Of a stretch of DNA of 57,609 bases, positions 1 through 57,609 are shown piece after piece. The stretch's first letter is position 1; every line of letters begins with the position of its first letter. The notes beneath the pieces were generated by a model. That model made no database searches and had not been told where the DNA came from. It saw nothing but the letters and a program-made list of their open reading frames with translations. A program made the translations under genes and the position numbers. This stretch comes from an uncultured Lachnoclostridium sp. (GTDB lineage Bacteria > Bacillota > Clostridia > Lachnospirales > Lachnospiraceae). Location: positions 1-57,609 of the forward strand of contig CAMKRZ010000020.1 of assembly GCA_946415315.1 (NCBI GenBank), given 5' to 3'.

Positions 1-13
1 GCATTGCGCTTGA

Positions 14-86
14 TGGAGCATAGGGGGATCGAACCCCTGACCTCTAGATTGCGAACCTAGCGCTCTCCCAGCTGAGCTAATACCCC
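14..86 (-). tRNA. tRNA-Ala (anticodon CGC)
   Basis: Read on the minus strand this 73-base segment folds as a full cloverleaf: a 7-bp acceptor stem (GGGGTAT with ATGCTCC), a D-arm GCTC/GAGC, an anticodon stem CTAGG/TCTAG around the loop TTCGCAA, and a T-arm AGGGG-TTCGATC-CCCCT. The anticodon is CGC, which reads GCG (Ala). The acceptor stem has the G3:U70 wobble pair that alanyl-tRNA synthetase recognises, which supports the identity independently. The base after the stem is A (discriminator) and the next three are TCA, so the 3' CCA is not encoded and must be added after transcription. Confidence 0.95.
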
Positions 87-197
87 GGAACGTTGTTCAT
101 TGTATGTCAAAAGGCAGAAAATGTCAATGACTTATTTTCGGACGAAGACTCACAATTGTTCGGTGAAGATGAGTGGAAAAATCAGAGAGGAATCAAG

Positions 198-235
198 AAA
201 AGGCAGCGACCGGGGGTTCCGGATCGCTGCCTTTT
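198..235 (-). terminator. intrinsic terminator of the small lipoprotein gene
   Basis: A GC-rich hairpin (AAAAGGCAGCGA paired with TCGCTGCCTTTT, inner CCGG on the right arm) lies about 40 bases past the lipoprotein stop codon on the minus strand. It is followed by TTTTCTTGATT in that direction. Its A-rich left flank means it could also stop transcription from the other side. Confidence 0.8.
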
Positions 236-274
236 GCGTTGGATCGCAACGCCTTTTTTGAGTTTTGTCTGGTA

Positions 275-1042
275 TTACTCGCCCATCATGTATGCCATGA
301 CGCCGAACATTGCTGCCATGATATCGGAATCGGAGCCTTCCTTGTAAGCGGAAGCATCTACGCTTACGCTGTAGCTGTCGAAGTTGATGTTCATCGTCTC
401 GCCCTCAACGCTGTAGATCATGCCGGCAAGTTTCTGCGAGGACTCCTCGAAGAGGAACGTAAGCGGAATTACCTCGGGCTCCTCACCGTCCTCTGCCTTC
501 TCCGTCAGGTTGAGCGTAACGTAGTCCTTGCCGCCCTCGGTCTTGACATACTTGACCTCGGATGCGGTAGCACCCGCATTGCCGTTCTCATCCTTGAAAA
601 TGGTAGTGAACTTGGTAGGATTGATGTTGAGTGCGGTTTCCTCGGAAACCGTAGTGTTTCCCTGCGGAACGATGTAGGCGAACTCCTGCTTTGCACCGGC
701 CTCGTCAAGGAAGAAGCCTTTAATGTAATTCTTGCCCTCGGCGTGGGTGATCGTAAGGCTGAACTTGTCGCCGCTTATCACAGACTGGAAGTCACCGTTC
801 TCGGCTACCTGCTCATCCATTTTCATGCCCTTGGACTCCGAAACAGCCTGTGCGCCTTTGCCTTTGAGCTCAACCTTGGCAAGGTCCTTCAGAAGCGCCT
901 CGTAATCGGCCTGCTTCTCCTCGGCGGATTTCTTTTTTGTTGTGGTGGAGTTCTTGTCGTCGTCCTTGCCGCATGCCGTAAACAGAACCGCCATCATGCT
1001 CAGAACAAGCAGTGCAAGTACGATCTTTGCTGCTTTCTTCAT
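275..1042 (-). CDS. small secreted lipoprotein of unknown function
   Basis: 255-residue protein. The N-terminus is a bacterial lipoprotein signal: a basic start, a hydrophobic run, and a lipobox L-F-T-A-C with the lipidated cysteine at residue 24, followed by an Asp/Lys/Thr-rich linker. The rest is soluble, acidic and apparently beta-strand rich, with no catalytic motif I recognise. I chose the ATG at 1042 because an AAGGAG box lies 12 bases upstream (1055-1060) and the signal peptide then starts at Met-Lys-Lys; the longer reading adds an implausible 27-residue extension. It has its own promoter and terminator, so it is monocistronic. It would be anchored to the outer face of the membrane. 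Confidence 0.8.
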   Translation of the reverse strand: MKKAAKIVLALLVLSMMAVLFTACGKDDDKNSTTTKKKSAEEKQADYEALLKDLAKVELKGKGAQAVSESKGMKMDEQVAENGDFQSVISGDKFSLTITHAEGKNYIKGFFLDEAGAKQEFAYIVPQGNTTVSEETALNINPTKFTTIFKDENGNAGATASEVKYVKTEGGKDYVTLNLTEKAEDGEEPEVIPLTFLFEESSQKLAGMIYSVEGETMNINFDSYSVSVDASAYKEGSDSDIMAAMFGVMAYMMGE

Positions 1043-1098
1043 GTGATTCTTTTTCTCCTTCGTTTGTATTGTGTCGACTTTCGGCGACACACGAAGTG

Positions 1099-1127
1099 AG
1101 TATAACATCGTCAGAAAGGTCATGCAA
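1099..1127 (-). promoter_or_regulatory. sigma-A type promoter of the lipoprotein gene
   Basis: On the minus strand: -35 TTGCAT (1122-1127), a 17-base spacer, -10 TATACT (1099-1104). It sits about 55 bases before the chosen start codon. Confidence 0.75.
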
Positions 1128-1334
1128 GGGAAAACAGCACGAAAAAAGTGATAAAGATTTTACGGAAAATGCGGTTTTTTTGTAATTTTATGATTGCCGT
1201 GTTGCATACATTCCGATGTCTGAGACTTCCGATGACTGCCGCAGAGCGGGTGGCGGCGGGGGCTTGTAAACGATAATTGCGAAGGAATCGTGAAAAAACA
1301 GTGAAAAATTTATTAAAAAATAAATACTGAATTA

Positions 1335-1363
1335 TTGACGAACGCCGCGCTTTATGGTAATTT
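1335..1363 (+). promoter_or_regulatory. promoter of the cold-shock gene
   Basis: -35 TTGACG (1335-1340), a 17-base spacer and -10 TAATTT (1358-1363). The upstream stretch 1290-1330 is strongly A/T rich, resembling an UP element. The predicted start near 1370 leaves an untranslated leader of about 140 bases. Confidence 0.65.
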
Positions 1364-1369
1364 ATTAAA

Positions 1370-1508
1370 AGCAGTCAGGATATGCCAAGCAAACAGCCCA
1401 CCTTTAGGACTTCTTTGTTTTGAGCAGTTTGCTTTTGTTTCAAGGAATTGTTTCCGGAAGAACAAAACAACCGGATGATGCGTATACTTATTAAGGAGGT
1501 ACTGGTTC
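1370..1508 (+). promoter_or_regulatory. long 5' leader of the cold-shock gene
   Basis: About 140 untranslated bases separate the predicted transcription start from the cold-shock ORF. Long, structured 5' leaders are typical of cspA-family mRNAs, where they change fold with temperature and control stability and translation; assigning that role here is inference. The leader ends in a strong AAGGAGG ribosome binding site (1493-1499), 9 bases before the ATG. Confidence 0.45.
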
Positions 1509-1718
1509 ATGACTGGTACAGTGAAGTGGTTCAATGCTCAGAAGGGTTATGGTTTCATCAGCAATGCTGAGGGCGGCGAGGATGTTTTCGTACATTTCTC
1601 CGCTATCCAGACCGAAGGCTACAAGACCCTTGAGGAAGGACAGCAGGTTTCGTTTGAGACGGAGCAGGATCCTAAGGATGCAAGAAAGCTTCGTGCAATC
1701 AACGTAAAGCCCCTGTAA
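1509..1718 (+). CDS. cspA: cold-shock protein (CspA family)
   Basis: 69 residues, the normal size of a bacterial CspA. It is a single OB-fold cold-shock domain beginning MTGTVKWFN. The two nucleic-acid-binding motifs are intact: RNP1-like KGYGFIS (residues 12-18) and RNP2-like VFVHFSAI (about 26-33). These proteins bind single-stranded RNA and DNA, melt mRNA structure and act as RNA chaperones in the cytoplasm. The gene has its own promoter, a long leader and a likely terminator. Read-through could reach the next gene, 114 bases downstream, which lacks an obvious promoter of its own. Confidence 0.96.
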
Positions 1719-1739
1719 TTGAACAACCGAAACGATGAT

Positions 1740-1765
1740 AAGAGCTCCGCTTCGGCGGGGCTCTT
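1740..1765 (+). terminator. terminator-like hairpin after the cold-shock gene
   Basis: An 11-bp stem (AAGAGCTCCGC / GCGGGGCTCTT, one G-U pair) closes a TTCG tetraloop 21 bases after the stop codon. The following sequence, GTTCGTT, is only moderately T-rich, so termination may be incomplete. Confidence 0.65.
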
Positions 1766-1831
1766 GTTCGTTACAGGTACAACGGTTCTGAATACCCGAA
1801 CCGTATATTTGACATTTTTGGGAGAAATGAC

Positions 1832-2791
1832 ATGAGTGAATCGGAACATAACGCTCTGCAAAACACCGAAGAGAGCAAGAGCGGAAAAACAAGGTCTGTC
1901 AGGGAAGAAGTACTGGCAGCTCGAAAATGCGAGAATATCAACGACCCTGTCGACACGTATTTTGTGGATTACGTTGCCATGGCATGGTCCAAACTGTTTA
2001 TTGCCCTGCACATCATTCCCAATGTGGTGACCATGCTGGCCATGATCTCCGGCATTGCAGGTGGTGTGTTGTTGATCCTCGACCGGTCGTTCTGGATGGA
2101 TCTCGCCGGCGCGGTGCTGGTGTTTCACTCGGCTGTCTTTGATGCGAGCGACGGCCAGGTGGCCCGCCTCACGAAGCATTACAGCCGCCTGGGACGAATG
2201 CTGGACGGCATGAGCGACGCCTCGGTCTATCTGACCCTCTACATCGCCTGCGTCGTGAGACTCTGGGATTGGAGTGACTCGGCGCTGTGGCACGTGTTTC
2301 TGATTGTCCTGGCAGCGGTGACTTACGTGCTTTACGTGGCTCAGTGCCAGCTTCCGGACTATTTCAAGAACCTGCACATGTTTATGATTGACAACTCCAA
2401 GGGAAACGAGCTGTCCCGCGGAAAGCATGTGAAGGCGGAGCTTGAGCAGGCAAAATTCGGTACTTTTGACCATTTTTCGAAGTTCTGTTATTATAACTAT
2501 ACGCACACACAGGAGCGCCGTGCACCGAAAACCCAGGCGTTGCTGGATGCCATCGAGGTTCGCGGGAAGAACGATGCTCTCCGCGATGCCTACTACGCGG
2601 AAGGCAGCAAGCTGGTGAAGCTGACCAATCTGCTCACCTTCAACCTGCGCACCGTGGTATTGCTCCTGTTCGTGTTCCTGCACCTGGAGATCGTGGGGCT
2701 TCTGTTTGTCGTGCTGGTGCTGGAGCCTGTTCGCCTGATCCTGCTCCGGAAGTACGAGAATCTGAGCGAACGTTTGCTGCCGATGGTTTGA
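1832..2791 (+). CDS. CDP-alcohol phosphotransferase family membrane enzyme
   Basis: 319 residues, integral membrane protein. It carries the full family signature DxxDGxxAR-x8-GxxxDxxxD: Asp104, Asp107, Gly108, Ala111, Arg112, Gly121, Asp125 and Asp129. These aspartates bind the two divalent metals and the CDP group. Family members move a substituted phosphate from a CDP-alcohol, or from CDP-diacylglycerol, onto an acceptor alcohol in the membrane. There is a soluble N-terminal stretch of about 45 residues, and a hydrophilic insertion (about residues 175-265) splits the membrane segments. A flippase-like gene follows 53 bases later, and then comes the aminoethylphosphonate/CMP-activation operon. 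By inference it may transfer AEP from CMP-AEP to a lipid acceptor; an ordinary phospholipid head-group enzyme is the alternative. Confidence 0.85.
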   Translation: MSESEHNALQNTEESKSGKTRSVREEVLAARKCENINDPVDTYFVDYVAMAWSKLFIALHIIPNVVTMLAMISGIAGGVLLILDRSFWMDLAGAVLVFHSAVFDASDGQVARLTKHYSRLGRMLDGMSDASVYLTLYIACVVRLWDWSDSALWHVFLIVLAAVTYVLYVAQCQLPDYFKNLHMFMIDNSKGNELSRGKHVKAELEQAKFGTFDHFSKFCYYNYTHTQERRAPKTQALLDAIEVRGKNDALRDAYYAEGSKLVKLTNLLTFNLRTVVLLLFVFLHLEIVGLLFVVLVLEPVRLILLRKYENLSERLLPMV

Positions 2792-2844
2792 TGAGCGTCT
2801 GCTTCTTAGGGCGCGTCTAATAACATCCTTCGAAGGAGTTTTTC

Positions 2845-3906
2845 ATGAAAGCAACTATCGACCAGCCCGAAGGTCGGAGCAAGCGCTTCCTCTGGAGCGT
2901 GGTGTTCCTGCTCCTCGCGGTCCTCTCCGTATGGGCCGTGACCAGCCAGTCCAAGGGCTTTTCGCCGAAACAGTTTGTGGAATATCTGAACAATAACAAT
3001 CCATGGTGGCTGATGGCAGCGTTTCTTGCCATGCTTGCCTATATCGCTTTTGACGCGATGCGCGTGCACTGCCTGCTGCGCGGCTTCGGCTACGCGAGAA
3101 ACGTCGGAAAATGTATTTCCTACGCGGCGGCGGATATCTACTTCTCCGCGATCACGCCCTCGGCAACCGGCGGACAGCCCATGGAAGCCTACTATATGGT
3201 CAAAGACGGCGTGCCGGTGATCATGTCCACCGTGATCATGCTGGCCTATCTGTTTTTCTATACGCTCTGTATCGTGATCATCGGTTTTCTGTGCCTGATC
3301 CTGAGTCCCGGTTCATTTATGTCGTTTGGCGTCGCAGGGCGGATCTTCATCATCGTGGGCGCGGTCATTCAGGTGGGGCTTGCCATATTTTACGGAATGC
3401 TTCTGTGGAGCAAAGGACTGATCCACAAAATTTTGCGGTGGGGTCTTCGGGTGCTTGCGAAACTTCATATTGTCCGACGGCTGGAGGAGCGAGAAGAGAA
3501 ACTCCGGGTCACCATGGAACAGTATGCGCAGGCCACGGAGATGCTCAAAGGACGCCGGGAGCTGATGGTGAAGACGCTGCTGCTGAACCTGGCGCACCGA
3601 GTCAGTCAGATCCTTGTGACGGTGTTCTGCTTTCTGGCGGGAGGCGGGTCCGTTCGCATGGCGCCCAGACTTTTCGCATTACAGTCTAACGTGGTGATCG
3701 GCTCCTGCTGTATTCCGATCCCGGGCTCCATGGGAGTTACGGATTACCTGATGATCGACGGCTTTTCCTCATTCATGACCGAGCAGGAATCGGCCAACCT
3801 GGAGCTGCTGGCCAGAGGAACGTCCTTCTACATCTGCATTTTGCTGTGCGGTCTCATCGTGCTGGTGAAAACCATCCGGCTTCGGATGCGGAAGGATCCG
3901 GAGTGA
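2845..3906 (+). CDS. flippase-like membrane protein (lysylphosphatidylglycerol synthase TM-domain / UPF0104 family)
   Basis: 353 residues with about eight hydrophobic segments and a basic cytoplasmic loop near residues 205-240. The overall pattern, including the segment ending SATGGQPMEAYYM and the later PIPGSMGVTD motif, is that of the MprF-type transmembrane domain family (AglD/UPF0104). In MprF this domain flips modified phosphatidylglycerol; stand-alone members are thought to move lipids or lipid-linked intermediates. The ATG at 2845 follows an AAGGAG box at 2833-2838. It forms a pair with the preceding CDP-alcohol phosphotransferase (make the lipid, then translocate it), which is inference. 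An intrinsic terminator follows directly. Confidence 0.82.
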   Translation: MKATIDQPEGRSKRFLWSVVFLLLAVLSVWAVTSQSKGFSPKQFVEYLNNNNPWWLMAAFLAMLAYIAFDAMRVHCLLRGFGYARNVGKCISYAAADIYFSAITPSATGGQPMEAYYMVKDGVPVIMSTVIMLAYLFFYTLCIVIIGFLCLILSPGSFMSFGVAGRIFIIVGAVIQVGLAIFYGMLLWSKGLIHKILRWGLRVLAKLHIVRRLEEREEKLRVTMEQYAQATEMLKGRRELMVKTLLLNLAHRVSQILVTVFCFLAGGGSVRMAPRLFALQSNVVIGSCCIPIPGSMGVTDYLMIDGFSSFMTEQESANLELLARGTSFYICILLCGLIVLVKTIRLRMRKDPE

Positions 3907-3942
3907 CCTGCTTTTTTCAACCGATATTGACAGTTGTTTCAG

Positions 3943-3975
3943 AACAGCCTGCGTTGCATTGCGCAGGCTGTTTTT
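3943..3975 (+). terminator. intrinsic terminator after the flippase-like gene
   Basis: A perfect 11-bp stem (AACAGCCTGCG with CGCAGGCTGTT), an 8-base loop and a T-run. It cleanly separates the transferase/flippase pair from the phosphonate operon. Confidence 0.9.
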
Positions 3976-3997
3976 GTTCATTTTGCGCGATATAGGG

Positions 3998-4025
3998 TTG
4001 CTGTTTTGAACAAAACTGATATAAT
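3998..4025 (+). promoter_or_regulatory. promoter of the phosphonate operon
   Basis: -35 TTGCTG (3998-4003), a 16-base spacer and a consensus -10 TATAAT (4020-4025), located between the terminator and the first gene of the operon. The untranslated leader would be about 28 bases. Confidence 0.8.
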
Positions 4026-4059
4026 AAAGGAGCGGCTTGGCCGCGGAAAGGAATCGTCT

Positions 4060-4956
4060 ATGGAACTCACAAGAAAGCAGTTTGACATATTGGTTGCGCT
4101 GGCGGAGTCCGACGCTCCGCTGAAGCAGCGGGAACTTATGAAAACTACGGGTCATTCCCTTGGAACCATCAACCGCATCGTCCGGGAGCTGACGGAGGAG
4201 GGGCTGATCGCGGACGGTACCATCACCGCCGCGGGCCTTGCGGCTTTGGAGCCGTATCGCGCCAAGAGGGCGGTGTTCATCGCGGCCGGGTTCGGGACAA
4301 GGCTTGTTCCGATCACGCTCAACACGCCCAAGCCGTTGGTGCGGGTGTTCGGGGTGCGCATCATCGACCGTCTGATCGACGCCTGCCTGGCAGCGGGGAT
4401 CAACGAGATCTACGTGGTGCGCGGATATCTGGCAGAGCTTTTTGACCAGCTTCTGTACAAGTATCCGATGATCAAGTTTCTGGAAAATCCCGTGTACAAT
4501 GAGGCGAACAACATCAGCTCGTCTCTGGTTGCGCGCTATCTGCTGTCCAACGCTTACGTCTTCGAGGCCGATCTGTTGATCAGCAATCCGAAGATCATCT
4601 GCAAATACCATTACTCGTCCGACTTTCTGGCGATCAGGAAGGACCGCACCGACGACTGGTGCTTCCTCGTCAGGGACGGTGTGATCACGGAGGAGAAAGT
4701 GGGCGGCGAAGGCGATAACGTCTGGCAGATGGTCGGCATCTCCTACTGGAACGAGGCGGATGGCCACAAGCTGAGCCAGGACATTCCCGACGTGTACGCA
4801 TCGCCCGGCGGCAAGGAGCGCTACTGGGAGCAGGTGCCTCTGGTCTACCGTAAGGACCGTTATGCGGTCGAGGTGCGCGAGTGCACGGAGGAGGACATCG
4901 TGGAAATCGACACGTTCAAGGAGCTGAAGGCGATCGACAAGACGTATGATGTCTGA
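4060..4956 (+). CDS. winged-helix/cytidylyltransferase fusion, LicC/PntC-like (probable CTP:aminoethylphosphonate cytidylyltransferase)
   Basis: 298 residues. Residues 1-66 form a MarR-like winged helix-turn-helix. From residue 70 a nucleotidyltransferase of the LicC type begins, with the signature AAGFGTR (75-81) and the conserved Lys91-Pro of the NTP-binding loop. Such enzymes join CTP to phosphocholine or, in the PntC group, to 2-aminoethylphosphonate, giving CMP-AEP for transfer to lipids or glycans. Genes for making AEP follow directly in the same operon, so AEP is the likely substrate; phosphocholine or phosphoethanolamine cannot be excluded. The ATG at 4060 has an AAAGGA box 7 bases upstream; a longer in-frame reading starts inside the terminator and is unlikely. 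The helix-turn-helix may be only structural or may sense product and regulate. Confidence 0.82.
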   Translation: MELTRKQFDILVALAESDAPLKQRELMKTTGHSLGTINRIVRELTEEGLIADGTITAAGLAALEPYRAKRAVFIAAGFGTRLVPITLNTPKPLVRVFGVRIIDRLIDACLAAGINEIYVVRGYLAELFDQLLYKYPMIKFLENPVYNEANNISSSLVARYLLSNAYVFEADLLISNPKIICKYHYSSDFLAIRKDRTDDWCFLVRDGVITEEKVGGEGDNVWQMVGISYWNEADGHKLSQDIPDVYASPGGKERYWEQVPLVYRKDRYAVEVRECTEEDIVEIDTFKELKAIDKTYDV

Positions 4957-4988
4957 GATGACGTAATATATACAAAGGAGTGTGCGCT

Positions 4989-6131
4989 ATGGAAGCGATC
5001 AAACGAAATATACTGCTGAATCCGGGGCCGTCCACGACGACGGACACCGTAAAATACGCCCAGGTAGTGCCGGACATCTGCCCGCGGGAAAAGGAATTTG
5101 CCGGCCTGATGAAGGGGCTTCGGGAGGACCTGGTGAAGATCGTTCACGGGGATCTCGAAAAATACACGAGCGTTCTGTTCTGCGGTTCCGGCACGATCAA
5201 TATTGACGTGGCGATCAACAGCCTTCTTCCGGAGGGAAAGAAGGTGCTTGTCGTGAACAACGGAGCATACAGCACCCGCGCCGTCGAGGTCTGTCAGTAC
5301 TACGGACTGCCGCATATCGATCTGCAGTTCCCGGTAGACCGGCAGCCTGACCTTGAGAAGGTCGAACAGGTGCTTAAGGAGAACCCGGATATCGCGCTTG
5401 TTCACACGACCCACAATGAGACCGGCACGGGAATCCTGAATCCGATCCGGGAAATCGGCGCGCTTGCGCATAAGTACGGTGCGGTGTTCACGGTGGACAC
5501 CACATCAACCTACGCGATGAGACCGATCGATCTCGACCGGGACAATATCGACTTCTGCATGGCTTCGGCGCAGAAGGGACTGATGGCGTTCACCGGGCTG
5601 TCGTTCATTGTAGGCAACCGGAAAATCCTCGAGGAGAGCAGGAACTTTCCGAAGCGCTCGTACTACTGCAACCTGTACCTTCAGTACGATTACTTCGAGC
5701 GCACCGGCGAGATGCATTTTACGCCCCCGGTGCAGACGATCTACGCGACGATTCAGGCGCTGAAAGAGTACTGGGCGGAAGGCGAGGAGGCAAAATGGGC
5801 GAGACACACGAGAGTGTTCAACGCGATCAACGAGGGGCTCGATGAACTGGGCTTCCGCCAGGTGATCCGGCCGGAGTGGAGATCGGGACTGGTGTCCTCG
5901 GCGATCTATCCGGACGATCCGAACTGGTCGTTTGAGGCAGTTCACGACTACTGCTATGAGAGGGGATTCACGATCTATCCCGGCAAGATCTCCACGACCA
6001 ACACGTTCCGGCTCTGCGCCCTCGGCGCGATTGACGAGGCGGACATCCGCGATTTCTTCGTCATTTTCCGCGAAGCATTACAGGCGACCGGCGTTCAGAT
6101 TCCGGTGCGCTATGAAGGAGATAACCGATGA
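4989..6131 (+). CDS. phnW: 2-aminoethylphosphonate:pyruvate-type aminotransferase
   Basis: 380 residues, PLP-dependent class V (fold type I) aminotransferase. The N-terminus LLNPGPSTTT and the lysine motif SAQKGLMAFTG (Lys196 as Schiff-base lysine) are typical of AEP transaminases. Enzymes of this group interconvert AEP and phosphonoacetaldehyde; next to PEP mutase and phosphonopyruvate decarboxylase the biosynthetic direction is expected. The ATG at 4989 is preferred over the GTG at 4980 because AAAGGAG (4974-4980) then sits 8 bases upstream. The stop overlaps the next start (ATGA), indicating translational coupling. Confidence 0.9.
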   Translation: MEAIKRNILLNPGPSTTTDTVKYAQVVPDICPREKEFAGLMKGLREDLVKIVHGDLEKYTSVLFCGSGTINIDVAINSLLPEGKKVLVVNNGAYSTRAVEVCQYYGLPHIDLQFPVDRQPDLEKVEQVLKENPDIALVHTTHNETGTGILNPIREIGALAHKYGAVFTVDTTSTYAMRPIDLDRDNIDFCMASAQKGLMAFTGLSFIVGNRKILEESRNFPKRSYYCNLYLQYDYFERTGEMHFTPPVQTIYATIQALKEYWAEGEEAKWARHTRVFNAINEGLDELGFRQVIRPEWRSGLVSSAIYPDDPNWSFEAVHDYCYERGFTIYPGKISTTNTFRLCALGAIDEADIRDFFVIFREALQATGVQIPVRYEGDNR

Positions 6132-7423
6132 AGACCGTATATACCTGTTTCTGCACCGATGTCATTCATGACGGACATCTGAATATTATCGCGGAGGCGC
6201 GCAAACGGGGGCGCGTTATCGTCGGATGCCTCTCGGACGAGACGCTGATCCGGTACAACAAATTCCCGACGGTTTCCCAGGAGGACAGGATCAAACTGTA
6301 CCGCAGCATCGAGGGCGTGGAGGAGGTTGTCATCCAGAACGACATGCGCTATGATGACGTGATCGCGCTCATCCAGCCGGACTACGTGCTCCACGGCGAC
6401 AACTGGAGAAAAGGTCCGGAGAAGGCCATCCGCGACCACGTGGAGGAACTGCTTGCGGCATACGGCGGCGAGCTTGTCGATATCCCTTACACGTACAACG
6501 AGACGGTTCGGAAAATCGACCTGCAGCTTCGGGAGAAGCTTGCGATGCCGGAGTACCGGAGAAAGAGACTGCGCCAGCTGATCTCCATGACGCCGATCGT
6601 CAAGGTGATGGAGGCGCACAGCGGCCTGACAGGGCTCATTGTCGAGAAGACCGTGGTGGAGCACGAGGGAAAACTGGACCAGTTCGATGCGATGTGGATC
6701 AGCTCTCTCTGCGATTCGACCGCCAAGGGTAAGCCTGATATCGAGCTTGTGGATATGACGTCCCGGTTCCGCACCATCGACGACATCATGGAAGTCACGA
6801 CGAAGCCCATCATTTTCGACGGCGACACGGGCGGACTGACCGAGCATTTTGTGTATACCGTGCGCAGTCTGGAACGCATGGGTGTGAGCGCCGTGATCAT
6901 CGAGGACAAGAAGGGACTCAAGAAGAACAGCCTGTTCGGCACGGAGGTTGAGCAGACGCAGGCGACCATCGGGGAGATGAGCGCCAAGATCGCAGCCGGC
7001 AAGACGGCACAGCTCACGGATGATTTCATGATCATCGCAAGGATCGAGAGCCTGATCCTCGAGAAGGGCATGGAGGATGCGCTGGCGAGGGCGAGGGCGT
7101 ATGTCGCCGCCGGAGCCGACGGGATCATGATCCACAGCCGGAGAAAAGACCCCGCGGAGATCGTGGAGTTCTGTGACCGGTTCCGCGAGGAGGATAAGAC
7201 GACGCCGATCGTTGTCGTGCCGAGCTCCTTCAACGTGATCACCGAGGAAGAACTGGCGCAGCACGGTGTGAACATCGTGATCTACGCGAATCAGTTGACG
7301 CGGAGCGCGTTTCCGGCGATGCAGAAGACCGCGGAGGACATTCTTAAGTATCACCGGGCCAAGGAAGTGGACGACCGGCTGATGCCGATCAAAGATATCA
7401 TTACGCTGATTGATGAACTGTAA
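6128..7423 (+). CDS. pepM: phosphoenolpyruvate mutase with N-terminal nucleotidyltransferase-like domain
   Basis: 431 residues. Residues 1-135 resemble a cytidylyltransferase-like domain with the HxGH nucleotide motif (His14-Asp-Gly-His17). Residues about 150-431 are the PEP mutase/isocitrate lyase barrel, with the diagnostic EDKKGLKKNS motif (259-268) and the DGDTGG loop (231-236). PEP mutase converts PEP to phosphonopyruvate, forming the C-P bond; equilibrium favours PEP, so the following decarboxylase must pull it. The second nucleotidyltransferase motif expected near residues 122-130 (GISST/GISTT type) reads YNETVRK, so the N-terminal domain may be inactive. The start overlaps the aminotransferase stop. 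Confidence 0.93.
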   Translation: MKTVYTCFCTDVIHDGHLNIIAEARKRGRVIVGCLSDETLIRYNKFPTVSQEDRIKLYRSIEGVEEVVIQNDMRYDDVIALIQPDYVLHGDNWRKGPEKAIRDHVEELLAAYGGELVDIPYTYNETVRKIDLQLREKLAMPEYRRKRLRQLISMTPIVKVMEAHSGLTGLIVEKTVVEHEGKLDQFDAMWISSLCDSTAKGKPDIELVDMTSRFRTIDDIMEVTTKPIIFDGDTGGLTEHFVYTVRSLERMGVSAVIIEDKKGLKKNSLFGTEVEQTQATIGEMSAKIAAGKTAQLTDDFMIIARIESLILEKGMEDALARARAYVAAGADGIMIHSRRKDPAEIVEFCDRFREEDKTTPIVVVPSSFNVITEEELAQHGVNIVIYANQLTRSAFPAMQKTAEDILKYHRAKEVDDRLMPIKDIITLIDEL

Positions 7424-7434
7424 GGAGACGTAAC

Positions 7435-8556
7435 ATGAAGGTTGAAAAGCTTGTTGAGATCATCGGCTCGGAGTTCTACACGGGCGTTCCGGACAGCCAG
7501 CTGAAGGCGCTGTGCAACTATCTGATGGACCGGTACGGGATCGATCCGCAGCACCATGTGATCGCGGCAAATGAGGGGAACTGCACGGCGCTTGCCGCCG
7601 GATATCATCTGGCGACCGGCAAGGTGCCGGTTGTATATATGCAGAACAGCGGCGAGGGCAACATCATCAATCCGGTGGCCTCTCTGCTGAACGATAAAGT
7701 CTACGCCATACCGGTCGTATTTATCGTCGGATGGCGCGGAGAGCCGGGGATCCACGACGAGCCGCAGCACATTTTCCAGGGCGAAGTCACCGTGAAATTG
7801 CTCGAGGATATGGATATCGCCACGTTCGTCATCGGCGCGGACACCGCTGACGAGGAGGTTGCCGCAGCCATGGCGGATTTTCGGAAAATTCTGGCCGCGG
7901 GCAAGGATGTCGCGTTCGTGATCCGCAAGGGAGCTCTCACGGACGCCCCAAAGGTGAAGTACGCGAACGACAATGTGATGCTGCGGGAGGAGATCATCCG
8001 CCACATCACGGCGGCGAGCGGCGAGGATCCGATTGTGAGCACCACCGGCAAGGCAAGCCGGGAGCTGTTTGAGATCCGCGAGGCGAACGGGCAGAGCCAC
8101 AAGTATGATTTTCTGACAGTCGGTTCCATGGGTCACAGTTCCTCCATCGCGCTCGGCGTGGCGATCAACAAGCCGGACACGAGGGTTTGGTGTATCGACG
8201 GAGACGGCGCCGTGCTCATGCATATGGGCTCGATGGCCGTGCTCGGGAGCAACAAGCCGAAGAACCTGATCCACGTGGTCATCAACAACGGTGCGCATGA
8301 GACGGTGGGCGGAATGCCGACCGTGGCAGGCAGCATCGACCTCGTGGGGATCGCGCTTGCATGCGGGTATCCTTACGCCGTGACCGTGGACAGTTTTGAG
8401 GCGCTTGACCGTGAGCTTCAGAATGCGAAAAACCGCGATTCGCTGAGCCTGATCGAAGTCAAATGCTCCATCGGCGCGCGCGAGGATCTCGGCAGACCGA
8501 CGACAACTGCGCTCGAGAACAAGCAGAATTTTACGGAGTATCTGAGAACCCTCTGA
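7435..8556 (+). CDS. ppd: phosphonopyruvate decarboxylase
   Basis: 373 residues, thiamine-diphosphate-dependent. The N-terminal half has the substrate loop GVPDS (18-21 region) and the catalytic glutamate in NEGN (Glu47). The C-terminal half has the ThDP/Mg motif GDG (256-258) ending in NN (284-285). The length and split-domain order match phosphonopyruvate decarboxylase rather than acetolactate synthase. It decarboxylates phosphonopyruvate to phosphonoacetaldehyde irreversibly, which drives the unfavourable PEP mutase step. AAGGAG (7422-7427) overlaps the upstream stop codon and gives 7-base spacing. It is the last gene of the four-gene operon. Confidence 0.93.
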   Translation: MKVEKLVEIIGSEFYTGVPDSQLKALCNYLMDRYGIDPQHHVIAANEGNCTALAAGYHLATGKVPVVYMQNSGEGNIINPVASLLNDKVYAIPVVFIVGWRGEPGIHDEPQHIFQGEVTVKLLEDMDIATFVIGADTADEEVAAAMADFRKILAAGKDVAFVIRKGALTDAPKVKYANDNVMLREEIIRHITAASGEDPIVSTTGKASRELFEIREANGQSHKYDFLTVGSMGHSSSIALGVAINKPDTRVWCIDGDGAVLMHMGSMAVLGSNKPKNLIHVVINNGAHETVGGMPTVAGSIDLVGIALACGYPYAVTVDSFEALDRELQNAKNRDSLSLIEVKCSIGAREDLGRPTTTALENKQNFTEYLRTL

Positions 8557-8581
8557 CGGATGTGCATTTCGTCAGTGCGGC

Positions 8582-8617
8582 CGTCGGTTTTGCTGCGTTG
8601 CGCGGCAAGACGTTTTT
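8582..8617 (+). terminator. possible terminator of the phosphonate operon
   Basis: An imperfect hairpin (CGTC/GACG outer pairs, TTGCTGCG/CGCGGCAA inner pairs with a 4-base bulge) is followed by TTTTT, 26 bases after the last operon gene. The bulge makes it weaker than the other terminators here. Confidence 0.4.
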
Positions 8618-8627
8618 CACTGTAACC

Positions 8628-8656
8628 TTGAAAACACGGCGCCTTTATGCTATACT
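8628..8656 (+). promoter_or_regulatory. promoter of mreB-recD2
   Basis: -35 TTGAAA (8628-8633), a 17-base spacer and -10 TATACT (8651-8656), giving a leader of roughly 80 bases before mreB. Confidence 0.8.
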
Positions 8657-8739
8657 GACAGGGCACGGAAAATTGTGCGCGGCAGTGGGGAACTGTTTGC
8701 GGATGGGTGAAATGCCCGCAGTACGGAAGGATAATACCA

Positions 8740-9741
8740 ATGTTTGGATTACATACAGAACTCGGAATCGATCTGGGCACGGCTAACGTGCTCATCTACA
8801 TCAAGGGCAAGGGCGTCGTTTTGGAGGAGCCGTCGGTCGTGGCTTACAGCCGTGATACGTCGCGCATCAAGGCCATCGGCGAGGAAGCCCGTCAGATGCT
8901 GGGTCGCACGCCCGGCAATATCGTCGCCGTCCGCCCGCTCAAGCAGGGCGTGATCTCGGACTACTCCGTCACGGAGCGGATGATCAAGTATTTTATCCAG
9001 AAATCCATCGGAAGAAGACGTTTTCGCAAGCCCAACGTCTGCGTCTGCGTACCCAGCAGCGCGACGGAGGTGGAGAAGCGCGCGGTGGAGGATGCCACAT
9101 ATGAGGCCGGTGCGCGCTCGGTCCGAGTGATCGAGGAGCCCATCGCGGCAGCCATCGGCGCCGGCATTGACATCAGCAAGCCGTGCGGCAACATGGTTGT
9201 CGACATCGGTGGCGGCACCACGGATATCGCCGTGACATCCCTGGGCGGCGCAGTGGTTACGACTTCGGTCAAAGTGGCCGGAGACGATTTCGATGAAGCC
9301 ATCGTCAAATACATGCGCAAGAAGCACAATCTCATGATCGGTGAGCGTACGGCAGAGGAGATCAAGATCAAGATCGGCGCGTGCTACGCGAGACCGGAGA
9401 CACTGTCGATGGAAGTCCGCGGCCGCAACCTTGTGACCGGTCTTCCGAAGACGATCTCTCTGACTTCCGAGGAGACCGAGGAGGCACTTCGCGAGCCTAC
9501 GGCGCAGATCATCAACGCGATTCACGATGCGCTTGAGCTGACGCCTCCGGAGCTGGCGGCGGACATTGCCAACCGCGGTATCGTACTGACCGGCGGTGGT
9601 GCGCTTCTGTACGGTCTGGAGGATCTGATCGAGGAGAGAACCGGCATTCACACGATGACAGCGGAAAATCCCATGCGCTGTGTGGCGATGGGAACCGGCA
9701 AGTTTATCGAGATGGGCAGCCGGAGGGTGAAAAAGTCATAA
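8740..9741 (+). CDS. mreB: rod-shape protein MreB/Mbl (bacterial actin)
   Basis: 333 residues, the normal MreB size. The actin-fold nucleotide motifs are present: phosphate-1 loop GIDLGTAN near the N-terminus, phosphate-2 loop DIGGGTTDIAV in the middle, and an adenosine-side GGGALL motif near the C-terminus. MreB forms membrane-bound filaments that guide peptidoglycan synthesis along the cell wall. I chose the ATG at 8740 with GGAAGGA 8 bases upstream; an 11-residue longer reading lacks a ribosome site. No mreC/mreD follow, so this is a stand-alone MreB/Mbl-type copy. It is probably co-transcribed with recD2, 13 bases downstream. Confidence 0.95.
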   Translation: MFGLHTELGIDLGTANVLIYIKGKGVVLEEPSVVAYSRDTSRIKAIGEEARQMLGRTPGNIVAVRPLKQGVISDYSVTERMIKYFIQKSIGRRRFRKPNVCVCVPSSATEVEKRAVEDATYEAGARSVRVIEEPIAAAIGAGIDISKPCGNMVVDIGGGTTDIAVTSLGGAVVTTSVKVAGDDFDEAIVKYMRKKHNLMIGERTAEEIKIKIGACYARPETLSMEVRGRNLVTGLPKTISLTSEETEEALREPTAQIINAIHDALELTPPELAADIANRGIVLTGGGALLYGLEDLIEERTGIHTMTAENPMRCVAMGTGKFIEMGSRRVKKS

Positions 9742-9754
9742 CAGGAGACGGGAG

Positions 9755-12004
9755 ATGGAAGAACGGGAAGGCTACGTGGAGCACATACGGTTCCACAGTC
9801 CGGATACCGGGTTCACCGTACTGTCGATTTCCGGAGAGAAACCGGGGGAAGAGCTCACCTGTGTGGGCAGCTTCCCTTTTCTTGAAGAGGGGGAATATAT
9901 CCGGGTACGGGGAGAATTGACGCAGCACAATATGTACGGCAGGCAGCTGCAGGTCACAAGCTATGAGATCACGCAGCCGACGGACACCGATTCGATGGAG
10001 CGATATTTAGGCTCCGGCGCGATCAAGGGCATCGGAATGCCGACGGCGCTGAAGATCGTTGATAAATTCCGCGAGGATACGTTCCGCATCATCGAGCGTG
10101 AGCCGGAGCGTCTGGCCGAGATCCGCGGGATCAGCATGCGGATCGCGCAGTCCGTGCATGACCAGTTCATGGAGAAGCAGAACATGCGCCGCGTTGTCAT
10201 GTTCCTGCTGCAGATCGGGATCAATCTGAACCAGGGTCTGAAAATATACAAAAAATACGGTGAGGCGACGGAACAGATTGTCGGAAGCAATCCGTACCGC
10301 CTGGCGGAGGACATTCCGCGGTTCGGTTTCCGGATGGCCGACGAGATCGCAAGGCGGATCGGCGGGCTGGAGTATTCGGACCAGCGCTTCCGCGCGTGTC
10401 TGCTGCATGTGATGCGGTTGGGAACCCAGGCAGGGCATGCGTATTTGCCGAAACAATCGTTGCGTAATCACGCTTTGGAATACATACCGGAGATGGACGA
10501 GGACTCGTTTGACCGCGCGCTGACGTCGCTGATCATCGAGAACAAACTCCGCACGGTCACAATCTGTGACGAGGACGGCGAGGAGCAGGAACAGGTTTAT
10601 CTGTCCGTGTATTACCACACGGAACAGGCGATCGCGAGAATGCTGCTGGACATTGATCACGGGGGCCGCAAGCCGGTTGCAGGTATCAGGAGAATCCTCG
10701 AGGATGCGGAGGCGAGCGAGGAGATCGAGCTTGACGAGATCCAGCGCGATGCGGTTCGCAAGGCCGTGGAAAACGGCGTGTTTGTCCTGACAGGCGGTCC
10801 CGGCACAGGTAAGACGACCACGATCAACACGATCATACGCGTGTGTGAAATGCTGGGACGCGGTGTTGTGCTGGCGGCTCCTACGGGACGCGCGGCCAAG
10901 CGGATGACCGAGACGACCGGGCATGATGCCGTGACCATCCACCGTCTGCTGGAGGTCACGAACATGGACGAGGGCGGCGAGACGGGAATCCCGAGGTTCC
11001 GCCGCAACGAGGAGTTTCCTCTCGAGTCGGACGTTGTCATCATCGACGAGGTCTCCATGGTCGATATGCATCTGATGTGCGCGCTCTTAAAGGCGATCAT
11101 CCCGGGCATGACTTCGCTCATCCTGGTCGGTGACGCAAACCAGCTCCCGAGCGTTGGCCCGGGCAATGTGCTGCGCGACATCATGGAGAGCAATGCATTT
11201 TCCGTGGTGCGGCTGGAGAGAATTTTCCGACAGGCCGAGGCGAGCGACATCGTGGTGAACGCCCACCGGATCAACCGCGGGGAATATCCTGACATCAACC
11301 GCAAGAGCAAGGATTTCTTCTTCATGCAACGCATGAACGCCCGCGTGATCCGCGAGCTTCTTGTGCAGCTGGTGAAGGAGAAACTTCCGCCGTACGTCGG
11401 TGTCACGCCGATGGACATTCAGGTGCTGACGCCCATGCGCAAGGGCGAGCTCGGCGTGGAAGGACTCAACGTGCTGCTGCAGGAGGCGCTCAATCCGCCG
11501 GAGGACGGGAAGGCGCAGTATGAGGCGCACGGTGTCATTTTCCGGATCGGAGACAAAGTGATGCAGACGCGGAACAACTACCGGCTGGAGTGGGAGATCC
11601 GCAGCGAGCGCAACACGCTGATCGACAGCGGCGAGGGCATTTTCAACGGCGATATCGGAATCATCCGTGACATCAATGAGTTCTCAAAACAGATGGAGAT
11701 CGTCTTCGACGACAACAAACTCGTGTATTATGATTTTGAACTTCTCGAGGACCTCGAACACGCCTACGCGGTGACGATCCACAAGGCGCAGGGAAGCGAG
11801 TATCCGGCGATCGTGATGCCGCTATTGCGCGGACCGAGGATGTTAATGAACCGGAATCTCCTCTACACCGGTGTGACGAGAGCGGTCAACTGTGCGGTCA
11901 TCGTTGGCGATGAGGCCGCGATGCGCGGCATGGTGGACAACGTCGAGGAGCAGAAGCGGTACACGGGACTGATGAGATGTATCCGCGAGCATCGCGCGCT
12001 GTGA
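9755..12004 (+). CDS. recD2: RecD2-like ATP-dependent DNA helicase (SF1B)
   Basis: 749 residues. Order: an N-terminal OB-like region (about 1-85), helix-hairpin-helix repeats (about 90-200), then the helicase core with Walker A GGPGTGKT (347-354), Walker B VVIIDEVSMVD, a Gln motif before Walker A, and motif VI near VTIHKAQGSEY close to the C-terminus. RecD2 unwinds DNA 5'-to-3' outside a RecBCD complex and is linked to repair and replication-fork rescue in Firmicutes. It starts 13 bases after mreB with an AGGAG box. The length matches the family. Confidence 0.95.
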   Translation: MEEREGYVEHIRFHSPDTGFTVLSISGEKPGEELTCVGSFPFLEEGEYIRVRGELTQHNMYGRQLQVTSYEITQPTDTDSMERYLGSGAIKGIGMPTALKIVDKFREDTFRIIEREPERLAEIRGISMRIAQSVHDQFMEKQNMRRVVMFLLQIGINLNQGLKIYKKYGEATEQIVGSNPYRLAEDIPRFGFRMADEIARRIGGLEYSDQRFRACLLHVMRLGTQAGHAYLPKQSLRNHALEYIPEMDEDSFDRALTSLIIENKLRTVTICDEDGEEQEQVYLSVYYHTEQAIARMLLDIDHGGRKPVAGIRRILEDAEASEEIELDEIQRDAVRKAVENGVFVLTGGPGTGKTTTINTIIRVCEMLGRGVVLAAPTGRAAKRMTETTGHDAVTIHRLLEVTNMDEGGETGIPRFRRNEEFPLESDVVIIDEVSMVDMHLMCALLKAIIPGMTSLILVGDANQLPSVGPGNVLRDIMESNAFSVVRLERIFRQAEASDIVVNAHRINRGEYPDINRKSKDFFFMQRMNARVIRELLVQLVKEKLPPYVGVTPMDIQVLTPMRKGELGVEGLNVLLQEALNPPEDGKAQYEAHGVIFRIGDKVMQTRNNYRLEWEIRSERNTLIDSGEGIFNGDIGIIRDINEFSKQMEIVFDDNKLVYYDFELLEDLEHAYAVTIHKAQGSEYPAIVMPLLRGPRMLMNRNLLYTGVTRAVNCAVIVGDEAAMRGMVDNVEEQKRYTGLMRCIREHRAL

Positions 12005-12109
12005 GGAAGGTGGTACGGAATCCGCATAATCCGGGAGCAGGTGTGGGTAATGAAAAAGAATAAAACAGGATGCCGGAGCAGAACAGCGAGACGGCAGAGA
12101 AAGGACAAA

Positions 12110-13024
12110 ATGGAAACAGTATTGGTTATCATGGCAGCCGGCATGGGAAGCCGGTTCGGAGGCGGGATCAAGCAGCTCGCCGAGGTCGGCCCGAGTGGTG
12201 AGATCATCATGGACTACTCGATCTATGCGGCGAAGGAGGCCGGCTTTGACAAGGTCGTCTTCATCATCCGCCGTGACATTGAGGAGGCGTTCCGCAAGGC
12301 GATCGGCGATCGCATTGAGAAGTATATTCCCGTGACATATGTATACCAGGAGTTGGAAAATCTGCCGGAGGGCTATTCCGTTCCGGAAGGACGCGGCAAG
12401 CCGTGGGGCACGGGACACGCGATCCTGTCCTGCCTCGGGAAGATCAACGATCCGTTCCTTGTGATCAATGCCGATGACTACTACGGCAAGGAAGCATTTC
12501 GCGCGCTGCACGACTATCTTGTGGGACTTCCCGCGGACAGCAGAGGACAGTATTGCATGGCGGGCTTCGTTCTCGGCAACACCCTGAGCGACAACGGCAA
12601 AGTGACGCGCGGTGCCTGCATTGTCGAGGACGGTTATCTTACCGGTGTTGAGGAGAGATTTGACCTGCGCCGCGAGGGCGATGTCGTCGCGGGCCGCAAG
12701 GAGGACGGTACCCCGGTGGAGATTTCACCGGACTCGACGGTCTCCATGAATTTCTGGGGCTTTACGCCTGATTTCCTGCCGGAGCTCGAGGGATATTTCA
12801 AGGATTTCCTGGACAAGGAGGCATCCGTGAATCCGCTCAAGTCGGAATTCCTTCTGCCGAACATTGTCGGCTCGATGATCAGCGAGGGACGCGCGAAGGT
12901 GGCGGTACTGCCCACGGGCGACCGCTGGTTCGGCGTGACCTACGCCGAGGACAAGCCAGTTTTCATGAAATGTATCCGCGAGCTGATCGATGCGGGAGTG
13001 TATCCCGAGGCGACATTCCGCTGA
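12110..13024 (+). CDS. NDP-sugar-type nucleotidyltransferase
   Basis: 304 residues. The N-terminus has the nucleotidyltransferase signature MAAGMGSRFGG followed by a conserved lysine (IKQL), and VINADDYYG forms the metal-binding aspartate motif. These enzymes couple a sugar phosphate with an NTP to make a nucleotide sugar; the substrate cannot be told from sequence. The chosen ATG at 12110 has AAAGGA 4-9 bases upstream. It lies 105 bases after recD2 and separates it from the ComF-like gene, a pair often close together in related genomes. It is distinct from the LicC-like enzyme of the phosphonate operon, with no obvious link to it. Confidence 0.85.
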   Translation: METVLVIMAAGMGSRFGGGIKQLAEVGPSGEIIMDYSIYAAKEAGFDKVVFIIRRDIEEAFRKAIGDRIEKYIPVTYVYQELENLPEGYSVPEGRGKPWGTGHAILSCLGKINDPFLVINADDYYGKEAFRALHDYLVGLPADSRGQYCMAGFVLGNTLSDNGKVTRGACIVEDGYLTGVEERFDLRREGDVVAGRKEDGTPVEISPDSTVSMNFWGFTPDFLPELEGYFKDFLDKEASVNPLKSEFLLPNIVGSMISEGRAKVAVLPTGDRWFGVTYAEDKPVFMKCIRELIDAGVYPEATFR

Positions 13025-13026
13025 TC

Positions 13027-13070
13027 TCGGGCCGATTTCGGGCCGGTTTCGGACCGGTTTCGGACTGATC
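13027..13070. repeat. four tandem 11-bp repeats
   Basis: Starting two bases after the nucleotidyltransferase stop codon, four 11-base units follow without gaps: TCGGGCCGATT, TCGGGCCGGTT, TCGGACCGGTT, TCGGACTGATC. Neighbouring units differ by one to three bases. The rest of the gene-free stretch to 13323 holds several short hairpins but no ORF. Confidence 0.85.
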
Positions 13071-13170
13071 CGGGTATGATCACAGACTAAGTCAAAATTG
13101 GTCCCGGAGCATTCCGGGTCGATCGGGCTGCCTGTTACGGGCAGTCGGAAAATATCATCACAATCCCACA

Positions 13171-13200
13171 CGGTTCTGCCGCATTTTTGCGGCGGAACCG
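13171..13200 (+). terminator. strong hairpin, possible terminator
   Basis: A 12-bp GC-rich stem (CGGTTCTGCCGC / GCGGCGGAACCG, one G-U pair) around the loop ATTTTT, between the nucleotidyltransferase and the ComF-like gene. There is no T-run after it, so it may act as an mRNA 3'-end barrier rather than a classical terminator. Confidence 0.4.
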
Positions 13201-13323
13201 CGTCTGTTGCGGCATTCGCCGTCTGCCGGAAGGCAGTGTACTCAGAGAAAAACAGCTATAGAGACTTGAGATCCGCGGGACGGGAGACCGCGTCTTCTTG
13301 TCGTGCAAACGAGTGGAGGAAGT

Positions 13324-14061
13324 ATGGGGGAAAGCGTAATTCTGGATGTGTTGTTCCCGCCGCGCTGTCCGGTGTGCGACGGGCTTGTTTCCGTGCGCGC
13401 GACGCGGTGCCATCCGACGTGCCGTAAGAAACTGACGACGGTCGGCACGGACACATGCATGCACTGCGGAAAACCGGTGCCCGAGGGAGCTGCGGAGTAC
13501 TGCTACGACTGCGCTTCCAAGGAGGAGAGCGCGTTTGAGCGCGGCGTCTCGGTGTTTTTGTACGAGGGCGACATCCGCGACTCGATGGTAAGGTTTAAAT
13601 TTCACGGACGCGAGGAGTACGGCGCCTGGTACGCGCGGGAGCTGCTGGCGATGCATGGCAGGACACTTCGGGAGTTTGAGCCGGACGCGGTCATCCCCGT
13701 CCCGGTGCATCGTCGGAAAATGCGCGACCGCGGCTACAACCAGGCCGAGAGGATCGCCCGCGAGCTGGCGGACGGACTGGAGCTTCCGCTGTATGCGGGG
13801 TACCTGCGGCGAAACCGTTTCACCGTGCCGCAGAAGAAACTCAGCAACCATGAGCGTGTGCGCAATCTGATGCGCGCGCTGGAGCCCGGAAGGCAGGCAC
13901 TCCGGCTGTCACAGCAACAAAAAACGCCCCGCAGGGTGATCCTGGTCGATGATATTTATACGACCGGGAGCACGATGGAGGCGTGTTCTGCCGTGTTGCG
14001 ATCCACCGGGGTGGAACATGTGATGGTAGCGACGATCTGTATCGGCGGCGGGTATGTGTAG
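13324..14061 (+). CDS. comFC: ComF-family phosphoribosyltransferase-like protein
   Basis: 245 residues. The N-terminal part has zinc-finger-like cysteine pairs (CPVC at 15-18, and further pairs in CMHC and CYDC). The C-terminal half has the PRPP-binding motif VILVDDIYTTGST. ComF/GntX-family proteins are linked to DNA uptake (ComFC in Bacillus); the exact activity is not settled and this host need not be competent. The ATG at 13324 follows GGAGGA by only a few bases; a GTG at 13303 is an alternative start. The gene lies in a mreB-recD2 neighbourhood, typical for related Clostridia. Confidence 0.85.
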   Translation: MGESVILDVLFPPRCPVCDGLVSVRATRCHPTCRKKLTTVGTDTCMHCGKPVPEGAAEYCYDCASKEESAFERGVSVFLYEGDIRDSMVRFKFHGREEYGAWYARELLAMHGRTLREFEPDAVIPVPVHRRKMRDRGYNQAERIARELADGLELPLYAGYLRRNRFTVPQKKLSNHERVRNLMRALEPGRQALRLSQQQKTPRRVILVDDIYTTGSTMEACSAVLRSTGVEHVMVATICIGGGYV

Positions 14062-14095
14062 AAAGCATCACTTCTCACCGAGAGTGTTGAAAGTA

Positions 14096-15088
14096 TCACT
14101 TCACGCCGAAAATCTCTGTGTCACCGTTGTGCGATGAGTTGGGTTCGGAATCATACCAGAACACGATATAGTCGAAACTTGAAGGATCGATTGTTTCCGT
14201 GGGAGTGGCGGAAACTCCGCTGCCTGCACCGGGGGTGTCGATCGGGGCCCCGCCGGCGGCTTCCTCGGTGGCTTCGTAGACCGGAACCCCGTCGCCTGCG
14301 AAGTATTCGCGGGCGAAACCGCGGCAGGTGGAGATGCGTGTTATCGTTTTCCGCTCCAGCTGATTGAGTATGTTAAAGCCTCTGGATTGATTGCCTCCGG
14401 TGTCTTTCGTACAGTTTGGATAACGCGTATGGTCAGTGGCCCGAAAGGCAGCTTCGTCCTTGTATATGTAAACACTGAATGAAGTGTAGACTTCCTTGCG
14501 GTAGTTGTCGACGATCCGGTTCAACTCGGAGAGCGCCGATGATATGGAATTGTAGTCCGAGGAGAGAAGGAAGACATCGATTCCCTGGAGGTTGCTTACG
14601 TCTCGGTAGATCGAATAGTCGGTGAACCGCGCCTTGAGCACATCGTCAAATTCGCATCGGATCCGGTAAGATGTCCTCTCTCTGGCGTAGTTGCTTTCGA
14701 GTTTCGGTTCGGTTTCGCGCGGATAACCGACGGCGGTTTTTTTGGAACTGTATTCCGTATAACCGTCATCATAATATGCGTTCGCGACGATCTCTTCGAT
14801 CTCCTTGTTTTTGACTTCGAGGACGTAGGAGTGTCCGCCCTCCACATCGATGTACCCCATCGGTCCGTCAAACCAGGCCGTCGGAATTTCCAGCTGCGTC
14901 TTGCTGACGATCGTCGCCGTCACCTCATCACCGCATTCTTCGCGGATCTTGTCACAGACATACTGTATGACTTCCTCCTCGGAAAGAGGATCATTGGCTT
15001 TCGCCGTGATGCCGTCGCAGCCGGTGAGAAGGAGAAGGAGAGCAACGATGGATGCGATTCTCGCGAAGTTGAGCATTTTCCGTAACAT
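14096..15088 (-). CDS. lipoprotein of unknown function
   Basis: 330 residues. A lipoprotein signal (MLRKMLNF..., hydrophobic run, lipobox L-L-T-G-C) is followed by a mature part with no motif I recognise. The region EEEVIQYVCDKIREECGDEV and the later two-domain look resemble other clostridial surface lipoproteins, but I cannot name a family. A Pro/Thr/Gly-rich linker near residue 295 precedes a short C-terminal tail. The start at 15088 puts GGGGGAA about 8 bases upstream and gives a standard signal peptide. It is convergent with comFC; the 34-base gap holds two similar copies of GAAAGYATCACTTC. Confidence 0.75.
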   Translation of the reverse strand: MLRKMLNFARIASIVALLLLLTGCDGITAKANDPLSEEEVIQYVCDKIREECGDEVTATIVSKTQLEIPTAWFDGPMGYIDVEGGHSYVLEVKNKEIEEIVANAYYDDGYTEYSSKKTAVGYPRETEPKLESNYARERTSYRIRCEFDDVLKARFTDYSIYRDVSNLQGIDVFLLSSDYNSISSALSELNRIVDNYRKEVYTSFSVYIYKDEAAFRATDHTRYPNCTKDTGGNQSRGFNILNQLERKTITRISTCRGFAREYFAGDGVPVYEATEEAAGGAPIDTPGAGSGVSATPTETIDPSSFDYIVFWYDSEPNSSHNGDTEIFGVK

Positions 15089-15228
15089 AACTGTTTCCCC
15101 CATTGTTAACGTGTGCAACTTTCGGTTCGCTGTAACTGTGTGTCTCTTGCTTGTCTGAAGTTGTATATTTCTTCGCTGGTCTGTCTGCCGGATTCTGTCG
15201 TCCGCTGTCTTTCAGCCGCAGACAGTAT

Positions 15229-16113
15229 TCAGCGGTCTGTGAGCCGGATTCCGTCCTCCTCGATCGTGATGAGCCGTTCGCGGTACAGGTGGCCGATGGC
15301 GCGCTTGAACGCGTTCTTGCCGAGGCTGAATCGCGCTTTGATGGCTTCGGCGCTGCTCTTGTCGTGGTACGGCAGGAAGCCGCCTGCGGAGCGGAGCGCG
15401 GAGAGGATCAGAGCGGAGTCGCCGTCCATCTGTGCGTAGGCTTTGTCGCGCAGGGAGAGCGTCAGTTTTCCGTCCGGGAGGACATTGGCAACGCGCGCTT
15501 CAATCTGCTGCATCGGGGAGAGCGGGAAGAAGAGGTCCTTCTTCGGCACAAGCCCGGAATAGCAGTCCTCCACGGCGACAAATGCGCCGAAATTGTCGCT
15601 GACTTCATACACGCGGCCGCTGACACGGTCGTCTTTCTTATGCGTGGAATCCGTGCGCAGGTACGGGTAGAGTTTCATCGTCGCGCACAGGCGGCCGCTC
15701 TTGTCAATGTAGACGGCAACGAGCACCTCGTCGCCCTCGCCGACAGGGCGTGTCTGCTCGCGGTACGGAAGCAGCAGGTCTTTCGGCAGTCCCCAGTCGA
15801 GAAATGCGCCAACGCGGTTGACCTGTGTGACGGTGAGCAGGGCGGTGAGCCCGAGCTCGGCCTTCGGCAGCTGTTTCGTCGCGATCGGACGGTCCTCCGA
15901 GTCGCGGTACACGAAGACGCTCACAAGATCGCCCTCCGCCTCCCCGCTCAGCTGGTTGGTCGGCAGTAAAATGCGCTCGGCGTCGACCGACAGCGCGGCG
16001 CCGCCGTAAGCGGCCGGCAGCTTCGGTAGTTCCTCCCCCGCATCGACGAGATAAGCGCCGTGCGGCTGCAGGGAGTCGACCCGTAATTGTTGTGTGCGTC
16101 CGATCTGGATCAT
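15229..16113 (-). CDS. cvfB: CvfB-like S1-domain RNA-binding protein
   Basis: 294 residues, the usual CvfB/YitL length. It has two or three S1-like OB domains (about residues 1-60, 65-135 and 145-215, the last containing GRVYEVSDNFGAFVAVED) and a C-terminal winged-helix domain (about 225-294). CvfB proteins bind RNA in the cytoplasm; in Staphylococcus aureus CvfB affects virulence-gene expression. GGAGGA lies 7 bases before the ATG at 16113. It appears monocistronic and divergent from the CPBP protease gene. Confidence 0.9.
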   Translation of the reverse strand: MIQIGRTQQLRVDSLQPHGAYLVDAGEELPKLPAAYGGAALSVDAERILLPTNQLSGEAEGDLVSVFVYRDSEDRPIATKQLPKAELGLTALLTVTQVNRVGAFLDWGLPKDLLLPYREQTRPVGEGDEVLVAVYIDKSGRLCATMKLYPYLRTDSTHKKDDRVSGRVYEVSDNFGAFVAVEDCYSGLVPKKDLFFPLSPMQQIEARVANVLPDGKLTLSLRDKAYAQMDGDSALILSALRSAGGFLPYHDKSSAEAIKARFSLGKNAFKRAIGHLYRERLITIEEDGIRLTDR

Positions 16114-16155
16114 GGCTGGTTCCTCCGAAACATGTAGTAGAGAACGTCTGCCTAT

Positions 16156-16161
16156 AGTATA
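16156..16161 (-). promoter_or_regulatory. extended -10 promoter of cvfB
   Basis: On the minus strand the sequence TGGTATACT gives an extended -10 (TGn plus TATACT). The -35 (TTTCGC, about 17 bases upstream) is poor, as is common for extended -10 promoters. Confidence 0.55.
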
Positions 16162-16201
16162 CCATGCACTGCCTCAAAGCGAAAGAAGTTTCTTACCGGC
16201 A

Positions 16202-16230
16202 TTGTAAAAGCGCGTGAAATGTGGTACTAT
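16202..16230 (+). promoter_or_regulatory. promoter of the CPBP protease gene
   Basis: -35 TTGTAA (16202-16207), a 17-base spacer and -10 TACTAT (16225-16230), about 45 bases before the start codon. Confidence 0.6.
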
Positions 16231-16276
16231 TTTCCTTGCGATGCCGTTGTGGAAATACGAAGAAAGGAGCTCTGCG

Positions 16277-17215
16277 ATGACGGAAGAGTGGAACAAGGAC
16301 GAAAACCGCAGAGTGAATATGCTCGTATTGCTGACCTTGCTGTCGTACCTGATCGGAAGCGTATGCGCGTCCTTTGTCAAGGAGACGGTGGTTCAGCTTG
16401 TCATGATCCAGGCGTTCTGCCTTGCGCCGGGACTGATCGCATTGATCGCGTTCCGGAAGGATAAGCCGTTTGGAAAGGCATTTACGGAGACGTACCGGGT
16501 GCATCGCATCCGCATCGGTGTCATTCTTCTGGTCGCGCTGATGATGCTGTTTCTGATGCCGCTGCTTACGCTGATCAACCTGGTTTCGCAGGAGTTCACG
16601 AATTACGTGGCGGCGGAGGACATAACAGACCGGATCAAGAATTACCCGTTTCCGGTCGCGCTACTCTGTGTGGGGATCATCCCGGCGATCGGCGAGGAGC
16701 TCACGTACCGGGGGCTGATGTACGGGCATTACCGCAAGCGCTCCGCATTGATGGGCGCGTTGCTGACCGGCCTGATCTTCGGCCTGATGCACGGCAATCT
16801 GAACCAGATGACCTACGCGTTTGCGATGGGCTTCATCTTCGCCATGGTGGACGAGGCGACAGGGTCGACAGTGTCCTCGATGGTGATGCACGCGCTGGTC
16901 AACTGCGGCTCCGTGATCATCATTTACATCATCAAATGGAGCAACAGCGCGGTGCTTGACCAGGCGGTCAACGATACCGTGGAAATGACTCCGCAAATGT
17001 TCCTGGGATACGGGGTCGTTGCGTTGTTCGGAACGTACTTTGCGTTTTCAATCTATCGGGAGATCTCGTATCGCTGCTGTACCGAAGTGCAGATCCGCGA
17101 GGAAGTGAGAAAGCCCGGGAGGATGCGCGCACTGGGCGATATGTTTACCGCGCCGCTCGTGGTTGCGCTTGTTGTTCTGGTGGCTCTGCTGGTTGCGACC
17201 GAGCTGAACCTGTGA
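16277..17215 (+). CDS. CPBP-family intramembrane metalloprotease (type II CAAX-like)
   Basis: 312 residues with about seven or eight hydrophobic segments. The conserved CPBP/Abi motifs are present: GEELTYRG (Glu-Glu-x3-Arg), HGNLNQM, and HALVNCG, which supply the catalytic glutamates and metal-binding histidines. Family members cleave membrane-embedded substrates (type II CAAX prenyl endopeptidase relatives), often for immunity to self-made peptides or for signalling; the target here is unknown. AAAGGAG lies 7 bases before the ATG at 16277. trxB follows after 42 bases and may be co-transcribed. Confidence 0.9.
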   Translation: MTEEWNKDENRRVNMLVLLTLLSYLIGSVCASFVKETVVQLVMIQAFCLAPGLIALIAFRKDKPFGKAFTETYRVHRIRIGVILLVALMMLFLMPLLTLINLVSQEFTNYVAAEDITDRIKNYPFPVALLCVGIIPAIGEELTYRGLMYGHYRKRSALMGALLTGLIFGLMHGNLNQMTYAFAMGFIFAMVDEATGSTVSSMVMHALVNCGSVIIIYIIKWSNSAVLDQAVNDTVEMTPQMFLGYGVVALFGTYFAFSIYREISYRCCTEVQIREEVRKPGRMRALGDMFTAPLVVALVVLVALLVATELNL

Positions 17216-17257
17216 GGGAAATGCGTGTAATGCGCGGTGAATTTGGAGGCATTGAAT

Positions 17258-18181
17258 ATGTACGATCTTGTGATCATCGGCTCCGGCCCTGCCGGAATGG
17301 CGGCTGCGATCTACGCGGCTCGCGCGGAGCTTTCGTTTGTAGTATTGGAGAAGGGTGTCAGCGGCGGACAGGTGCTGAACACGTCCGACGTGGACAACTA
17401 TCCCGGACTACCCGGGATCAGCGGCTTTGACCTCGCGGAGAAGCTCGAGGAGCACGCGAAGCACTGTGGCGCGGAGATCCGCATGGCGGAGGTGACGGAG
17501 TTCGAGAAGATTGAGGGCGGATTCCGAATCTCCATCGATTCGGACGATCCTGTCGAGACGCGCACGATCCTGATCGCGACCGGCGCTCAGCCGCGGAAAC
17601 TCGGCTGCCCGGGCGAGGAGGAGTTCGCGGGCATGGGCGTGTCGTACTGCGCGACGTGCGACGGCGCATTTTTCAAAAACCGTGAAGTTGTCGTCATCGG
17701 CGGCGGCAACACTGCGGTTGAGGACGCCATTTATCTCGCGCGCGGCTGCAGCAAGGTGACGATCGTTCACCGCAGGGACGAGTTCCGCGCTTCGAAGACT
17801 CTGGTGACGGCGCTTCGGAAGACACCGAACATTGAGATCGCGTTTGATTCCGTAGTGGATGAGATCTGCGGTGAGGATACAGTGACCGGCGTGACGCTTC
17901 GCAACGTGAAAACCGGTGCGATCCGCAATGTTCCGGCGGACGGCGTGTTTGTCGCGGTCGGTACGAACCCGGTGAACCTCGGCTGGCAGGACAGCATCCC
18001 CTGCGACGCGGCGGGCTATTTCCTCGCGGGCGAGGACTGCGCGACGCAGGTGCCCGGCATCTACGCGGCAGGCGATGTCCGCACGAAGGACCTTCGTCAG
18101 ATCGTGACGGCAGCGGCGGACGGCGCGAACGCGGTGTACCACATCGACCAGTATCTGGCGGAGCTGGCGGCGCAGGAGTAA
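17258..18181 (+). CDS. trxB: thioredoxin reductase
   Basis: 307 residues, the normal low-molecular-weight TrxB size. Motifs in order: FAD-binding GSGPAG (8-13), the redox-active CATC (131-134), NAD(P)H-binding GGGNTA, and the C-terminal FAD motif AAGDVR. It transfers electrons from NADPH through FAD to thioredoxin in the cytoplasm. The ATG at 17258 has GGAGG 8 bases upstream. A strong terminator follows. Confidence 0.95.
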   Translation: MYDLVIIGSGPAGMAAAIYAARAELSFVVLEKGVSGGQVLNTSDVDNYPGLPGISGFDLAEKLEEHAKHCGAEIRMAEVTEFEKIEGGFRISIDSDDPVETRTILIATGAQPRKLGCPGEEEFAGMGVSYCATCDGAFFKNREVVVIGGGNTAVEDAIYLARGCSKVTIVHRRDEFRASKTLVTALRKTPNIEIAFDSVVDEICGEDTVTGVTLRNVKTGAIRNVPADGVFVAVGTNPVNLGWQDSIPCDAAGYFLAGEDCATQVPGIYAAGDVRTKDLRQIVTAAADGANAVYHIDQYLAELAAQE

Positions 18182-18202
18182 CGGAATTTCTATTGATATA
18201 TT

Positions 18203-18255
18203 ACGGAGCGGGATTGTCGGCGGTCGGAAGACGGCGACGGCCGCTCCGTTTTTTT
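18203..18255 (+). terminator. intrinsic terminator after trxB
   Basis: A long stem closed by ACGGAGCG (18203-18210) and CGCTCCGT, with an inner GTCG/CGAC pairing, followed by seven T residues. Confidence 0.9.
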
Positions 18256-18262
18256 CTCACTG

Positions 18263-18294
18263 TGAAAAAAACACGGCTGAAATTGACTCATAGT
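18263..18294 (+). promoter_or_regulatory. ECF-type promoter, module 1
   Basis: -35-like TGAAAAAAA (18263-18271), 16 bases, -10-like TCATAGT (18288-18294), ending 19 bases before the sigma-factor start codon. The same two boxes at the same spacing precede the other two sigma modules at 20453 and 22607. Confidence 0.7.
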
Positions 18295-18313
18295 CAGTAG
18301 GAGGTATGAAAAA

Positions 18314-18868
18314 ATGCCGGCAGACAACAGATGGGTTACGCAGAAACTGCACGAGATGTGGATGGATCCGTCCGCATTTGAGCAGCTGTATGCGGAGATG
18401 AGACAACCGATGTTTGTCGTCGCCTACCGGATCGTGATGAGCAGGGAGGATGCGGAGGACGCTGTTCAGGAGGCGTTCGTGAGTCTCTTTCGAAGCAGGG
18501 AGACAGAGTCCGTTCGAAACGGGCGGGCATATCTGTTCCAGACGGTCCGCAATGCGGCGCTCGGCATACGGAAGTTGCGGAGTAAAGAGACGGTCGTCGG
18601 GGACACCGGGGATTTACCGCGGAAGAAGACGGCTCGCTCCGGTGGCAGCGACGTCGGGCTTGCGATGGCTGAGCTGACGGATGAGGAGAGGCAGGTTGTG
18701 ACGTTGCGCGTGGAGGCGGAGCTCGGGTTCGCGGAGATTGCCCGGATCATGGGGATCTCAACGGCGACGGCGTTTCGCAGATACCGTGGAGCGATCCGCA
18801 GCCTGAGACGGTACTTCGGCCGGAGTAGTGACGGAAAGGAAGAAGAGTATGAGCAAGATACCAAGTGA
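18314..18868 (+). CDS. ECF sigma factor, module 1
   Basis: 184 residues. Region sigma-2 (about 20-85) contains AFEQLYAEM, then SREDAEDAVQEAFVSLF, which binds the -10 element and core RNA polymerase. Region sigma-4 (about 118-170) contains LTDEERQVVTLR and a helix-turn-helix around FAEIARIMGISTATAFRRYR. There is no sigma-1 or sigma-3, as in group 4 (ECF) sigma factors. It is nearly identical at the N-terminus to the second sigma factor (MPADNRWVTQ), pointing to recent duplication. The start overlaps a good AGGAGGT box region. It overlaps its partner membrane protein by 20 bases, so the two are translationally coupled. Confidence 0.92.
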   Translation: MPADNRWVTQKLHEMWMDPSAFEQLYAEMRQPMFVVAYRIVMSREDAEDAVQEAFVSLFRSRETESVRNGRAYLFQTVRNAALGIRKLRSKETVVGDTGDLPRKKTARSGGSDVGLAMAELTDEERQVVTLRVEAELGFAEIARIMGISTATAFRRYRGAIRSLRRYFGRSSDGKEEEYEQDTK

Positions 18869-20183
18869 GAAAGAGACGAAGAAAATCATCCGCGACTCAC
18901 AGCCGCAGATGTGGAAGGAAGCGGACTTGCGGGTTCGAAACACTGTTCGTGACATGTATGCGGAAAGAGGTGTCGCATATGATCCGAAGCGCACCTCGGA
19001 AAATGAGGCGCGCAGGAGCGGAAAGGAGCGCACGATCACATTTTCCGCAGACGGAACGCGCGTAACGCGCAACCGTAACTGGCAGCTTGTCGCGGGGATT
19101 TTCCTTGTGACGGTGCTGTTTGCAAGCGCTGTGGTTGCCGTAGTTTACGGCAAGCAGCGCGGCAACACGACGCCGGTCACGGACGACGGGAAGAAGCAGG
19201 AGAAGCAGGAACCGGAGGAGATTCGAAACTCGGAAAATAAAGAGCCGGACGGAAAGAAGGAACCGGATGAAAAGGGGATCAACACGGATCCTGTCAGTCT
19301 GGATGAGGTCACGTTCCGGGAGCCTCCGTTCACTTACTATCGTGACTTTGCGATTCTCCCGGAAGACCAGCTGCAGTGTCACCGCAAAGTGGATGTTGAC
19401 TACTATCCTGAAGTCGCGGATGATGTGCTGTGCGGTTTTGTCCTGGTACCGGCTGGCATTGCGAAAGGTCATGAGGAGGAGATTACGAGTTTTCTCAATC
19501 GGGAGGAGGAGTTCCTGCAGTTTCTTCAGGAGGAGAAGAAACTGTTTGAGGATCTCGGTTTGACAGTAACCCGACATATCACAAAGACCTTTATCTATGG
19601 AGAAGACCGGGATTTCTCCCTCCTCGGAGTGTGCGTGGTCGCAACTAAGCAGCAGATCCGGAACGTATTCGGCAGTGAGAAAAACACAAAGCCTTACGGC
19701 AACCGGTACTGGATGATCAGCGGGGCATCCCGTGAGGACTTTGAGTCGGAAAATGAAGTGGAGGTTATCGGGCCGTGGCCGGATGATGAGTATTCATTCT
19801 CCTTGGATGACTACTCGGATTACTGGAGTAACGAGGAGTTGAAGGAGAAGGTGTATGCGGTCATTGACTCATATACGTTGACGAAGGATTTAGCGTATTA
19901 TAGTGACTACTACCATCTGTTTCTTGCAAACCCTGCTTTGTACGAGCAGCTTTCGGCCATCGACGGGGCAGTTCCGTACATCCTGCGGTGGGTCCTGGAA
20001 CGCGATGAGGGCCACGGTGCAAAAGGAGCTTTGGCGGTTGTAATCGTCGCGGAGATCCTCGGTAAACCGACCATGGTAGAGGAATCGATACTGCAGGAAG
20101 GATTCCAGTGCGATTATACGGTTGGATCGCCGAGGTATTACGCGGCAACGCGATTGTTTGCGGAGTACTATAAGAAGAATTGA
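18849..20183 (+). CDS. membrane-anchored partner of ECF sigma 1 (putative anti-sigma factor), unknown ectodomain
   Basis: 444 residues. A cytoplasmic N-terminal part (1-78) contains the pattern QPxMxxxADxxxRxxVxxxY, shared with the next partner protein. One transmembrane helix follows (about 79-100), then a Lys/Glu/Pro-rich linker (about 105-150) and an acidic ectodomain rich in Tyr and Asp that I do not recognise. The arrangement (directly downstream of and overlapping an ECF sigma gene, type II-like single-pass topology) is that of a membrane anti-sigma factor that holds the sigma factor until an outside signal arrives. No zinc-binding ZAS motif (HxxxCxxC) is visible, so it is not a standard zinc anti-sigma. 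The ATG at 18849 is preferred over 18828. Confidence 0.7.
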   Translation: MSKIPSEKETKKIIRDSQPQMWKEADLRVRNTVRDMYAERGVAYDPKRTSENEARRSGKERTITFSADGTRVTRNRNWQLVAGIFLVTVLFASAVVAVVYGKQRGNTTPVTDDGKKQEKQEPEEIRNSENKEPDGKKEPDEKGINTDPVSLDEVTFREPPFTYYRDFAILPEDQLQCHRKVDVDYYPEVADDVLCGFVLVPAGIAKGHEEEITSFLNREEEFLQFLQEEKKLFEDLGLTVTRHITKTFIYGEDRDFSLLGVCVVATKQQIRNVFGSEKNTKPYGNRYWMISGASREDFESENEVEVIGPWPDDEYSFSLDDYSDYWSNEELKEKVYAVIDSYTLTKDLAYYSDYYHLFLANPALYEQLSAIDGAVPYILRWVLERDEGHGAKGALAVVIVAEILGKPTMVEESILQEGFQCDYTVGSPRYYAATRLFAEYYKKN

Positions 20184-20189
20184 ATACCT

Positions 20190-20240
20190 CTGCGCATTCG
20201 TACGATCCGCCGGAGGCTAAAAAAACGCTGATTTGTCAGC
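20190..20240 (+). repeat. direct repeat, copy A (decayed terminator copy)
   Basis: About 51 bases, CTGCGCATTCGTACGATCCG... to TTTGTCAGC, almost identical to copy B 118 bases downstream. Its hairpin AAAAAAACGCTGA-TTTG-TCAGC is followed by ATCTTT instead of a clean T-run. Confidence 0.85.
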
Positions 20241-20250
20241 ATCTTTATCG

Positions 20251-20271
20251 ATTGGCGCACTTTGCGCCAAT
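20251..20271. repeat. perfect 9-bp inverted repeat
   Basis: ATTGGCGCA, CTT, TGCGCCAAT: a tight hairpin between the two direct repeat copies. A second hairpin (GCCCGC-GAA-GCGGGC) follows at about 20288-20302. Confidence 0.8.
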
Positions 20272-20307
20272 CGCCGCCGAATGCGCGCCCGCGAAGCGGG
20301 CATTCCG

Positions 20308-20368
20308 CTGCGCATTCGTGCGATCCGCCGGAGGCTCTAAAAAAACGCTGATTCGTCAGCGTTTTTTT
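20308..20368 (+). terminator. direct repeat copy B with intact intrinsic terminator
   Basis: Repeat copy B (20308-20360) differs from copy A by a few bases and a 2-base insertion. It ends in a textbook terminator: AAAAAAACGCTGA (20339-20351), TTCG tetraloop, TCAGCG and seven T. The A-run on the left makes it likely bidirectional. It closes sigma module 1. The 317-base gap 20184-20500 otherwise holds only the repeats and the module 2 promoter. Confidence 0.88.
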
Positions 20369-20452
20369 AGTATAATAACCGGGGAACTCTTCAGGAGTCC
20401 GCTTCTTTTTTGGCTAAGAGGTATACAAAAATTATCAAAAAAACATTTTCCG

Positions 20453-20483
20453 TGAAAAAAATACGGAAAATCCCGGTCTTAGT
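20453..20483 (+). promoter_or_regulatory. ECF-type promoter, module 2
   Basis: TGAAAAAAA (20453-20461), 15 bases, TCTTAGT (20477-20483), ending 17 bases before the sigma start. A TATAAT at 20371-20376 right after the terminator could be an additional housekeeping -10 with a poor -35. Confidence 0.7.
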
Positions 20484-20500
20484 AGTGGGAGGTGACAAAC

Positions 20501-21043
20501 ATGCCGGCAGACAACAGATGGGTGACGCAGCAGTTGCGTGCGATGCGGAAGGATCCGTCCGCATTTGAGCAGCTGTATGCGGAGATGAAACAACCGATGT
20601 TTGTCGTTGCATACCGGACCACGATGAGCCAGGAGGACGCCGAGGACGCAGTGCAGGATGCATTTGTCAGATTGCTTCGCTCACCGAAGACGGAAACCGT
20701 TCGCAACGGACGGGCGTACTTGTTTCAGACGGTTCGAAATGCAGCGCTTGACATCGTACAGAAACACAACAGGGAGATCGCCGTGGCCGACCCGGGGGAG
20801 GTTCGGCAGGGCTTCGTGACGCACGTCGGAGGAAGTGATATCGGTGCGGCACTGGAGACGTTGGCGGCGGAGGAAAGGCAAATTGTCTCACTGCATTTGG
20901 AGGCGGGACTCGGCTATTCGGAGATTGCCCGGATCATGGGCATTTCGACTGCCACCGCGTTTCGCAGGTATCGTGCAGCTATAAGCAGCCTTCGGGAGTA
21001 CTACGGAAGGCGCGGAGACGGAGAGGAGCAGGACTATGCGTAA
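20501..21043 (+). CDS. ECF sigma factor, module 2
   Basis: 180 residues with sigma-2 (AFEQLYAEMKQPMFVVAYR ... SQEDAEDAVQDAFVRLL) and sigma-4 (LAAEERQIVSLHLEAGLGYSEIARIMGISTATAFRRYR). It is the closest paralogue of module 1: the first 10 residues are identical and most of the first 90 match, while the linker between the two domains is different. The ATG at 20501 follows GGGAGGTGAC; a GTG at 20492 is less likely because the paralogue starts at the same MPADNRW. It overlaps the next gene by 8 bases. Confidence 0.92.
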   Translation: MPADNRWVTQQLRAMRKDPSAFEQLYAEMKQPMFVVAYRTTMSQEDAEDAVQDAFVRLLRSPKTETVRNGRAYLFQTVRNAALDIVQKHNREIAVADPGEVRQGFVTHVGGSDIGAALETLAAEERQIVSLHLEAGLGYSEIARIMGISTATAFRRYRAAISSLREYYGRRGDGEEQDYA

Positions 21044-22448
21044 GAAACCGGATAAACGGACAATCGAGGAGATGATCCTGGATGCGCAGCCGACGATGCG
21101 GACCGGTGCGGATCGGAACATACGAAGTGCCGTGCAGCAGACGTACCGGGAACTCGGAGTGTCTGCGGACAATCTTTCAATGACGGGGTTCAAAGAATCC
21201 CCGGAGCAGCTTGAAACAGGGGAGAAACAATATGAGACAGGAGCCCGTCAGGGGCATGGATGGAGACGGTATGCAGGATTTGCGGCTGCGATGGCTGCAG
21301 TTGTCGGGATCTTCGCGGTGACCGTGGCTGTCATGGGCGGAAGACTCGGGGGAAACCGCGGAGGGGTGACCAAGGAGAAAAACCCGGAATCCAACATCCC
21401 GGTGTATCTGCTGACGGAGATCGGATATCCTTCGTATTCGGAGAAGGAGAGGTTGATCTACCCGAAGGAGGGCCGCGAGTGGCAGGAACTGATCATGGAC
21501 TGGCCCGGGGAATACATCGTGGACAGCAACTGCGACTTTTATGACTATAAAGTCATGGAAAAATATCGCAAAACGCTGGAGGAGAACGGGTACACGATCA
21601 TTCAGGGGGATCCGGCGGACATTGAGAAGTATCGTAGGAGTCACTACAAGGAATATCCCGAAGGGTATGCCTCTTTAGAATATTCGATCCGTGAAACACA
21701 AGGCGTGTATGACGGCAAGCAGGAGTGGGCGGCGTACAAGGACGGTATGTTGATCGTGGTTGAGATACCTTTCTCCGTAGCAAGAGTGTATACGTACGTG
21801 TCGTGCGAGACCCCTTTCGGAGGATATACCCCTGAGAAAGCGATGGATATCCTGATGAATCCGGAGACCCGTGTGGATCTCTTCCCCAAAGCGAATGGAG
21901 GTACGAAGGAGTCCTGCACACCGAACGTGATCATAAATCCGATCGATGTGACGCCGAACGGAATGTATGAGAGGACGCAGGCACAGGTGTTCCTGACGCT
22001 TCTGATGCGGGACGGGATCCTGTACCGCAGGTTCTTCATCCTCAGGGACGGTATCGCGTACGAATGGTTGGCAGGCAACGTGGCGTTCGCTGACATCAAC
22101 GGAGACGGAGAGACAGAAATTTGTATGATCCAGAGGAATATCCAAACGGATGAATCGAAATTGCCTGTGTGGGGTACGGAGAAATTTTATGCGTTTGAAC
22201 GTCCGAAGGAGGACGGTGTCCCGCGGATCAAAACAATGACACTGGACAGCGCGTCCTTTCGTGAGGTGGTGAGAGAAGAGTCCTCGGGAGGAGTGCTCAT
22301 CGGCATTAACTACTGCAGCCTGGGCTGCGAGGGAACCACGGTGACCGTCCACGGCAGGGATAAACGAATGTACAGGCTATACATGACGGACAGCCTCTAT
22401 CTGTCGGATTGTGAGACGGACGAAAGGGTGAGACAGTCCCCGAAATGA
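21036..22448 (+). CDS. membrane-anchored partner of ECF sigma 2 (putative anti-sigma factor) with a calcium-loop ectodomain
   Basis: 470 residues. The N-terminal cytoplasmic part (1-78) has the same QPxMxxxADxxIRxxVxxxY pattern as the module 1 partner, and the transmembrane helix falls at the same place (about 79-100). The ectodomain is different: no similarity to the module 1 ectodomain is visible, and near its C-terminal third it carries ADINGDGETE (Asp353 to Glu361), a DxNxDG calcium-binding loop like those in FG-GAP/VCBS-type repeats. Only one such loop is clear. Probable role: sequester sigma 2 and sense something outside the cell; this is inference from gene arrangement. A strong terminator follows. 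Confidence 0.7.
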   Translation: MRKKPDKRTIEEMILDAQPTMRTGADRNIRSAVQQTYRELGVSADNLSMTGFKESPEQLETGEKQYETGARQGHGWRRYAGFAAAMAAVVGIFAVTVAVMGGRLGGNRGGVTKEKNPESNIPVYLLTEIGYPSYSEKERLIYPKEGREWQELIMDWPGEYIVDSNCDFYDYKVMEKYRKTLEENGYTIIQGDPADIEKYRRSHYKEYPEGYASLEYSIRETQGVYDGKQEWAAYKDGMLIVVEIPFSVARVYTYVSCETPFGGYTPEKAMDILMNPETRVDLFPKANGGTKESCTPNVIINPIDVTPNGMYERTQAQVFLTLLMRDGILYRRFFILRDGIAYEWLAGNVAFADINGDGETEICMIQRNIQTDESKLPVWGTEKFYAFERPKEDGVPRIKTMTLDSASFREVVREESSGGVLIGINYCSLGCEGTTVTVHGRDKRMYRLYMTDSLYLSDCETDERVRQSPK

Positions 22449-22483
22449 CAGACGGTTGACCGGGAAATTTTACGGAAAAAGAC

Positions 22484-22514
22484 TGCTCAGGGCGAGAGCC
22501 CTGAGCAATTTTTA
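22484..22514 (+). terminator. intrinsic terminator of module 2
   Basis: A perfect 10-bp stem TGCTCAGGGC / GCCCTGAGCA with a GAGA tetraloop, followed by ATTTTTAT. Confidence 0.93.
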
Positions 22515-22534
22515 TGTAAATTCTTCCGGCATCT

Positions 22535-22542
22535 GCTATAAT
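22535..22542 (+). promoter_or_regulatory. extended -10 element before module 3
   Basis: TGCTATAAT gives a consensus -10 (22537-22542) with a TGn extension and a poor -35. It could provide basal housekeeping transcription of module 3 in addition to the ECF-type promoter downstream. Confidence 0.45.
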
Positions 22543-22606
22543 TTTCGGTAGGTGAAGAGTGCGCGAAAGGGATTACACATAATTTTTTCGCATATTTTTC
22601 GAAAAA

Positions 22607-22638
22607 TGAAAAAAACTGCTGCTTTCCATACTCTTACT
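22607..22638 (+). promoter_or_regulatory. ECF-type promoter, module 3
   Basis: TGAAAAAAA (22607-22615), 16 bases, TCTTACT (22632-22638). The distance to the start codon (63 bases) is longer than in modules 1 and 2. Confidence 0.68.
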
Positions 22639-22701
22639 TAGCAAAGCGAAATGAAAAAGCACATTCCGCTTACAAAAAAAGTGAAAGGGGGACAGGTCAC
22701 G

Positions 22702-23235
22702 ATGCCGGTCAGCAAAACCTGGATAGGGGAAAAACTGAATGAGATACCGGACAACCCGAATGCGCTTGCGGAACTGTATGCCGCCATGAAGCAGCCGATG
22801 TATGCGGTAGCCTACCGTATGGTGCTGAGCCGTGAGGATGCGGAGGACGTGGTACAGGAATCGTTCGTGTCGTTGATGCGCATCCGCGAGGCCGGTCGCA
22901 TTAAAAACGGCAGCGCGTATCTTTTTCAGATTGTCCGGAACGAAGCCCTGAGACGGCTTCGTTTGCGGGATCGGGAGACAGCTTGTGAGAATCCGGAGGT
23001 GTACATCCGATACTCCGGACGAGGGGGATGGAATGATGTGGACCGTGCGATGGCAACGCTCTCTGCGGAGGATCGCCAGATTGTGGCGATGCATGCGGAG
23101 GCAGGTCTGACTTACGCGGAGATCGCGAAGGTTACGGGGTCATCGACAGCCACGGTGTTCCGGCAGTACCGAAAGGCGCTGCGGAAGTTACAACAGTTTT
23201 TCAATGTAAGCAGCAGGGAGGAACGAGATGAGTGA
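22702..23235 (+). CDS. ECF sigma factor, module 3
   Basis: 177 residues; sigma-2 (ALAELYAAMKQPMYAVAYRMVLSREDAEDVVQESFVSLM) and sigma-4 (LSAEDRQIVAMHAEAGLTYAEIAKVTGSSTATVFRQYR) are both present. It is more diverged from modules 1 and 2 than they are from each other. The ATG at 22702 (MPVSKTW) matches the paralogues' starts and follows AGGGGG; an in-frame ATG at 22651 would add a lysine-rich 17-residue extension and is less likely. It overlaps its partner by 8 bases. Confidence 0.9.
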   Translation: MPVSKTWIGEKLNEIPDNPNALAELYAAMKQPMYAVAYRMVLSREDAEDVVQESFVSLMRIREAGRIKNGSAYLFQIVRNEALRRLRLRDRETACENPEVYIRYSGRGGWNDVDRAMATLSAEDRQIVAMHAEAGLTYAEIAKVTGSSTATVFRQYRKALRKLQQFFNVSSREERDE

Positions 23236-25144
23236 GAAGTACAGTAAGCGAAAAATGGAGGAGCTGTTAAGGCAGACGTCCGCTACGCTCTCCGGTGAGG
23301 CGGATGAGCGGATCCGGGGGAAACTGGGCATCGCGGACGCGACAGCATCGGCGAAGAGTGTGAGGGCGGAAGATAAGGAAGTTGTTGATTTTACGGACAC
23401 AGCACGTCGGAACGGAAAGCGGCGCGCAGTGATGAATTTTGCGACGGTGATGGCTCTGGCCGCCGTTGTATGCGCGGTTTTGCTGACCGTATGGGTGCAT
23501 TCGCTTCGGAAGGATCCGGGGTCTGATTCCGGAGAGGAAGGGCAGGTCGGGACAACCGTTACCGTTTCACCGACGCCGACGGAACCGACGGTGACCGTTT
23601 CGCCGACACCAACGGAACCGACGCCCACGGATGTCCAGAGCATCGTGATCGGTGATTACACGGGGATGACAAGCGAACAGGTCCGTGACGCAGTTGAAAA
23701 CAAACTTGCCATCAGAATCGACTGGGCCGATAGCGATGTCGTTGAGGAAAATCATGTCATAGAGACGGAACCGAAGGCGGGAGAGTCTGTTCCGGTCGGA
23801 TCCACGCTCACCCTCATTTTGAGTCAGGGCAGTTCTATGATCGCCTCTGTTCCGGATGTTGTCGGACGGCGGGAAGAAGATGCCAAAGCGATCCTGATCG
23901 CCGCCAAACTGAACTATGAGATTGTGACGACTTACAGTGATACTGTCCCGGCCGGAATGGTCATTTCACAGTCGCCGGATTCAACGATCGGAATGGTGGA
24001 GAAGGGAACCATGATCGAGATTATCGTCAGTTTAGGCACAGAGCCGGAAGTTACACCTACTCCTGCAATCGGATTGGATGAAATACTGATTGATGAGAAG
24101 AATTTTCCGGACACTGTATTCCGGGAGACAGTGGCGGAAAACTGGGATACCAATCAAAACGGTGCATTGGATGCCGCGGAAATATCCGCCTGTACTCATA
24201 TCATTATCCGCAGTTATGATGGAAAGGAACTGAGAAGTCTGGAGGGTATCGGATTTTTCACGGAGCTCGAATCGCTTTCCTGCTATAAAAGCGATATTAC
24301 GGGGCTTGATCTCAGCAGAAATCTGAAATTGTACAATCTCGACTGCAATGATAGCAGACTGACGAAACTGGACCTGAGTGCGAATACGAACCTTACGGTA
24401 ATTAATGTCAGCGGAAACGAACTGACGGAACTGGATCTGAGTTCGAATGTGAAGATCAGGCGTCTTGACTGCAGCAACAATAAGATCAACAGTCTGAATC
24501 TGAGCGGGAACACAGAGCTCACAGAGTTGTATTGCTCGAGCAATCCGCTTAATGGCCTTGACGTGTCGAACTGCAAAAAGCTGACAAGACTCGAATGTTT
24601 TGAAGGCGGCCTGGAGACGATCGATCTGAGCGGCAACACAGAGCTGACGATCCTCAGTCTCGGCGGAAATAAACTCACGGTGCTGGATCTGAGCAACAAC
24701 GGGAAGCTGGAGAACCTCGAGTGTTACCGGAACAACCTTGAGTCACTGACATTCAAACCCGGTACGCCGCTGCAGAATATATCGTGCGAGGATAATAAAC
24801 TGACGTCGTTGGATGTATCCGGTCTTGCGATGCTGGAACAACTGAATTGCGGCATTAATGCGCTGAGTGAAATCGACATCTCCGGCAATCCGAAACTGCG
24901 CGTGCTGTTATGTGATCGTAATCCGATCCGTAAGCTGGATCTGAGCAGGAACTCAAAACTTGAGGAACTGACTTGCTGGGATTGCGGAATGAGTGAGGTG
25001 ATCATGGGAAGTCATCCCGCGCTGTTGAGTATAAATGCCATCGGCAATAATTTCACGGAGCTGGATGCGTCAGGATGTCCGGAAACTGCGGATGTCGAGG
25101 TGGATGACGGCGTAACTGTGATCAGAACGAAAAGCGAAAAGTGA
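23228..25144 (+). CDS. membrane-anchored partner of ECF sigma 3 with PASTA and leucine-rich repeats
   Basis: 638 residues. A short cytoplasmic N-terminus (1-68) has a weaker form of the shared partner pattern (GEADERIRGKL). A transmembrane helix (about 70-91) leads to a Thr-Pro linker with two copies of VTVSPTPTEPT (about 108-133). Then come two PASTA-like domains (about 137-200 and 205-270), a DxNxxGxLD calcium-type loop (DTNQNGALD, near 310), and about 13 leucine-rich repeats of 21 residues (about 335-620; pattern LxxLDLSxNxxLxxLxCxxN). PASTA domains bind peptidoglycan fragments or beta-lactams in other proteins, so cell-wall sensing is a reasonable guess. The fusion with an anti-sigma-like N-terminus is unusual. 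No terminator follows closely. Confidence 0.78.
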   Translation: MSEKYSKRKMEELLRQTSATLSGEADERIRGKLGIADATASAKSVRAEDKEVVDFTDTARRNGKRRAVMNFATVMALAAVVCAVLLTVWVHSLRKDPGSDSGEEGQVGTTVTVSPTPTEPTVTVSPTPTEPTPTDVQSIVIGDYTGMTSEQVRDAVENKLAIRIDWADSDVVEENHVIETEPKAGESVPVGSTLTLILSQGSSMIASVPDVVGRREEDAKAILIAAKLNYEIVTTYSDTVPAGMVISQSPDSTIGMVEKGTMIEIIVSLGTEPEVTPTPAIGLDEILIDEKNFPDTVFRETVAENWDTNQNGALDAAEISACTHIIIRSYDGKELRSLEGIGFFTELESLSCYKSDITGLDLSRNLKLYNLDCNDSRLTKLDLSANTNLTVINVSGNELTELDLSSNVKIRRLDCSNNKINSLNLSGNTELTELYCSSNPLNGLDVSNCKKLTRLECFEGGLETIDLSGNTELTILSLGGNKLTVLDLSNNGKLENLECYRNNLESLTFKPGTPLQNISCEDNKLTSLDVSGLAMLEQLNCGINALSEIDISGNPKLRVLLCDRNPIRKLDLSRNSKLEELTCWDCGMSEVIMGSHPALLSINAIGNNFTELDASGCPETADVEVDDGVTVIRTKSEK

Positions 25145-25270
25145 ATATCGTTTGAAAGTGTGTGAAAAACAGGCTAAATTTACAGACAACATATTTTTCG
25201 AACGAACGAAAAAAAGGTCTTGACAACGGAAGGTTTTGTCACCTTGCACAATATTCATCAAAAAATGAAT

Positions 25271-25388
25271 TGTGAATAACCACGCAAAAAGTTGATAACA
25301 TTTTCCGGATCGAAGTTATCCACTGTCAAAAAACGCGAAAATCGGTGGGGTTCTTGGGTTATTAACCAAGTTATCCACTTTATCCACT
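25271..25388. promoter_or_regulatory. cluster of DnaA-box-like 9-mers in an AT-rich gene-free region
   Basis: Four matches to TTATNCACA-type DnaA boxes lie in 118 bases: TTATTCACA on the minus strand (25271-25279, perfect) and three identical TTATCCACT on the plus strand (25316-25324, 25371-25379, 25380-25388), the last two in direct tandem. Surrounding DNA is AT-rich compared with neighbouring genes. This belongs to the 629-base gap 25145-25773, which has no credible ORF. A role as DnaA-binding or titration site is inference. Confidence 0.5.
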
Positions 25389-25494
25389 TTCCTTTTCAAC
25401 TTTTGTAGTACAATCACAAACGGTCGACAATCGAAAGTATGTTTTGTTAGAAACATAAAAAATGACTAAAACCGCAATACTTTGAATTGTTAGG

Positions 25495-25523
25495 TTGACA
25501 ACTAAATTGTCTGACAATTTAAG
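25495..25523 (+). promoter_or_regulatory. orphan promoter overlapped by a 19-bp palindrome
   Basis: A consensus -35 TTGACA (25495-25500) with TTTAAG (25518-25523) 17 bases downstream. The spacer is covered by the perfect dyad TAAATTGTCTGACAATTTA (25503-25521: 9-bp arms, one central base), whose core TTGTCTGACAA resembles operators of GntR-type repressors. A regulator bound there would block RNA polymerase. Confidence 0.5.
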
Positions 25524-25529
25524 TAATAT

Positions 25530-25600
25530 TACGAAATTATCGCAACATTCACATCCCGGGCAGGAACCGCGCATCGCGCCTGTCCGGGATGTGTTTTTTT
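25530..25600 (+). ncRNA. candidate short transcript ending in a strong terminator
   Basis: Between the orphan promoter and secA there is a strong terminator (stem starting ACATCCCGG at 25551, closing CCGGGATGT, then a T-run 25594-25600), more than 400 bases past the last coding gene. With the promoter at 25495 the predicted product is an RNA of about 70 bases without an ORF. It matches no RNA family I recognise; the terminator may simply end read-through from module 3. Confidence 0.35.
25551..25600 (+). terminator. intrinsic terminator upstream of secA
   Basis: A long GC-rich hairpin: ACATCCCGGGCAGG paired with CCTGTCCGGGATGT (one bulge), loop containing GCGCATCGCG, then GTTTTTTT. Confidence 0.92.
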
Positions 25601-25681
25601 AAGTGAGAATGACCGGATCTGAGCGTGAAAATATGTCCGCGGACCGGTGCTGATCGGGGGGAACAGCGCCGTCAAAAACCA

Positions 25682-25710
25682 TTGCTTTTATGCGGGTTTT
25701 ATGCTATACT
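25682..25710 (+). promoter_or_regulatory. promoter of secA
   Basis: -35 TTGCTT (25682-25687), a 17-base spacer and -10 TATACT (25705-25710), about 60 bases before the start codon. Confidence 0.8.
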
Positions 25711-25773
25711 GATTCGGAATGTGGGCTGAAATTACCGAGGCGGGAAAAAGGCCTGGAAATAAAGGAGAAACGA

Positions 25774-28425
25774 ATGAAACTGATCGAGAAAGTATTCGGT
25801 ACACACAGCGAGCACGAACTGAAGCGGATTCGTCCGCTGGTGGAGAAGATCAACGGGCTCGAGAAGGAGTGGGAAACCCTGTCGGATGAGCAGCTGCGCG
25901 CGAAAACCGACGAGTTTAAGAAGCGGCTTGCGGAGGGCGAAACGCTCGACGATCTGCTCGTGGAAGCATTTACAACCGTGAGAGAGGCGGCGAAGCGTAC
26001 GCTCGGACAGAGAGCGTTCGACGTGCAGCTGATGGGCGGTATCGTTCTGCACCAGGGTCGCATCGCAGAGATGAGAACCGGTGAAGGTAAGACGCTCGTG
26101 TCGACATTTCCCGTGTACCTCAACGCGCTGACCGGCGACGGCGTGCATGTCGTCACGGTCAACGACTATCTGGCCAAGCGTGACTCCGAGTGGATGGGGC
26201 AGGTGCACCGGTTCCTCGGACTGACGGTCGGATGTATCCTGAACAGCATGGACAACGACGAGCGCCGCGTGGCGTATGCGTGCGATATCACGTACGGAAC
26301 CAACAACGAGTTCGGTTTCGACTACCTGCGTGACAACATGGTCATTTACAAGGAGCGCCTCGTGATGCGCGGACTTCCGTACGCGGTCATCGACGAGGTC
26401 GACTCGGTACTGATCGATGAGGCGAGAACACCGCTCATCATTTCCGGACAGAGCGGCAAATCGACCAAGCTCTATGAGATGTGCGACATTCTTGCCTGCC
26501 AGCTCAAGAAGGGTACCGAGACCGAGGTTTCCAAGATGGACATGCTCATGGGCGAGCGGTCCAAGGAGACGGGAGACTTCGTTGTCGATGAGAAGGACCG
26601 CAACGTCAACCTGACGGAGGAAGGTGTCCGCAAGGTGGAGCAGTTCTTCCGCATCGAGAACCTTGCCGATCCGGAGAACCTGGAGATCCAGCACAACATC
26701 ACCCTCGCGCTCAAGGCGCACAACCTGTTCAAGCGCGATCATGACTACGTGGTGCAGGACGATCAGGTCCTGATCGTAGATGATTTTACGGGACGTATTC
26801 TGCCCGGCCGCCGCTACAGCGACGGACTTCATCAGGCGATCGAGGCGAAGGAGCATGTGAAGGTGAAGCGCGAGAGCAAGACGCTCGCGACGATCACGTT
26901 CCAGAACTTCTTCAACAAGTACGCGAAGAAGTGCGGTATGACCGGTACCGCTCTCACAGAGGAAAATGAGTTCCGCCAGATTTACGGCATGGATGTCATT
27001 GCAATCCCGACGAACAAGCCGATTGCGCGTATCGACCACGAGGATGCGGTGTACCGCACCAAGCAGGAGAAGCTGAACGCGATCGCGGAGGCGGTCGGGG
27101 AAGCGTATGAGAAGGGCCAGCCGGTGCTGGTCGGCACGATCACGATTGAGGCTTCCGAGATCGTCAGCGCGATGCTTCGGAAGAAGCGCATTCCGCACCA
27201 GGTGCTGAATGCGAAGTTCCATGAGATGGAAGCGGAGATCATCGCCGAAGCCGGCAAGAAGGGTGCCGTCACCATCGCGACCAACATGGCCGGCCGTGGT
27301 ACCGATATCCGGCTCGGTGGTCATGTGGAGATCCCGGAGGATGCTACGCCCGAGGAGCGCGAGAAACTGAACGCGGAGGCGGAGCAGCGCGCGAATGAGA
27401 TCAAGGCGCTGGGCGGTTTGAAGATCATCGGTACCGAGCGGCATGAGTCCCGCCGTATCGACAACCAGCTGCGCGGTCGTGCCGGTCGTCAGGGTGACCC
27501 CGGTGAGTCGAGATTCTACATTTCCCTCGAGGATGACCTGATGCGTCTCTTCGGTTCAGAGCGTATGATGGGTCTGTTCAAGACGCTCGGACTTACCGAC
27601 GGCGCGGAGATTCATCACCGCATGCTTTCGAGCGTGATCGAGAAGGCGCAGAAGAGGATCGAGGACAACAACTTCGGAATCCGTAAGAATTTGCTGGAAT
27701 ATGACCGCGTGAACAACGAGCAGCGCGAGATCATTTACGAGGAGCGCCGCCGCGTGCTCGACGGCGAGAGCATGCGCGAGTATATTCTCAAGATGGCGCG
27801 CAATACGGTGAACCGCATCGTGAGCAGCCATATCAGCGACGATGTCTATCCCGAGCAGTGGGATATGGCACAGCTCAATGAGGATCTTCTGAAGGTTATT
27901 CCGATGGGGCCGATCGTGCTGGATGATCAGCTGCTGAAGCACGGCAAGAGACAGGATATTATCGATATTGCGGAGAAGAGAACGCTTGATCTCTACGAAG
28001 AGAAAGAGAAGACGCTCTTCCCGATGGTCGAGCAGTTCCGTGAGGCGGAGCGTGTCATTCTTCTTCAGGTGATCGACCGCCACTGGATGAACCACATCGA
28101 CGACATGGACCAGCTCCGTCAGGGTATCGGTCTGCAGTCCTACGGCCAGCGTGATCCGGTTCAGGAGTACAAGTTCCAGGGTTACGACATGTTCGAGAAT
28201 ATGATCAACTCCATCAGCGAGGATACGGTTCGTCTTCTTATGTCTCTTCACGTGGAGCAGAAGGTTGAGCGCAAGGAAGTTGCGAAGATCACCGGTACGA
28301 ACAAGGACGACACCGTTGCGAACGCGCCGATCCGCCGCGCGACCAAGAAGATCCAGCCGAACGATCCGTGCCCGTGCGGTTCCGGCAAGAAGTACAAATT
28401 CTGCTGTATGAAGAAGGGCGAGTGA
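25774..28425 (+). CDS. secA: SecA preprotein translocase ATPase
   Basis: 883 residues, the usual SecA length. The DEAD-like motor has Walker A RTGEGKT (101-107) and Walker [19 protein letters not shown]. The preprotein cross-linking and helicase-2 domains follow, with [15 protein letters not shown], and the C-terminal zinc tail [15 protein letters not shown] (Cys-x-Cys...Cys-Cys) binds SecB or ribosomes/lipids. SecA drives exported proteins through SecYEG. The ATG at 25774 has AAAGGAG 6 bases upstream. prfB follows as in many Firmicutes, here separated by a large palindrome. Confidence 0.98.
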
Positions 28426-28427
28426 GG

Positions 28428-28627
28428 CCGCAGATGTGGGGGGAGTGATCTCCGGTCGCACTCAGCGGCGACCGAGTACTAAGCGACCGTTGCACGCTCA
28501 TGGCAAGGGGCGCTGCTCCCGAACTCGCTTCGCTCAAACACCCTCGCAGCGCCCCTATTCGCGCTTACGATCACTAAGGACTCGTCGCATGCTTCGTTGC
28601 GACCGGAGATCTCTCCCCGCATTGCGG
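28428..28627. repeat. 200-base imperfect palindrome between secA and prfB
   Basis: Outer arms CCGCA.../...TGCGG; next 21-base arms at 28440-28460 and 28598-28618 match at 20 of 21 positions; a partly matching middle section; inner 11-base perfect arms AGGGGCGCTGC (28506-28516) and GCAGCGCCCCT (28546-28556). The whole element can form one long hairpin in DNA or RNA. It starts 3 bases after the secA stop codon and has no T-run or ORF, so it is not a normal terminator. The remaining gap to 28780 holds two tandem TTAAGTAAGC units (28702-28721). Confidence 0.85.
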
Positions 28628-28780
28628 ACAACCGTTGCAGGGGAGAAGAGAAGACCGGGAAAGTTTTTTGTGCAAGCGTTGTACCTGACTGTGAATGATT
28701 GTTAAGTAAGCTTAAGTAAGCATGGTCAGTTTATTGTATGTAGTTTTCAGAGTTTTAATGTTACATGTAGGAGTCAGACT

Positions 28781-29905
28781 ATGATAGAACTGGATGAAGC
28801 AAAATTCACCCTTCAGGGCTACAAGGGCATGCTCAAGGAAGTGGGCGATTCCCTTGATCTTGTGAACAAGGAGCGCAAGATTGAGGAACTCTCGGGACTG
28901 TTGGAATCCCCCGGATTCTGGGACAACCCCGACCGCGCGCAGGCAGCCACGAGGGAGCTCAACGAGCTGAAGACGATCGTCGACGGCTTCCGCAAGCTTG
29001 AGCGGCAGTACAACGACATCGGTGATCTGATCGAGATGGGCAACGAGGAAAATGATCCCGAGATCGTGCCGGAAATCCAGGCGGACCTCGCGGCGTTCAC
29101 CGAGGAACTCGAGGCGCTTCGCCTTGAGACGCTTCTCTCGTCGCCGTATGACAAGGAAAATGCGATCCTCACGCTCCATGCGGGCGCGGGCGGAACGGAG
29201 AGCTGCGACTGGGCGGGCATGCTCTACCGCATGTACCAGAAATGGGCGCAGAAGAAGGGATTCGGTTTTGAGCTTCTCGATTACCAGGACGGTGACGAGG
29301 CCGGTATCAAGTCGGCGACGTTCCAGATCGACGGACACAACGCGTACGGTTATCTGAAGTCCGAGCACGGCGTGCATCGCCTTGTCCGCATCAGCCCGTT
29401 CAACGCGGTCGGCAAGCGCCAGACGTCGTTCGTGTCGTGCGACGTCATGCCCGACATCGAGGAGGACCTCGACGTGGAGATCAACGAGAAGGATATCCGC
29501 ATCGATACGTACCATTCGAGCGGTGCCGGCGGCCAGCATATCAACAAGACGTCGTCCGCCATCCGCATCACCCATTTTCCGACGGGCATCGTTGTGCAGT
29601 GCCAGAATGAGCGTTCGCAGCTGCAGAACAAGACGAAGGCCATGCAGATGCTGAAGGCTAAGCTGTTCATCCTCAAGCAGGAGGAGCAGCTGAACAAGGA
29701 ATCCGGCATCCGCGGCGAGCAGAAGGACATCAACTTCGGAAGCCAGATCCGCTCGTACGTGCTTCAGCCCTACACGATGGTGAAGGATACGCGCACGCAG
29801 GTGGAAGTCGGCAACGCGCAGAGCGTGCTCGACGGCAACCTCGACCCGTTCATCAACGGATACCTCAAGTGGATGGCGAGAAAGCCCGAGGCAGAGGAGA
29901 ACTAA
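28781..29905 (+). CDS. prfB: peptide chain release factor 2
   Basis: 374 residues. The stop-codon-reading tripeptide is SPF (205-207), which marks RF2 (UAA/UGA) and not RF1. The GGQ motif (250-252), which triggers peptide release in the peptidyl-transferase centre, is intact in GAGGQHINKTSSA. The reading frame is open from the ATG at 28781, with AGGAG 7 bases upstream, to the end; no in-frame UGA or +1 frameshift near codon 25 is needed, unlike in E. coli and B. subtilis. Confidence 0.97.
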   Translation: MIELDEAKFTLQGYKGMLKEVGDSLDLVNKERKIEELSGLLESPGFWDNPDRAQAATRELNELKTIVDGFRKLERQYNDIGDLIEMGNEENDPEIVPEIQADLAAFTEELEALRLETLLSSPYDKENAILTLHAGAGGTESCDWAGMLYRMYQKWAQKKGFGFELLDYQDGDEAGIKSATFQIDGHNAYGYLKSEHGVHRLVRISPFNAVGKRQTSFVSCDVMPDIEEDLDVEINEKDIRIDTYHSSGAGGQHINKTSSAIRITHFPTGIVVQCQNERSQLQNKTKAMQMLKAKLFILKQEEQLNKESGIRGEQKDINFGSQIRSYVLQPYTMVKDTRTQVEVGNAQSVLDGNLDPFINGYLKWMARKPEAEEN

Positions 29906-29993
29906 AACAGTCGATCAAGGACGGTCTTCCGTGCTTTCGGAAGGCTGTCATAACTGAGGGAAGCATCAGGCAGAACCGGGAAGGTCATCAGAG

Positions 29994-31979
<1,986 letters not shown>

Positions 31980-32073
31980 CCGGAAACCGGAACCGGCAGC
32001 GCGACGGAAGCCGACAGCGTAGGGATACGCAGACAGCGCAGAACACATTTTACGACTTAGAAAGACCGTTTTC

Positions 32074-35016
32074 ATGAGTGATCATAAGAAATACATCCGC
32101 ATACGCGGCGCGAAGGAGAACAACTTAAAGGGACTCAGCGTGAACATCCCCCGCGACGAATTTGTCGTGCTGACGGGCCTGAGCGGCTCCGGCAAATCCT
32201 CCCTCGCGTTCGATACCATTTATGCCGAAGGGCAGCGGCGCTACATGGAGTCCCTCTCCTCGTACGCCCGCATGTTCTTAGGGCAGATGGAGAAGCCCGA
32301 TGTGGAGAGCATCGAAGGACTTCCGCCGGCCATCTCCATCGACCAGAAATCAACCAACCGAAATCCCCGTTCCACCGTGGGAACGGTCACCGAGATCTAC
32401 GATCACCTGCGTCTTCTGTACGCGAGGATCGGCACGCCGCACTGCCCGAAGTGCGGTCGGGAGATCAAGCGGCAGACCGTCGACCAGATCGTGGATGCGC
32501 TGATGTCGCTGCCCACGGGCACGCGCTATCAGCTGCTCGCGCCGATGGTGAGGGGACGGAAGGGCGAGCACGCGAAAGTGCTCGAGTCAGCCAAACGAAG
32601 CGGTTACGTTCGTGTCCGGGTGGACGGCAGTGTCTATGACCTGTCGGAGGAGATCAAGCTGGACAAGAACGTGAAGCATAGCATCGAGATCATTGTGGAC
32701 CGTCTGTCGGCGAAGGAAGGTCTGGAGACCCGCCTTACCGACTCCGTGGAGACCGCGCTGCGGCTCGGCGAAGGCTTGCTGATGGTCGATGTGATCGGTG
32801 CGAAATCCGCCGGGGCGAAAGCCGACGGCGTTATGCCTGCGGAGCAGAAGGGCGGCGCAGTAGCCGGAACCGCGGGCGAAATGCTCACATTTTCCCAAAA
32901 CTTTGCGTGTCCGGATTGCGGGATCAGTATCGAGGAGCTCGAGCCCCGGTCATTTTCCTTCAACAATCCGTTCGGCGCGTGCCCGGCCTGCAACGGCCTC
33001 GGTTACACGATGGAGTTCTCGGAGCGGAAAATCGTTCCGGATCCGTCGCTGTCACTCAACCGGGGAGCGTTGGCGGCGCCCGGATTCCAGTCCAGCGACA
33101 ACCGCACCAGCTTTGCGTGGGCGTACTTAAACGGCCTCGCGGAAGCGTACGGATTTTCCCTGGATACGCCGTACGAGAAACTTTCGGACAACGCAAGAAA
33201 AGTGCTGATGTACGGTGACCCCGGACACAGCGTCAAAGTCCATTACATGAGCCGCCGCGGGCAGGGTGTGTATGACATTCCCGCGGAAGGCGTGATCCGG
33301 AATCTGCAGCAGAGGTATCGGGAGACCGCGTCCGAGACCATGCGGCAGGAGTACGAATCCTTTATGGACATCTGTCCCTGTAAGGAATGCGGCGGGCTTC
33401 GTCTCCGCAAGGAGGCGCTGGCAGTGACCGTGGGAGACCGCAATATCGCGGAAGTGTGCGATATGCCGATCCGGACACTGCGGGATTTCGTGGAAAATCT
33501 CGAACTGACGCCGCAGAAAGCGCAGATCGCGAAGCTGATCATGCGGGAGATCCGTTCCCGCGTCGGCTTCCTGGTGGAGGTCGGACTCGACTACCTCACG
33601 CTGTCGCGGCCGACCGCGTCACTGTCGGGCGGCGAGGCGCAGCGCATCCGGCTGGCGACCCAGATCGGGTCGGGGCTGGTGGGTGTCGCGTACATTCTCG
33701 ACGAGCCTTCCATCGGTCTGCACCAGAGGGACAACGATCGGCTGCTCCGGTCCTTGAAGCAGCTGCGGGATCTCGGCAATACGCTGATCGTCGTCGAGCA
33801 CGACGAGGATACGATGCGCGCGGCGGACTGGGTCATCGACATCGGACCCGGCGCCGGGCAGCACGGAGGCGAGGTTGTCGCGGAGGGCACGGCGGAGGAC
33901 ATCATGGCCTGCCCGAAGTCCATCACCGGCGATTATCTTGCGGGGCGGCGGTTTGTGCCGGTTCCCGCGAAGCGCAGAACGCCGTCGGGATGGCTCACGA
34001 TCAGAGGCGCGAGAGAGCACAACTTAAAGAACATCGACGTAAAAGTGCCTCTCGGAGTGTTTACGTGCGTGACCGGCGTGTCCGGTTCCGGCAAGAGTTC
34101 CCTGATCAACGAGATCCTGTACAAGTCACTGGCGCGCAAGCTAAACCGCGCCACGACGGTGTTGCCGGGTGACCACGATGCCATCGAGGGCACCGAAGCG
34201 CTGGACAAGGTCATCGACATCGACCAGTCGCCGATCGGGCGCACGCCGCGCTCGAACCCCGCGACCTACACCGGTGTGTTTGACCAGATCCGCGATCTCT
34301 TCGCTTCCACAACGGAGGCGAAACTGCGCGGCTACACCAAGGGGCGGTTCAGCTTCAACGTGAAGGGCGGCCGCTGTGAAGCCTGCAAGGGCGACGGTAT
34401 CGTGAAGATCGAGATGAACTTCCTTCCCGATGTGTATGTGCCGTGCGAAGTGTGCGGCGGCAAGCGCTACAACCGGGAGACGCTGGAGGCGACATACAAG
34501 GGCAAGAGCATTTACGATGTCCTTGACATGCGCGTCGAGGAGGCGGTGAAGTATTTCGAGAACATACCGTCCATCGGTAACAAGATCAAGACGCTGGATG
34601 CGGTCGGGCTTTCGTACTTAAAGCTCGGACATCCGTCGACCTCGCTCTCGGGCGGTGAGGCACAGCGCATCAAACTGGCGACCGAACTTTCGCGCCGCAG
34701 CACCGGCAAGACCATCTACATTCTGGATGAGCCGACGACGGGACTGCATTTTGCGGATGTTCAGAAGCTGATCGACATTTTACATATGCTGGCGGAGGGT
34801 GGCAACACCGTGGTTGTGATCGAGCACAACCTCGATGTCATCAAGACCGCCGATTACATCATCGACATGGGCCCCGAGGGTGGCGACGGCGGCGGAACCG
34901 TCATCGCGAGCGGTACTCCCGAGGAGATTTGCAACCATGCCGGATCCTACACCGGTCAGTATCTGAAGCCATGTCTTCAGCGACGGACCGGAGCAACACC
35001 GGAGAAAGAATCATGA
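32074..35016 (+). CDS. uvrA: excinuclease ABC subunit A
   Basis: 980 residues, slightly longer than most UvrA proteins (about 940-950). Two ABC ATPase modules: Walker [10 protein letters not shown] (Lys41) and GVSGSGKSS (about 670), with two signature motifs of the LSGGEAQRI type. Zinc-finger cysteine pairs are visible (CPKC, CPDC...CPAC and CEAC...CEVC). An Ala/Gly-rich insertion around residues 245-272 explains part of the extra length. UvrA dimers find damage and load UvrB. The ribosome site is weak (AGAAAGA). The stop codon overlaps the next start. Confidence 0.98.
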
Positions 35017-35615
35017 GCAGTTCATTTTACGCCATGCTGTCGCGGATGAAATATATCCGCCGGTGGGCGCTGATGCGTAATTCCGAGTCGGAAAATATCA
35101 GCGAACACTCCCTGGAGGTCAGTATGCTCGCCCACGGTCTCGCCGTACTCGGCAACCGCCGTCTGGGCAAGCAGCTCGACGCCGATCGCTGCGCGGTGAT
35201 CGGTCTGTTCCACGACGCGGGCGAGATTATTACGGGTGACATGCCGACGCCGATCAAGTACTACAACCGGCAGATGCAAAACGTGTTTCACGAGATTGAG
35301 GACGATGCTTCCGAGGCGCTTCTTGCGATGCTCCCCGAAGATATCCGCGAGGATTACCGGAGCCTGTTCTTCCGCGCGGAGGGCGAGGAAGAACTGTGGC
35401 GGATCGTGAAGGCCGCGGACAAGCTTTCCGCCCTCATCAAATGCATCGAGGAGAGCAAGGCCGGCAACCGTGAGTTCGACAGCGCGAAGAAGACGCTGGA
35501 GGACTCCGTCCACGCCCTGCAGGTCCCCGAGGCGGAATTGTTCATGAAGGAATTTCTTCCGGCATACTACCGGACACTCGACGAGCTGAGCTCGGAGAAC
35601 GACCGGACTATCTGA
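35013..35615 (+). CDS. HD-domain 5'-deoxynucleotidase, YfbR-like
   Basis: 200 residues. The catalytic pattern of YfbR matches throughout: Arg17, His32, His67-Asp68, Glu71, Asp76 and Asp136, each one position off the E. coli numbering as I recall it. YfbR removes phosphate from deoxyribonucleoside 5'-monophosphates and needs a divalent metal. The ATG at 35013 overlaps the uvrA stop (ATGA), so it is co-translated with the repair gene; a longer in-frame reading inside uvrA is not supported. Nucleotide clean-up next to DNA excision repair makes functional sense. Confidence 0.9.
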
Positions 35616-35695
35616 ATGCAGCGCCGCGGCGCGGCACGGAATTCCTGCGGGATGAGCAGGATTTCGCGGCGGCACGCAGCGCACGGAGGAACCGA

Positions 35696-36889
35696 ATGAA
35701 ACGAGTTTTGTATATCGATTTTGAAAATGTCAGTCAGCAGGGTCTGCGCGGGATCCATCATCTGACGAAAAACGATCTGGTGCGCATTTTCCTCGGACCG
35801 AAGTGTTCGAAAATGTCGCTGATCGACGCGGATATGGTGTTCCACTGCGACGCCACCGTTGAGCTGATCACAAATGACCAGATCGGGAAAAATGCCCTGG
35901 ACTTCATCATTATGGTGCATCTTGGTTACGACATCGCCAAGAAGGCCGGCAACGCCTACTACGTCGTCTCCAACGACAAGGGTTACGAGCCGGCGATCAA
36001 TGAGATGAAGAGCATGACCGGCGTACACGTAGAGCGTCTGCCCGACGTGGATGCGGTCATTGCGCGAGGCGGCGAGGTGAAGACCGGTATCTTCTCCTTC
36101 CTGCACCGCGTGGCGCCGATGCCGGTCGCGGACAACACGACGCAGCATGAGGTGCTCGGCAAGGGACAGAAGAAGACAACGACGACGAGACGTACGGTCG
36201 GAAACGGCGCGGGCAACCGTTCGTCGAACGATCAGGGGAACCACGGCGGAAGAAACGACCGCAGACAGGGGAACCAGATTTCGAAAAATACCAGATCTCA
36301 GGGCGGAAAGACGCAGGGAGGACGTTCCGAGGGAGCCGCTTCCCGCAGCGCCGAGCAGGAGAAGAAAAGCGCGGTTCGCAACGGTGATCCGGCGGAAACC
36401 GCAAAGCGCCCGGTTCGCAGTGCCGAGGAAACGACTGCAGCAGCGAACAGCAGGCAGACCCGGCGTTCCGGTGCAGCGGACGCGGCTGAAAACCGTGTCG
36501 CAGAGGGGAAGGAGAACAGCGTAAAAGTGTCCTCCGGAACCGTGACGAAGAGAACGACGCGCCGCACCGGTGCAGCGGCAGCCGCGGCTGAGAACCTTGT
36601 CGCGGAAGCGCAGGAGCAGGCAGTCGAGACGGCTGCGAACGCGGAGAGCGCGGCAGCGGTCGGTAAGAAGAGCCGCAGCAAGACAGCAGTGAAGCCGCCG
36701 AAGGATGAGGAAGAAATTTTCCGCAGAGGAATTGCCATCTGCAAGACCAAGCTGGAGTTCCACAACTATCTGGCGAAGGAACTGGACAACAAGGATCACA
36801 TTCAGGAACTGTACAACCGCGGCAAGAAGCTGGTAGAGGTTGATGTTGAGGCTTTGCGCCGTGAAAACGGAATTAAGGATAATGAGTAA
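35696..36889 (+). CDS. NYN/PIN-like nuclease-fold protein with a disordered basic tail
   Basis: 397 residues. Residues 1-130 form a PIN-like NYN domain: YIDFENV (Asp8, Asn11) near the start, ALDFIIMVHLGYDI in the middle and VVSNDKGYEP later, giving the acidic residues expected for a metal-dependent RNase. Residues about 145-330 are low-complexity, rich in Arg, Lys, Ala, Glu, Gly and Asn, likely disordered and RNA-binding. A folded C-terminal segment (about 338-397) beginning EEEIFRRGIAICKTKLEF does not match a family I know. The substrate is unknown. It lies 80 bases after the HD gene with GGAGG before the ATG. Confidence 0.8.
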   Translation: MKRVLYIDFENVSQQGLRGIHHLTKNDLVRIFLGPKCSKMSLIDADMVFHCDATVELITNDQIGKNALDFIIMVHLGYDIAKKAGNAYYVVSNDKGYEPAINEMKSMTGVHVERLPDVDAVIARGGEVKTGIFSFLHRVAPMPVADNTTQHEVLGKGQKKTTTTRRTVGNGAGNRSSNDQGNHGGRNDRRQGNQISKNTRSQGGKTQGGRSEGAASRSAEQEKKSAVRNGDPAETAKRPVRSAEETTAAANSRQTRRSGAADAAENRVAEGKENSVKVSSGTVTKRTTRRTGAAAAAAENLVAEAQEQAVETAANAESAAAVGKKSRSKTAVKPPKDEEEIFRRGIAICKTKLEFHNYLAKELDNKDHIQELYNRGKKLVEVDVEALRRENGIKDNE

Positions 36890-36898
36890 GAGGTAACC

Positions 36899-37357
36899 AT
36901 GGCAGACGAGTGTGTGATCCGCACAATGACGATCGAGGACTATGATGAGGTGTTCCGGCTGTGGAGCAGTATTCACGGCTTCGGGATCCGTTCGATCGAT
37001 GACTCGAGGGAAGGTGTGGATCGTTTTCTGAAGAGAAATCCGTCAACGAGCGTGGTTGCGCTCGTGAACGGCAATATTGTAGGCGCAATCCTGTGCGGCC
37101 ACGACGGCCGGAGGGGATGCTTTTACCATGTGTGCGTGAAGGAGGGCTTCCGCAAGCGCGGCATCGGCAAGACGATGGCGGTCGCGTGTATGATGGCCCT
37201 GCAGAAGGAGCACATCAACAAGGTCAATCTGATCGCGTTCAAAACGAACACCCTCGGAAATCATTTCTGGAAGGGTGCCGGCTGGACGTTCCGGAAGGAC
37301 CTGAACTACTATGATTTTACGCTGAATGAAGATAATATTACCCGCTTCAACAAGTAG
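36899..37357 (+). CDS. GNAT-family acetyltransferase (YpeA/RimI-like)
   Basis: 152 residues, a single GNAT domain. The acetyl-CoA-binding motif is VKEGFRKRGIGKTMAV (Arg/Gln-x-x-Gly-x-Gly/Ala type), followed by NHFWKGAGW near the C-terminus, as in N-terminal or small-molecule acetyltransferases. The acceptor is unknown. It starts 9 bases after the NYN gene, so it is probably in the same transcript. Confidence 0.9.
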   Translation: MADECVIRTMTIEDYDEVFRLWSSIHGFGIRSIDDSREGVDRFLKRNPSTSVVALVNGNIVGAILCGHDGRRGCFYHVCVKEGFRKRGIGKTMAVACMMALQKEHINKVNLIAFKTNTLGNHFWKGAGWTFRKDLNYYDFTLNEDNITRFNK

Positions 37358-37372
37358 CGGCAGGGGGGAACC

Positions 37373-39058
37373 GTGAAGAACTGGCTTTGGATAGCAGGAA
37401 TCGTGCTCGGTGTCATCGTGCTGGCGTCTGTGATTTATTACTCCATGGACGATCGGCAGCAGGCGACACAGTCGGAATATGCTCCGACGCCGACCAATAT
37501 GCTTCCGAACAATCCCAACCATTATACGAAAGAGTCGACTCCGACACCCACGGAGACGCCGACCCCGACTCCGGCCACGGTAAAACCGGAAGCCACGACG
37601 AAGGAAGAGTTCATCATCGGCGAGCGGACGTCCCAGGCGATCACGTACGACGGGATCCTGGAGGTCGATTTTCAGCAGCGTGAGTACACGCGGCTGGCCG
37701 ATTACCGGGTGGAGGAACCTGCGGAGGAATACGGTACGTGGGAGGCGGTCTATGAGATCCCGACTCTGTGCACCGCGATCCGCTTCCGCTTATTTTCCAC
37801 GACGCTCTTCGAGCAGTTGGGGAAGGTCAAAGGCGATACAGCAGAGTATTACAGTTACTTTAACAGCGATGTGCTGACGAGGAACGGCGATAATGTGGTG
37901 ATCCCGGTTTCGTCGGAACGCGAGACGGACAGCCTCATGATCTTCCTGAATCCGGATGAGGCCCGTATCGTGCAGAACGGAGTTATTCTTGCTACGTGCA
38001 GCATGAAGGACAAGAGAGCGCAGTGCAAGCTGTCTCTGGAGAGTCTGGATCAGCCGGATTACTGCCGTTACGTCTATATCTCGGAGGACGGTCGGCCGGA
38101 GTCGATGTATATCGAGGAGACGGACACGAAGACGGCATGTTATGACCGTCCGACCCGCAAACTGATCTGGCAGCTCACCCGGAATATCGACGGCGAGCGG
38201 ATGTACCTTCTGGAGGCGCGCGATCCGAGGTCTACGGAAGACCATGACGATATGATCGTCCTGTACCGTGGGGAACCGGAAATCATGCCGACGGAGGTTT
38301 ACGGCGTCACCAATACGTCATTCTCCCTGTGGGACCGCATCGAGGAGGCGGAGGCCGACGCAGAGATGCCGACGCGCGAATGGGAGGAGAGCGTGCACAC
38401 TTCCATCCTGGTGTCGAACAGCTACGGAACGCTGTACATGAATACCGTTTACTGCGGATATCTGTACGCGGACGGGGATGAAAGCGAAACGATCCGGGGA
38501 ACCGTGACCGAGCGCATCCTCCGCTGGGAGAATCCGGAGCTGCACATCAGTCTGGAAAATGTCATATCCAACCCGGATTGCGCCATCGACAGCCGGATCG
38601 TTATCAATGATGCCGAGAATCCGAGATATCTGCTGCGTTCCTACGCGGTGAGCGACCGGAAGAGCCGCAGCCGTGCGGAGACGGTGGACGGGGAACTCCT
38701 GTGGGTCGAGGAGGCGATGCTGGCGGACGGCGAGCCGTATCGGAAGGAGCGTACCTATACGGATCATGTAAGGGTGCAGTATTTCAGCAACAAACAGTTG
38801 TATGCGGAGGAGATCACGGATTTCGCGGGAAAACGCAACCGGATCACGCAGTTCACCTATGAGAATGACCGGATCCAGAGATCGGAGACGCGTGACAGCG
38901 CGGACAATCTGATCGAGACGTGTGATTACATCTATGATGCCATCGGCGAGCTGGTCAAGTCCGTGAAGAAGACGTACGATGCCGAAGGAAATCTTTCCGG
39001 CTCCGTAACCTACGATAAGGACGGCAAGGTGATCACGGACAGTTCGCCGGAGAAATGA
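37373..39058 (+). CDS. membrane-anchored extracellular protein of unknown function with YD-like C-terminal repeats
   Basis: 561 residues. An N-terminal membrane anchor (about 4-24) leads to a Thr-Pro-rich linker (residues about 40-70) like cell-surface spacers. The large middle domain is unknown. Residues about 470-550 show repeated short patterns (FAGKRNRITQFTYENDR, ADNLIETCDYIYDAIGEL, AEGNLSGSVTYDKDGK) like YD/RHS or MORN-type beta repeats. The start is GTG at 37373 behind GGGGGG; no good ATG is near. It sits 15 bases after the acetyltransferase gene. A surface or wall-associated role is likely but unproven. Confidence 0.7.
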   Translation: MKNWLWIAGIVLGVIVLASVIYYSMDDRQQATQSEYAPTPTNMLPNNPNHYTKESTPTPTETPTPTPATVKPEATTKEEFIIGERTSQAITYDGILEVDFQQREYTRLADYRVEEPAEEYGTWEAVYEIPTLCTAIRFRLFSTTLFEQLGKVKGDTAEYYSYFNSDVLTRNGDNVVIPVSSERETDSLMIFLNPDEARIVQNGVILATCSMKDKRAQCKLSLESLDQPDYCRYVYISEDGRPESMYIEETDTKTACYDRPTRKLIWQLTRNIDGERMYLLEARDPRSTEDHDDMIVLYRGEPEIMPTEVYGVTNTSFSLWDRIEEAEADAEMPTREWEESVHTSILVSNSYGTLYMNTVYCGYLYADGDESETIRGTVTERILRWENPELHISLENVISNPDCAIDSRIVINDAENPRYLLRSYAVSDRKSRSRAETVDGELLWVEEAMLADGEPYRKERTYTDHVRVQYFSNKQLYAEEITDFAGKRNRITQFTYENDRIQRSETRDSADNLIETCDYIYDAIGELVKSVKKTYDAEGNLSGSVTYDKDGKVITDSSPEK

Positions 39059-39138
39059 CAGGCGAAGACCGGTCAGTGGTGAAGAGTGTCCGCGGGAAAC
39101 CGCAGGACATCGGATGAGATATGGATTGGGGAGGAATT

Positions 39139-40536
39139 ATGGCAAGTTTAAAAAACAAGATTACGTTGGAAAACCTGATGGAGCAGGCGCTTAAGATTCC
39201 CAAGGTAAAGGTGGATCGGGCGGCCTTCCTGCAGGAGGCTTTCGCCAAGGAAGGAATACTGGTGCGGCAGATTGTGGAGGAAGGTCCGGTCGCGTGTGAT
39301 TACTCGGACATCGAGTTGGACGCCATGGCGGAGAAGCTGATCCTCCGGAGAACGTCGACATCCTCTGCGATGTCGTTTGCCGCCGGGATCCCGGGCGGTC
39401 TCGCGGTTGCCGCGACGATCCCCGCGGATACACTGCAGTTTTTTGCCATGTCCCTCAAGCTGGCACAGGAACTTGCTTACCTGTACGGCGCGAAAGACTT
39501 CTGGGCATGCGACGGCGAGGACAGCGTGCTGGTTCGTTACCAGCTGATCTGCTCGCTCGGAGCGATGTTCGGCATCACGGGAGCTCCTGCCGCGACACGA
39601 CTGCTCTCCTCGCATCTGGCGCTGCGCGCTGTCGGCGGCACGCCGCAGAGAGCGACCACGCGGGAGTTCTGGGATCCGATCGTGCGGCGTATCAGCCGCG
39701 AGCTTGTGCTCAGGCTGACGACGGACACCGCATCGAAAGGCGTGGCAAAACTGATCCCGGTGATCGGAGGATTCTTCTCCGGCGGAATGACATTTTTCGC
39801 GATGAAACCGATGGGAGAGAAACTCTGCCAGGTGCTCAGCACGGCGGCATTTCTGTACAGCGACAGCTTTGCCATGAAGGATTATCTGGTGCTGGAGGAA
39901 GTCTGTGAGAAATCCCTGAAAGAGGAGCTCGAGGAGGAATGCGCGGACGAAAGTGCATCGAACGAGGTTGCCGGCGATGACGGTTGGGGACCGATGCCCA
40001 CGACGGGCGAAGTTGCTCCGGACGATGGCTGGGGCCCGATGCCCGAGCTCACGGGGAAATCTTTGGACAAAGCTTCTGATAAAGCCGATGCTAAGGACAA
40101 GGGCAAGGAAAATGACGCGGACAAGCCTCAGGGCAAGGATGCCGGAAGCAAAGACAACGGAGGAAAGCCGCTGACAAATTACCGGGTTCCCGACGAAAAG
40201 GGCAATATATCGATCCCGATCAGTTTCGGCGAGGACAGCGATTCCGACGAGGGCAGCCTGTTCCCGATTGAGGATGATCACAGCGATGTATCCTGCGAGG
40301 AACCTGCGATTGATGAGTCCGTGCCGATCGATGGGGACGATCCCGCGCCGATCGATGGGAACGGTTCCGGGTCGACAGACGAGAGCAAAGCTGCGCCGCA
40401 GGCAGCGGCAGCTGCTCCGATGACGATGGACGAGATCTTTGCGACGATCGAGAAACTTGCGGTGTTGCGCGACAAGGGAGCGATCACCCAGGAAGACTTC
40501 GACGCGAAGAAGGCGGAGCTGTTGGCCAGAATCTGA
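39139..40536 (+). CDS. EcsC-like protein with C-terminal SHOCT domain
   Basis: 465 residues. The N-terminal 240 residues contain two hydrophobic amphipathic stretches (FAAGIPGGLAVAATIPADTL and GVAKLIPVIGGFFSGG) and resemble EcsC-type proteins, although I am not sure. The middle (about 265-420) is acidic, low-complexity linker containing two copies of DDGWGPMP. The last 38 residues (MDEIFATIEKLAVLRDKGAITQ ... KKAELLARI) are a SHOCT domain, a short module that often tethers or oligomerises proteins. GGGGAGG precedes the ATG at 39139. It ends facing the potD gene across a bidirectional terminator. Confidence 0.65.
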   Translation: MASLKNKITLENLMEQALKIPKVKVDRAAFLQEAFAKEGILVRQIVEEGPVACDYSDIELDAMAEKLILRRTSTSSAMSFAAGIPGGLAVAATIPADTLQFFAMSLKLAQELAYLYGAKDFWACDGEDSVLVRYQLICSLGAMFGITGAPAATRLLSSHLALRAVGGTPQRATTREFWDPIVRRISRELVLRLTTDTASKGVAKLIPVIGGFFSGGMTFFAMKPMGEKLCQVLSTAAFLYSDSFAMKDYLVLEEVCEKSLKEELEEECADESASNEVAGDDGWGPMPTTGEVAPDDGWGPMPELTGKSLDKASDKADAKDKGKENDADKPQGKDAGSKDNGGKPLTNYRVPDEKGNISIPISFGEDSDSDEGSLFPIEDDHSDVSCEEPAIDESVPIDGDDPAPIDGNGSGSTDESKAAPQAAAAAPMTMDEIFATIEKLAVLRDKGAITQEDFDAKKAELLARI

Positions 40537-40567
40537 CGTACATTTGACAAAACATAATCAGGCACAG

Positions 40568-40603
40568 AAAAGGAGTTCTCCGGGATTGTCGGAGAACTCC
40601 TTT
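40568..40603. terminator. bidirectional terminator between convergent genes
   Basis: Hairpin AAAAGGAGTTCTCCG / CGGAGAACTCCTTT with A-run on one side and T-run on the other. It can end both the SHOCT gene (plus) and the pot operon (minus). Confidence 0.88.
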
Positions 40604-40654
40604 GTTGCATTTTCCGGTTTATTCCGTTTGCTTTGTCCGGTTTGCCCGCTTAGC

Positions 40655-41725
40655 TTACTCAGACTTCAGCTCCTTCCAGAGCTGGCTCATCAGTTCGGTC
40701 ACCTTCTTGTCTGTCTGCGTGCAGACCTCGCAGTTCACGATTGAATCTTCCGGAGGAACGAGCGTTGGATCTTCCTTCTCCTCATCGCTCAGGCTCTCGA
40801 TTACCTTGATGTTCGGCGTCGAGAAATAAATGTACTCAAAGTTAGCCTTCGCGACATCCTCGCGGCAGAGGAAATCCAGGAATTTCGCTGCGTACTCGGT
40901 GTTCTCGCAGTGCTTTGTGATCGCGATGCAGTCGATCCAGACATTGGAGCCTTCCTTCGGAACGACGTACTCCAGATTCGGGTTGGACTCGCGTCCGAGA
41001 TATGCCTCGCCGGAGTAGATGACACCCATAATTGCGTTGCCGGCAACCACCTCGTCGCGGACTTCGTCGACCAGGTAAGCCTGTACATCGGGCTTCTGCT
41101 TGATCAGAAGTTCCTGAGCCTTGCGGATCTCGTCCTCGTTGTCCGTGTTGAGGGAGTAGCCGAGGTACTTGAGGGTTATCATGAACGTATCGCGCATACT
41201 GTTCTGCATGATGATATCACCGGCGTACTCACCGTTGAAGAGAACTTCCCAGCTGTCGATGGGAGCCTTCACTTTCGTGGTGTCGTAGAGGATGCCGATG
41301 GTTCCCCAGAAATGGGGCAGGCAGTAGTCGTTGTTCGGGTCGAACGCCTTGCAGAAATCATAGTATTTGCTGCCGATGTTGTCCTTGTACTCCATCTGGT
41401 CCCACGGGATCTTCTGGAACTCGTTGTCGTCGATCATTTTCTTGAGCATATAGTCCGCGGTACAGACGAGATCGTACTTGATCGCACCGGAGCTGTACTT
41501 CGTGTACATCTCCTCGGGCGTCAGCGCTTCGTCCATCTTCACTTCGATGCCGGTCTCCTCGGTGAACAGCTCGAGCATTTCCGGATCCAGGTACTCCGCG
41601 TAGTTGATCAGGTTGAGTGTACCGATGATCTTCGTCTTCTTGCCGCAGCCGCTCAGGAGCATGCAGGTGAGAGTCAGGCACATCGCAAGCGCGATGAACC
41701 GTGTCAGTTTGGTGTGCTTCCTCAT
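40655..41725 (-). CDS. potD: spermidine/putrescine-binding lipoprotein PotD
   Basis: 356 residues. Lipoprotein signal with Cys27 after LLSG, then a periplasmic-binding-protein fold (type II) with the PotD-type start LINYAEYLDPEMLELF and conserved TKYSSGAIKYDLVCTADYML. It captures polyamines outside the membrane and delivers them to PotBC. It is the last gene of the pot operon; 4 bases separate it from potC. Confidence 0.93.
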   Translation of the reverse strand: MRKHTKLTRFIALAMCLTLTCMLLSGCGKKTKIIGTLNLINYAEYLDPEMLELFTEETGIEVKMDEALTPEEMYTKYSSGAIKYDLVCTADYMLKKMIDDNEFQKIPWDQMEYKDNIGSKYYDFCKAFDPNNDYCLPHFWGTIGILYDTTKVKAPIDSWEVLFNGEYAGDIIMQNSMRDTFMITLKYLGYSLNTDNEDEIRKAQELLIKQKPDVQAYLVDEVRDEVVAGNAIMGVIYSGEAYLGRESNPNLEYVVPKEGSNVWIDCIAITKHCENTEYAAKFLDFLCREDVAKANFEYIYFSTPNIKVIESLSDEEKEDPTLVPPEDSIVNCEVCTQTDKKVTELMSQLWKELKSE

Positions 41726-41729
41726 GTTA

Positions 41730-42599
41730 TCAAATCCTTTCTATTTGCTCCGCTTTCGGAGTTTTCTTACGGTCGGAAATGCCGTTCACAACAAGGAGAA
41801 CAGCGCTTACGACCAGGAAGATCAGAGTGGAGAGGGCGTACATTTCCGGCTTGATGCCCTTCTTCAGCTGTCCGTAGATCATGGTCGAGAGGGTGTTGAC
41901 ACCCGGTCCCTTCGTGAAGAAGGTGATCACAAAGTCATCCATGGACATTGTGAAGGCCATGAAAAAGCCGGAGACAATACCCGGCATCAGATCCGGGAGC
42001 ACGATCTTGAAAAATGCGTACACAGGGCCGGCGCCGAGGTCTCTGGTCGCCTCGTAAACCGAGACGTTCATCTGTTGGAGCCGTGGCATCACGCTCAGGA
42101 TCACGTAGGGAATGTTGAACGTGATGTGCGCGATCAGCACGCTTCCGAATCCGAGCGGAATAAAGTGCACGAACCACAGCATCAGGGCGATGCCGGTGAC
42201 AATGTCGGCGTTCAGAAGGGGGATGTTGGTCAGCCCCATCATGACCTTGAATTTCTTCTTGCCGAGAGCATGCATACCGATCGCTCCGGGCACACCGATC
42301 AGGACAGCGATTCCCGCCGAGGCGAGCGCCAGGACGATCGTTGTGACGAGCGCATCGCCGATCTGGCTGTTCGAGAACAGCGCCTCATACCATTTGAACG
42401 AGAATCCTTCCCATTTTACGCGGGAGCGTCCCTTGTTGAAGGAGAGGACGATCAGCACCAGGATCGGAGCGTAGAGGAACAGACCGATCAGTCCGACGTA
42501 GATTCCGCTCAGGATGCCCTTGAAATGTTTCCTGATCGCGAGGAAAATGTTTTTCACGCAGTTCAGAAACGAGCATGCAAAGTGTTTCAAATGTTTCAC
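41730..42599 (-). CDS. potC: spermidine/putrescine ABC permease PotC
   Basis: 289 residues with about six transmembrane helices. The EAA loop contacting the ATPase is EATRDLGAGPVYAFFKIVLPDLMPGI. Together with PotB it forms the membrane channel of the polyamine importer. The N-terminus carries an unusual Phe/Cys/Lys-rich leader of about 30 residues before the first helix. It begins 11 bases after potB. Confidence 0.93.
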   Translation of the reverse strand: MKHLKHFACSFLNCVKNIFLAIRKHFKGILSGIYVGLIGLFLYAPILVLIVLSFNKGRSRVKWEGFSFKWYEALFSNSQIGDALVTTIVLALASAGIAVLIGVPGAIGMHALGKKKFKVMMGLTNIPLLNADIVTGIALMLWFVHFIPLGFGSVLIAHITFNIPYVILSVMPRLQQMNVSVYEATRDLGAGPVYAFFKIVLPDLMPGIVSGFFMAFTMSMDDFVITFFTKGPGVNTLSTMIYGQLKKGIKPEMYALSTLIFLVVSAVLLVVNGISDRKKTPKAEQIERI

Positions 42600-42610
42600 A
42601 GTTTATCTCC

Positions 42611-43453
42611 TTACCAGACGAGGGACTCCTTGCCATCGGCAGTGCGTTTCCGCGTGAATGCCATGCTGAGAAGCACCAGGATCATCAGAGCGACGGAGAG
42701 ACCGGAGCCGACATGCCAGTTGTTGGATATCATGAACTCCTGCTCGATGATATTTCCGATCAGCTGCAGTTTGCCGCCTCCGAGGATGTCGGAGATGACA
42801 AATGAGGTCATGGACGGCACGAAGACCATCACGATCCCGCTCAGAAGTCCCGGCAGGGAGAGCGGAAGAATGATCTTGCAGAACACCGTGAAACTGTTTG
42901 CCCCGAGGTCCTTGGCTGCCTCGATGAGATCCTCGTTGATCTCCATGATCGACGTGTAGATCGGCAGGATCATGTAGGGCAGGTAATCGTAAACCGAACC
43001 GATCATGATCGCAGTCGGGGTGTTGGCGATCCGCACCGGCTCAAACCCGAGAGTGGTCAGGAGCAGGTTGAGGATACCGTTGTTGGAAAGGATCATCTGC
43101 CATGCAAGGATCCGCAGGATAAAGTTCATCCACATCGGAAGGATGATGATGAACAGGGAAAAACCGCGCTTGCTCAGCCCGAGGTGTTTCAGCGCCATGA
43201 CCAGCGGGTAGGAAAGCAGGATGCAGAATGCGGTACATCCGAGGGCGATCTCCAGGGAAAACCACAGTGCCTTGCGGTTGATCGATGATGAGAAGATCGC
43301 TGCGATATTGGACAGCGTAAAATGTCCATTGCCGTCAAACAGCGCGTATCGGAAAATGACGATCAGCGGAAGCACCGTGAACGCGATGATCCAGATGAAA
43401 TACGGGCCGGACAGGAACGGGCGCTTGTTGGTGCGGACTTCATTTTCATTCAT
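42611..43453 (-). CDS. potB: spermidine/putrescine ABC permease PotB
   Basis: 280 residues with about six transmembrane helices. The EAA loop is EAAKDLGANSFTVFCKIILPLSLPGL. The start at 43453 overlaps the potA stop by 8 bases and follows AGGAGG about 10 bases upstream, so PotA and PotB are translationally coupled. A longer reading back into potA is not supported. Confidence 0.93.
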   Translation of the reverse strand: MNENEVRTNKRPFLSGPYFIWIIAFTVLPLIVIFRYALFDGNGHFTLSNIAAIFSSSINRKALWFSLEIALGCTAFCILLSYPLVMALKHLGLSKRGFSLFIIILPMWMNFILRILAWQMILSNNGILNLLLTTLGFEPVRIANTPTAIMIGSVYDYLPYMILPIYTSIMEINEDLIEAAKDLGANSFTVFCKIILPLSLPGLLSGIVMVFVPSMTSFVISDILGGGKLQLIGNIIEQEFMISNNWHVGSGLSVALMILVLLSMAFTRKRTADGKESLVW

Positions 43454-44516
43454 CGCGGGCAACCTCCTCGTCGTCACGCACCGGCTTGTGCATGATCTGG
43501 ATGTTGTCCGGATCGATGGTAAGTCCGACAAAACCGCCGACCGGAGCGGGATCCACGCTCTGGATCATCCACTCGTAGTTGTCTACCTTCACCTTGATCT
43601 CGTAGTATGCGCCTTTGAAAATGACGGAGATGACCTGACCGGTCAGGTAGCCCTGACCCTGCGGCACGATCTCGAGGTCCTCGGGGCGGATCACAACGTC
43701 CACGGGGTTATTTTCCCCGAAACCGGTATCCACGCACGGGAAATCCACACCCTGGATGTTGACCAGAAGATCCTTCACCATGATGCCGTCGATGATGTTG
43801 CTCTCACCGATGAAGTCCGCGACGAACGCGTTCTGCGGCTCGTCGTAAATGCTCTTGGAGTCGCCGGCCTGCTGGATGATACCCTTGTTCATGACGATGA
43901 TGCGGTCGCTCATCATCAGAGCCTCCTCCTGGTCGTGCGTGACGTAGAGGAAGGTGATGCCGACTTCCTTCTTGATCTTGATCAGCTCGCGCTGCATCTC
44001 GTGGCGGAGCTTCAAGTCGAGAGCTCCGAGCGGCTCATCCAGAAGGAGAACCTTCGGCTCGTTCACGATGGCGCGCGCGATGGCGACACGCTGCTGCTGA
44101 CCGCCGCTCAGAGAGAGCGGGTCGCGGTCGTCATAGCCCTCCAGGTTGACGAGTCGGAGAGCGTAGGCGATCTTATCCCGGATATAGGAAGAACTCTTCT
44201 TCTTCAATTTCAGCCCGAAGGCGATGTTGTCTGCGACACTCATGTGAGGGAAGAGAGAGTACTTCTGGAACACGGTGTTCACGTTGCGCTTCTCAGGCGG
44301 AAGCATTGTGATATCGTGACCCTCGAACAGCACGCGTCCCTTGTCCGGGCGCACGAAGCCGCCGATGATGCGGAGGATCGTGGATTTACCGCAGCCGGAG
44401 GGGCCGAGAAGCGTCACGAACTCGTTGCGACCGATCTCCAGATTAAAGTCATCCAGGATCATTTTCCCGTCAAATGACTTGGTGATGTGTTCCAGTTGCA
44501 ATATGACATCGGACAT
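43446..44516 (-). CDS. potA: polyamine ABC transporter ATPase PotA
   Basis: 356 residues. Walker A GPSGCGKST, signature LSGGQQQRVAIARAI, Walker B VLLLDEPLGALD, H-loop THDQEEAL, then a C-terminal TOBE/OB regulatory domain (about 265-350). It powers polyamine uptake. The ATG at 44516 has GAGG 7 bases upstream. It lies 14 bases after the regulator gene. Confidence 0.96.
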   Translation of the reverse strand: MSDVILQLEHITKSFDGKMILDDFNLEIGRNEFVTLLGPSGCGKSTILRIIGGFVRPDKGRVLFEGHDITMLPPEKRNVNTVFQKYSLFPHMSVADNIAFGLKLKKKSSSYIRDKIAYALRLVNLEGYDDRDPLSLSGGQQQRVAIARAIVNEPKVLLLDEPLGALDLKLRHEMQRELIKIKKEVGITFLYVTHDQEEALMMSDRIIVMNKGIIQQAGDSKSIYDEPQNAFVADFIGESNIIDGIMVKDLLVNIQGVDFPCVDTGFGENNPVDVVIRPEDLEIVPQGQGYLTGQVISVIFKGAYYEIKVKVDNYEWMIQSVDPAPVGGFVGLTIDPDNIQIMHKPVRDDEEVARDE

Positions 44517-44530
44517 GATATTACCTCGTA

Positions 44531-45079
44531 TCAGAAACTGGGGGGCGTGCTCACCCACAGCAGAACCGCATCTCCGCGGCTCGCGGAAGCTACGCTGTGA
44601 GGCTTGTTGGCCGGATAGATAAAGGAGTCGCCCTTGTGAACCGTGTAGGTCTTGTCACCGTACTCGAGTCTGACGGTGCCCTGCAGCACGTAGCCGAACT
44701 CTTCGCCGTCGTGGGGTTTGTCAAAATTTGTGGAGGTTCCCGGACGCAGCCGCATGAGGATCGGCTCGAGGCTGCGGCTCTGCGCGGATGCGACAAGCCA
44801 GCTCACGATGTTGCCGTTGCTGTCCTCATTTTCAAAATAATCTTCCTTGCGGTAGACAATCTCGGGCTCCTCGTCTTCGCTGAAGAATTCCGAGAGGTTG
44901 GTGCCCAGACATTCAACAATATCCTGCAACGTGGAAACCGAGGGGGCAGTCTGTCCGCGCTCGAGCTGGGAGATAAATCCCTTCGTCAGCTCTGTCCGTG
45001 CGGCAAGCTCCTCCTGCGTCAGTCCGTTCTTGTTGCGGAGATCCTTGATCCTTTTACCGATTCTTTCCTCTATTTCCAT
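44531..45079 (-). CDS. XRE-family regulator with cupin domain (pot operon regulator)
   Basis: 182 residues. Residues 1-65 are a lambda-repressor-like helix-turn-helix (LTQEELAARTELTKGFISQLERG), and residues 105-180 form a cupin barrel (RPGTSTNFDKPHDGEEFGYVLQG ... KGDSFIYPANKPHSV). PuuR-like proteins of this build sense small molecules such as polyamines and repress transport or catabolism genes. As the first gene of the potABCD transcript it probably controls its own operon. Confidence 0.9.
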   Translation of the reverse strand: MEIEERIGKRIKDLRNKNGLTQEELAARTELTKGFISQLERGQTAPSVSTLQDIVECLGTNLSEFFSEDEEPEIVYRKEDYFENEDSNGNIVSWLVASAQSRSLEPILMRLRPGTSTNFDKPHDGEEFGYVLQGTVRLEYGDKTYTVHKGDSFIYPANKPHSVASASRGDAVLLWVSTPPSF

Positions 45080-45106
45080 ATAAGGGCACCCCTTTCCACT
45101 CTCACC

Positions 45107-45134
45107 ATTATATGTATACTAAACTTAAAGTCAA
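45107..45134 (-). promoter_or_regulatory. promoter of the regulator-potABCD operon
   Basis: On the minus strand: -35 TTGACT (45129-45134), a 16-base spacer and consensus -10 TATAAT (45107-45112). GTATAC inside the spacer is a small dyad that could be part of an operator. Confidence 0.8.
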
Positions 45135-45178
45135 GTATTATTTTCATCAAAGAGATTCGCAGCTGCCGTGCAAACGTG

Positions 45179-45207
45179 TTGACGCTGTTTTCCGAGTATG
45201 GTACGAT
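45179..45207 (+). promoter_or_regulatory. promoter of the two-component operon
   Basis: -35 TTGACG (45179-45184), a 17-base spacer, -10 TACGAT (45202-45207), divergent from the pot promoter with about 45 bases between their -35 boxes. Confidence 0.6.
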
Positions 45208-45301
45208 TTTTTCGAAAAAATTTTCCCTGACATACAGAGTACACATCCATGGGGTATGGTAGCGTTGCAAAGGAACGAACGGGACCGGAAAGGAGACGCC
45301 G

Positions 45302-45970
45302 ATGTGCCGGATTTTGCTGGCGGAGGACAATGACAATCTGCGGGAGGTTATGACCGACTACCTCTCGGACAACGGATTTACCATCGACGCGGTGGCGGAC
45401 GGGATGGCGGCGTGGGACGCATTTTGCGAACGCGATTACCGGCTCGTGCTGCTCGACGTGATGATGCCGAAAATGAACGGTTTCGACGTGTGCCGCCGGA
45501 TCCGTGCGAAAGAGGACGTGCCAGTCCTGTTTCTGACGGCCCGCGTGCAGGAGGAGGACCAGCTTTTAGGGTACTCGCTCGGAGCGGACGAGTACATTGT
45601 GAAGCCGTTCTCGCTGCCGGTGCTGGTTGCCAAATGCAGGGCAATCCTGGAGCGCGCGGCCGGACATGCGATGACCGCGGATGTCTTCACGCTCGAAGGG
45701 CTGACTGTCAATTTCGTATCCGGAAAGACGAGTGTGGACGGCAAAGACATCGAACTGCAGGCGCTTGACTACCGGCTGCTTCGGTACTTTATCGCCAACC
45801 GCGGGAGGATCCTGACCCGGGATCAGATCCTCGACCGCATCTGGGGGCTGGAGTACGAGGGCAGCGACCGCGTGGTTGACACGCACATCAAGAAGCTTCG
45901 CAAGGCGCTCGGCCGGTACGGCAGTCACATCGAGACCGTGATCAAGGAAGGATACCGGTTCGTTCCGTAG
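45302..45970 (+). CDS. OmpR-family response regulator
   Basis: 222 residues. The receiver domain (1-115) has the acidic pocket LLAEDN (Asp9), the phospho-acceptor Asp52 in LLDVMMP, Thr in FLTAR and Lys in VKPFS. The C-terminal winged helix (about 128-222) includes LLRYFIANRGRILTRDQIL and HIKKLRKALG. It acts as a DNA-binding output regulator. Two histidine kinase genes follow in the same direction. Confidence 0.95.
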   Translation: MCRILLAEDNDNLREVMTDYLSDNGFTIDAVADGMAAWDAFCERDYRLVLLDVMMPKMNGFDVCRRIRAKEDVPVLFLTARVQEEDQLLGYSLGADEYIVKPFSLPVLVAKCRAILERAAGHAMTADVFTLEGLTVNFVSGKTSVDGKDIELQALDYRLLRYFIANRGRILTRDQILDRIWGLEYEGSDRVVDTHIKKLRKALGRYGSHIETVIKEGYRFVP

Positions 45971-46004
45971 CATGGGAACAACGCAGCGGAAGTGGGGATG
46001 AGTA

Positions 46005-47993
46005 ATGAAAAATCAGGGAAAACGAAAATGGAGGAGCGTGCGTGCATGCCTGATGATCGAGGTGATCTTCATGGCGGCGGCAGCGGTGTTTCTGACGGCG
46101 CGGTACTTCTTCACGAAGGCGGATGTGCGGATGGAAGCGGAGGCGCAGCTGGACCGGTTGACGGACACGGCGAGGGAAGCGCGCGCGGGGGCAGGTGACA
46201 GCGATGATCCCGATTATCAAAGGGAAGCCGGGCGGTTCGGACTGGAGCTGACCGGGGCATGGAATGTGTCGAACTATCTGTCGAAGATCTTGCAGACCGC
46301 GAATTCTGCAGGATTGGACAACAGTTTTTACGATTGTATCAGCGTAGCGGTATATACGGATAATGTTCCGGCTACGGAACCGTACGTGGCAAAGCACGCG
46401 GGAAATATGTACATCTGCGGGGATATCCTTCTCGCCTGCTATCAGCCGTCGGAGACGGAGAGCATCGTGTGGGATCTGACAAAATTTTTCACGGAGGAGG
46501 ATGTCCGCGAGCTGATGAACCGGAAGGGTTCGGGATCCGATCTGGGGCTGTATTACGCGGCAAGGGTGGATTCCCTGTACGGCCGTGAGACGGAGGGCGG
46601 ACAGCTGATCCCGACGAAGGCTACGATTGTTCTGGATTACATAGGGATGGACTGTTATACACTGGTCTCAAAGGATTTTCGGAATACGGACGAGCTGATC
46701 TGGAAGAAGAATAATTCCGCAGACCCTGACGACGAGGGGGAAGCGGCGTTTGCGCCGGGAGTGAAACTGATCATGGCCCGGCAGAGCAAGGCGCTGAGCG
46801 AGGTGCTCACAGATCCTGAAAAATGGGAAGAACTGGATCTCAACCGGTATTATTTTACGAAGAGAAGTTTCACAACAAATGTTTCCCGTGAGACGCCCGA
46901 CCGGATCACAAAGACGCTGGAATCCGGCAGCGGCATGGTTGTCTATACGGACACCGGGTCGTATCCGCTGGTGATGGAGTACTACGTGTTGGTGGACGTC
47001 AAAGCGGTCACGTGGAACAAGTTGGGGGGAACAGTCGTGTTCACGCTTCTGTTTGCCCAGGCGGTCGCGCTCATCGTGATGATCGTGAGCGGTGTGATGC
47101 GGCAGAAGAAGGATGAGGAGGAGCAGCTGCGGAACACGTTCATCAGCGCGATGGCGCACGAGCTGAAGTCCCCGGTCGAGGCTACCCGAAACACGGCGCA
47201 GAGGCTCGCGGAGGGCGTCGACCCGGGGGAGCGGGCGCGCTGCCTGGAGGCGCTCTCGCGCGAGAGCGAGACGATGAACGACCTGTTGAACCGCATGCTC
47301 ACGTACACCCGCGTGATGGACGGCAAGGTTACGCTTCGGGAGAAGAAGACCGACCTGCAGCAGCTGGTGCAGAGCGTGCTGCCGGCGTACGCGGAGCAAC
47401 TGACGGCGAAGCGGATGACGGTTGATCTCCCGGAAAATGATGCGCAGATATCGTGTGACCCGGATCTCATGAGGATCGTGATCGACAATTTCCTCTCCAA
47501 CGCAGTTTTGTACGGCGAGGAGGACAGTACGATCCGCATCGAAGCAAACAGTGAGGGACTTTCCGTGTGGAACCGCACGGAGACGCTTTCAAAGCAGGAT
47601 CTCAAGGGCATCTGGACGCCGATGTACGAGCGGGAACAGAACGGCGAACGAACTGTCTGTGGGATCGGCCTCGCGATGTGCGCAGGCATTTTACGGCTTC
47701 ACGGGGCGACATACGGCACGTACAACGAGGGCGACGGGCTGAAGGTGTTTTTCGACCTTTCCAAGGCAAAGAGTGTGTTCAAGGGGAGAAAATATGCATG
47801 GATTAACCTGTTGTCGATGTCGCTTGGGCTGTTCACCGCGATCATCTGGTTCATCGTATATTCCCAGATGGGATCCAAGCATTTATTGGCGGTTGCGTGC
47901 ATGTTCCTGATCAGCCCGGTGCTTTTCGCAGAAGCGTATGCGAAGGCTGAGATGCCGGATCTTCTGAGGACAAAGGCAAAGAAGAAAAAGTGA
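46005..47993 (+). CDS. sensor histidine kinase 1 of the pair
   Basis: 662 residues. A short cytoplasmic start, transmembrane helix 1 (about 15-37), an extracytoplasmic sensor region of about 300 residues, helix 2 (about 345-365), HisKA with His385 in AMAHELKSP, and an HATPase with N-box DNFLSNAV and a G-box near GIGLAMCAGI. Unusually, two more hydrophobic segments (about 604-645) follow the kinase domain. The second kinase overlaps or abuts it and is a clear paralogue: MKNQGKRKWRSVR aligns with MRKHRKNRWKSIR. Confidence 0.92.
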   Translation: MKNQGKRKWRSVRACLMIEVIFMAAAAVFLTARYFFTKADVRMEAEAQLDRLTDTAREARAGAGDSDDPDYQREAGRFGLELTGAWNVSNYLSKILQTANSAGLDNSFYDCISVAVYTDNVPATEPYVAKHAGNMYICGDILLACYQPSETESIVWDLTKFFTEEDVRELMNRKGSGSDLGLYYAARVDSLYGRETEGGQLIPTKATIVLDYIGMDCYTLVSKDFRNTDELIWKKNNSADPDDEGEAAFAPGVKLIMARQSKALSEVLTDPEKWEELDLNRYYFTKRSFTTNVSRETPDRITKTLESGSGMVVYTDTGSYPLVMEYYVLVDVKAVTWNKLGGTVVFTLLFAQAVALIVMIVSGVMRQKKDEEEQLRNTFISAMAHELKSPVEATRNTAQRLAEGVDPGERARCLEALSRESETMNDLLNRMLTYTRVMDGKVTLREKKTDLQQLVQSVLPAYAEQLTAKRMTVDLPENDAQISCDPDLMRIVIDNFLSNAVLYGEEDSTIRIEANSEGLSVWNRTETLSKQDLKGIWTPMYEREQNGERTVCGIGLAMCAGILRLHGATYGTYNEGDGLKVFFDLSKAKSVFKGRKYAWINLLSMSLGLFTAIIWFIVYSQMGSKHLLAVACMFLISPVLFAEAYAKAEMPDLLRTKAKKKK

Positions 47994-48004
47994 GTGTGTC
48001 GCGT

Positions 48005-49948
48005 ATGAGAAAACACAGGAAAAACAGATGGAAGAGCATTCGGCCGTATCTGCTGACCGAACTGATCGCCGTCGTCATGGCTGTCCTGTTAGCGGCGACA
48101 ATCTACTTCAGCAACAGGGCAACCGTGCTCGCAGATATTGAAGAGCGGATGAATCAGTACGGACAGTATTATGTCCTTTCCGCCTCCGATGTCGGTGAAA
48201 GTATGTCAAGGGTTCGGTTTATGCTCCGCGAGCTGAACAGTCAGACCGATTACCGGGACTGTACCGTCGTTGCGTTTCTTTGTGAGCTGACCGGGGACGA
48301 TGGGGAAGGCGAGGAGTCGGACGACAGTGCGTTCTCCGGAGGCGGATTGTTTCTGGAAGGGACGTTTGCATATTTGGAAGCGTTTTATTCAGAGGACAGC
48401 AGGGAAGCTTCGGGAGGTTTGGATGTACGAGACTATCTCTGGGATTTGAAGAAGTTTTTTTCGAAGAAAGATATAGACGCTTTAGTCGATTTTATTCCGA
48501 AGGACAGTACAGGCGAGGATGACTGGGCGAAGTATAAGCTGGTGGAAGTGCGGGGGCGTAAGACGGGCGACGGTCATTTTCAGATTACGGGAATGAGAGT
48601 AACGAAAGAGAACGATCTTCTCGAGCTGAGATCGCCCGAGTTTCGGGAGACGGATGAAGCAATTCCGGAAAATTACCGGACGGAGGATGGCCGTCAGGGA
48701 AGGGTCTCCCTTCAACTTCATGTGATCACCCAGAATCCGGAAATGAGCACTCTGGTCAACACGTTCCGGAATCAGGAAGCGGACAGGGGAAAGTATTTCT
48801 GGAAGGTGTTCGACAACAGCGATCCGTGGCTCAATTCACAGAACGAGATCAATGAGCGGATCGAGCATCTCCGGGCAGGAGACGGAGGCGAGATTTCCTA
48901 CATGGTTGCCGACCGTTCGACACCGAGCACGGTATTCTATGTGTTGATCGATCACGCCCGGATCACGTGGAACAGGACTTTGCGGAAAATGATCTGCATA
49001 GCCATCCTGCTCCAGGGCTACGCGATCCTTGCCATGATCCTCGTACATGCCGGCCTGAGAAAGAAGGAGGAGCGCAGACAGCTGCATGCCACTTTTGTCA
49101 ATGCGATGGCTCATGAGCTGAAGACTCCGGCAGCGGTTGTGCGCAACACGGCAGAGTACCTGGCGACCGGTGCAAAACCGGAGAAGCAGGACCACTACAT
49201 CAACGTTCTGATGCGTGAGAGCGAGTCCATGGACACACTGCTGAACCGCATGCTGACGTACACGCGCGTGCTGGACGGCAACGTCGAGTTCAAGCCTGTG
49301 AAGACGGATCTGAGCAAACTGGCGGAAGAAGCGATCATTCCCTATACCGACCTGATCGCGGAGAAGGGGATGACGGTTGATCTCTCGGTGAGACCGACGG
49401 TGACAACGAAATGCGATCCGGCGCTGATGAGCATGGTGATCGACAACCTCATTTCCAACGCGGTGCGGTATGGCAATCCGGGGAGCAGGATCGTCGTTCG
49501 TCTCAACGAAATGGTATTTTCCGTGTGGAACGAGGCGGAGGCGCTCTCGGAGGAAGACCTGGCGTCTGTCTGGACTCCGATGTTCGTGAGCGAACGCAGG
49601 GCGAAGGATTCGGAAACCGGCGGCATGGGACTTGCCATCAGTGCCGGGATCCTGAAACGCCACGGGTTTACATACGGCGCAAGCAACGTGGAAAACGGAT
49701 TGCTGTTCTGGATCAAACTTGCGGAGACGAAGGGAACGGACAAACAGGAATCGGACGATTCGCGGAACAACGGTGCCGTATGGAGCGCCCTGTGTTTTTC
49801 ACTGATCCCGTTGTACAGTGTGATTGCCGGCAACGACGATTGGTCGGATCTGGTTATCGTCGGGATCTGGATGGCCTTCTGCATTTTCGAGATTCTGATC
49901 CGCACATATACACTGAAAAAAAAGAAAAAACAACCGAAAAGCGATTAA
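48005..49948 (+). CDS. sensor histidine kinase 2 of the pair
   Basis: 647 residues with the same architecture as kinase 1: helix 1, a different extracytoplasmic region, helix 2, HisKA with His370 in AMAHELKTP, HATPase (DNLISNAVRYG, GGMGLAISAGI) and two hydrophobic segments at the C-terminus (about 595-632). I chose the ATG at 48005, whose N-terminus aligns without gaps to kinase 1; a GTG at 47990 would overlap the kinase 1 stop (GTGA). Both kinases would share the single response regulator upstream, or work as a heterodimer. Confidence 0.9.
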   Translation: MRKHRKNRWKSIRPYLLTELIAVVMAVLLAATIYFSNRATVLADIEERMNQYGQYYVLSASDVGESMSRVRFMLRELNSQTDYRDCTVVAFLCELTGDDGEGEESDDSAFSGGGLFLEGTFAYLEAFYSEDSREASGGLDVRDYLWDLKKFFSKKDIDALVDFIPKDSTGEDDWAKYKLVEVRGRKTGDGHFQITGMRVTKENDLLELRSPEFRETDEAIPENYRTEDGRQGRVSLQLHVITQNPEMSTLVNTFRNQEADRGKYFWKVFDNSDPWLNSQNEINERIEHLRAGDGGEISYMVADRSTPSTVFYVLIDHARITWNRTLRKMICIAILLQGYAILAMILVHAGLRKKEERRQLHATFVNAMAHELKTPAAVVRNTAEYLATGAKPEKQDHYINVLMRESESMDTLLNRMLTYTRVLDGNVEFKPVKTDLSKLAEEAIIPYTDLIAEKGMTVDLSVRPTVTTKCDPALMSMVIDNLISNAVRYGNPGSRIVVRLNEMVFSVWNEAEALSEEDLASVWTPMFVSERRAKDSETGGMGLAISAGILKRHGFTYGASNVENGLLFWIKLAETKGTDKQESDDSRNNGAVWSALCFSLIPLYSVIAGNDDWSDLVIVGIWMAFCIFEILIRTYTLKKKKKQPKSD

Positions 49949-49956
49949 GATCATCA

Positions 49957-49990
49957 AAACGGCGCGAGGCTTGACCTTGCGCTGTTTGTT
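49957..49990 (+). terminator. terminator after the two-component operon
   Basis: A 13-bp stem AAACGGCGCGAGG / CCTTGCGCTGTTT with two G-U pairs and a short loop, followed by GTTCG. The T-run is poor. Confidence 0.6.
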
Positions 49991-50018
49991 CGTCGGCATC
50001 ATTCGGCTGAAAAAACAG

Positions 50019-50048
50019 TTGTATATCATGGGGAGAAAGTGATATACT
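50019..50048 (+). promoter_or_regulatory. promoter with inverted repeat upstream of nadE
   Basis: -35 TTGTAT (50019-50024), an 18-base spacer, -10 TATACT (50043-50048). A perfect 8-bp inverted repeat GTATATCA (50021-50028) / TGATATAC (50040-50047) covers both boxes and looks like an operator. Confidence 0.5.
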
Positions 50049-50057
50049 TTCTGCGAG

Positions 50058-50098
50058 GGCAAAGGAGTCTGATTTCATAAGACTTCTTTGCCTTTTTT
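50058..50098 (+). terminator. intrinsic terminator inside the nadE leader
   Basis: A strong hairpin GGCAAAGGAGTCT / AGACTTCTTTGCC (one mismatch) followed by six T. It begins only about ten bases after the -10 box, so the predicted transcript would start almost directly with the terminator. This suggests attenuation of nadE or a decoy unit. Confidence 0.85.
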
Positions 50099-50162
50099 GT
50101 GTATGAAGCAAGAGCACTCATTCCGGTGAAGAGTGCCGGGACAAATGGGAGGCAGAACGAAT

Positions 50163-52181
50163 ATGAAAAACAGGTTGATTCAGGTGGTTTCGGCAGTTCC
50201 GGAGCTTCGCGTCGGGGATGTTAGGTTCAATGAGGAGCAGATCATCGCAATGATCCGTGAAATGACCGGCAGCGGCGTGATCGTGTTCCCGGAGTTGTCC
50301 GTGACCGGATATACATGCGCGGATCTGTTCCTGAGTGATCTGCTGTTGCAGGAGTCGGAAAATGCGGTCGTGCGCATTGCGGAGGCGACCGCGCGGACGG
50401 GAGTAACCGCGGTAGTGGGAGTTCCGGTGAGATTTCGGAACAGGCTGTACAACTGCGGCGCAATTCTTTCCTGTGGTGAAGTGAAGGCGCTGGTGCCGAA
50501 AACCTACATGCCGAATTACTCAGAATTTTACGAGTGCCGATGGTTTGCCTCGGGACGGGGGGTCATCGGGGAGAGCGTGCGCTTCGGAGGTCGGGAAGTC
50601 CCTTTCGGAGTTGACATCCTTGCGGAGGATCCCATGACGGAGGCGGTGCTCGGCGTCGAGCTCTGCGAGGATCTGTGGGTGCCGGACAAACCGAGCACGC
50701 ACGCGGCGCTCGCAGGCGCAACGATCATCGCCAATCTGTCGGCGTCCGACGAACTGATCGGCAAGCAGGAGTACCGCAGGGAGTTGGTGAAGCAGCAGAG
50801 CGGTTCATGCTACTGCGCATACATATACTCTTCGGCCGGAACGAGTGAGAGCAGCACGGACCTTGTGTTCTCGGGGCACTCGGTGATCGCGCAAAACGGC
50901 GCTGTCTTCGCGGAGACCGTCTTCCCGCAGTACCCGAGCGCCGTGAAGGCGGTGATCGACCTCGGGGTTATCCTGCATGACCGGAGGCGGCAGAACACGT
51001 TCGAGAATTCCTGTTGCATGACACAGCCTTCTGGAAACGAAACCGGAAAAAACGGCAACATATCAGCCGGCAGCAGTAACGTCGGGTCTGCCTCGTACCG
51101 TCGTGTGCCGGTTCGCATCCAGGCGATCGGCTCCGACGAAGTGACCCCGGAGGAACTGACAGAGCTGATGAACAGCTATGAATACCCCGTGGCGCGCAAT
51201 CCGTTCGTGCCGGCGGACGACAGCGAGCGGGACGCGAGATGCCGACGGATCCTGCAGATCCAGGCAAACGGACTGGCAACCCGCGTGAGGGCGACGGGGA
51301 TCCGCAATCTTGTCATCGGGATTTCCGGCGGACTGGACTCGACGCTGGCGCTTCTGGTCTGCGCGGAGGCGAAGAAACTTGTTCCCGGGATCCGGATCAT
51401 CACCTACACGATGCCGAACGAGGGCAACACTTCGGGCAGGACATACCGAAACGCCGTCCGTCTGATGGAACTCCTCGCGGATGAGTCGCACGAGATCCCG
51501 ATCCGGGAGGGCGTGCAGCTCCATCTCGCGCAGCTCGGACATGAGCAGGAGTACCGGGGCGAGGGCGACGTCACCTATGAAAACGCCCAGGCGCGCATGC
51601 GCACGTACATTCTGATGGATGCCGCCAACATGAAGCAGGGGTTGGTCGTCGGCACCGGCGACCTTTCTGAACTGGCGCTTGGGTGGTGCACCTACAACGG
51701 CGACCACATGTCGATGTACGCGGTGAACAGCTCCGTGCCGAAGACGCTGGTGCAGTTTATCTGCCGTACCTACGCCGGAATGTGCGGAAGCGGGGAGCTT
51801 AAGGAGGTGCTGCTCGACATTTGTGACACGCCGATCACGCCGGAACTCACGCCGACCGCAGGTGGTCAGATCGCACAGAAGACCGAGGAGAAGATCGGCC
51901 GCTATGACCTGAATGACTTCTTCCTTTTCTACACGTTGCGGTACGGGTTTGAGCCGCTGAAGACGGTCGCATTTGCCTGCCGGGCATATCCCGCGCTCAC
52001 GGAGACGGAGGTGCGGGAGGCTGCGGTGAAGTTCTTCCGACGGTTCTTCTCGCAGCAGTTCAAGCGCAGTTGCCTGCCGGACGGGCCGAAGGTCGGTTCG
52101 GTGACACTGTCGCCGAGAGGAGACTGGAGGATGCCGAGCGACGCGTCGGTCGCCTTGTGGCTGGCGGAGCTCGAACAGTGA
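50163..52181 (+). CDS. nadE: glutamine-dependent NAD+ synthetase
   Basis: 672 residues, two domains. The N-terminal nitrilase-type glutaminase (1-290) has the catalytic triad Glu44 (FPELS), Lys113 (VPKTY) and Cys168 (ELCEDLW). The C-terminal ATP-pyrophosphatase synthetase has the P-loop SGGLDS (388-393) and a GTGDLSELALGW motif. It makes NAD from deamido-NAD with ATP, using ammonia channelled from glutamine. The ATG at 50163 follows GGGAGG. It lies downstream of an unusual leader terminator. Confidence 0.96.
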   Translation: MKNRLIQVVSAVPELRVGDVRFNEEQIIAMIREMTGSGVIVFPELSVTGYTCADLFLSDLLLQESENAVVRIAEATARTGVTAVVGVPVRFRNRLYNCGAILSCGEVKALVPKTYMPNYSEFYECRWFASGRGVIGESVRFGGREVPFGVDILAEDPMTEAVLGVELCEDLWVPDKPSTHAALAGATIIANLSASDELIGKQEYRRELVKQQSGSCYCAYIYSSAGTSESSTDLVFSGHSVIAQNGAVFAETVFPQYPSAVKAVIDLGVILHDRRRQNTFENSCCMTQPSGNETGKNGNISAGSSNVGSASYRRVPVRIQAIGSDEVTPEELTELMNSYEYPVARNPFVPADDSERDARCRRILQIQANGLATRVRATGIRNLVIGISGGLDSTLALLVCAEAKKLVPGIRIITYTMPNEGNTSGRTYRNAVRLMELLADESHEIPIREGVQLHLAQLGHEQEYRGEGDVTYENAQARMRTYILMDAANMKQGLVVGTGDLSELALGWCTYNGDHMSMYAVNSSVPKTLVQFICRTYAGMCGSGELKEVLLDICDTPITPELTPTAGGQIAQKTEEKIGRYDLNDFFLFYTLRYGFEPLKTVAFACRAYPALTETEVREAAVKFFRRFFSQQFKRSCLPDGPKVGSVTLSPRGDWRMPSDASVALWLAELEQ

Positions 52182-52259
52182 CAGGCGTTTTACCTGGTTG
52201 AGTCGGACCATCCGCTTTGGTGTATCGGTATTGGAAATGATTTAGGAGAGGTATGACAT

Positions 52260-54860
52260 ATGGCAGCATTTGACAGAGTGTTATCGGGAATTCCGCAGAT
52301 GGACGAACGGTTTGACAACATCCGCCTCGGAGATAACGTTGTGTGGCGGGTGGACCGCCTGGAGGACTTCCGGCTCTTCGTGGAGCCGTACGTGGAGCAG
52401 GCGATCCGCGATGGACGCAACCTGATCTACATCCGGTTTGCTTCGCACGAGCCGTTCTTCACGGAGCGGGAGGGTCTCAAGATCGTGAACGTGGAGCTGT
52501 CTCACCGGTTTGAGACGTTTACGGTCGACATCCACGAGATCATCCGCCGGGAGGGCGTGGACGCATTTTACGTGTTCGACTGCCTCTCGGAGCTGCAGAC
52601 CGCGTGGGCGACGGACCTGATGATGGGCAACTTCTTCCAGGTGACGTGTCCGTACCTGTTCCGGCTCGATACGGTCGCGTTCTTCCCGCTGATCCGCGGC
52701 AAGCACTCGTTCAAGGCGATCGCGAAGATCCGCGACACGACGCAGCTGTTCCTGGATGTGTACTCGGACAAGACAAACATTTACGTCCGACCGGACAAGG
52801 TGTGGAACCGCTACTCCGAGACGATGTTCCTGCCGCACCGCTACGAGCCGGCGACGGGCGTATTTGCGCCGATCCTCGACGGTGTGGTCGCGAGCCATTT
52901 CTACCAGTTGCTCGAGCACAATACGACGGGCGCGGACCGCGGCAACAAGGACAGCTGGGACCGCTTCTTCGATATGACGGAGGCGATGCACGAGAACGGG
53001 CTCGACGTAACGGAGCAGTGCAACCGCATGTGCAACATCATGATGACGCGCGACGAGCGTATGCGCATCATGATCAAGGAGCATTTCAAGGCGGAGGATT
53101 ACCTGAATGTGAAGAAGCGCATGCTCGGCACCGGCATGATCGGCGGAAAGGCGACCGGCATGCTCCTTGCGCGCAAGATCATCGAGAACAGGCGCCCTGA
53201 CATTTTCGCGCAATTCGAGCCGCACGACTCGTTCTTCATCGGCTCGGACGTCTTCTACACCTTCATCGTGGAGAACCATTTCTGGGATGTGAGAGTGCGC
53301 CAGAGGAGCAAGGAGGAGTATTTTACGCTGGCGGACGAGTTCGCGGAACGACTGCGCGCCGGAAAATTCTCCCGCGACATGGAGGAAGAGTTCGTCAAGC
53401 TCCTCGAATACTACGGCCAGGACCCGATCATCGTCCGCTCGAGCTCGATCCTCGAGGACGGTTTCGGAAACGCCTTCGCAGGCAAATACGAGTCCGTCTT
53501 CTGCCCGAACGCGGGGGACATGGAGCAGCGCCTGCAGGAGTTTGAGGATGCGGTCCGCACGGTGTACGCGAGCACGATGAGCAAGTCGGCACTCGATTAC
53601 CGGAGCCGCCGCGGGCTGCAGGCGAGAGACGAGCAGATGGCGCTTCTCGTGCAGCGCGTGTCCGGCTCGTACTACGGCGATTACTACATGCCGTGCGCGG
53701 CAGGAGTAGGGTATTCCTACAGTCCGTACCGTTTCCTGGAGAGCCTCGATCCTGCGGCGGGAATGCTTCGGCTCGTGATGGGACTCGGCACATCGGCCGT
53801 GGACCGCACGGAAGGGTCGTATCCCCGCCTGGTCAGCCTCGATCAGCCGAAGGCGACGGTGGCGCGGACGTGCGCCGAGCGGCACCAGTACTCGCAACGA
53901 AAGCTGGAACTGATCAACCGCAGCGCCGGGAAACTCGAGCAGGTCTCGCTCGATGTCATCCAGCCGCATATGCCGTACTACCTGAAACGACTTCTTCTGG
54001 AGCATGATTTCGATGCGGAGCGCGCGTTCCGCGAGCGGGGACAGAACCGTGATATCGAGTTCATTTCCTGCCAGGGGATCGTGAACAAAGACGTCATCAT
54101 GCAACAGATGAAGGACATCCTCGCCACGATCCAGGAGGTTTACCAATACCCTGTCGACACCGAGTTCACGATCAACCTCTCGGAGAACGGCGACTATGTC
54201 ATCAACATTCTGCAGTGCCGTCCGCTTCAGGTGTTCCGCGACTCGGAGGATACGGAGATGCCGGAGAGGGTCGATCCCGAAACCGTGCTGTTTGAGTGCC
54301 GCAACTCCGCAATGGGACTCTCCCGGACCGAGAAGATCGACACGGTCGTCTACGTGGATCCCGTAAAGTATTACAACATGCCGTACCGCGACAAGTACCG
54401 CGTGGCGAGGGCCATCGGAAACGTCAACTGGAGCATGCGCGGTCAGTCGCAGAAAATGCTCCTCCTCGTGCCGGGGCGCATCGGCACGACTTCACCGGAA
54501 CTCGGCGTGCCGACGTCATTTGCCGATATCAGCGAGTTTGACGCCGTGTGCGAGGTCGCGAACTCCAAAGCAGGCTACAACCCGGAACTGTCCTACGGCA
54601 GCCATTTCTTCCAGGACCTCGTGGAATCCGGGATCCTGTACAATGCGATCTTTGAAAATGAGAAGACCATCACGTACCGGCCGGAACTCCTTGCGGGGAG
54701 CCGGAACATTTTCCGGGAGATCGTGAAGGACGGGGACGGCCTCGAGGAGATCGTGTACGTCTGCGACGTGGCGGACTGCGACCTGTGGCTGTGCAACGAC
54801 ATGAAGAAGGAGCACATTCTCTGCTTTGTGAAGAACGGCAGCGATAACATTGAAAAATAA
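52260..54860 (+). CDS. PEP-synthase/PPDK-like ATP-binding protein without the phosphohistidine domain
   Basis: 866 residues. The N-terminal region (1-280) is of unknown type; LGDNVVWRVD near residue 24 recalls other bacterial PEP/pyruvate-binding proteins. Residues about 290-640 match the ATP-grasp N-domain of pyruvate phosphate dikinase/PEP synthase (GGKATGMLLAR, VRSSSILEDGFGNAFAGKYESVF, INILQCRPLQVF). The central phospho-histidine domain (TSHAAI type) and the C-terminal PEP barrel are absent, replaced by about 220 residues I cannot name. It should bind ATP, but the phosphoryl acceptor is unknown. nadE is 78 bases upstream. Confidence 0.75.
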   Translation: MAAFDRVLSGIPQMDERFDNIRLGDNVVWRVDRLEDFRLFVEPYVEQAIRDGRNLIYIRFASHEPFFTEREGLKIVNVELSHRFETFTVDIHEIIRREGVDAFYVFDCLSELQTAWATDLMMGNFFQVTCPYLFRLDTVAFFPLIRGKHSFKAIAKIRDTTQLFLDVYSDKTNIYVRPDKVWNRYSETMFLPHRYEPATGVFAPILDGVVASHFYQLLEHNTTGADRGNKDSWDRFFDMTEAMHENGLDVTEQCNRMCNIMMTRDERMRIMIKEHFKAEDYLNVKKRMLGTGMIGGKATGMLLARKIIENRRPDIFAQFEPHDSFFIGSDVFYTFIVENHFWDVRVRQRSKEEYFTLADEFAERLRAGKFSRDMEEEFVKLLEYYGQDPIIVRSSSILEDGFGNAFAGKYESVFCPNAGDMEQRLQEFEDAVRTVYASTMSKSALDYRSRRGLQARDEQMALLVQRVSGSYYGDYYMPCAAGVGYSYSPYRFLESLDPAAGMLRLVMGLGTSAVDRTEGSYPRLVSLDQPKATVARTCAERHQYSQRKLELINRSAGKLEQVSLDVIQPHMPYYLKRLLLEHDFDAERAFRERGQNRDIEFISCQGIVNKDVIMQQMKDILATIQEVYQYPVDTEFTINLSENGDYVINILQCRPLQVFRDSEDTEMPERVDPETVLFECRNSAMGLSRTEKIDTVVYVDPVKYYNMPYRDKYRVARAIGNVNWSMRGQSQKMLLLVPGRIGTTSPELGVPTSFADISEFDAVCEVANSKAGYNPELSYGSHFFQDLVESGILYNAIFENEKTITYRPELLAGSRNIFREIVKDGDGLEEIVYVCDVADCDLWLCNDMKKEHILCFVKNGSDNIEK

Positions 54861-54953
54861 CCCCTTTCTGTGGTATGATAATCGCACGGTTGCAACCGGC
54901 CGGAAGCAGCGATGCGGAAGGCGGTCGTTCTCACGGTGAAGCGGAGGCGTGCG

Positions 54954-55370
54954 ATGAAGATACCGAAGATCAATTCGAACGGTTACGGGGGCCTGTGGAT
55001 CGGCGCGAGCCTGCTCGTCGGAGCAGTCGCGCCTTTCGTGCTTTGGCTCATTTTCCGAAGAGTGTTCTGGGTGTTGGTGATCCTCGGAGGCATCGGCCTG
55101 CTCGCATTTCTGATCCTTTTCGCGATCGAGATGCACCAGGATTCCGCGAAGGTTCCGTACTATGAGAGGGACATGCGGGACAAGGTGGCGTACGATCCGC
55201 AGACGCAGTACGCCGTGATCCGGAGTTCAATCTGCACGGGCGAGAAGGTCGCCGGGTTCAAGAACAAGAAGAACGGGCATTTCACGGACGTGATGGTGAT
55301 CCGCACGCCCGCGGACGAGGAGCGGTTCAAGAAGATCTACGGGCTGGACACCGTGAAAACCGAGTATTAA
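54954..55370 (+). CDS. small membrane protein of unknown function
   Basis: 138 residues. Two adjacent transmembrane helices (about 12-32 and 38-58) are followed by a soluble C-terminal part with no known motif. The ATG at 54954 has GGAGG 6 bases upstream; a longer in-frame reading from 54912 has no ribosome site. It sits between the PEP-synthase-like gene and an acetyltransferase gene. Confidence 0.7.
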   Translation: MKIPKINSNGYGGLWIGASLLVGAVAPFVLWLIFRRVFWVLVILGGIGLLAFLILFAIEMHQDSAKVPYYERDMRDKVAYDPQTQYAVIRSSICTGEKVAGFKNKKNGHFTDVMVIRTPADEERFKKIYGLDTVKTEY

Positions 55371-55391
55371 CGTGGGGGGAAGAAGCGGAAA

Positions 55392-55919
55392 ATGTTACGA
55401 CTGAGACCGTACAAAAGTTGCGACGCTGCGACGATCGCGGAGTGGATCCGGGATAAGGATGTGTTCCTCAAATGGGGCGGAGAGCTATTCGGAGAGTTCC
55501 CGATCAGCGCGGATGTCATAAACTGGAAATACATGCAGACAAACGGCGGCTGCACGGAGCCGGACAACTTCTATCCGTGGGTCGCGATCAACGAGGAGAA
55601 CCGTGTTGTCGGACATTTCATCATGCGGTACCTGCACGGAGACACCAGGCTCCTTCGCTTCGGTTGGGTCATCGTCGACAACACGATCCGGGGCAAGGGC
55701 TACGGCACGGAGATGCTGCGTCTGGGGCTTCGGTACGCGTTCGGGATCCTCGGCGTGGACAAGGTGACGCTCGGCGTGTTCGAGGGCAACGAGCGGGCAC
55801 ACAGCTGCTACCGGAAGGCCGGATTTTCCGATACGGGAGAAGTGGTCGAGAAGCAGCCGTGGAACGTGATCGAGATGGCGATCACGAGGGATCGGATGAC
55901 GGAGATACAGGGGGAGTAA
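55392..55919 (+). CDS. RimJ/RimL-like GNAT acetyltransferase
   Basis: 175 residues, one GNAT domain: an N-terminal strand MLRLRPYKSCDAATIAEWI, the acetyl-CoA motif VDNTIRGKGYGTEML, and the C-terminal NERAHSCYRKAGF motif of the RimJ/RimL class. The target is unknown. It begins 21 bases after the small membrane protein gene and ends 1 base before the next start, so it is part of one transcript. Confidence 0.9.
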   Translation: MLRLRPYKSCDAATIAEWIRDKDVFLKWGGELFGEFPISADVINWKYMQTNGGCTEPDNFYPWVAINEENRVVGHFIMRYLHGDTRLLRFGWVIVDNTIRGKGYGTEMLRLGLRYAFGILGVDKVTLGVFEGNERAHSCYRKAGFSDTGEVVEKQPWNVIEMAITRDRMTEIQGE

Positions 55920-55920
55920 G

Positions 55921-57162
55921 GTGCAGGAACCGAAGAAATATGCATGTCCGGGATGCGGAGTCGCCCTGGTGTTTGCCCCGGAGAGCGGGCGGATGCATTG
56001 TGAATTTTGCGGGCTGTCGTTCGCAGTGGATGAGCTGCTCGAAGAGCGGCAGGCTGTGGAAGACCGGATAAAAGAGTACGAGCTCACGGAGATTACGGAC
56101 GATGACAGCGAGCGGCAGATCCGGCGGGAAACGATCCCGATGCAGGTGATGCACTGCGGCTCCTGCGGTGCGGAGCTTGTCGTCACCCGCACGGAGGCCT
56201 CTACTTACTGCGCATTTTGCGGGCAGGCGGCGGTGATCGCGGACCGTATGACGGGCTGCCTGAAGCCGGACAAGATCATTCCGTTCAAGGTGACGCGCGA
56301 GGAGGCGGAGGAGAAGTTTCGCAGAAGACTTCGCAAGGGATGGTTCATTCCGAAGAGGATCAAGAATTTCGAGAGCGAGCGGCTGAACGGGATCTACCTT
56401 CCCTTCTGGCTGTTCGATGTGTATTACGGGGCGGCGCAGTACTGGAGGTACAGCAACAAGAAGGATACGAAGAAGTACTCGCAGTATCTTCGCGTCGGGG
56501 ACGCCATGTTTCACAGGATGACGATCGATGCGTCGTCGCAGATCCCGAATGAGTACTCGAGAAAGCTGGAGCCGTACCGGATGGATGAGCTGGAGGATTT
56601 TGACGCGGCCTATCTGTTCGGCTTCTATTCTGACCGTTTTGATGTCAAGCCCGAGGACCTGACCGGGGAAGCCCGGAGCCGCGCGGAGCTTCTGTTCAAT
56701 GAAGGGATGCGAAAGAATGTTCCGAAGGACAGCAGAAGATATCTGTCTTACCCCGTTTCCAAGGTTTCGGAGCCGGAGTACGCACTGCTTCCGGTCTGGT
56801 TTCTGACATTCCGCTACGAGGATGCGCCGATCACGCTGATGATGAACGGCCAGACAGGCAAGGTCGTCGGCGGCGTGCCGTACGACAGGCGAAAAGTGAA
56901 TATCCTCAAGGGAGTGCTTATGACAGTATTCGGAGGGTTGCTTGCGGCTCTCTGCTACATTGTGGTGCCGCACATTTTCGCGCTGGCGGACAGACCGGGA
57001 ACATTTGCCAAACTGCTCTTCCTGGCTGTCGCATATACGATCGCGGCGGTTTCGTGGGCCGCCGTCAAAAAGGAAACGAACCGGCAGTGTTTCATCGAGA
57101 GCGTTGACCTTACAAAAGAGCGGAAAACCGAACAATACGCAAAGGAGAGACAGGAAAAATGA
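55921..57162 (+). CDS. double zinc-ribbon membrane protein
   Basis: 413 residues. Two CxxC-type zinc ribbons: CPGCGVALVF...HCEFC (residues 9-30) and HCGSCGAELVV...CAFCG (about 78-101). The middle (about 115-320) is soluble and of unknown type. Two transmembrane helices near the C-terminus (about 328-350 and 357-377) anchor it. The start is GTG (GGGGGAGTAAG upstream, overlapping the previous stop). The stop overlaps the next start (ATGA). Function unknown; similar proteins are common in Clostridia. Confidence 0.75.
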   Translation: MQEPKKYACPGCGVALVFAPESGRMHCEFCGLSFAVDELLEERQAVEDRIKEYELTEITDDDSERQIRRETIPMQVMHCGSCGAELVVTRTEASTYCAFCGQAAVIADRMTGCLKPDKIIPFKVTREEAEEKFRRRLRKGWFIPKRIKNFESERLNGIYLPFWLFDVYYGAAQYWRYSNKKDTKKYSQYLRVGDAMFHRMTIDASSQIPNEYSRKLEPYRMDELEDFDAAYLFGFYSDRFDVKPEDLTGEARSRAELLFNEGMRKNVPKDSRRYLSYPVSKVSEPEYALLPVWFLTFRYEDAPITLMMNGQTGKVVGGVPYDRRKVNILKGVLMTVFGGLLAALCYIVVPHIFALADRPGTFAKLLFLAVAYTIAAVSWAAVKKETNRQCFIESVDLTKERKTEQYAKERQEK

Positions 57163-57536
57163 TAGTGATCGCTGTTTTGGCCGGCCTTGCGGGATTGATC
57201 ATCGGTGTCGAGTTCGCGCTCTGGGTGAGCAGCTGTATTGTGAGAAAGTCCAATGACATCGGCAATACCGGCGCCAAGCTGTCCTATTTCGGTGCGAAGG
57301 TCAACCTGATTGAGAAGCGGGACGAGGGAGTTCACGCGAACTATACCGAGGGGCCGAGGAGGTACAGCTGGGAAGCCGAACTTAGGAAGCGTCGGAAGGA
57401 GCTAATGGGCGATGTCGACGATGACCCCGATGACGAGGACAGCCGGGAGTACTGGTACTGCCCCAAATGCCGCCATCGAAACACCGGGCACAGCTGCACG
57501 GAATGCGGCGAACCGAAAACGTTAAGAAGCAATTAA
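57159..57536 (+). CDS. small membrane protein with C-terminal zinc ribbon
   Basis: 125 residues. An N-terminal transmembrane helix (about 4-26), a basic and then acidic linker (DVDDDPDDEDS), and a C-terminal zinc ribbon (YCPKCRHRNTGHSCTECGEP). The start overlaps the stop of the double zinc-ribbon gene by 4 bases, so the two proteins are made together and probably work together. Confidence 0.75.
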   Translation: MIVIAVLAGLAGLIIGVEFALWVSSCIVRKSNDIGNTGAKLSYFGAKVNLIEKRDEGVHANYTEGPRRYSWEAELRKRRKELMGDVDDDPDDEDSREYWYCPKCRHRNTGHSCTECGEPKTLRSN

Positions 57537-57564
57537 TAAGGAGCGGACCGTGCGATGATATGAT

Positions 57565-57609
57565 CCCCCTGAGGTAGACACGGTAAATACCAAAATCTAC
57601 CTAAGGGGG
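57565..57609. repeat. 14-bp inverted repeat at the window end
   Basis: CCCCCTGAGGTAGA (57565-57578) and TCTACCTAAGGGGG (57596-57609) are inverted copies with one mismatch, separated by 17 bases that contain a further small dyad (GGTA-AA-TACC, 57582-57591). The right arm touches the last base of the window, so the element may continue. It could be a hairpin, a terminator without a visible T-run, or the terminal repeat of a mobile element. Confidence 0.7.

Follow-up and report, generated by a model that had tools for sequence, protein, structure and literature searches.

Background

In the eukaryotic Kennedy pathway (CEPT1/CHPT1) a CDP-alcohol phosphotransferase passes an activated head group to a lipid alcohol. 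Phosphonolipids containing 2-aminoethylphosphonate (AEP) are mentioned for T. cruzi (PMC2784872) and for ciliates (PMC4642753), and the making of bacterial phosphonate glycans and lipids is described by Rice et al. (2019) as almost entirely unexplained. The Pnt pathway of Treponema denticola and Atopobium rimae (PMC6697681) shares PEP mutase, phosphonopyruvate decarboxylase, AEP transaminase and the cytidylyltransferase PntC with the locus studied here. The same paper presents clusters with a nucleotidyltransferase-PEP mutase fusion and a separate nucleotidyltransferase, the arrangement also found here, and presumes the acceptor to be a carbohydrate or a lipid; the terms "CDP-alcohol", "flippase" and "helix-turn-helix" are absent from its main text. 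A phosphonolipid cluster has been predicted in lichen Nostoc and in Burkholderia (PMC5987646, resting on Yu et al. 2013), which by that account shares a CDP-alcohol phosphatidyltransferase, an NTP transferase, pepM, ppd and the AEP transaminase with our locus, the likeness to its HpnL being at the level of PF03706 only. It differs by a 2-oxoglutarate Fe(II) oxidase, which is not among our six genes (1832-8556), by occurring in different phyla, while on our side other genomes have PntC in a slot held by PssA-Psd in their kin. This swap with phosphatidylethanolamine (PE) synthesis is the new element, similar clusters having been predicted already in Nostoc and Burkholderia, and among the literature matches listed (titles and abstract openings) there was no account of a change from PssA-Psd to PntC or of Oscillospiraceae phosphonolipids.

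Gene arrangement and transcription units

The window, i.e. the whole stretch of 57,609 nucleotides from an uncultured Lachnoclostridium sp. (Lachnospiraceae), carries the six genes of the module, all on the + strand, as confirmed by ORF calls and family profile matches (Table 1).

Table 1. Features of the module and its surroundings (positions in the window)
Feature	Position	Strand	Remarks
CDP-alcohol phosphotransferase (CDPAP)	1832..2791	+	319 aa; PF01066; proposed CMP-AEP:lipid phosphonotransferase
Flippase-like membrane protein	2845..3906	+	353 aa; PF03706/TIGR00374; without synthetase domain
Intrinsic terminator-like stem between the CDPAP-flippase pair and the AEP operon	3941..3974	+	14 pairs, 7 GC, T tail
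Promoter-like site TTGCTG-16-TATAAT, 5' of pntC	3998..4025	+	found by eye; weak, absent from the scan list
PntC/LicC-like cytidylyltransferase	4060..4956	+	NTP_transferase at residues ~68-298; N-terminal winged helix ~4-50
2-aminoethylphosphonate transaminase (AEPT)	4989..6131	+	ATG 4989; TIGR03301 457.7 bits, cut-off 360.8
Fom1-type cytidylyltransferase domain + phosphoenolpyruvate mutase fusion	6128..7423	+	~6128-6556 and ~6569-7420; PF01467, PF13714
Phosphonopyruvate decarboxylase (ppd)	7435..8556	+	TIGR03297 464.2 bits, cut-off 312.5
Intrinsic terminator-like stem closing the AEP operon	8587..8611	+	11 pairs, 6 GC, T tail

The original prediction of a complete CMP-AEP gene set holds, since PEP mutase, decarboxylase, transaminase and cytidylyltransferase were all found with family profiles and intact motifs, and its remark that phnX is lacking can be widened to the entire genome of the host, where no match over cut-off was found. 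The four AEP genes are contiguous, as predicted, with pntC as the first gene and with gaps of -4 (transaminase/mutase) and 11 bases (mutase/decarboxylase); the ORF tool gave an alternative start for the transaminase (GTG 4980), and mreB begins at 8707, after the end of the operon. The CDPAP-flippase pair, previously read as directly upstream of these genes, probably does not belong to the same operon, since a terminator-like stem and a promoter-like site intervene (Table 1), which suggests two separate transcription units. The terminator scan gave 10 such sites versus 7.2 in shuffled sequences, so weight is put only on the long 14-pair stem.

Enzymes for AEP and its proposed activation

The PEP mutase scored 408.2 bits against TIGR02320 (cut-off 319.55) and its motif EDKx5NS is intact (EDKKGLKKNS at residue 259), while in its N-terminal cytidylyltransferase domain (PF01467) the HxGH motif is preserved as HDGH and the best PDB match is the Fom1 domain 5x3d. 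The mutase being fused to this Fom1-type domain, the module contains two cytidylyltransferases. The transaminase (PhnW-AepZ, TIGR03301) and the decarboxylase (TIGR03297) are both over cut-off and encoded in the same operon.

In the separate cytidylyltransferase, PntC, the motif GxG(T/S)Rx4-8PK is intact in the form GxGTR..PK, and the model (pLDDT 94.7) has LicC (1jyk) and Tde-PntC (6pd2) as best folds, LicC of Streptococcus pneumoniae being the best match in both sequence and fold. The protein also bears an N-terminal winged helix, absent from the earlier description. In the two pocket residues by which AEP and phosphocholine enzymes are compared, Tde-PntC has Glu104/Glu196 and LicC Asp105/Asp192; the PntC of the window has Glu at both positions (Glu169 and Glu257), though the Tde alignment stops before the second. 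A further difference from the LicC system is that a choline kinase is missing among the six genes. The Glu/Glu pocket is a weak sign of a preference for AEP and not diagnostic, because the first Glu is common to all 19 aligned proteins and the second is replaced by Asp in four PntC-like proteins from pepM neighbourhoods; moreover Ari-PntC, a proven AEP enzyme, is nearer to LicC than Tde-PntC is.

The CDP-alcohol phosphotransferase

CDPAP matches PF01066 (CDP-OH_P_transf) with 52.6 bits. The intact DxxDGxxAR reported earlier extends to the complete motif D-x2-DG-x2-AR-x8-G-x3-D-x3-D, DASDGQVARLTKHYSRLGRMLDGMSD, and the motif-defining residues are unchanged across 24 sequences. The proposed logic resembles that of the Kennedy pathway, but the sequence similarity is weak (8ero, E 0.0014). 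When the AF2 model (pLDDT 85) was run through Foldseek there were no matches at E <= 0.001; AF2299, the closest solved fold though a weak match, and mycobacterial PgsA1 came out on top with E no better than 6e-3. Among NCBIfam profiles the highest scores, though far under cut-off in every case, came from archaetidylinositol phosphate and PI-phosphate synthases, and the profile and fold neighbours as a whole mix CDP-DAG enzymes (PIP and PS synthases) with CDP-head-group enzymes. The top matches of both searches would fit an enzyme that uses CDP-DAG, is akin to PS, PI-phosphate or archaetidylinositol phosphate synthases, has no role with AEP and lies near pntC incidentally, an explanation which the gene orders given below make quite unlikely.

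The flippase-like protein

The label "MprF-type" is justified only for the transmembrane, flippase-like part: the protein (353 aa) has no synthetase domain and scored 24.6 bits against the full MprF profile NF033480, the cut-off of which is 600. A family profile search gave no HpnL match for this protein, a TIGR00374 member; the flippase of another locus (L057) matches both PF03706 and HpnL. In other genomes homologues adjoin either CDPAP or PssA-Psd, and in members of one genus (that of genome G202) without CDPAP or pepM a homologue, 38–70% identical, is located beside PssA-Psd in all four Psd loci. Because of this location the flippase appears not to be specific for phosphonates, yet tied to aminoethyl lipids.

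Gene order in Oscillospiraceae

The relatives of CDPAP are found in Oscillospiraceae, many of them of ruminant origin. In this family CDPAP, the flippase and PntC form one locus, headed by DUF6937/6938, and AEPT, PEPM and PPD another, without this PntC; CDPAP, this flippase and PntC occur together in 11 of 20 loci. Three genomes (G214, G215 and G217) have CDPAP without an adjoining PntC, and in two more (G518 and G521) CDPAP is present, PntC is not found there and the slot after the flippase is occupied by PssA-Psd. The same grouping of PssA-Psd with PAP2 and the flippase was seen in 4/4 Psd loci of genus members lacking CDPAP, so that PntC occupies a slot held by PssA-Psd in its kin, the latter presumably being the original occupant. 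Psd could not be detected anywhere in the ten genomes carrying PntC in the slot, and within the genus of G202 it is present in 2/17 members with CDPAP versus 4/6 without. The latter counts and the 11 shared loci argue against a CDP-DAG-dependent synthase, as do G518 and G521, which own PssA besides CDPAP, making a PS synthase role for CDPAP hardly plausible there.

On balance, the window is best read as encoding, in two units, a route to a phosphonate counterpart of PE. The PEP mutase, decarboxylase and transaminase would form AEP, PntC would convert AEP to CMP-AEP, CDPAP would pass AEP on to a lipid alcohol, in the simplest case diacylglycerol, and the PF03706 protein would carry the AEP lipid across the membrane, the PntC/CDPAP route taking the place of PssA-Psd in one Oscillospiraceae group. 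All that lies beyond AEP (the substrate of PntC, the donor and acceptor of CDPAP and the flipping) we infer from sequence. The prediction of AEP on a lipid that is then flipped is retained as this best reading, the basis being PntC in the PssA-Psd slot with Psd undetectable rather than the adjacency of pepM.

If this is true, the gene-for-gene change from PE to a phosphonate would be a natural experiment on the bacterial need for PE, and the module yields a short list of proteins to assay: PntC, CDPAP and one flippase. A wider scenario, tentative and somewhat doubtful, is that in one group of gut Oscillospiraceae, many from ruminants, the AEP lipid has wholly replaced PE, PntC having taken the PssA-Psd slot and Psd having been lost, so that the shared flippase, PAP2 and CYTH genes have come to work for a lipid with a C-P bond; the set would later have passed to Lachnospiraceae, and members without pepM might use AEP from rumen ciliates, uptake being speculation.

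Co-occurrence with pepM

In the genus of G202, PEPM was found in 9/17 members with CDPAP versus 0/6 without (one-sided p 0.03), and in the family sample in 2/4 versus 10/296 (one-sided p 0.008, assuming that both searches drew the same 300 genomes). On the other hand pepM was undetected in 8 of the 17 genus members with CDPAP, all MAGs and possibly incomplete, which is in part the situation named beforehand as refuting the prediction, i.e. the pair being kept in many relatives without pepM; the flippase homologues next to PssA-Psd in genus members without CDPAP or pepM count towards it as well. Since pepM was undetected in these genomes, AEP may not be their substrate and phosphoethanolamine stays a rival: PntC would then make CDP-ethanolamine, CDPAP would form ordinary PE in the stead of PssA-Psd, as in a Kennedy-type route, and the AEP of the window would be used elsewhere. 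CDP-ethanolamine accounts equally well for the undetected Psd where PntC fills the slot, and pepM is also undetected in five of those ten genomes (likewise MAGs and possibly incomplete). In six of the ten an amino acid permease (APC) follows 3' of pntC, its family matches including the ethanolamine permease TIGR00908, far under cut-off, and the four PntC-like proteins that are encoded near pepM elsewhere and have Asp at the second pocket position point the same way. This route is nevertheless unlikely, given that pntC leads the AEP operon in the window, that pepM is commoner in genomes with CDPAP and that inspection by eye of the open reading frames at four loci brought up no kinase.

The idea that the permease replaces pepM through uptake of AEP is not supported as a rule and stays speculation, APC being present anywhere in the genome in 6/12 with and 7/11 without pepM (p 0.68; 23 genomes with CDPAP, G499 excluded, which is not among the 12 matches if both searches drew the same 300 genomes).

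Origin of the genes in Lachnospiraceae

In the host family the fused pepM was found in 20/200 genomes and CDPAP in one of 200, the window's own, in a search that covered the transferase only. Neither a transferase nor a flippase of the window's type was present in the 20 pepM neighbourhoods studied from this family (of the 21 genomes besides the window's own that showed a clear PepM domain, all but G089), which weakens the adjacency of pepM as a basis for a lipid reading. A joint occurrence of pair and pepM among host-family genomes was dropped as support, the transferase being in only 1/200 genomes.

The two units, CDPAP-flippase-PntC and AEPT-PEPM-PPD, are joined in two genomes, the window's and its near neighbour L041. 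Neighbourhood by chance, with pair and AEP operon acting independently, would agree with the terminator-like stem between them and with the lack of the pair in pepM neighbourhoods of the host family; that L041 shares the junction and that pntC accompanies the pair in Oscillospiraceae render it highly improbable. In the PEPM tree the window and L041 are nested among Oscillospiraceae (98/93), and G189, of the same genus as the window, falls outside. The gene set of the window was probably acquired, both halves having come to its host from the Oscillospiraceae side, presumably so for the genes besides pepM; the host keeps its own PssA-Psd.

Besides LicD, the pepM cluster of G189 encodes two proteins that resemble PntC. 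Together with the DUF6937/6938 at the head of the Oscillospiraceae locus, which has no assigned function, and with the role in glycans or lipids predicted for most Pnt clusters, this could indicate that AEP is attached to a glycan or glycolipid and that the flippase moves a lipid-linked glycan. Such decoration is very unlikely in the window, as neither LicD nor a glycosyltransferase is among the six genes and the same slot holds PssA-Psd in kin, pointing to a phospholipid.

AEP was once a marker for rumen protozoa, later doubted since bacteria and feed hold AEP too (PMC4659874, citing Ling and Buttery 1978), and the genomes with the module bear on this question as named bacteria able, by gene content, to make AEP. 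An empty-site test for locus 2, including the flanking phosphatase gene, matched 10 of 23 genomes, only four of them at the true flank.

The six-gene region

Reading frames and family searches gave six genes on the plus strand, with the identities first assigned to them: a 319-aa CDP-alcohol phosphotransferase (CDPAP), a flippase-like protein (FLIP), a PntC/LicC-like cytidylyltransferase (PntC) and the three enzymes of 2-aminoethylphosphonate (AEP) synthesis, PEP mutase (PEPM, gene pepM), phosphonopyruvate decarboxylase (PPD) and AEP transaminase (AEPT). All three AEP enzymes passed curated family cut-offs in a profile search, the transferase carries the complete CDP-alcohol phosphotransferase motif, and the mutase contains the motif EDKxxxxxNS and a fused cytidylyltransferase domain closest to that of Fom1 (5x3d, E 9e-27). 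A domain search revealed a winged helix at the N-terminus of PntC, matched by an N-terminal stretch in the proteins aligned from Oscillospiraceae, L057 and G189, and the protein is predicted from these domains to be a regulator-enzyme fusion.

The six genes probably do not form a single operon, as a terminator-like stem and a promoter-like site divide the transferase/flippase unit from the AEP unit. The promoter-like site, which follows the stem, was spotted by eye and is absent from the terminator/promoter scan list, and since shuffled sequence yielded 7.2 terminator-like sites where the scan of the real one gave 10, it is the length of the stem alone that carries weight.

Positions of features in the window and in compared loci
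Feature	Sequence	Position	Remarks
Cold-shock-type reading frame	window	1509-1719	small, immediately upstream of CDPAP (by eye)
Six-gene region	window	1832-8556	plus strand
Terminator-like stem	window	3941-3974	14 pairs, between transferase/flippase unit and AEP unit
Winged-helix domain	window	4060-4210	fused to PntC
Second NTP-transferase-like protein	window	12104-13024	PF12804, 31.2 bits; 3.5 kb downstream, beyond mreB and a helicase-like gene (latter by eye)
ABC transporter	L061 (G189)	5467-8958	inside pepM cluster; best matches PhnS2 and PhnT2, both under cut-off
pepM cluster with 228-aa CDP-alcohol phosphotransferase	L079 (G123)	8580-13690	
DUF6937/DUF6938 protein	L042	8334-9773	starts the lipid locus, whether CDPAP is present or not
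CYTH and PAP2-like proteins	L042	10920-12233	between CDPAP and flippase in Oscillospiraceae

Neighbourhoods of pepM in Lachnospiraceae

With the PEP mutase as query, 68 of 200 family genomes matched at E ≤ 0.001; the full-length cytidylyltransferase-mutase fusion was found in 20 (the window's genome counted) and a clear mutase domain without it in two further genomes, G123 and G129. CDPAP scored highly in the window's genome only, seven other matching genomes among the 200 reaching at most 26.3 bits. When comparing pepM neighbourhoods in 20 of the 21 other clear-mutase genomes (G089 left out), CDPAP or FLIP of the window type was absent from all 20, and the host family alone does not support the proposed link between transferase and pepM.

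In G189, of the same genus as the window, the cluster around pepM (79%) also encodes a pair of PntC-like proteins, LicD and an ABC transporter of the 2-AEP type, an arrangement suggesting that AEP uptake and synthesis may be combined in one cluster. An independent case is G123, where a small CDP-alcohol phosphotransferase accompanies pepM, ppd and a fusion of nucleotidyltransferase and iron alcohol dehydrogenase, the product being perhaps a hydroxyethylphosphonate lipid.

Relatives of the transferase and two separate loci

A search of the species collection with CDPAP gave 20 loci, and in 19 the title reads Oscillospiraceae, Ruminococcaceae, Ruminococcus, Clostridiales or Clostridia; the titles name a ruminant gut compartment in eight and reindeer in one, and the RUG labels on others we take to mean rumen. 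The same six genes are present at 82-92% identity in L041 (Lachnospiraceae, buffalo rumen; mreB 97%), and it is on this neighbour that the assignment of the window's host to Lachnospiraceae is based. A homologue of the window flippase lies within 15 of the 20 loci, while a different PF03706 protein follows CDPAP in its place in L057 and L059, the contigs of L044 and L047 end in the locus with no window-type flippase seen, and the CDPAP locus of L054 shows no flippase. PntC was found in 12 of the 20 at 86-89% identity, except in L057 (68%).

In Oscillospiraceae the genes are divided over two loci. Ten genomes share the order DUF6937/6938-CDPAP-CYTH-PAP2-FLIP-PntC-(permease)-SPOUT, apart from L052, lacking DUF6937, and L053, lacking SPOUT at a contig end. 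The DUF6937/DUF6938 protein is possibly a glycosyltransferase (guessed by eye), and the CYTH and PAP2-like proteins had no match in the window. The second locus, AEPT-PEPM-PPD, is complete in seven of nine regions read (L093 lacks AEPT, L094 is cut), and none of the nine holds a homologue of the window PntC.

PEPM was full or near-full in 10 of the 20 genomes with CDPAP loci, an eleventh match being the cytidylyltransferase domain alone. In the genus of G202 (23 members) CDPAP occurs in 17 and PEPM in nine, all nine CDPAP-positive (one-sided p 0.03), and among 300 genomes sampled from the family CDPAP occurs in four, PEPM in 12 and both in two (one-sided p 0.008, provided that both searches covered the same 300 genomes), these p-values taking no account of relatedness.

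PssA-Psd and PntC in the same position

The position after FLIP (the slot) can hold PntC or PssA-Psd, the usual pair for phosphatidylethanolamine (PE) synthesis. Psd (PF02666) was detected in 11 of 31 genomes searched and in none of the ten with PntC in the first locus. Within the genus of G202 it occurs in 2/17 CDPAP-positive against 4/6 CDPAP-negative members (p 0.02) and in 0/10 PntC-slot genomes against 6/11 remaining members (p 0.012; G203 and G208, whose contigs end short of the slot, omitted); it was also undetected in G476 and G519, both without CDPAP.

In the four CDPAP-negative members with Psd, homologues of PAP2 and FLIP lie near PssA-Psd; the matches are weak (38-39%) in G315, and FLIP stands at 46% in G383, the order being DUF6937-CYTH-PAP2-FLIP-PssA-Psd-SPOUT in G520 and PssA-Psd-CYTH-PAP2-FLIP-SPOUT in G517. 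G518 and G521 harbour CDPAP yet still have PssA-Psd in the slot (in G518, PssA scores 67.8 bits with TIGR00473, under the cut-off of 107, and Psd is under the NCBIfam cut-offs but over that of Pfam), in G214, G215 and G217 the slot is occupied by CDPAP itself with PntC not nearby, and in the 10 other genomes by PntC.

These gene orders show flippase, PAP2 and CYTH to be common to PE and PntC loci, and the simplest reading is that PntC and CDPAP supply a PE-like lipid. PssA-Psd would be the original occupant of the slot, with PE presumably lost from the PntC-slot genomes. What is observed are the genes with their motifs and orders, their presence or absence as far as detected, and the place of pepM in its tree; all reactions downstream of AEP, the lipid acceptor, flipping and any benefit are predicted.

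For lichen Nostoc and for Burkholderia, PMC5987646 describes a predicted phosphonolipid gene set that comprises a CDP-alcohol phosphatidyltransferase, an NTP transferase, pepM, ppd, AEPT and HpnL; the window set resembles it in pathway type, which is thus not new. Among the literature matches listed, none described PntC in exchange for PssA-Psd, a PntC bearing a winged helix, or such a gene set in gut Clostridia.

Substrate of PntC

The nearest solved relatives of the window PntC are LicC and Tde-PntC, which have Asp and Glu, respectively, at two pocket positions discussed by Rice et al. (PMC6697681). Glu occupies both in the window PntC and 11 other CDPAP-locus PntC proteins with at least 86% identity, and also in L057, one of the two G189 proteins and L063. 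As the first Glu is found in all 19 aligned rows and the second position is Asp in four PntC-like proteins from pepM neighbourhoods, this sign counts for less.

No pepM was detected in five of the ten PntC-slot genomes (MAGs, completeness not known), which counts against AEP and would fit phosphoethanolamine as the alternative substrate; on the other side, pntC is the first gene of the window AEP operon and pepM is enriched with CDPAP, and on these grounds AEP is favoured as the predicted substrate. Genomes without pepM could possibly obtain AEP by uptake, and presence of the permease (six of the ten first-locus genomes) did not separate them from those with pepM.

Probable transfer into the window's genome

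In the midpoint-rooted PEPM tree the window and L041 fall inside Oscillospiraceae PEPM (support 98/93), with G189 outside. The CDPAP and FLIP trees place them within an unresolved Oscillospiraceae radiation and the PntC tree just outside ten close Oscillospiraceae sequences, so the direction of transfer depends on pepM and gene order. The window's genome retains a PssA-Psd pair elsewhere and may for that reason make both lipids.
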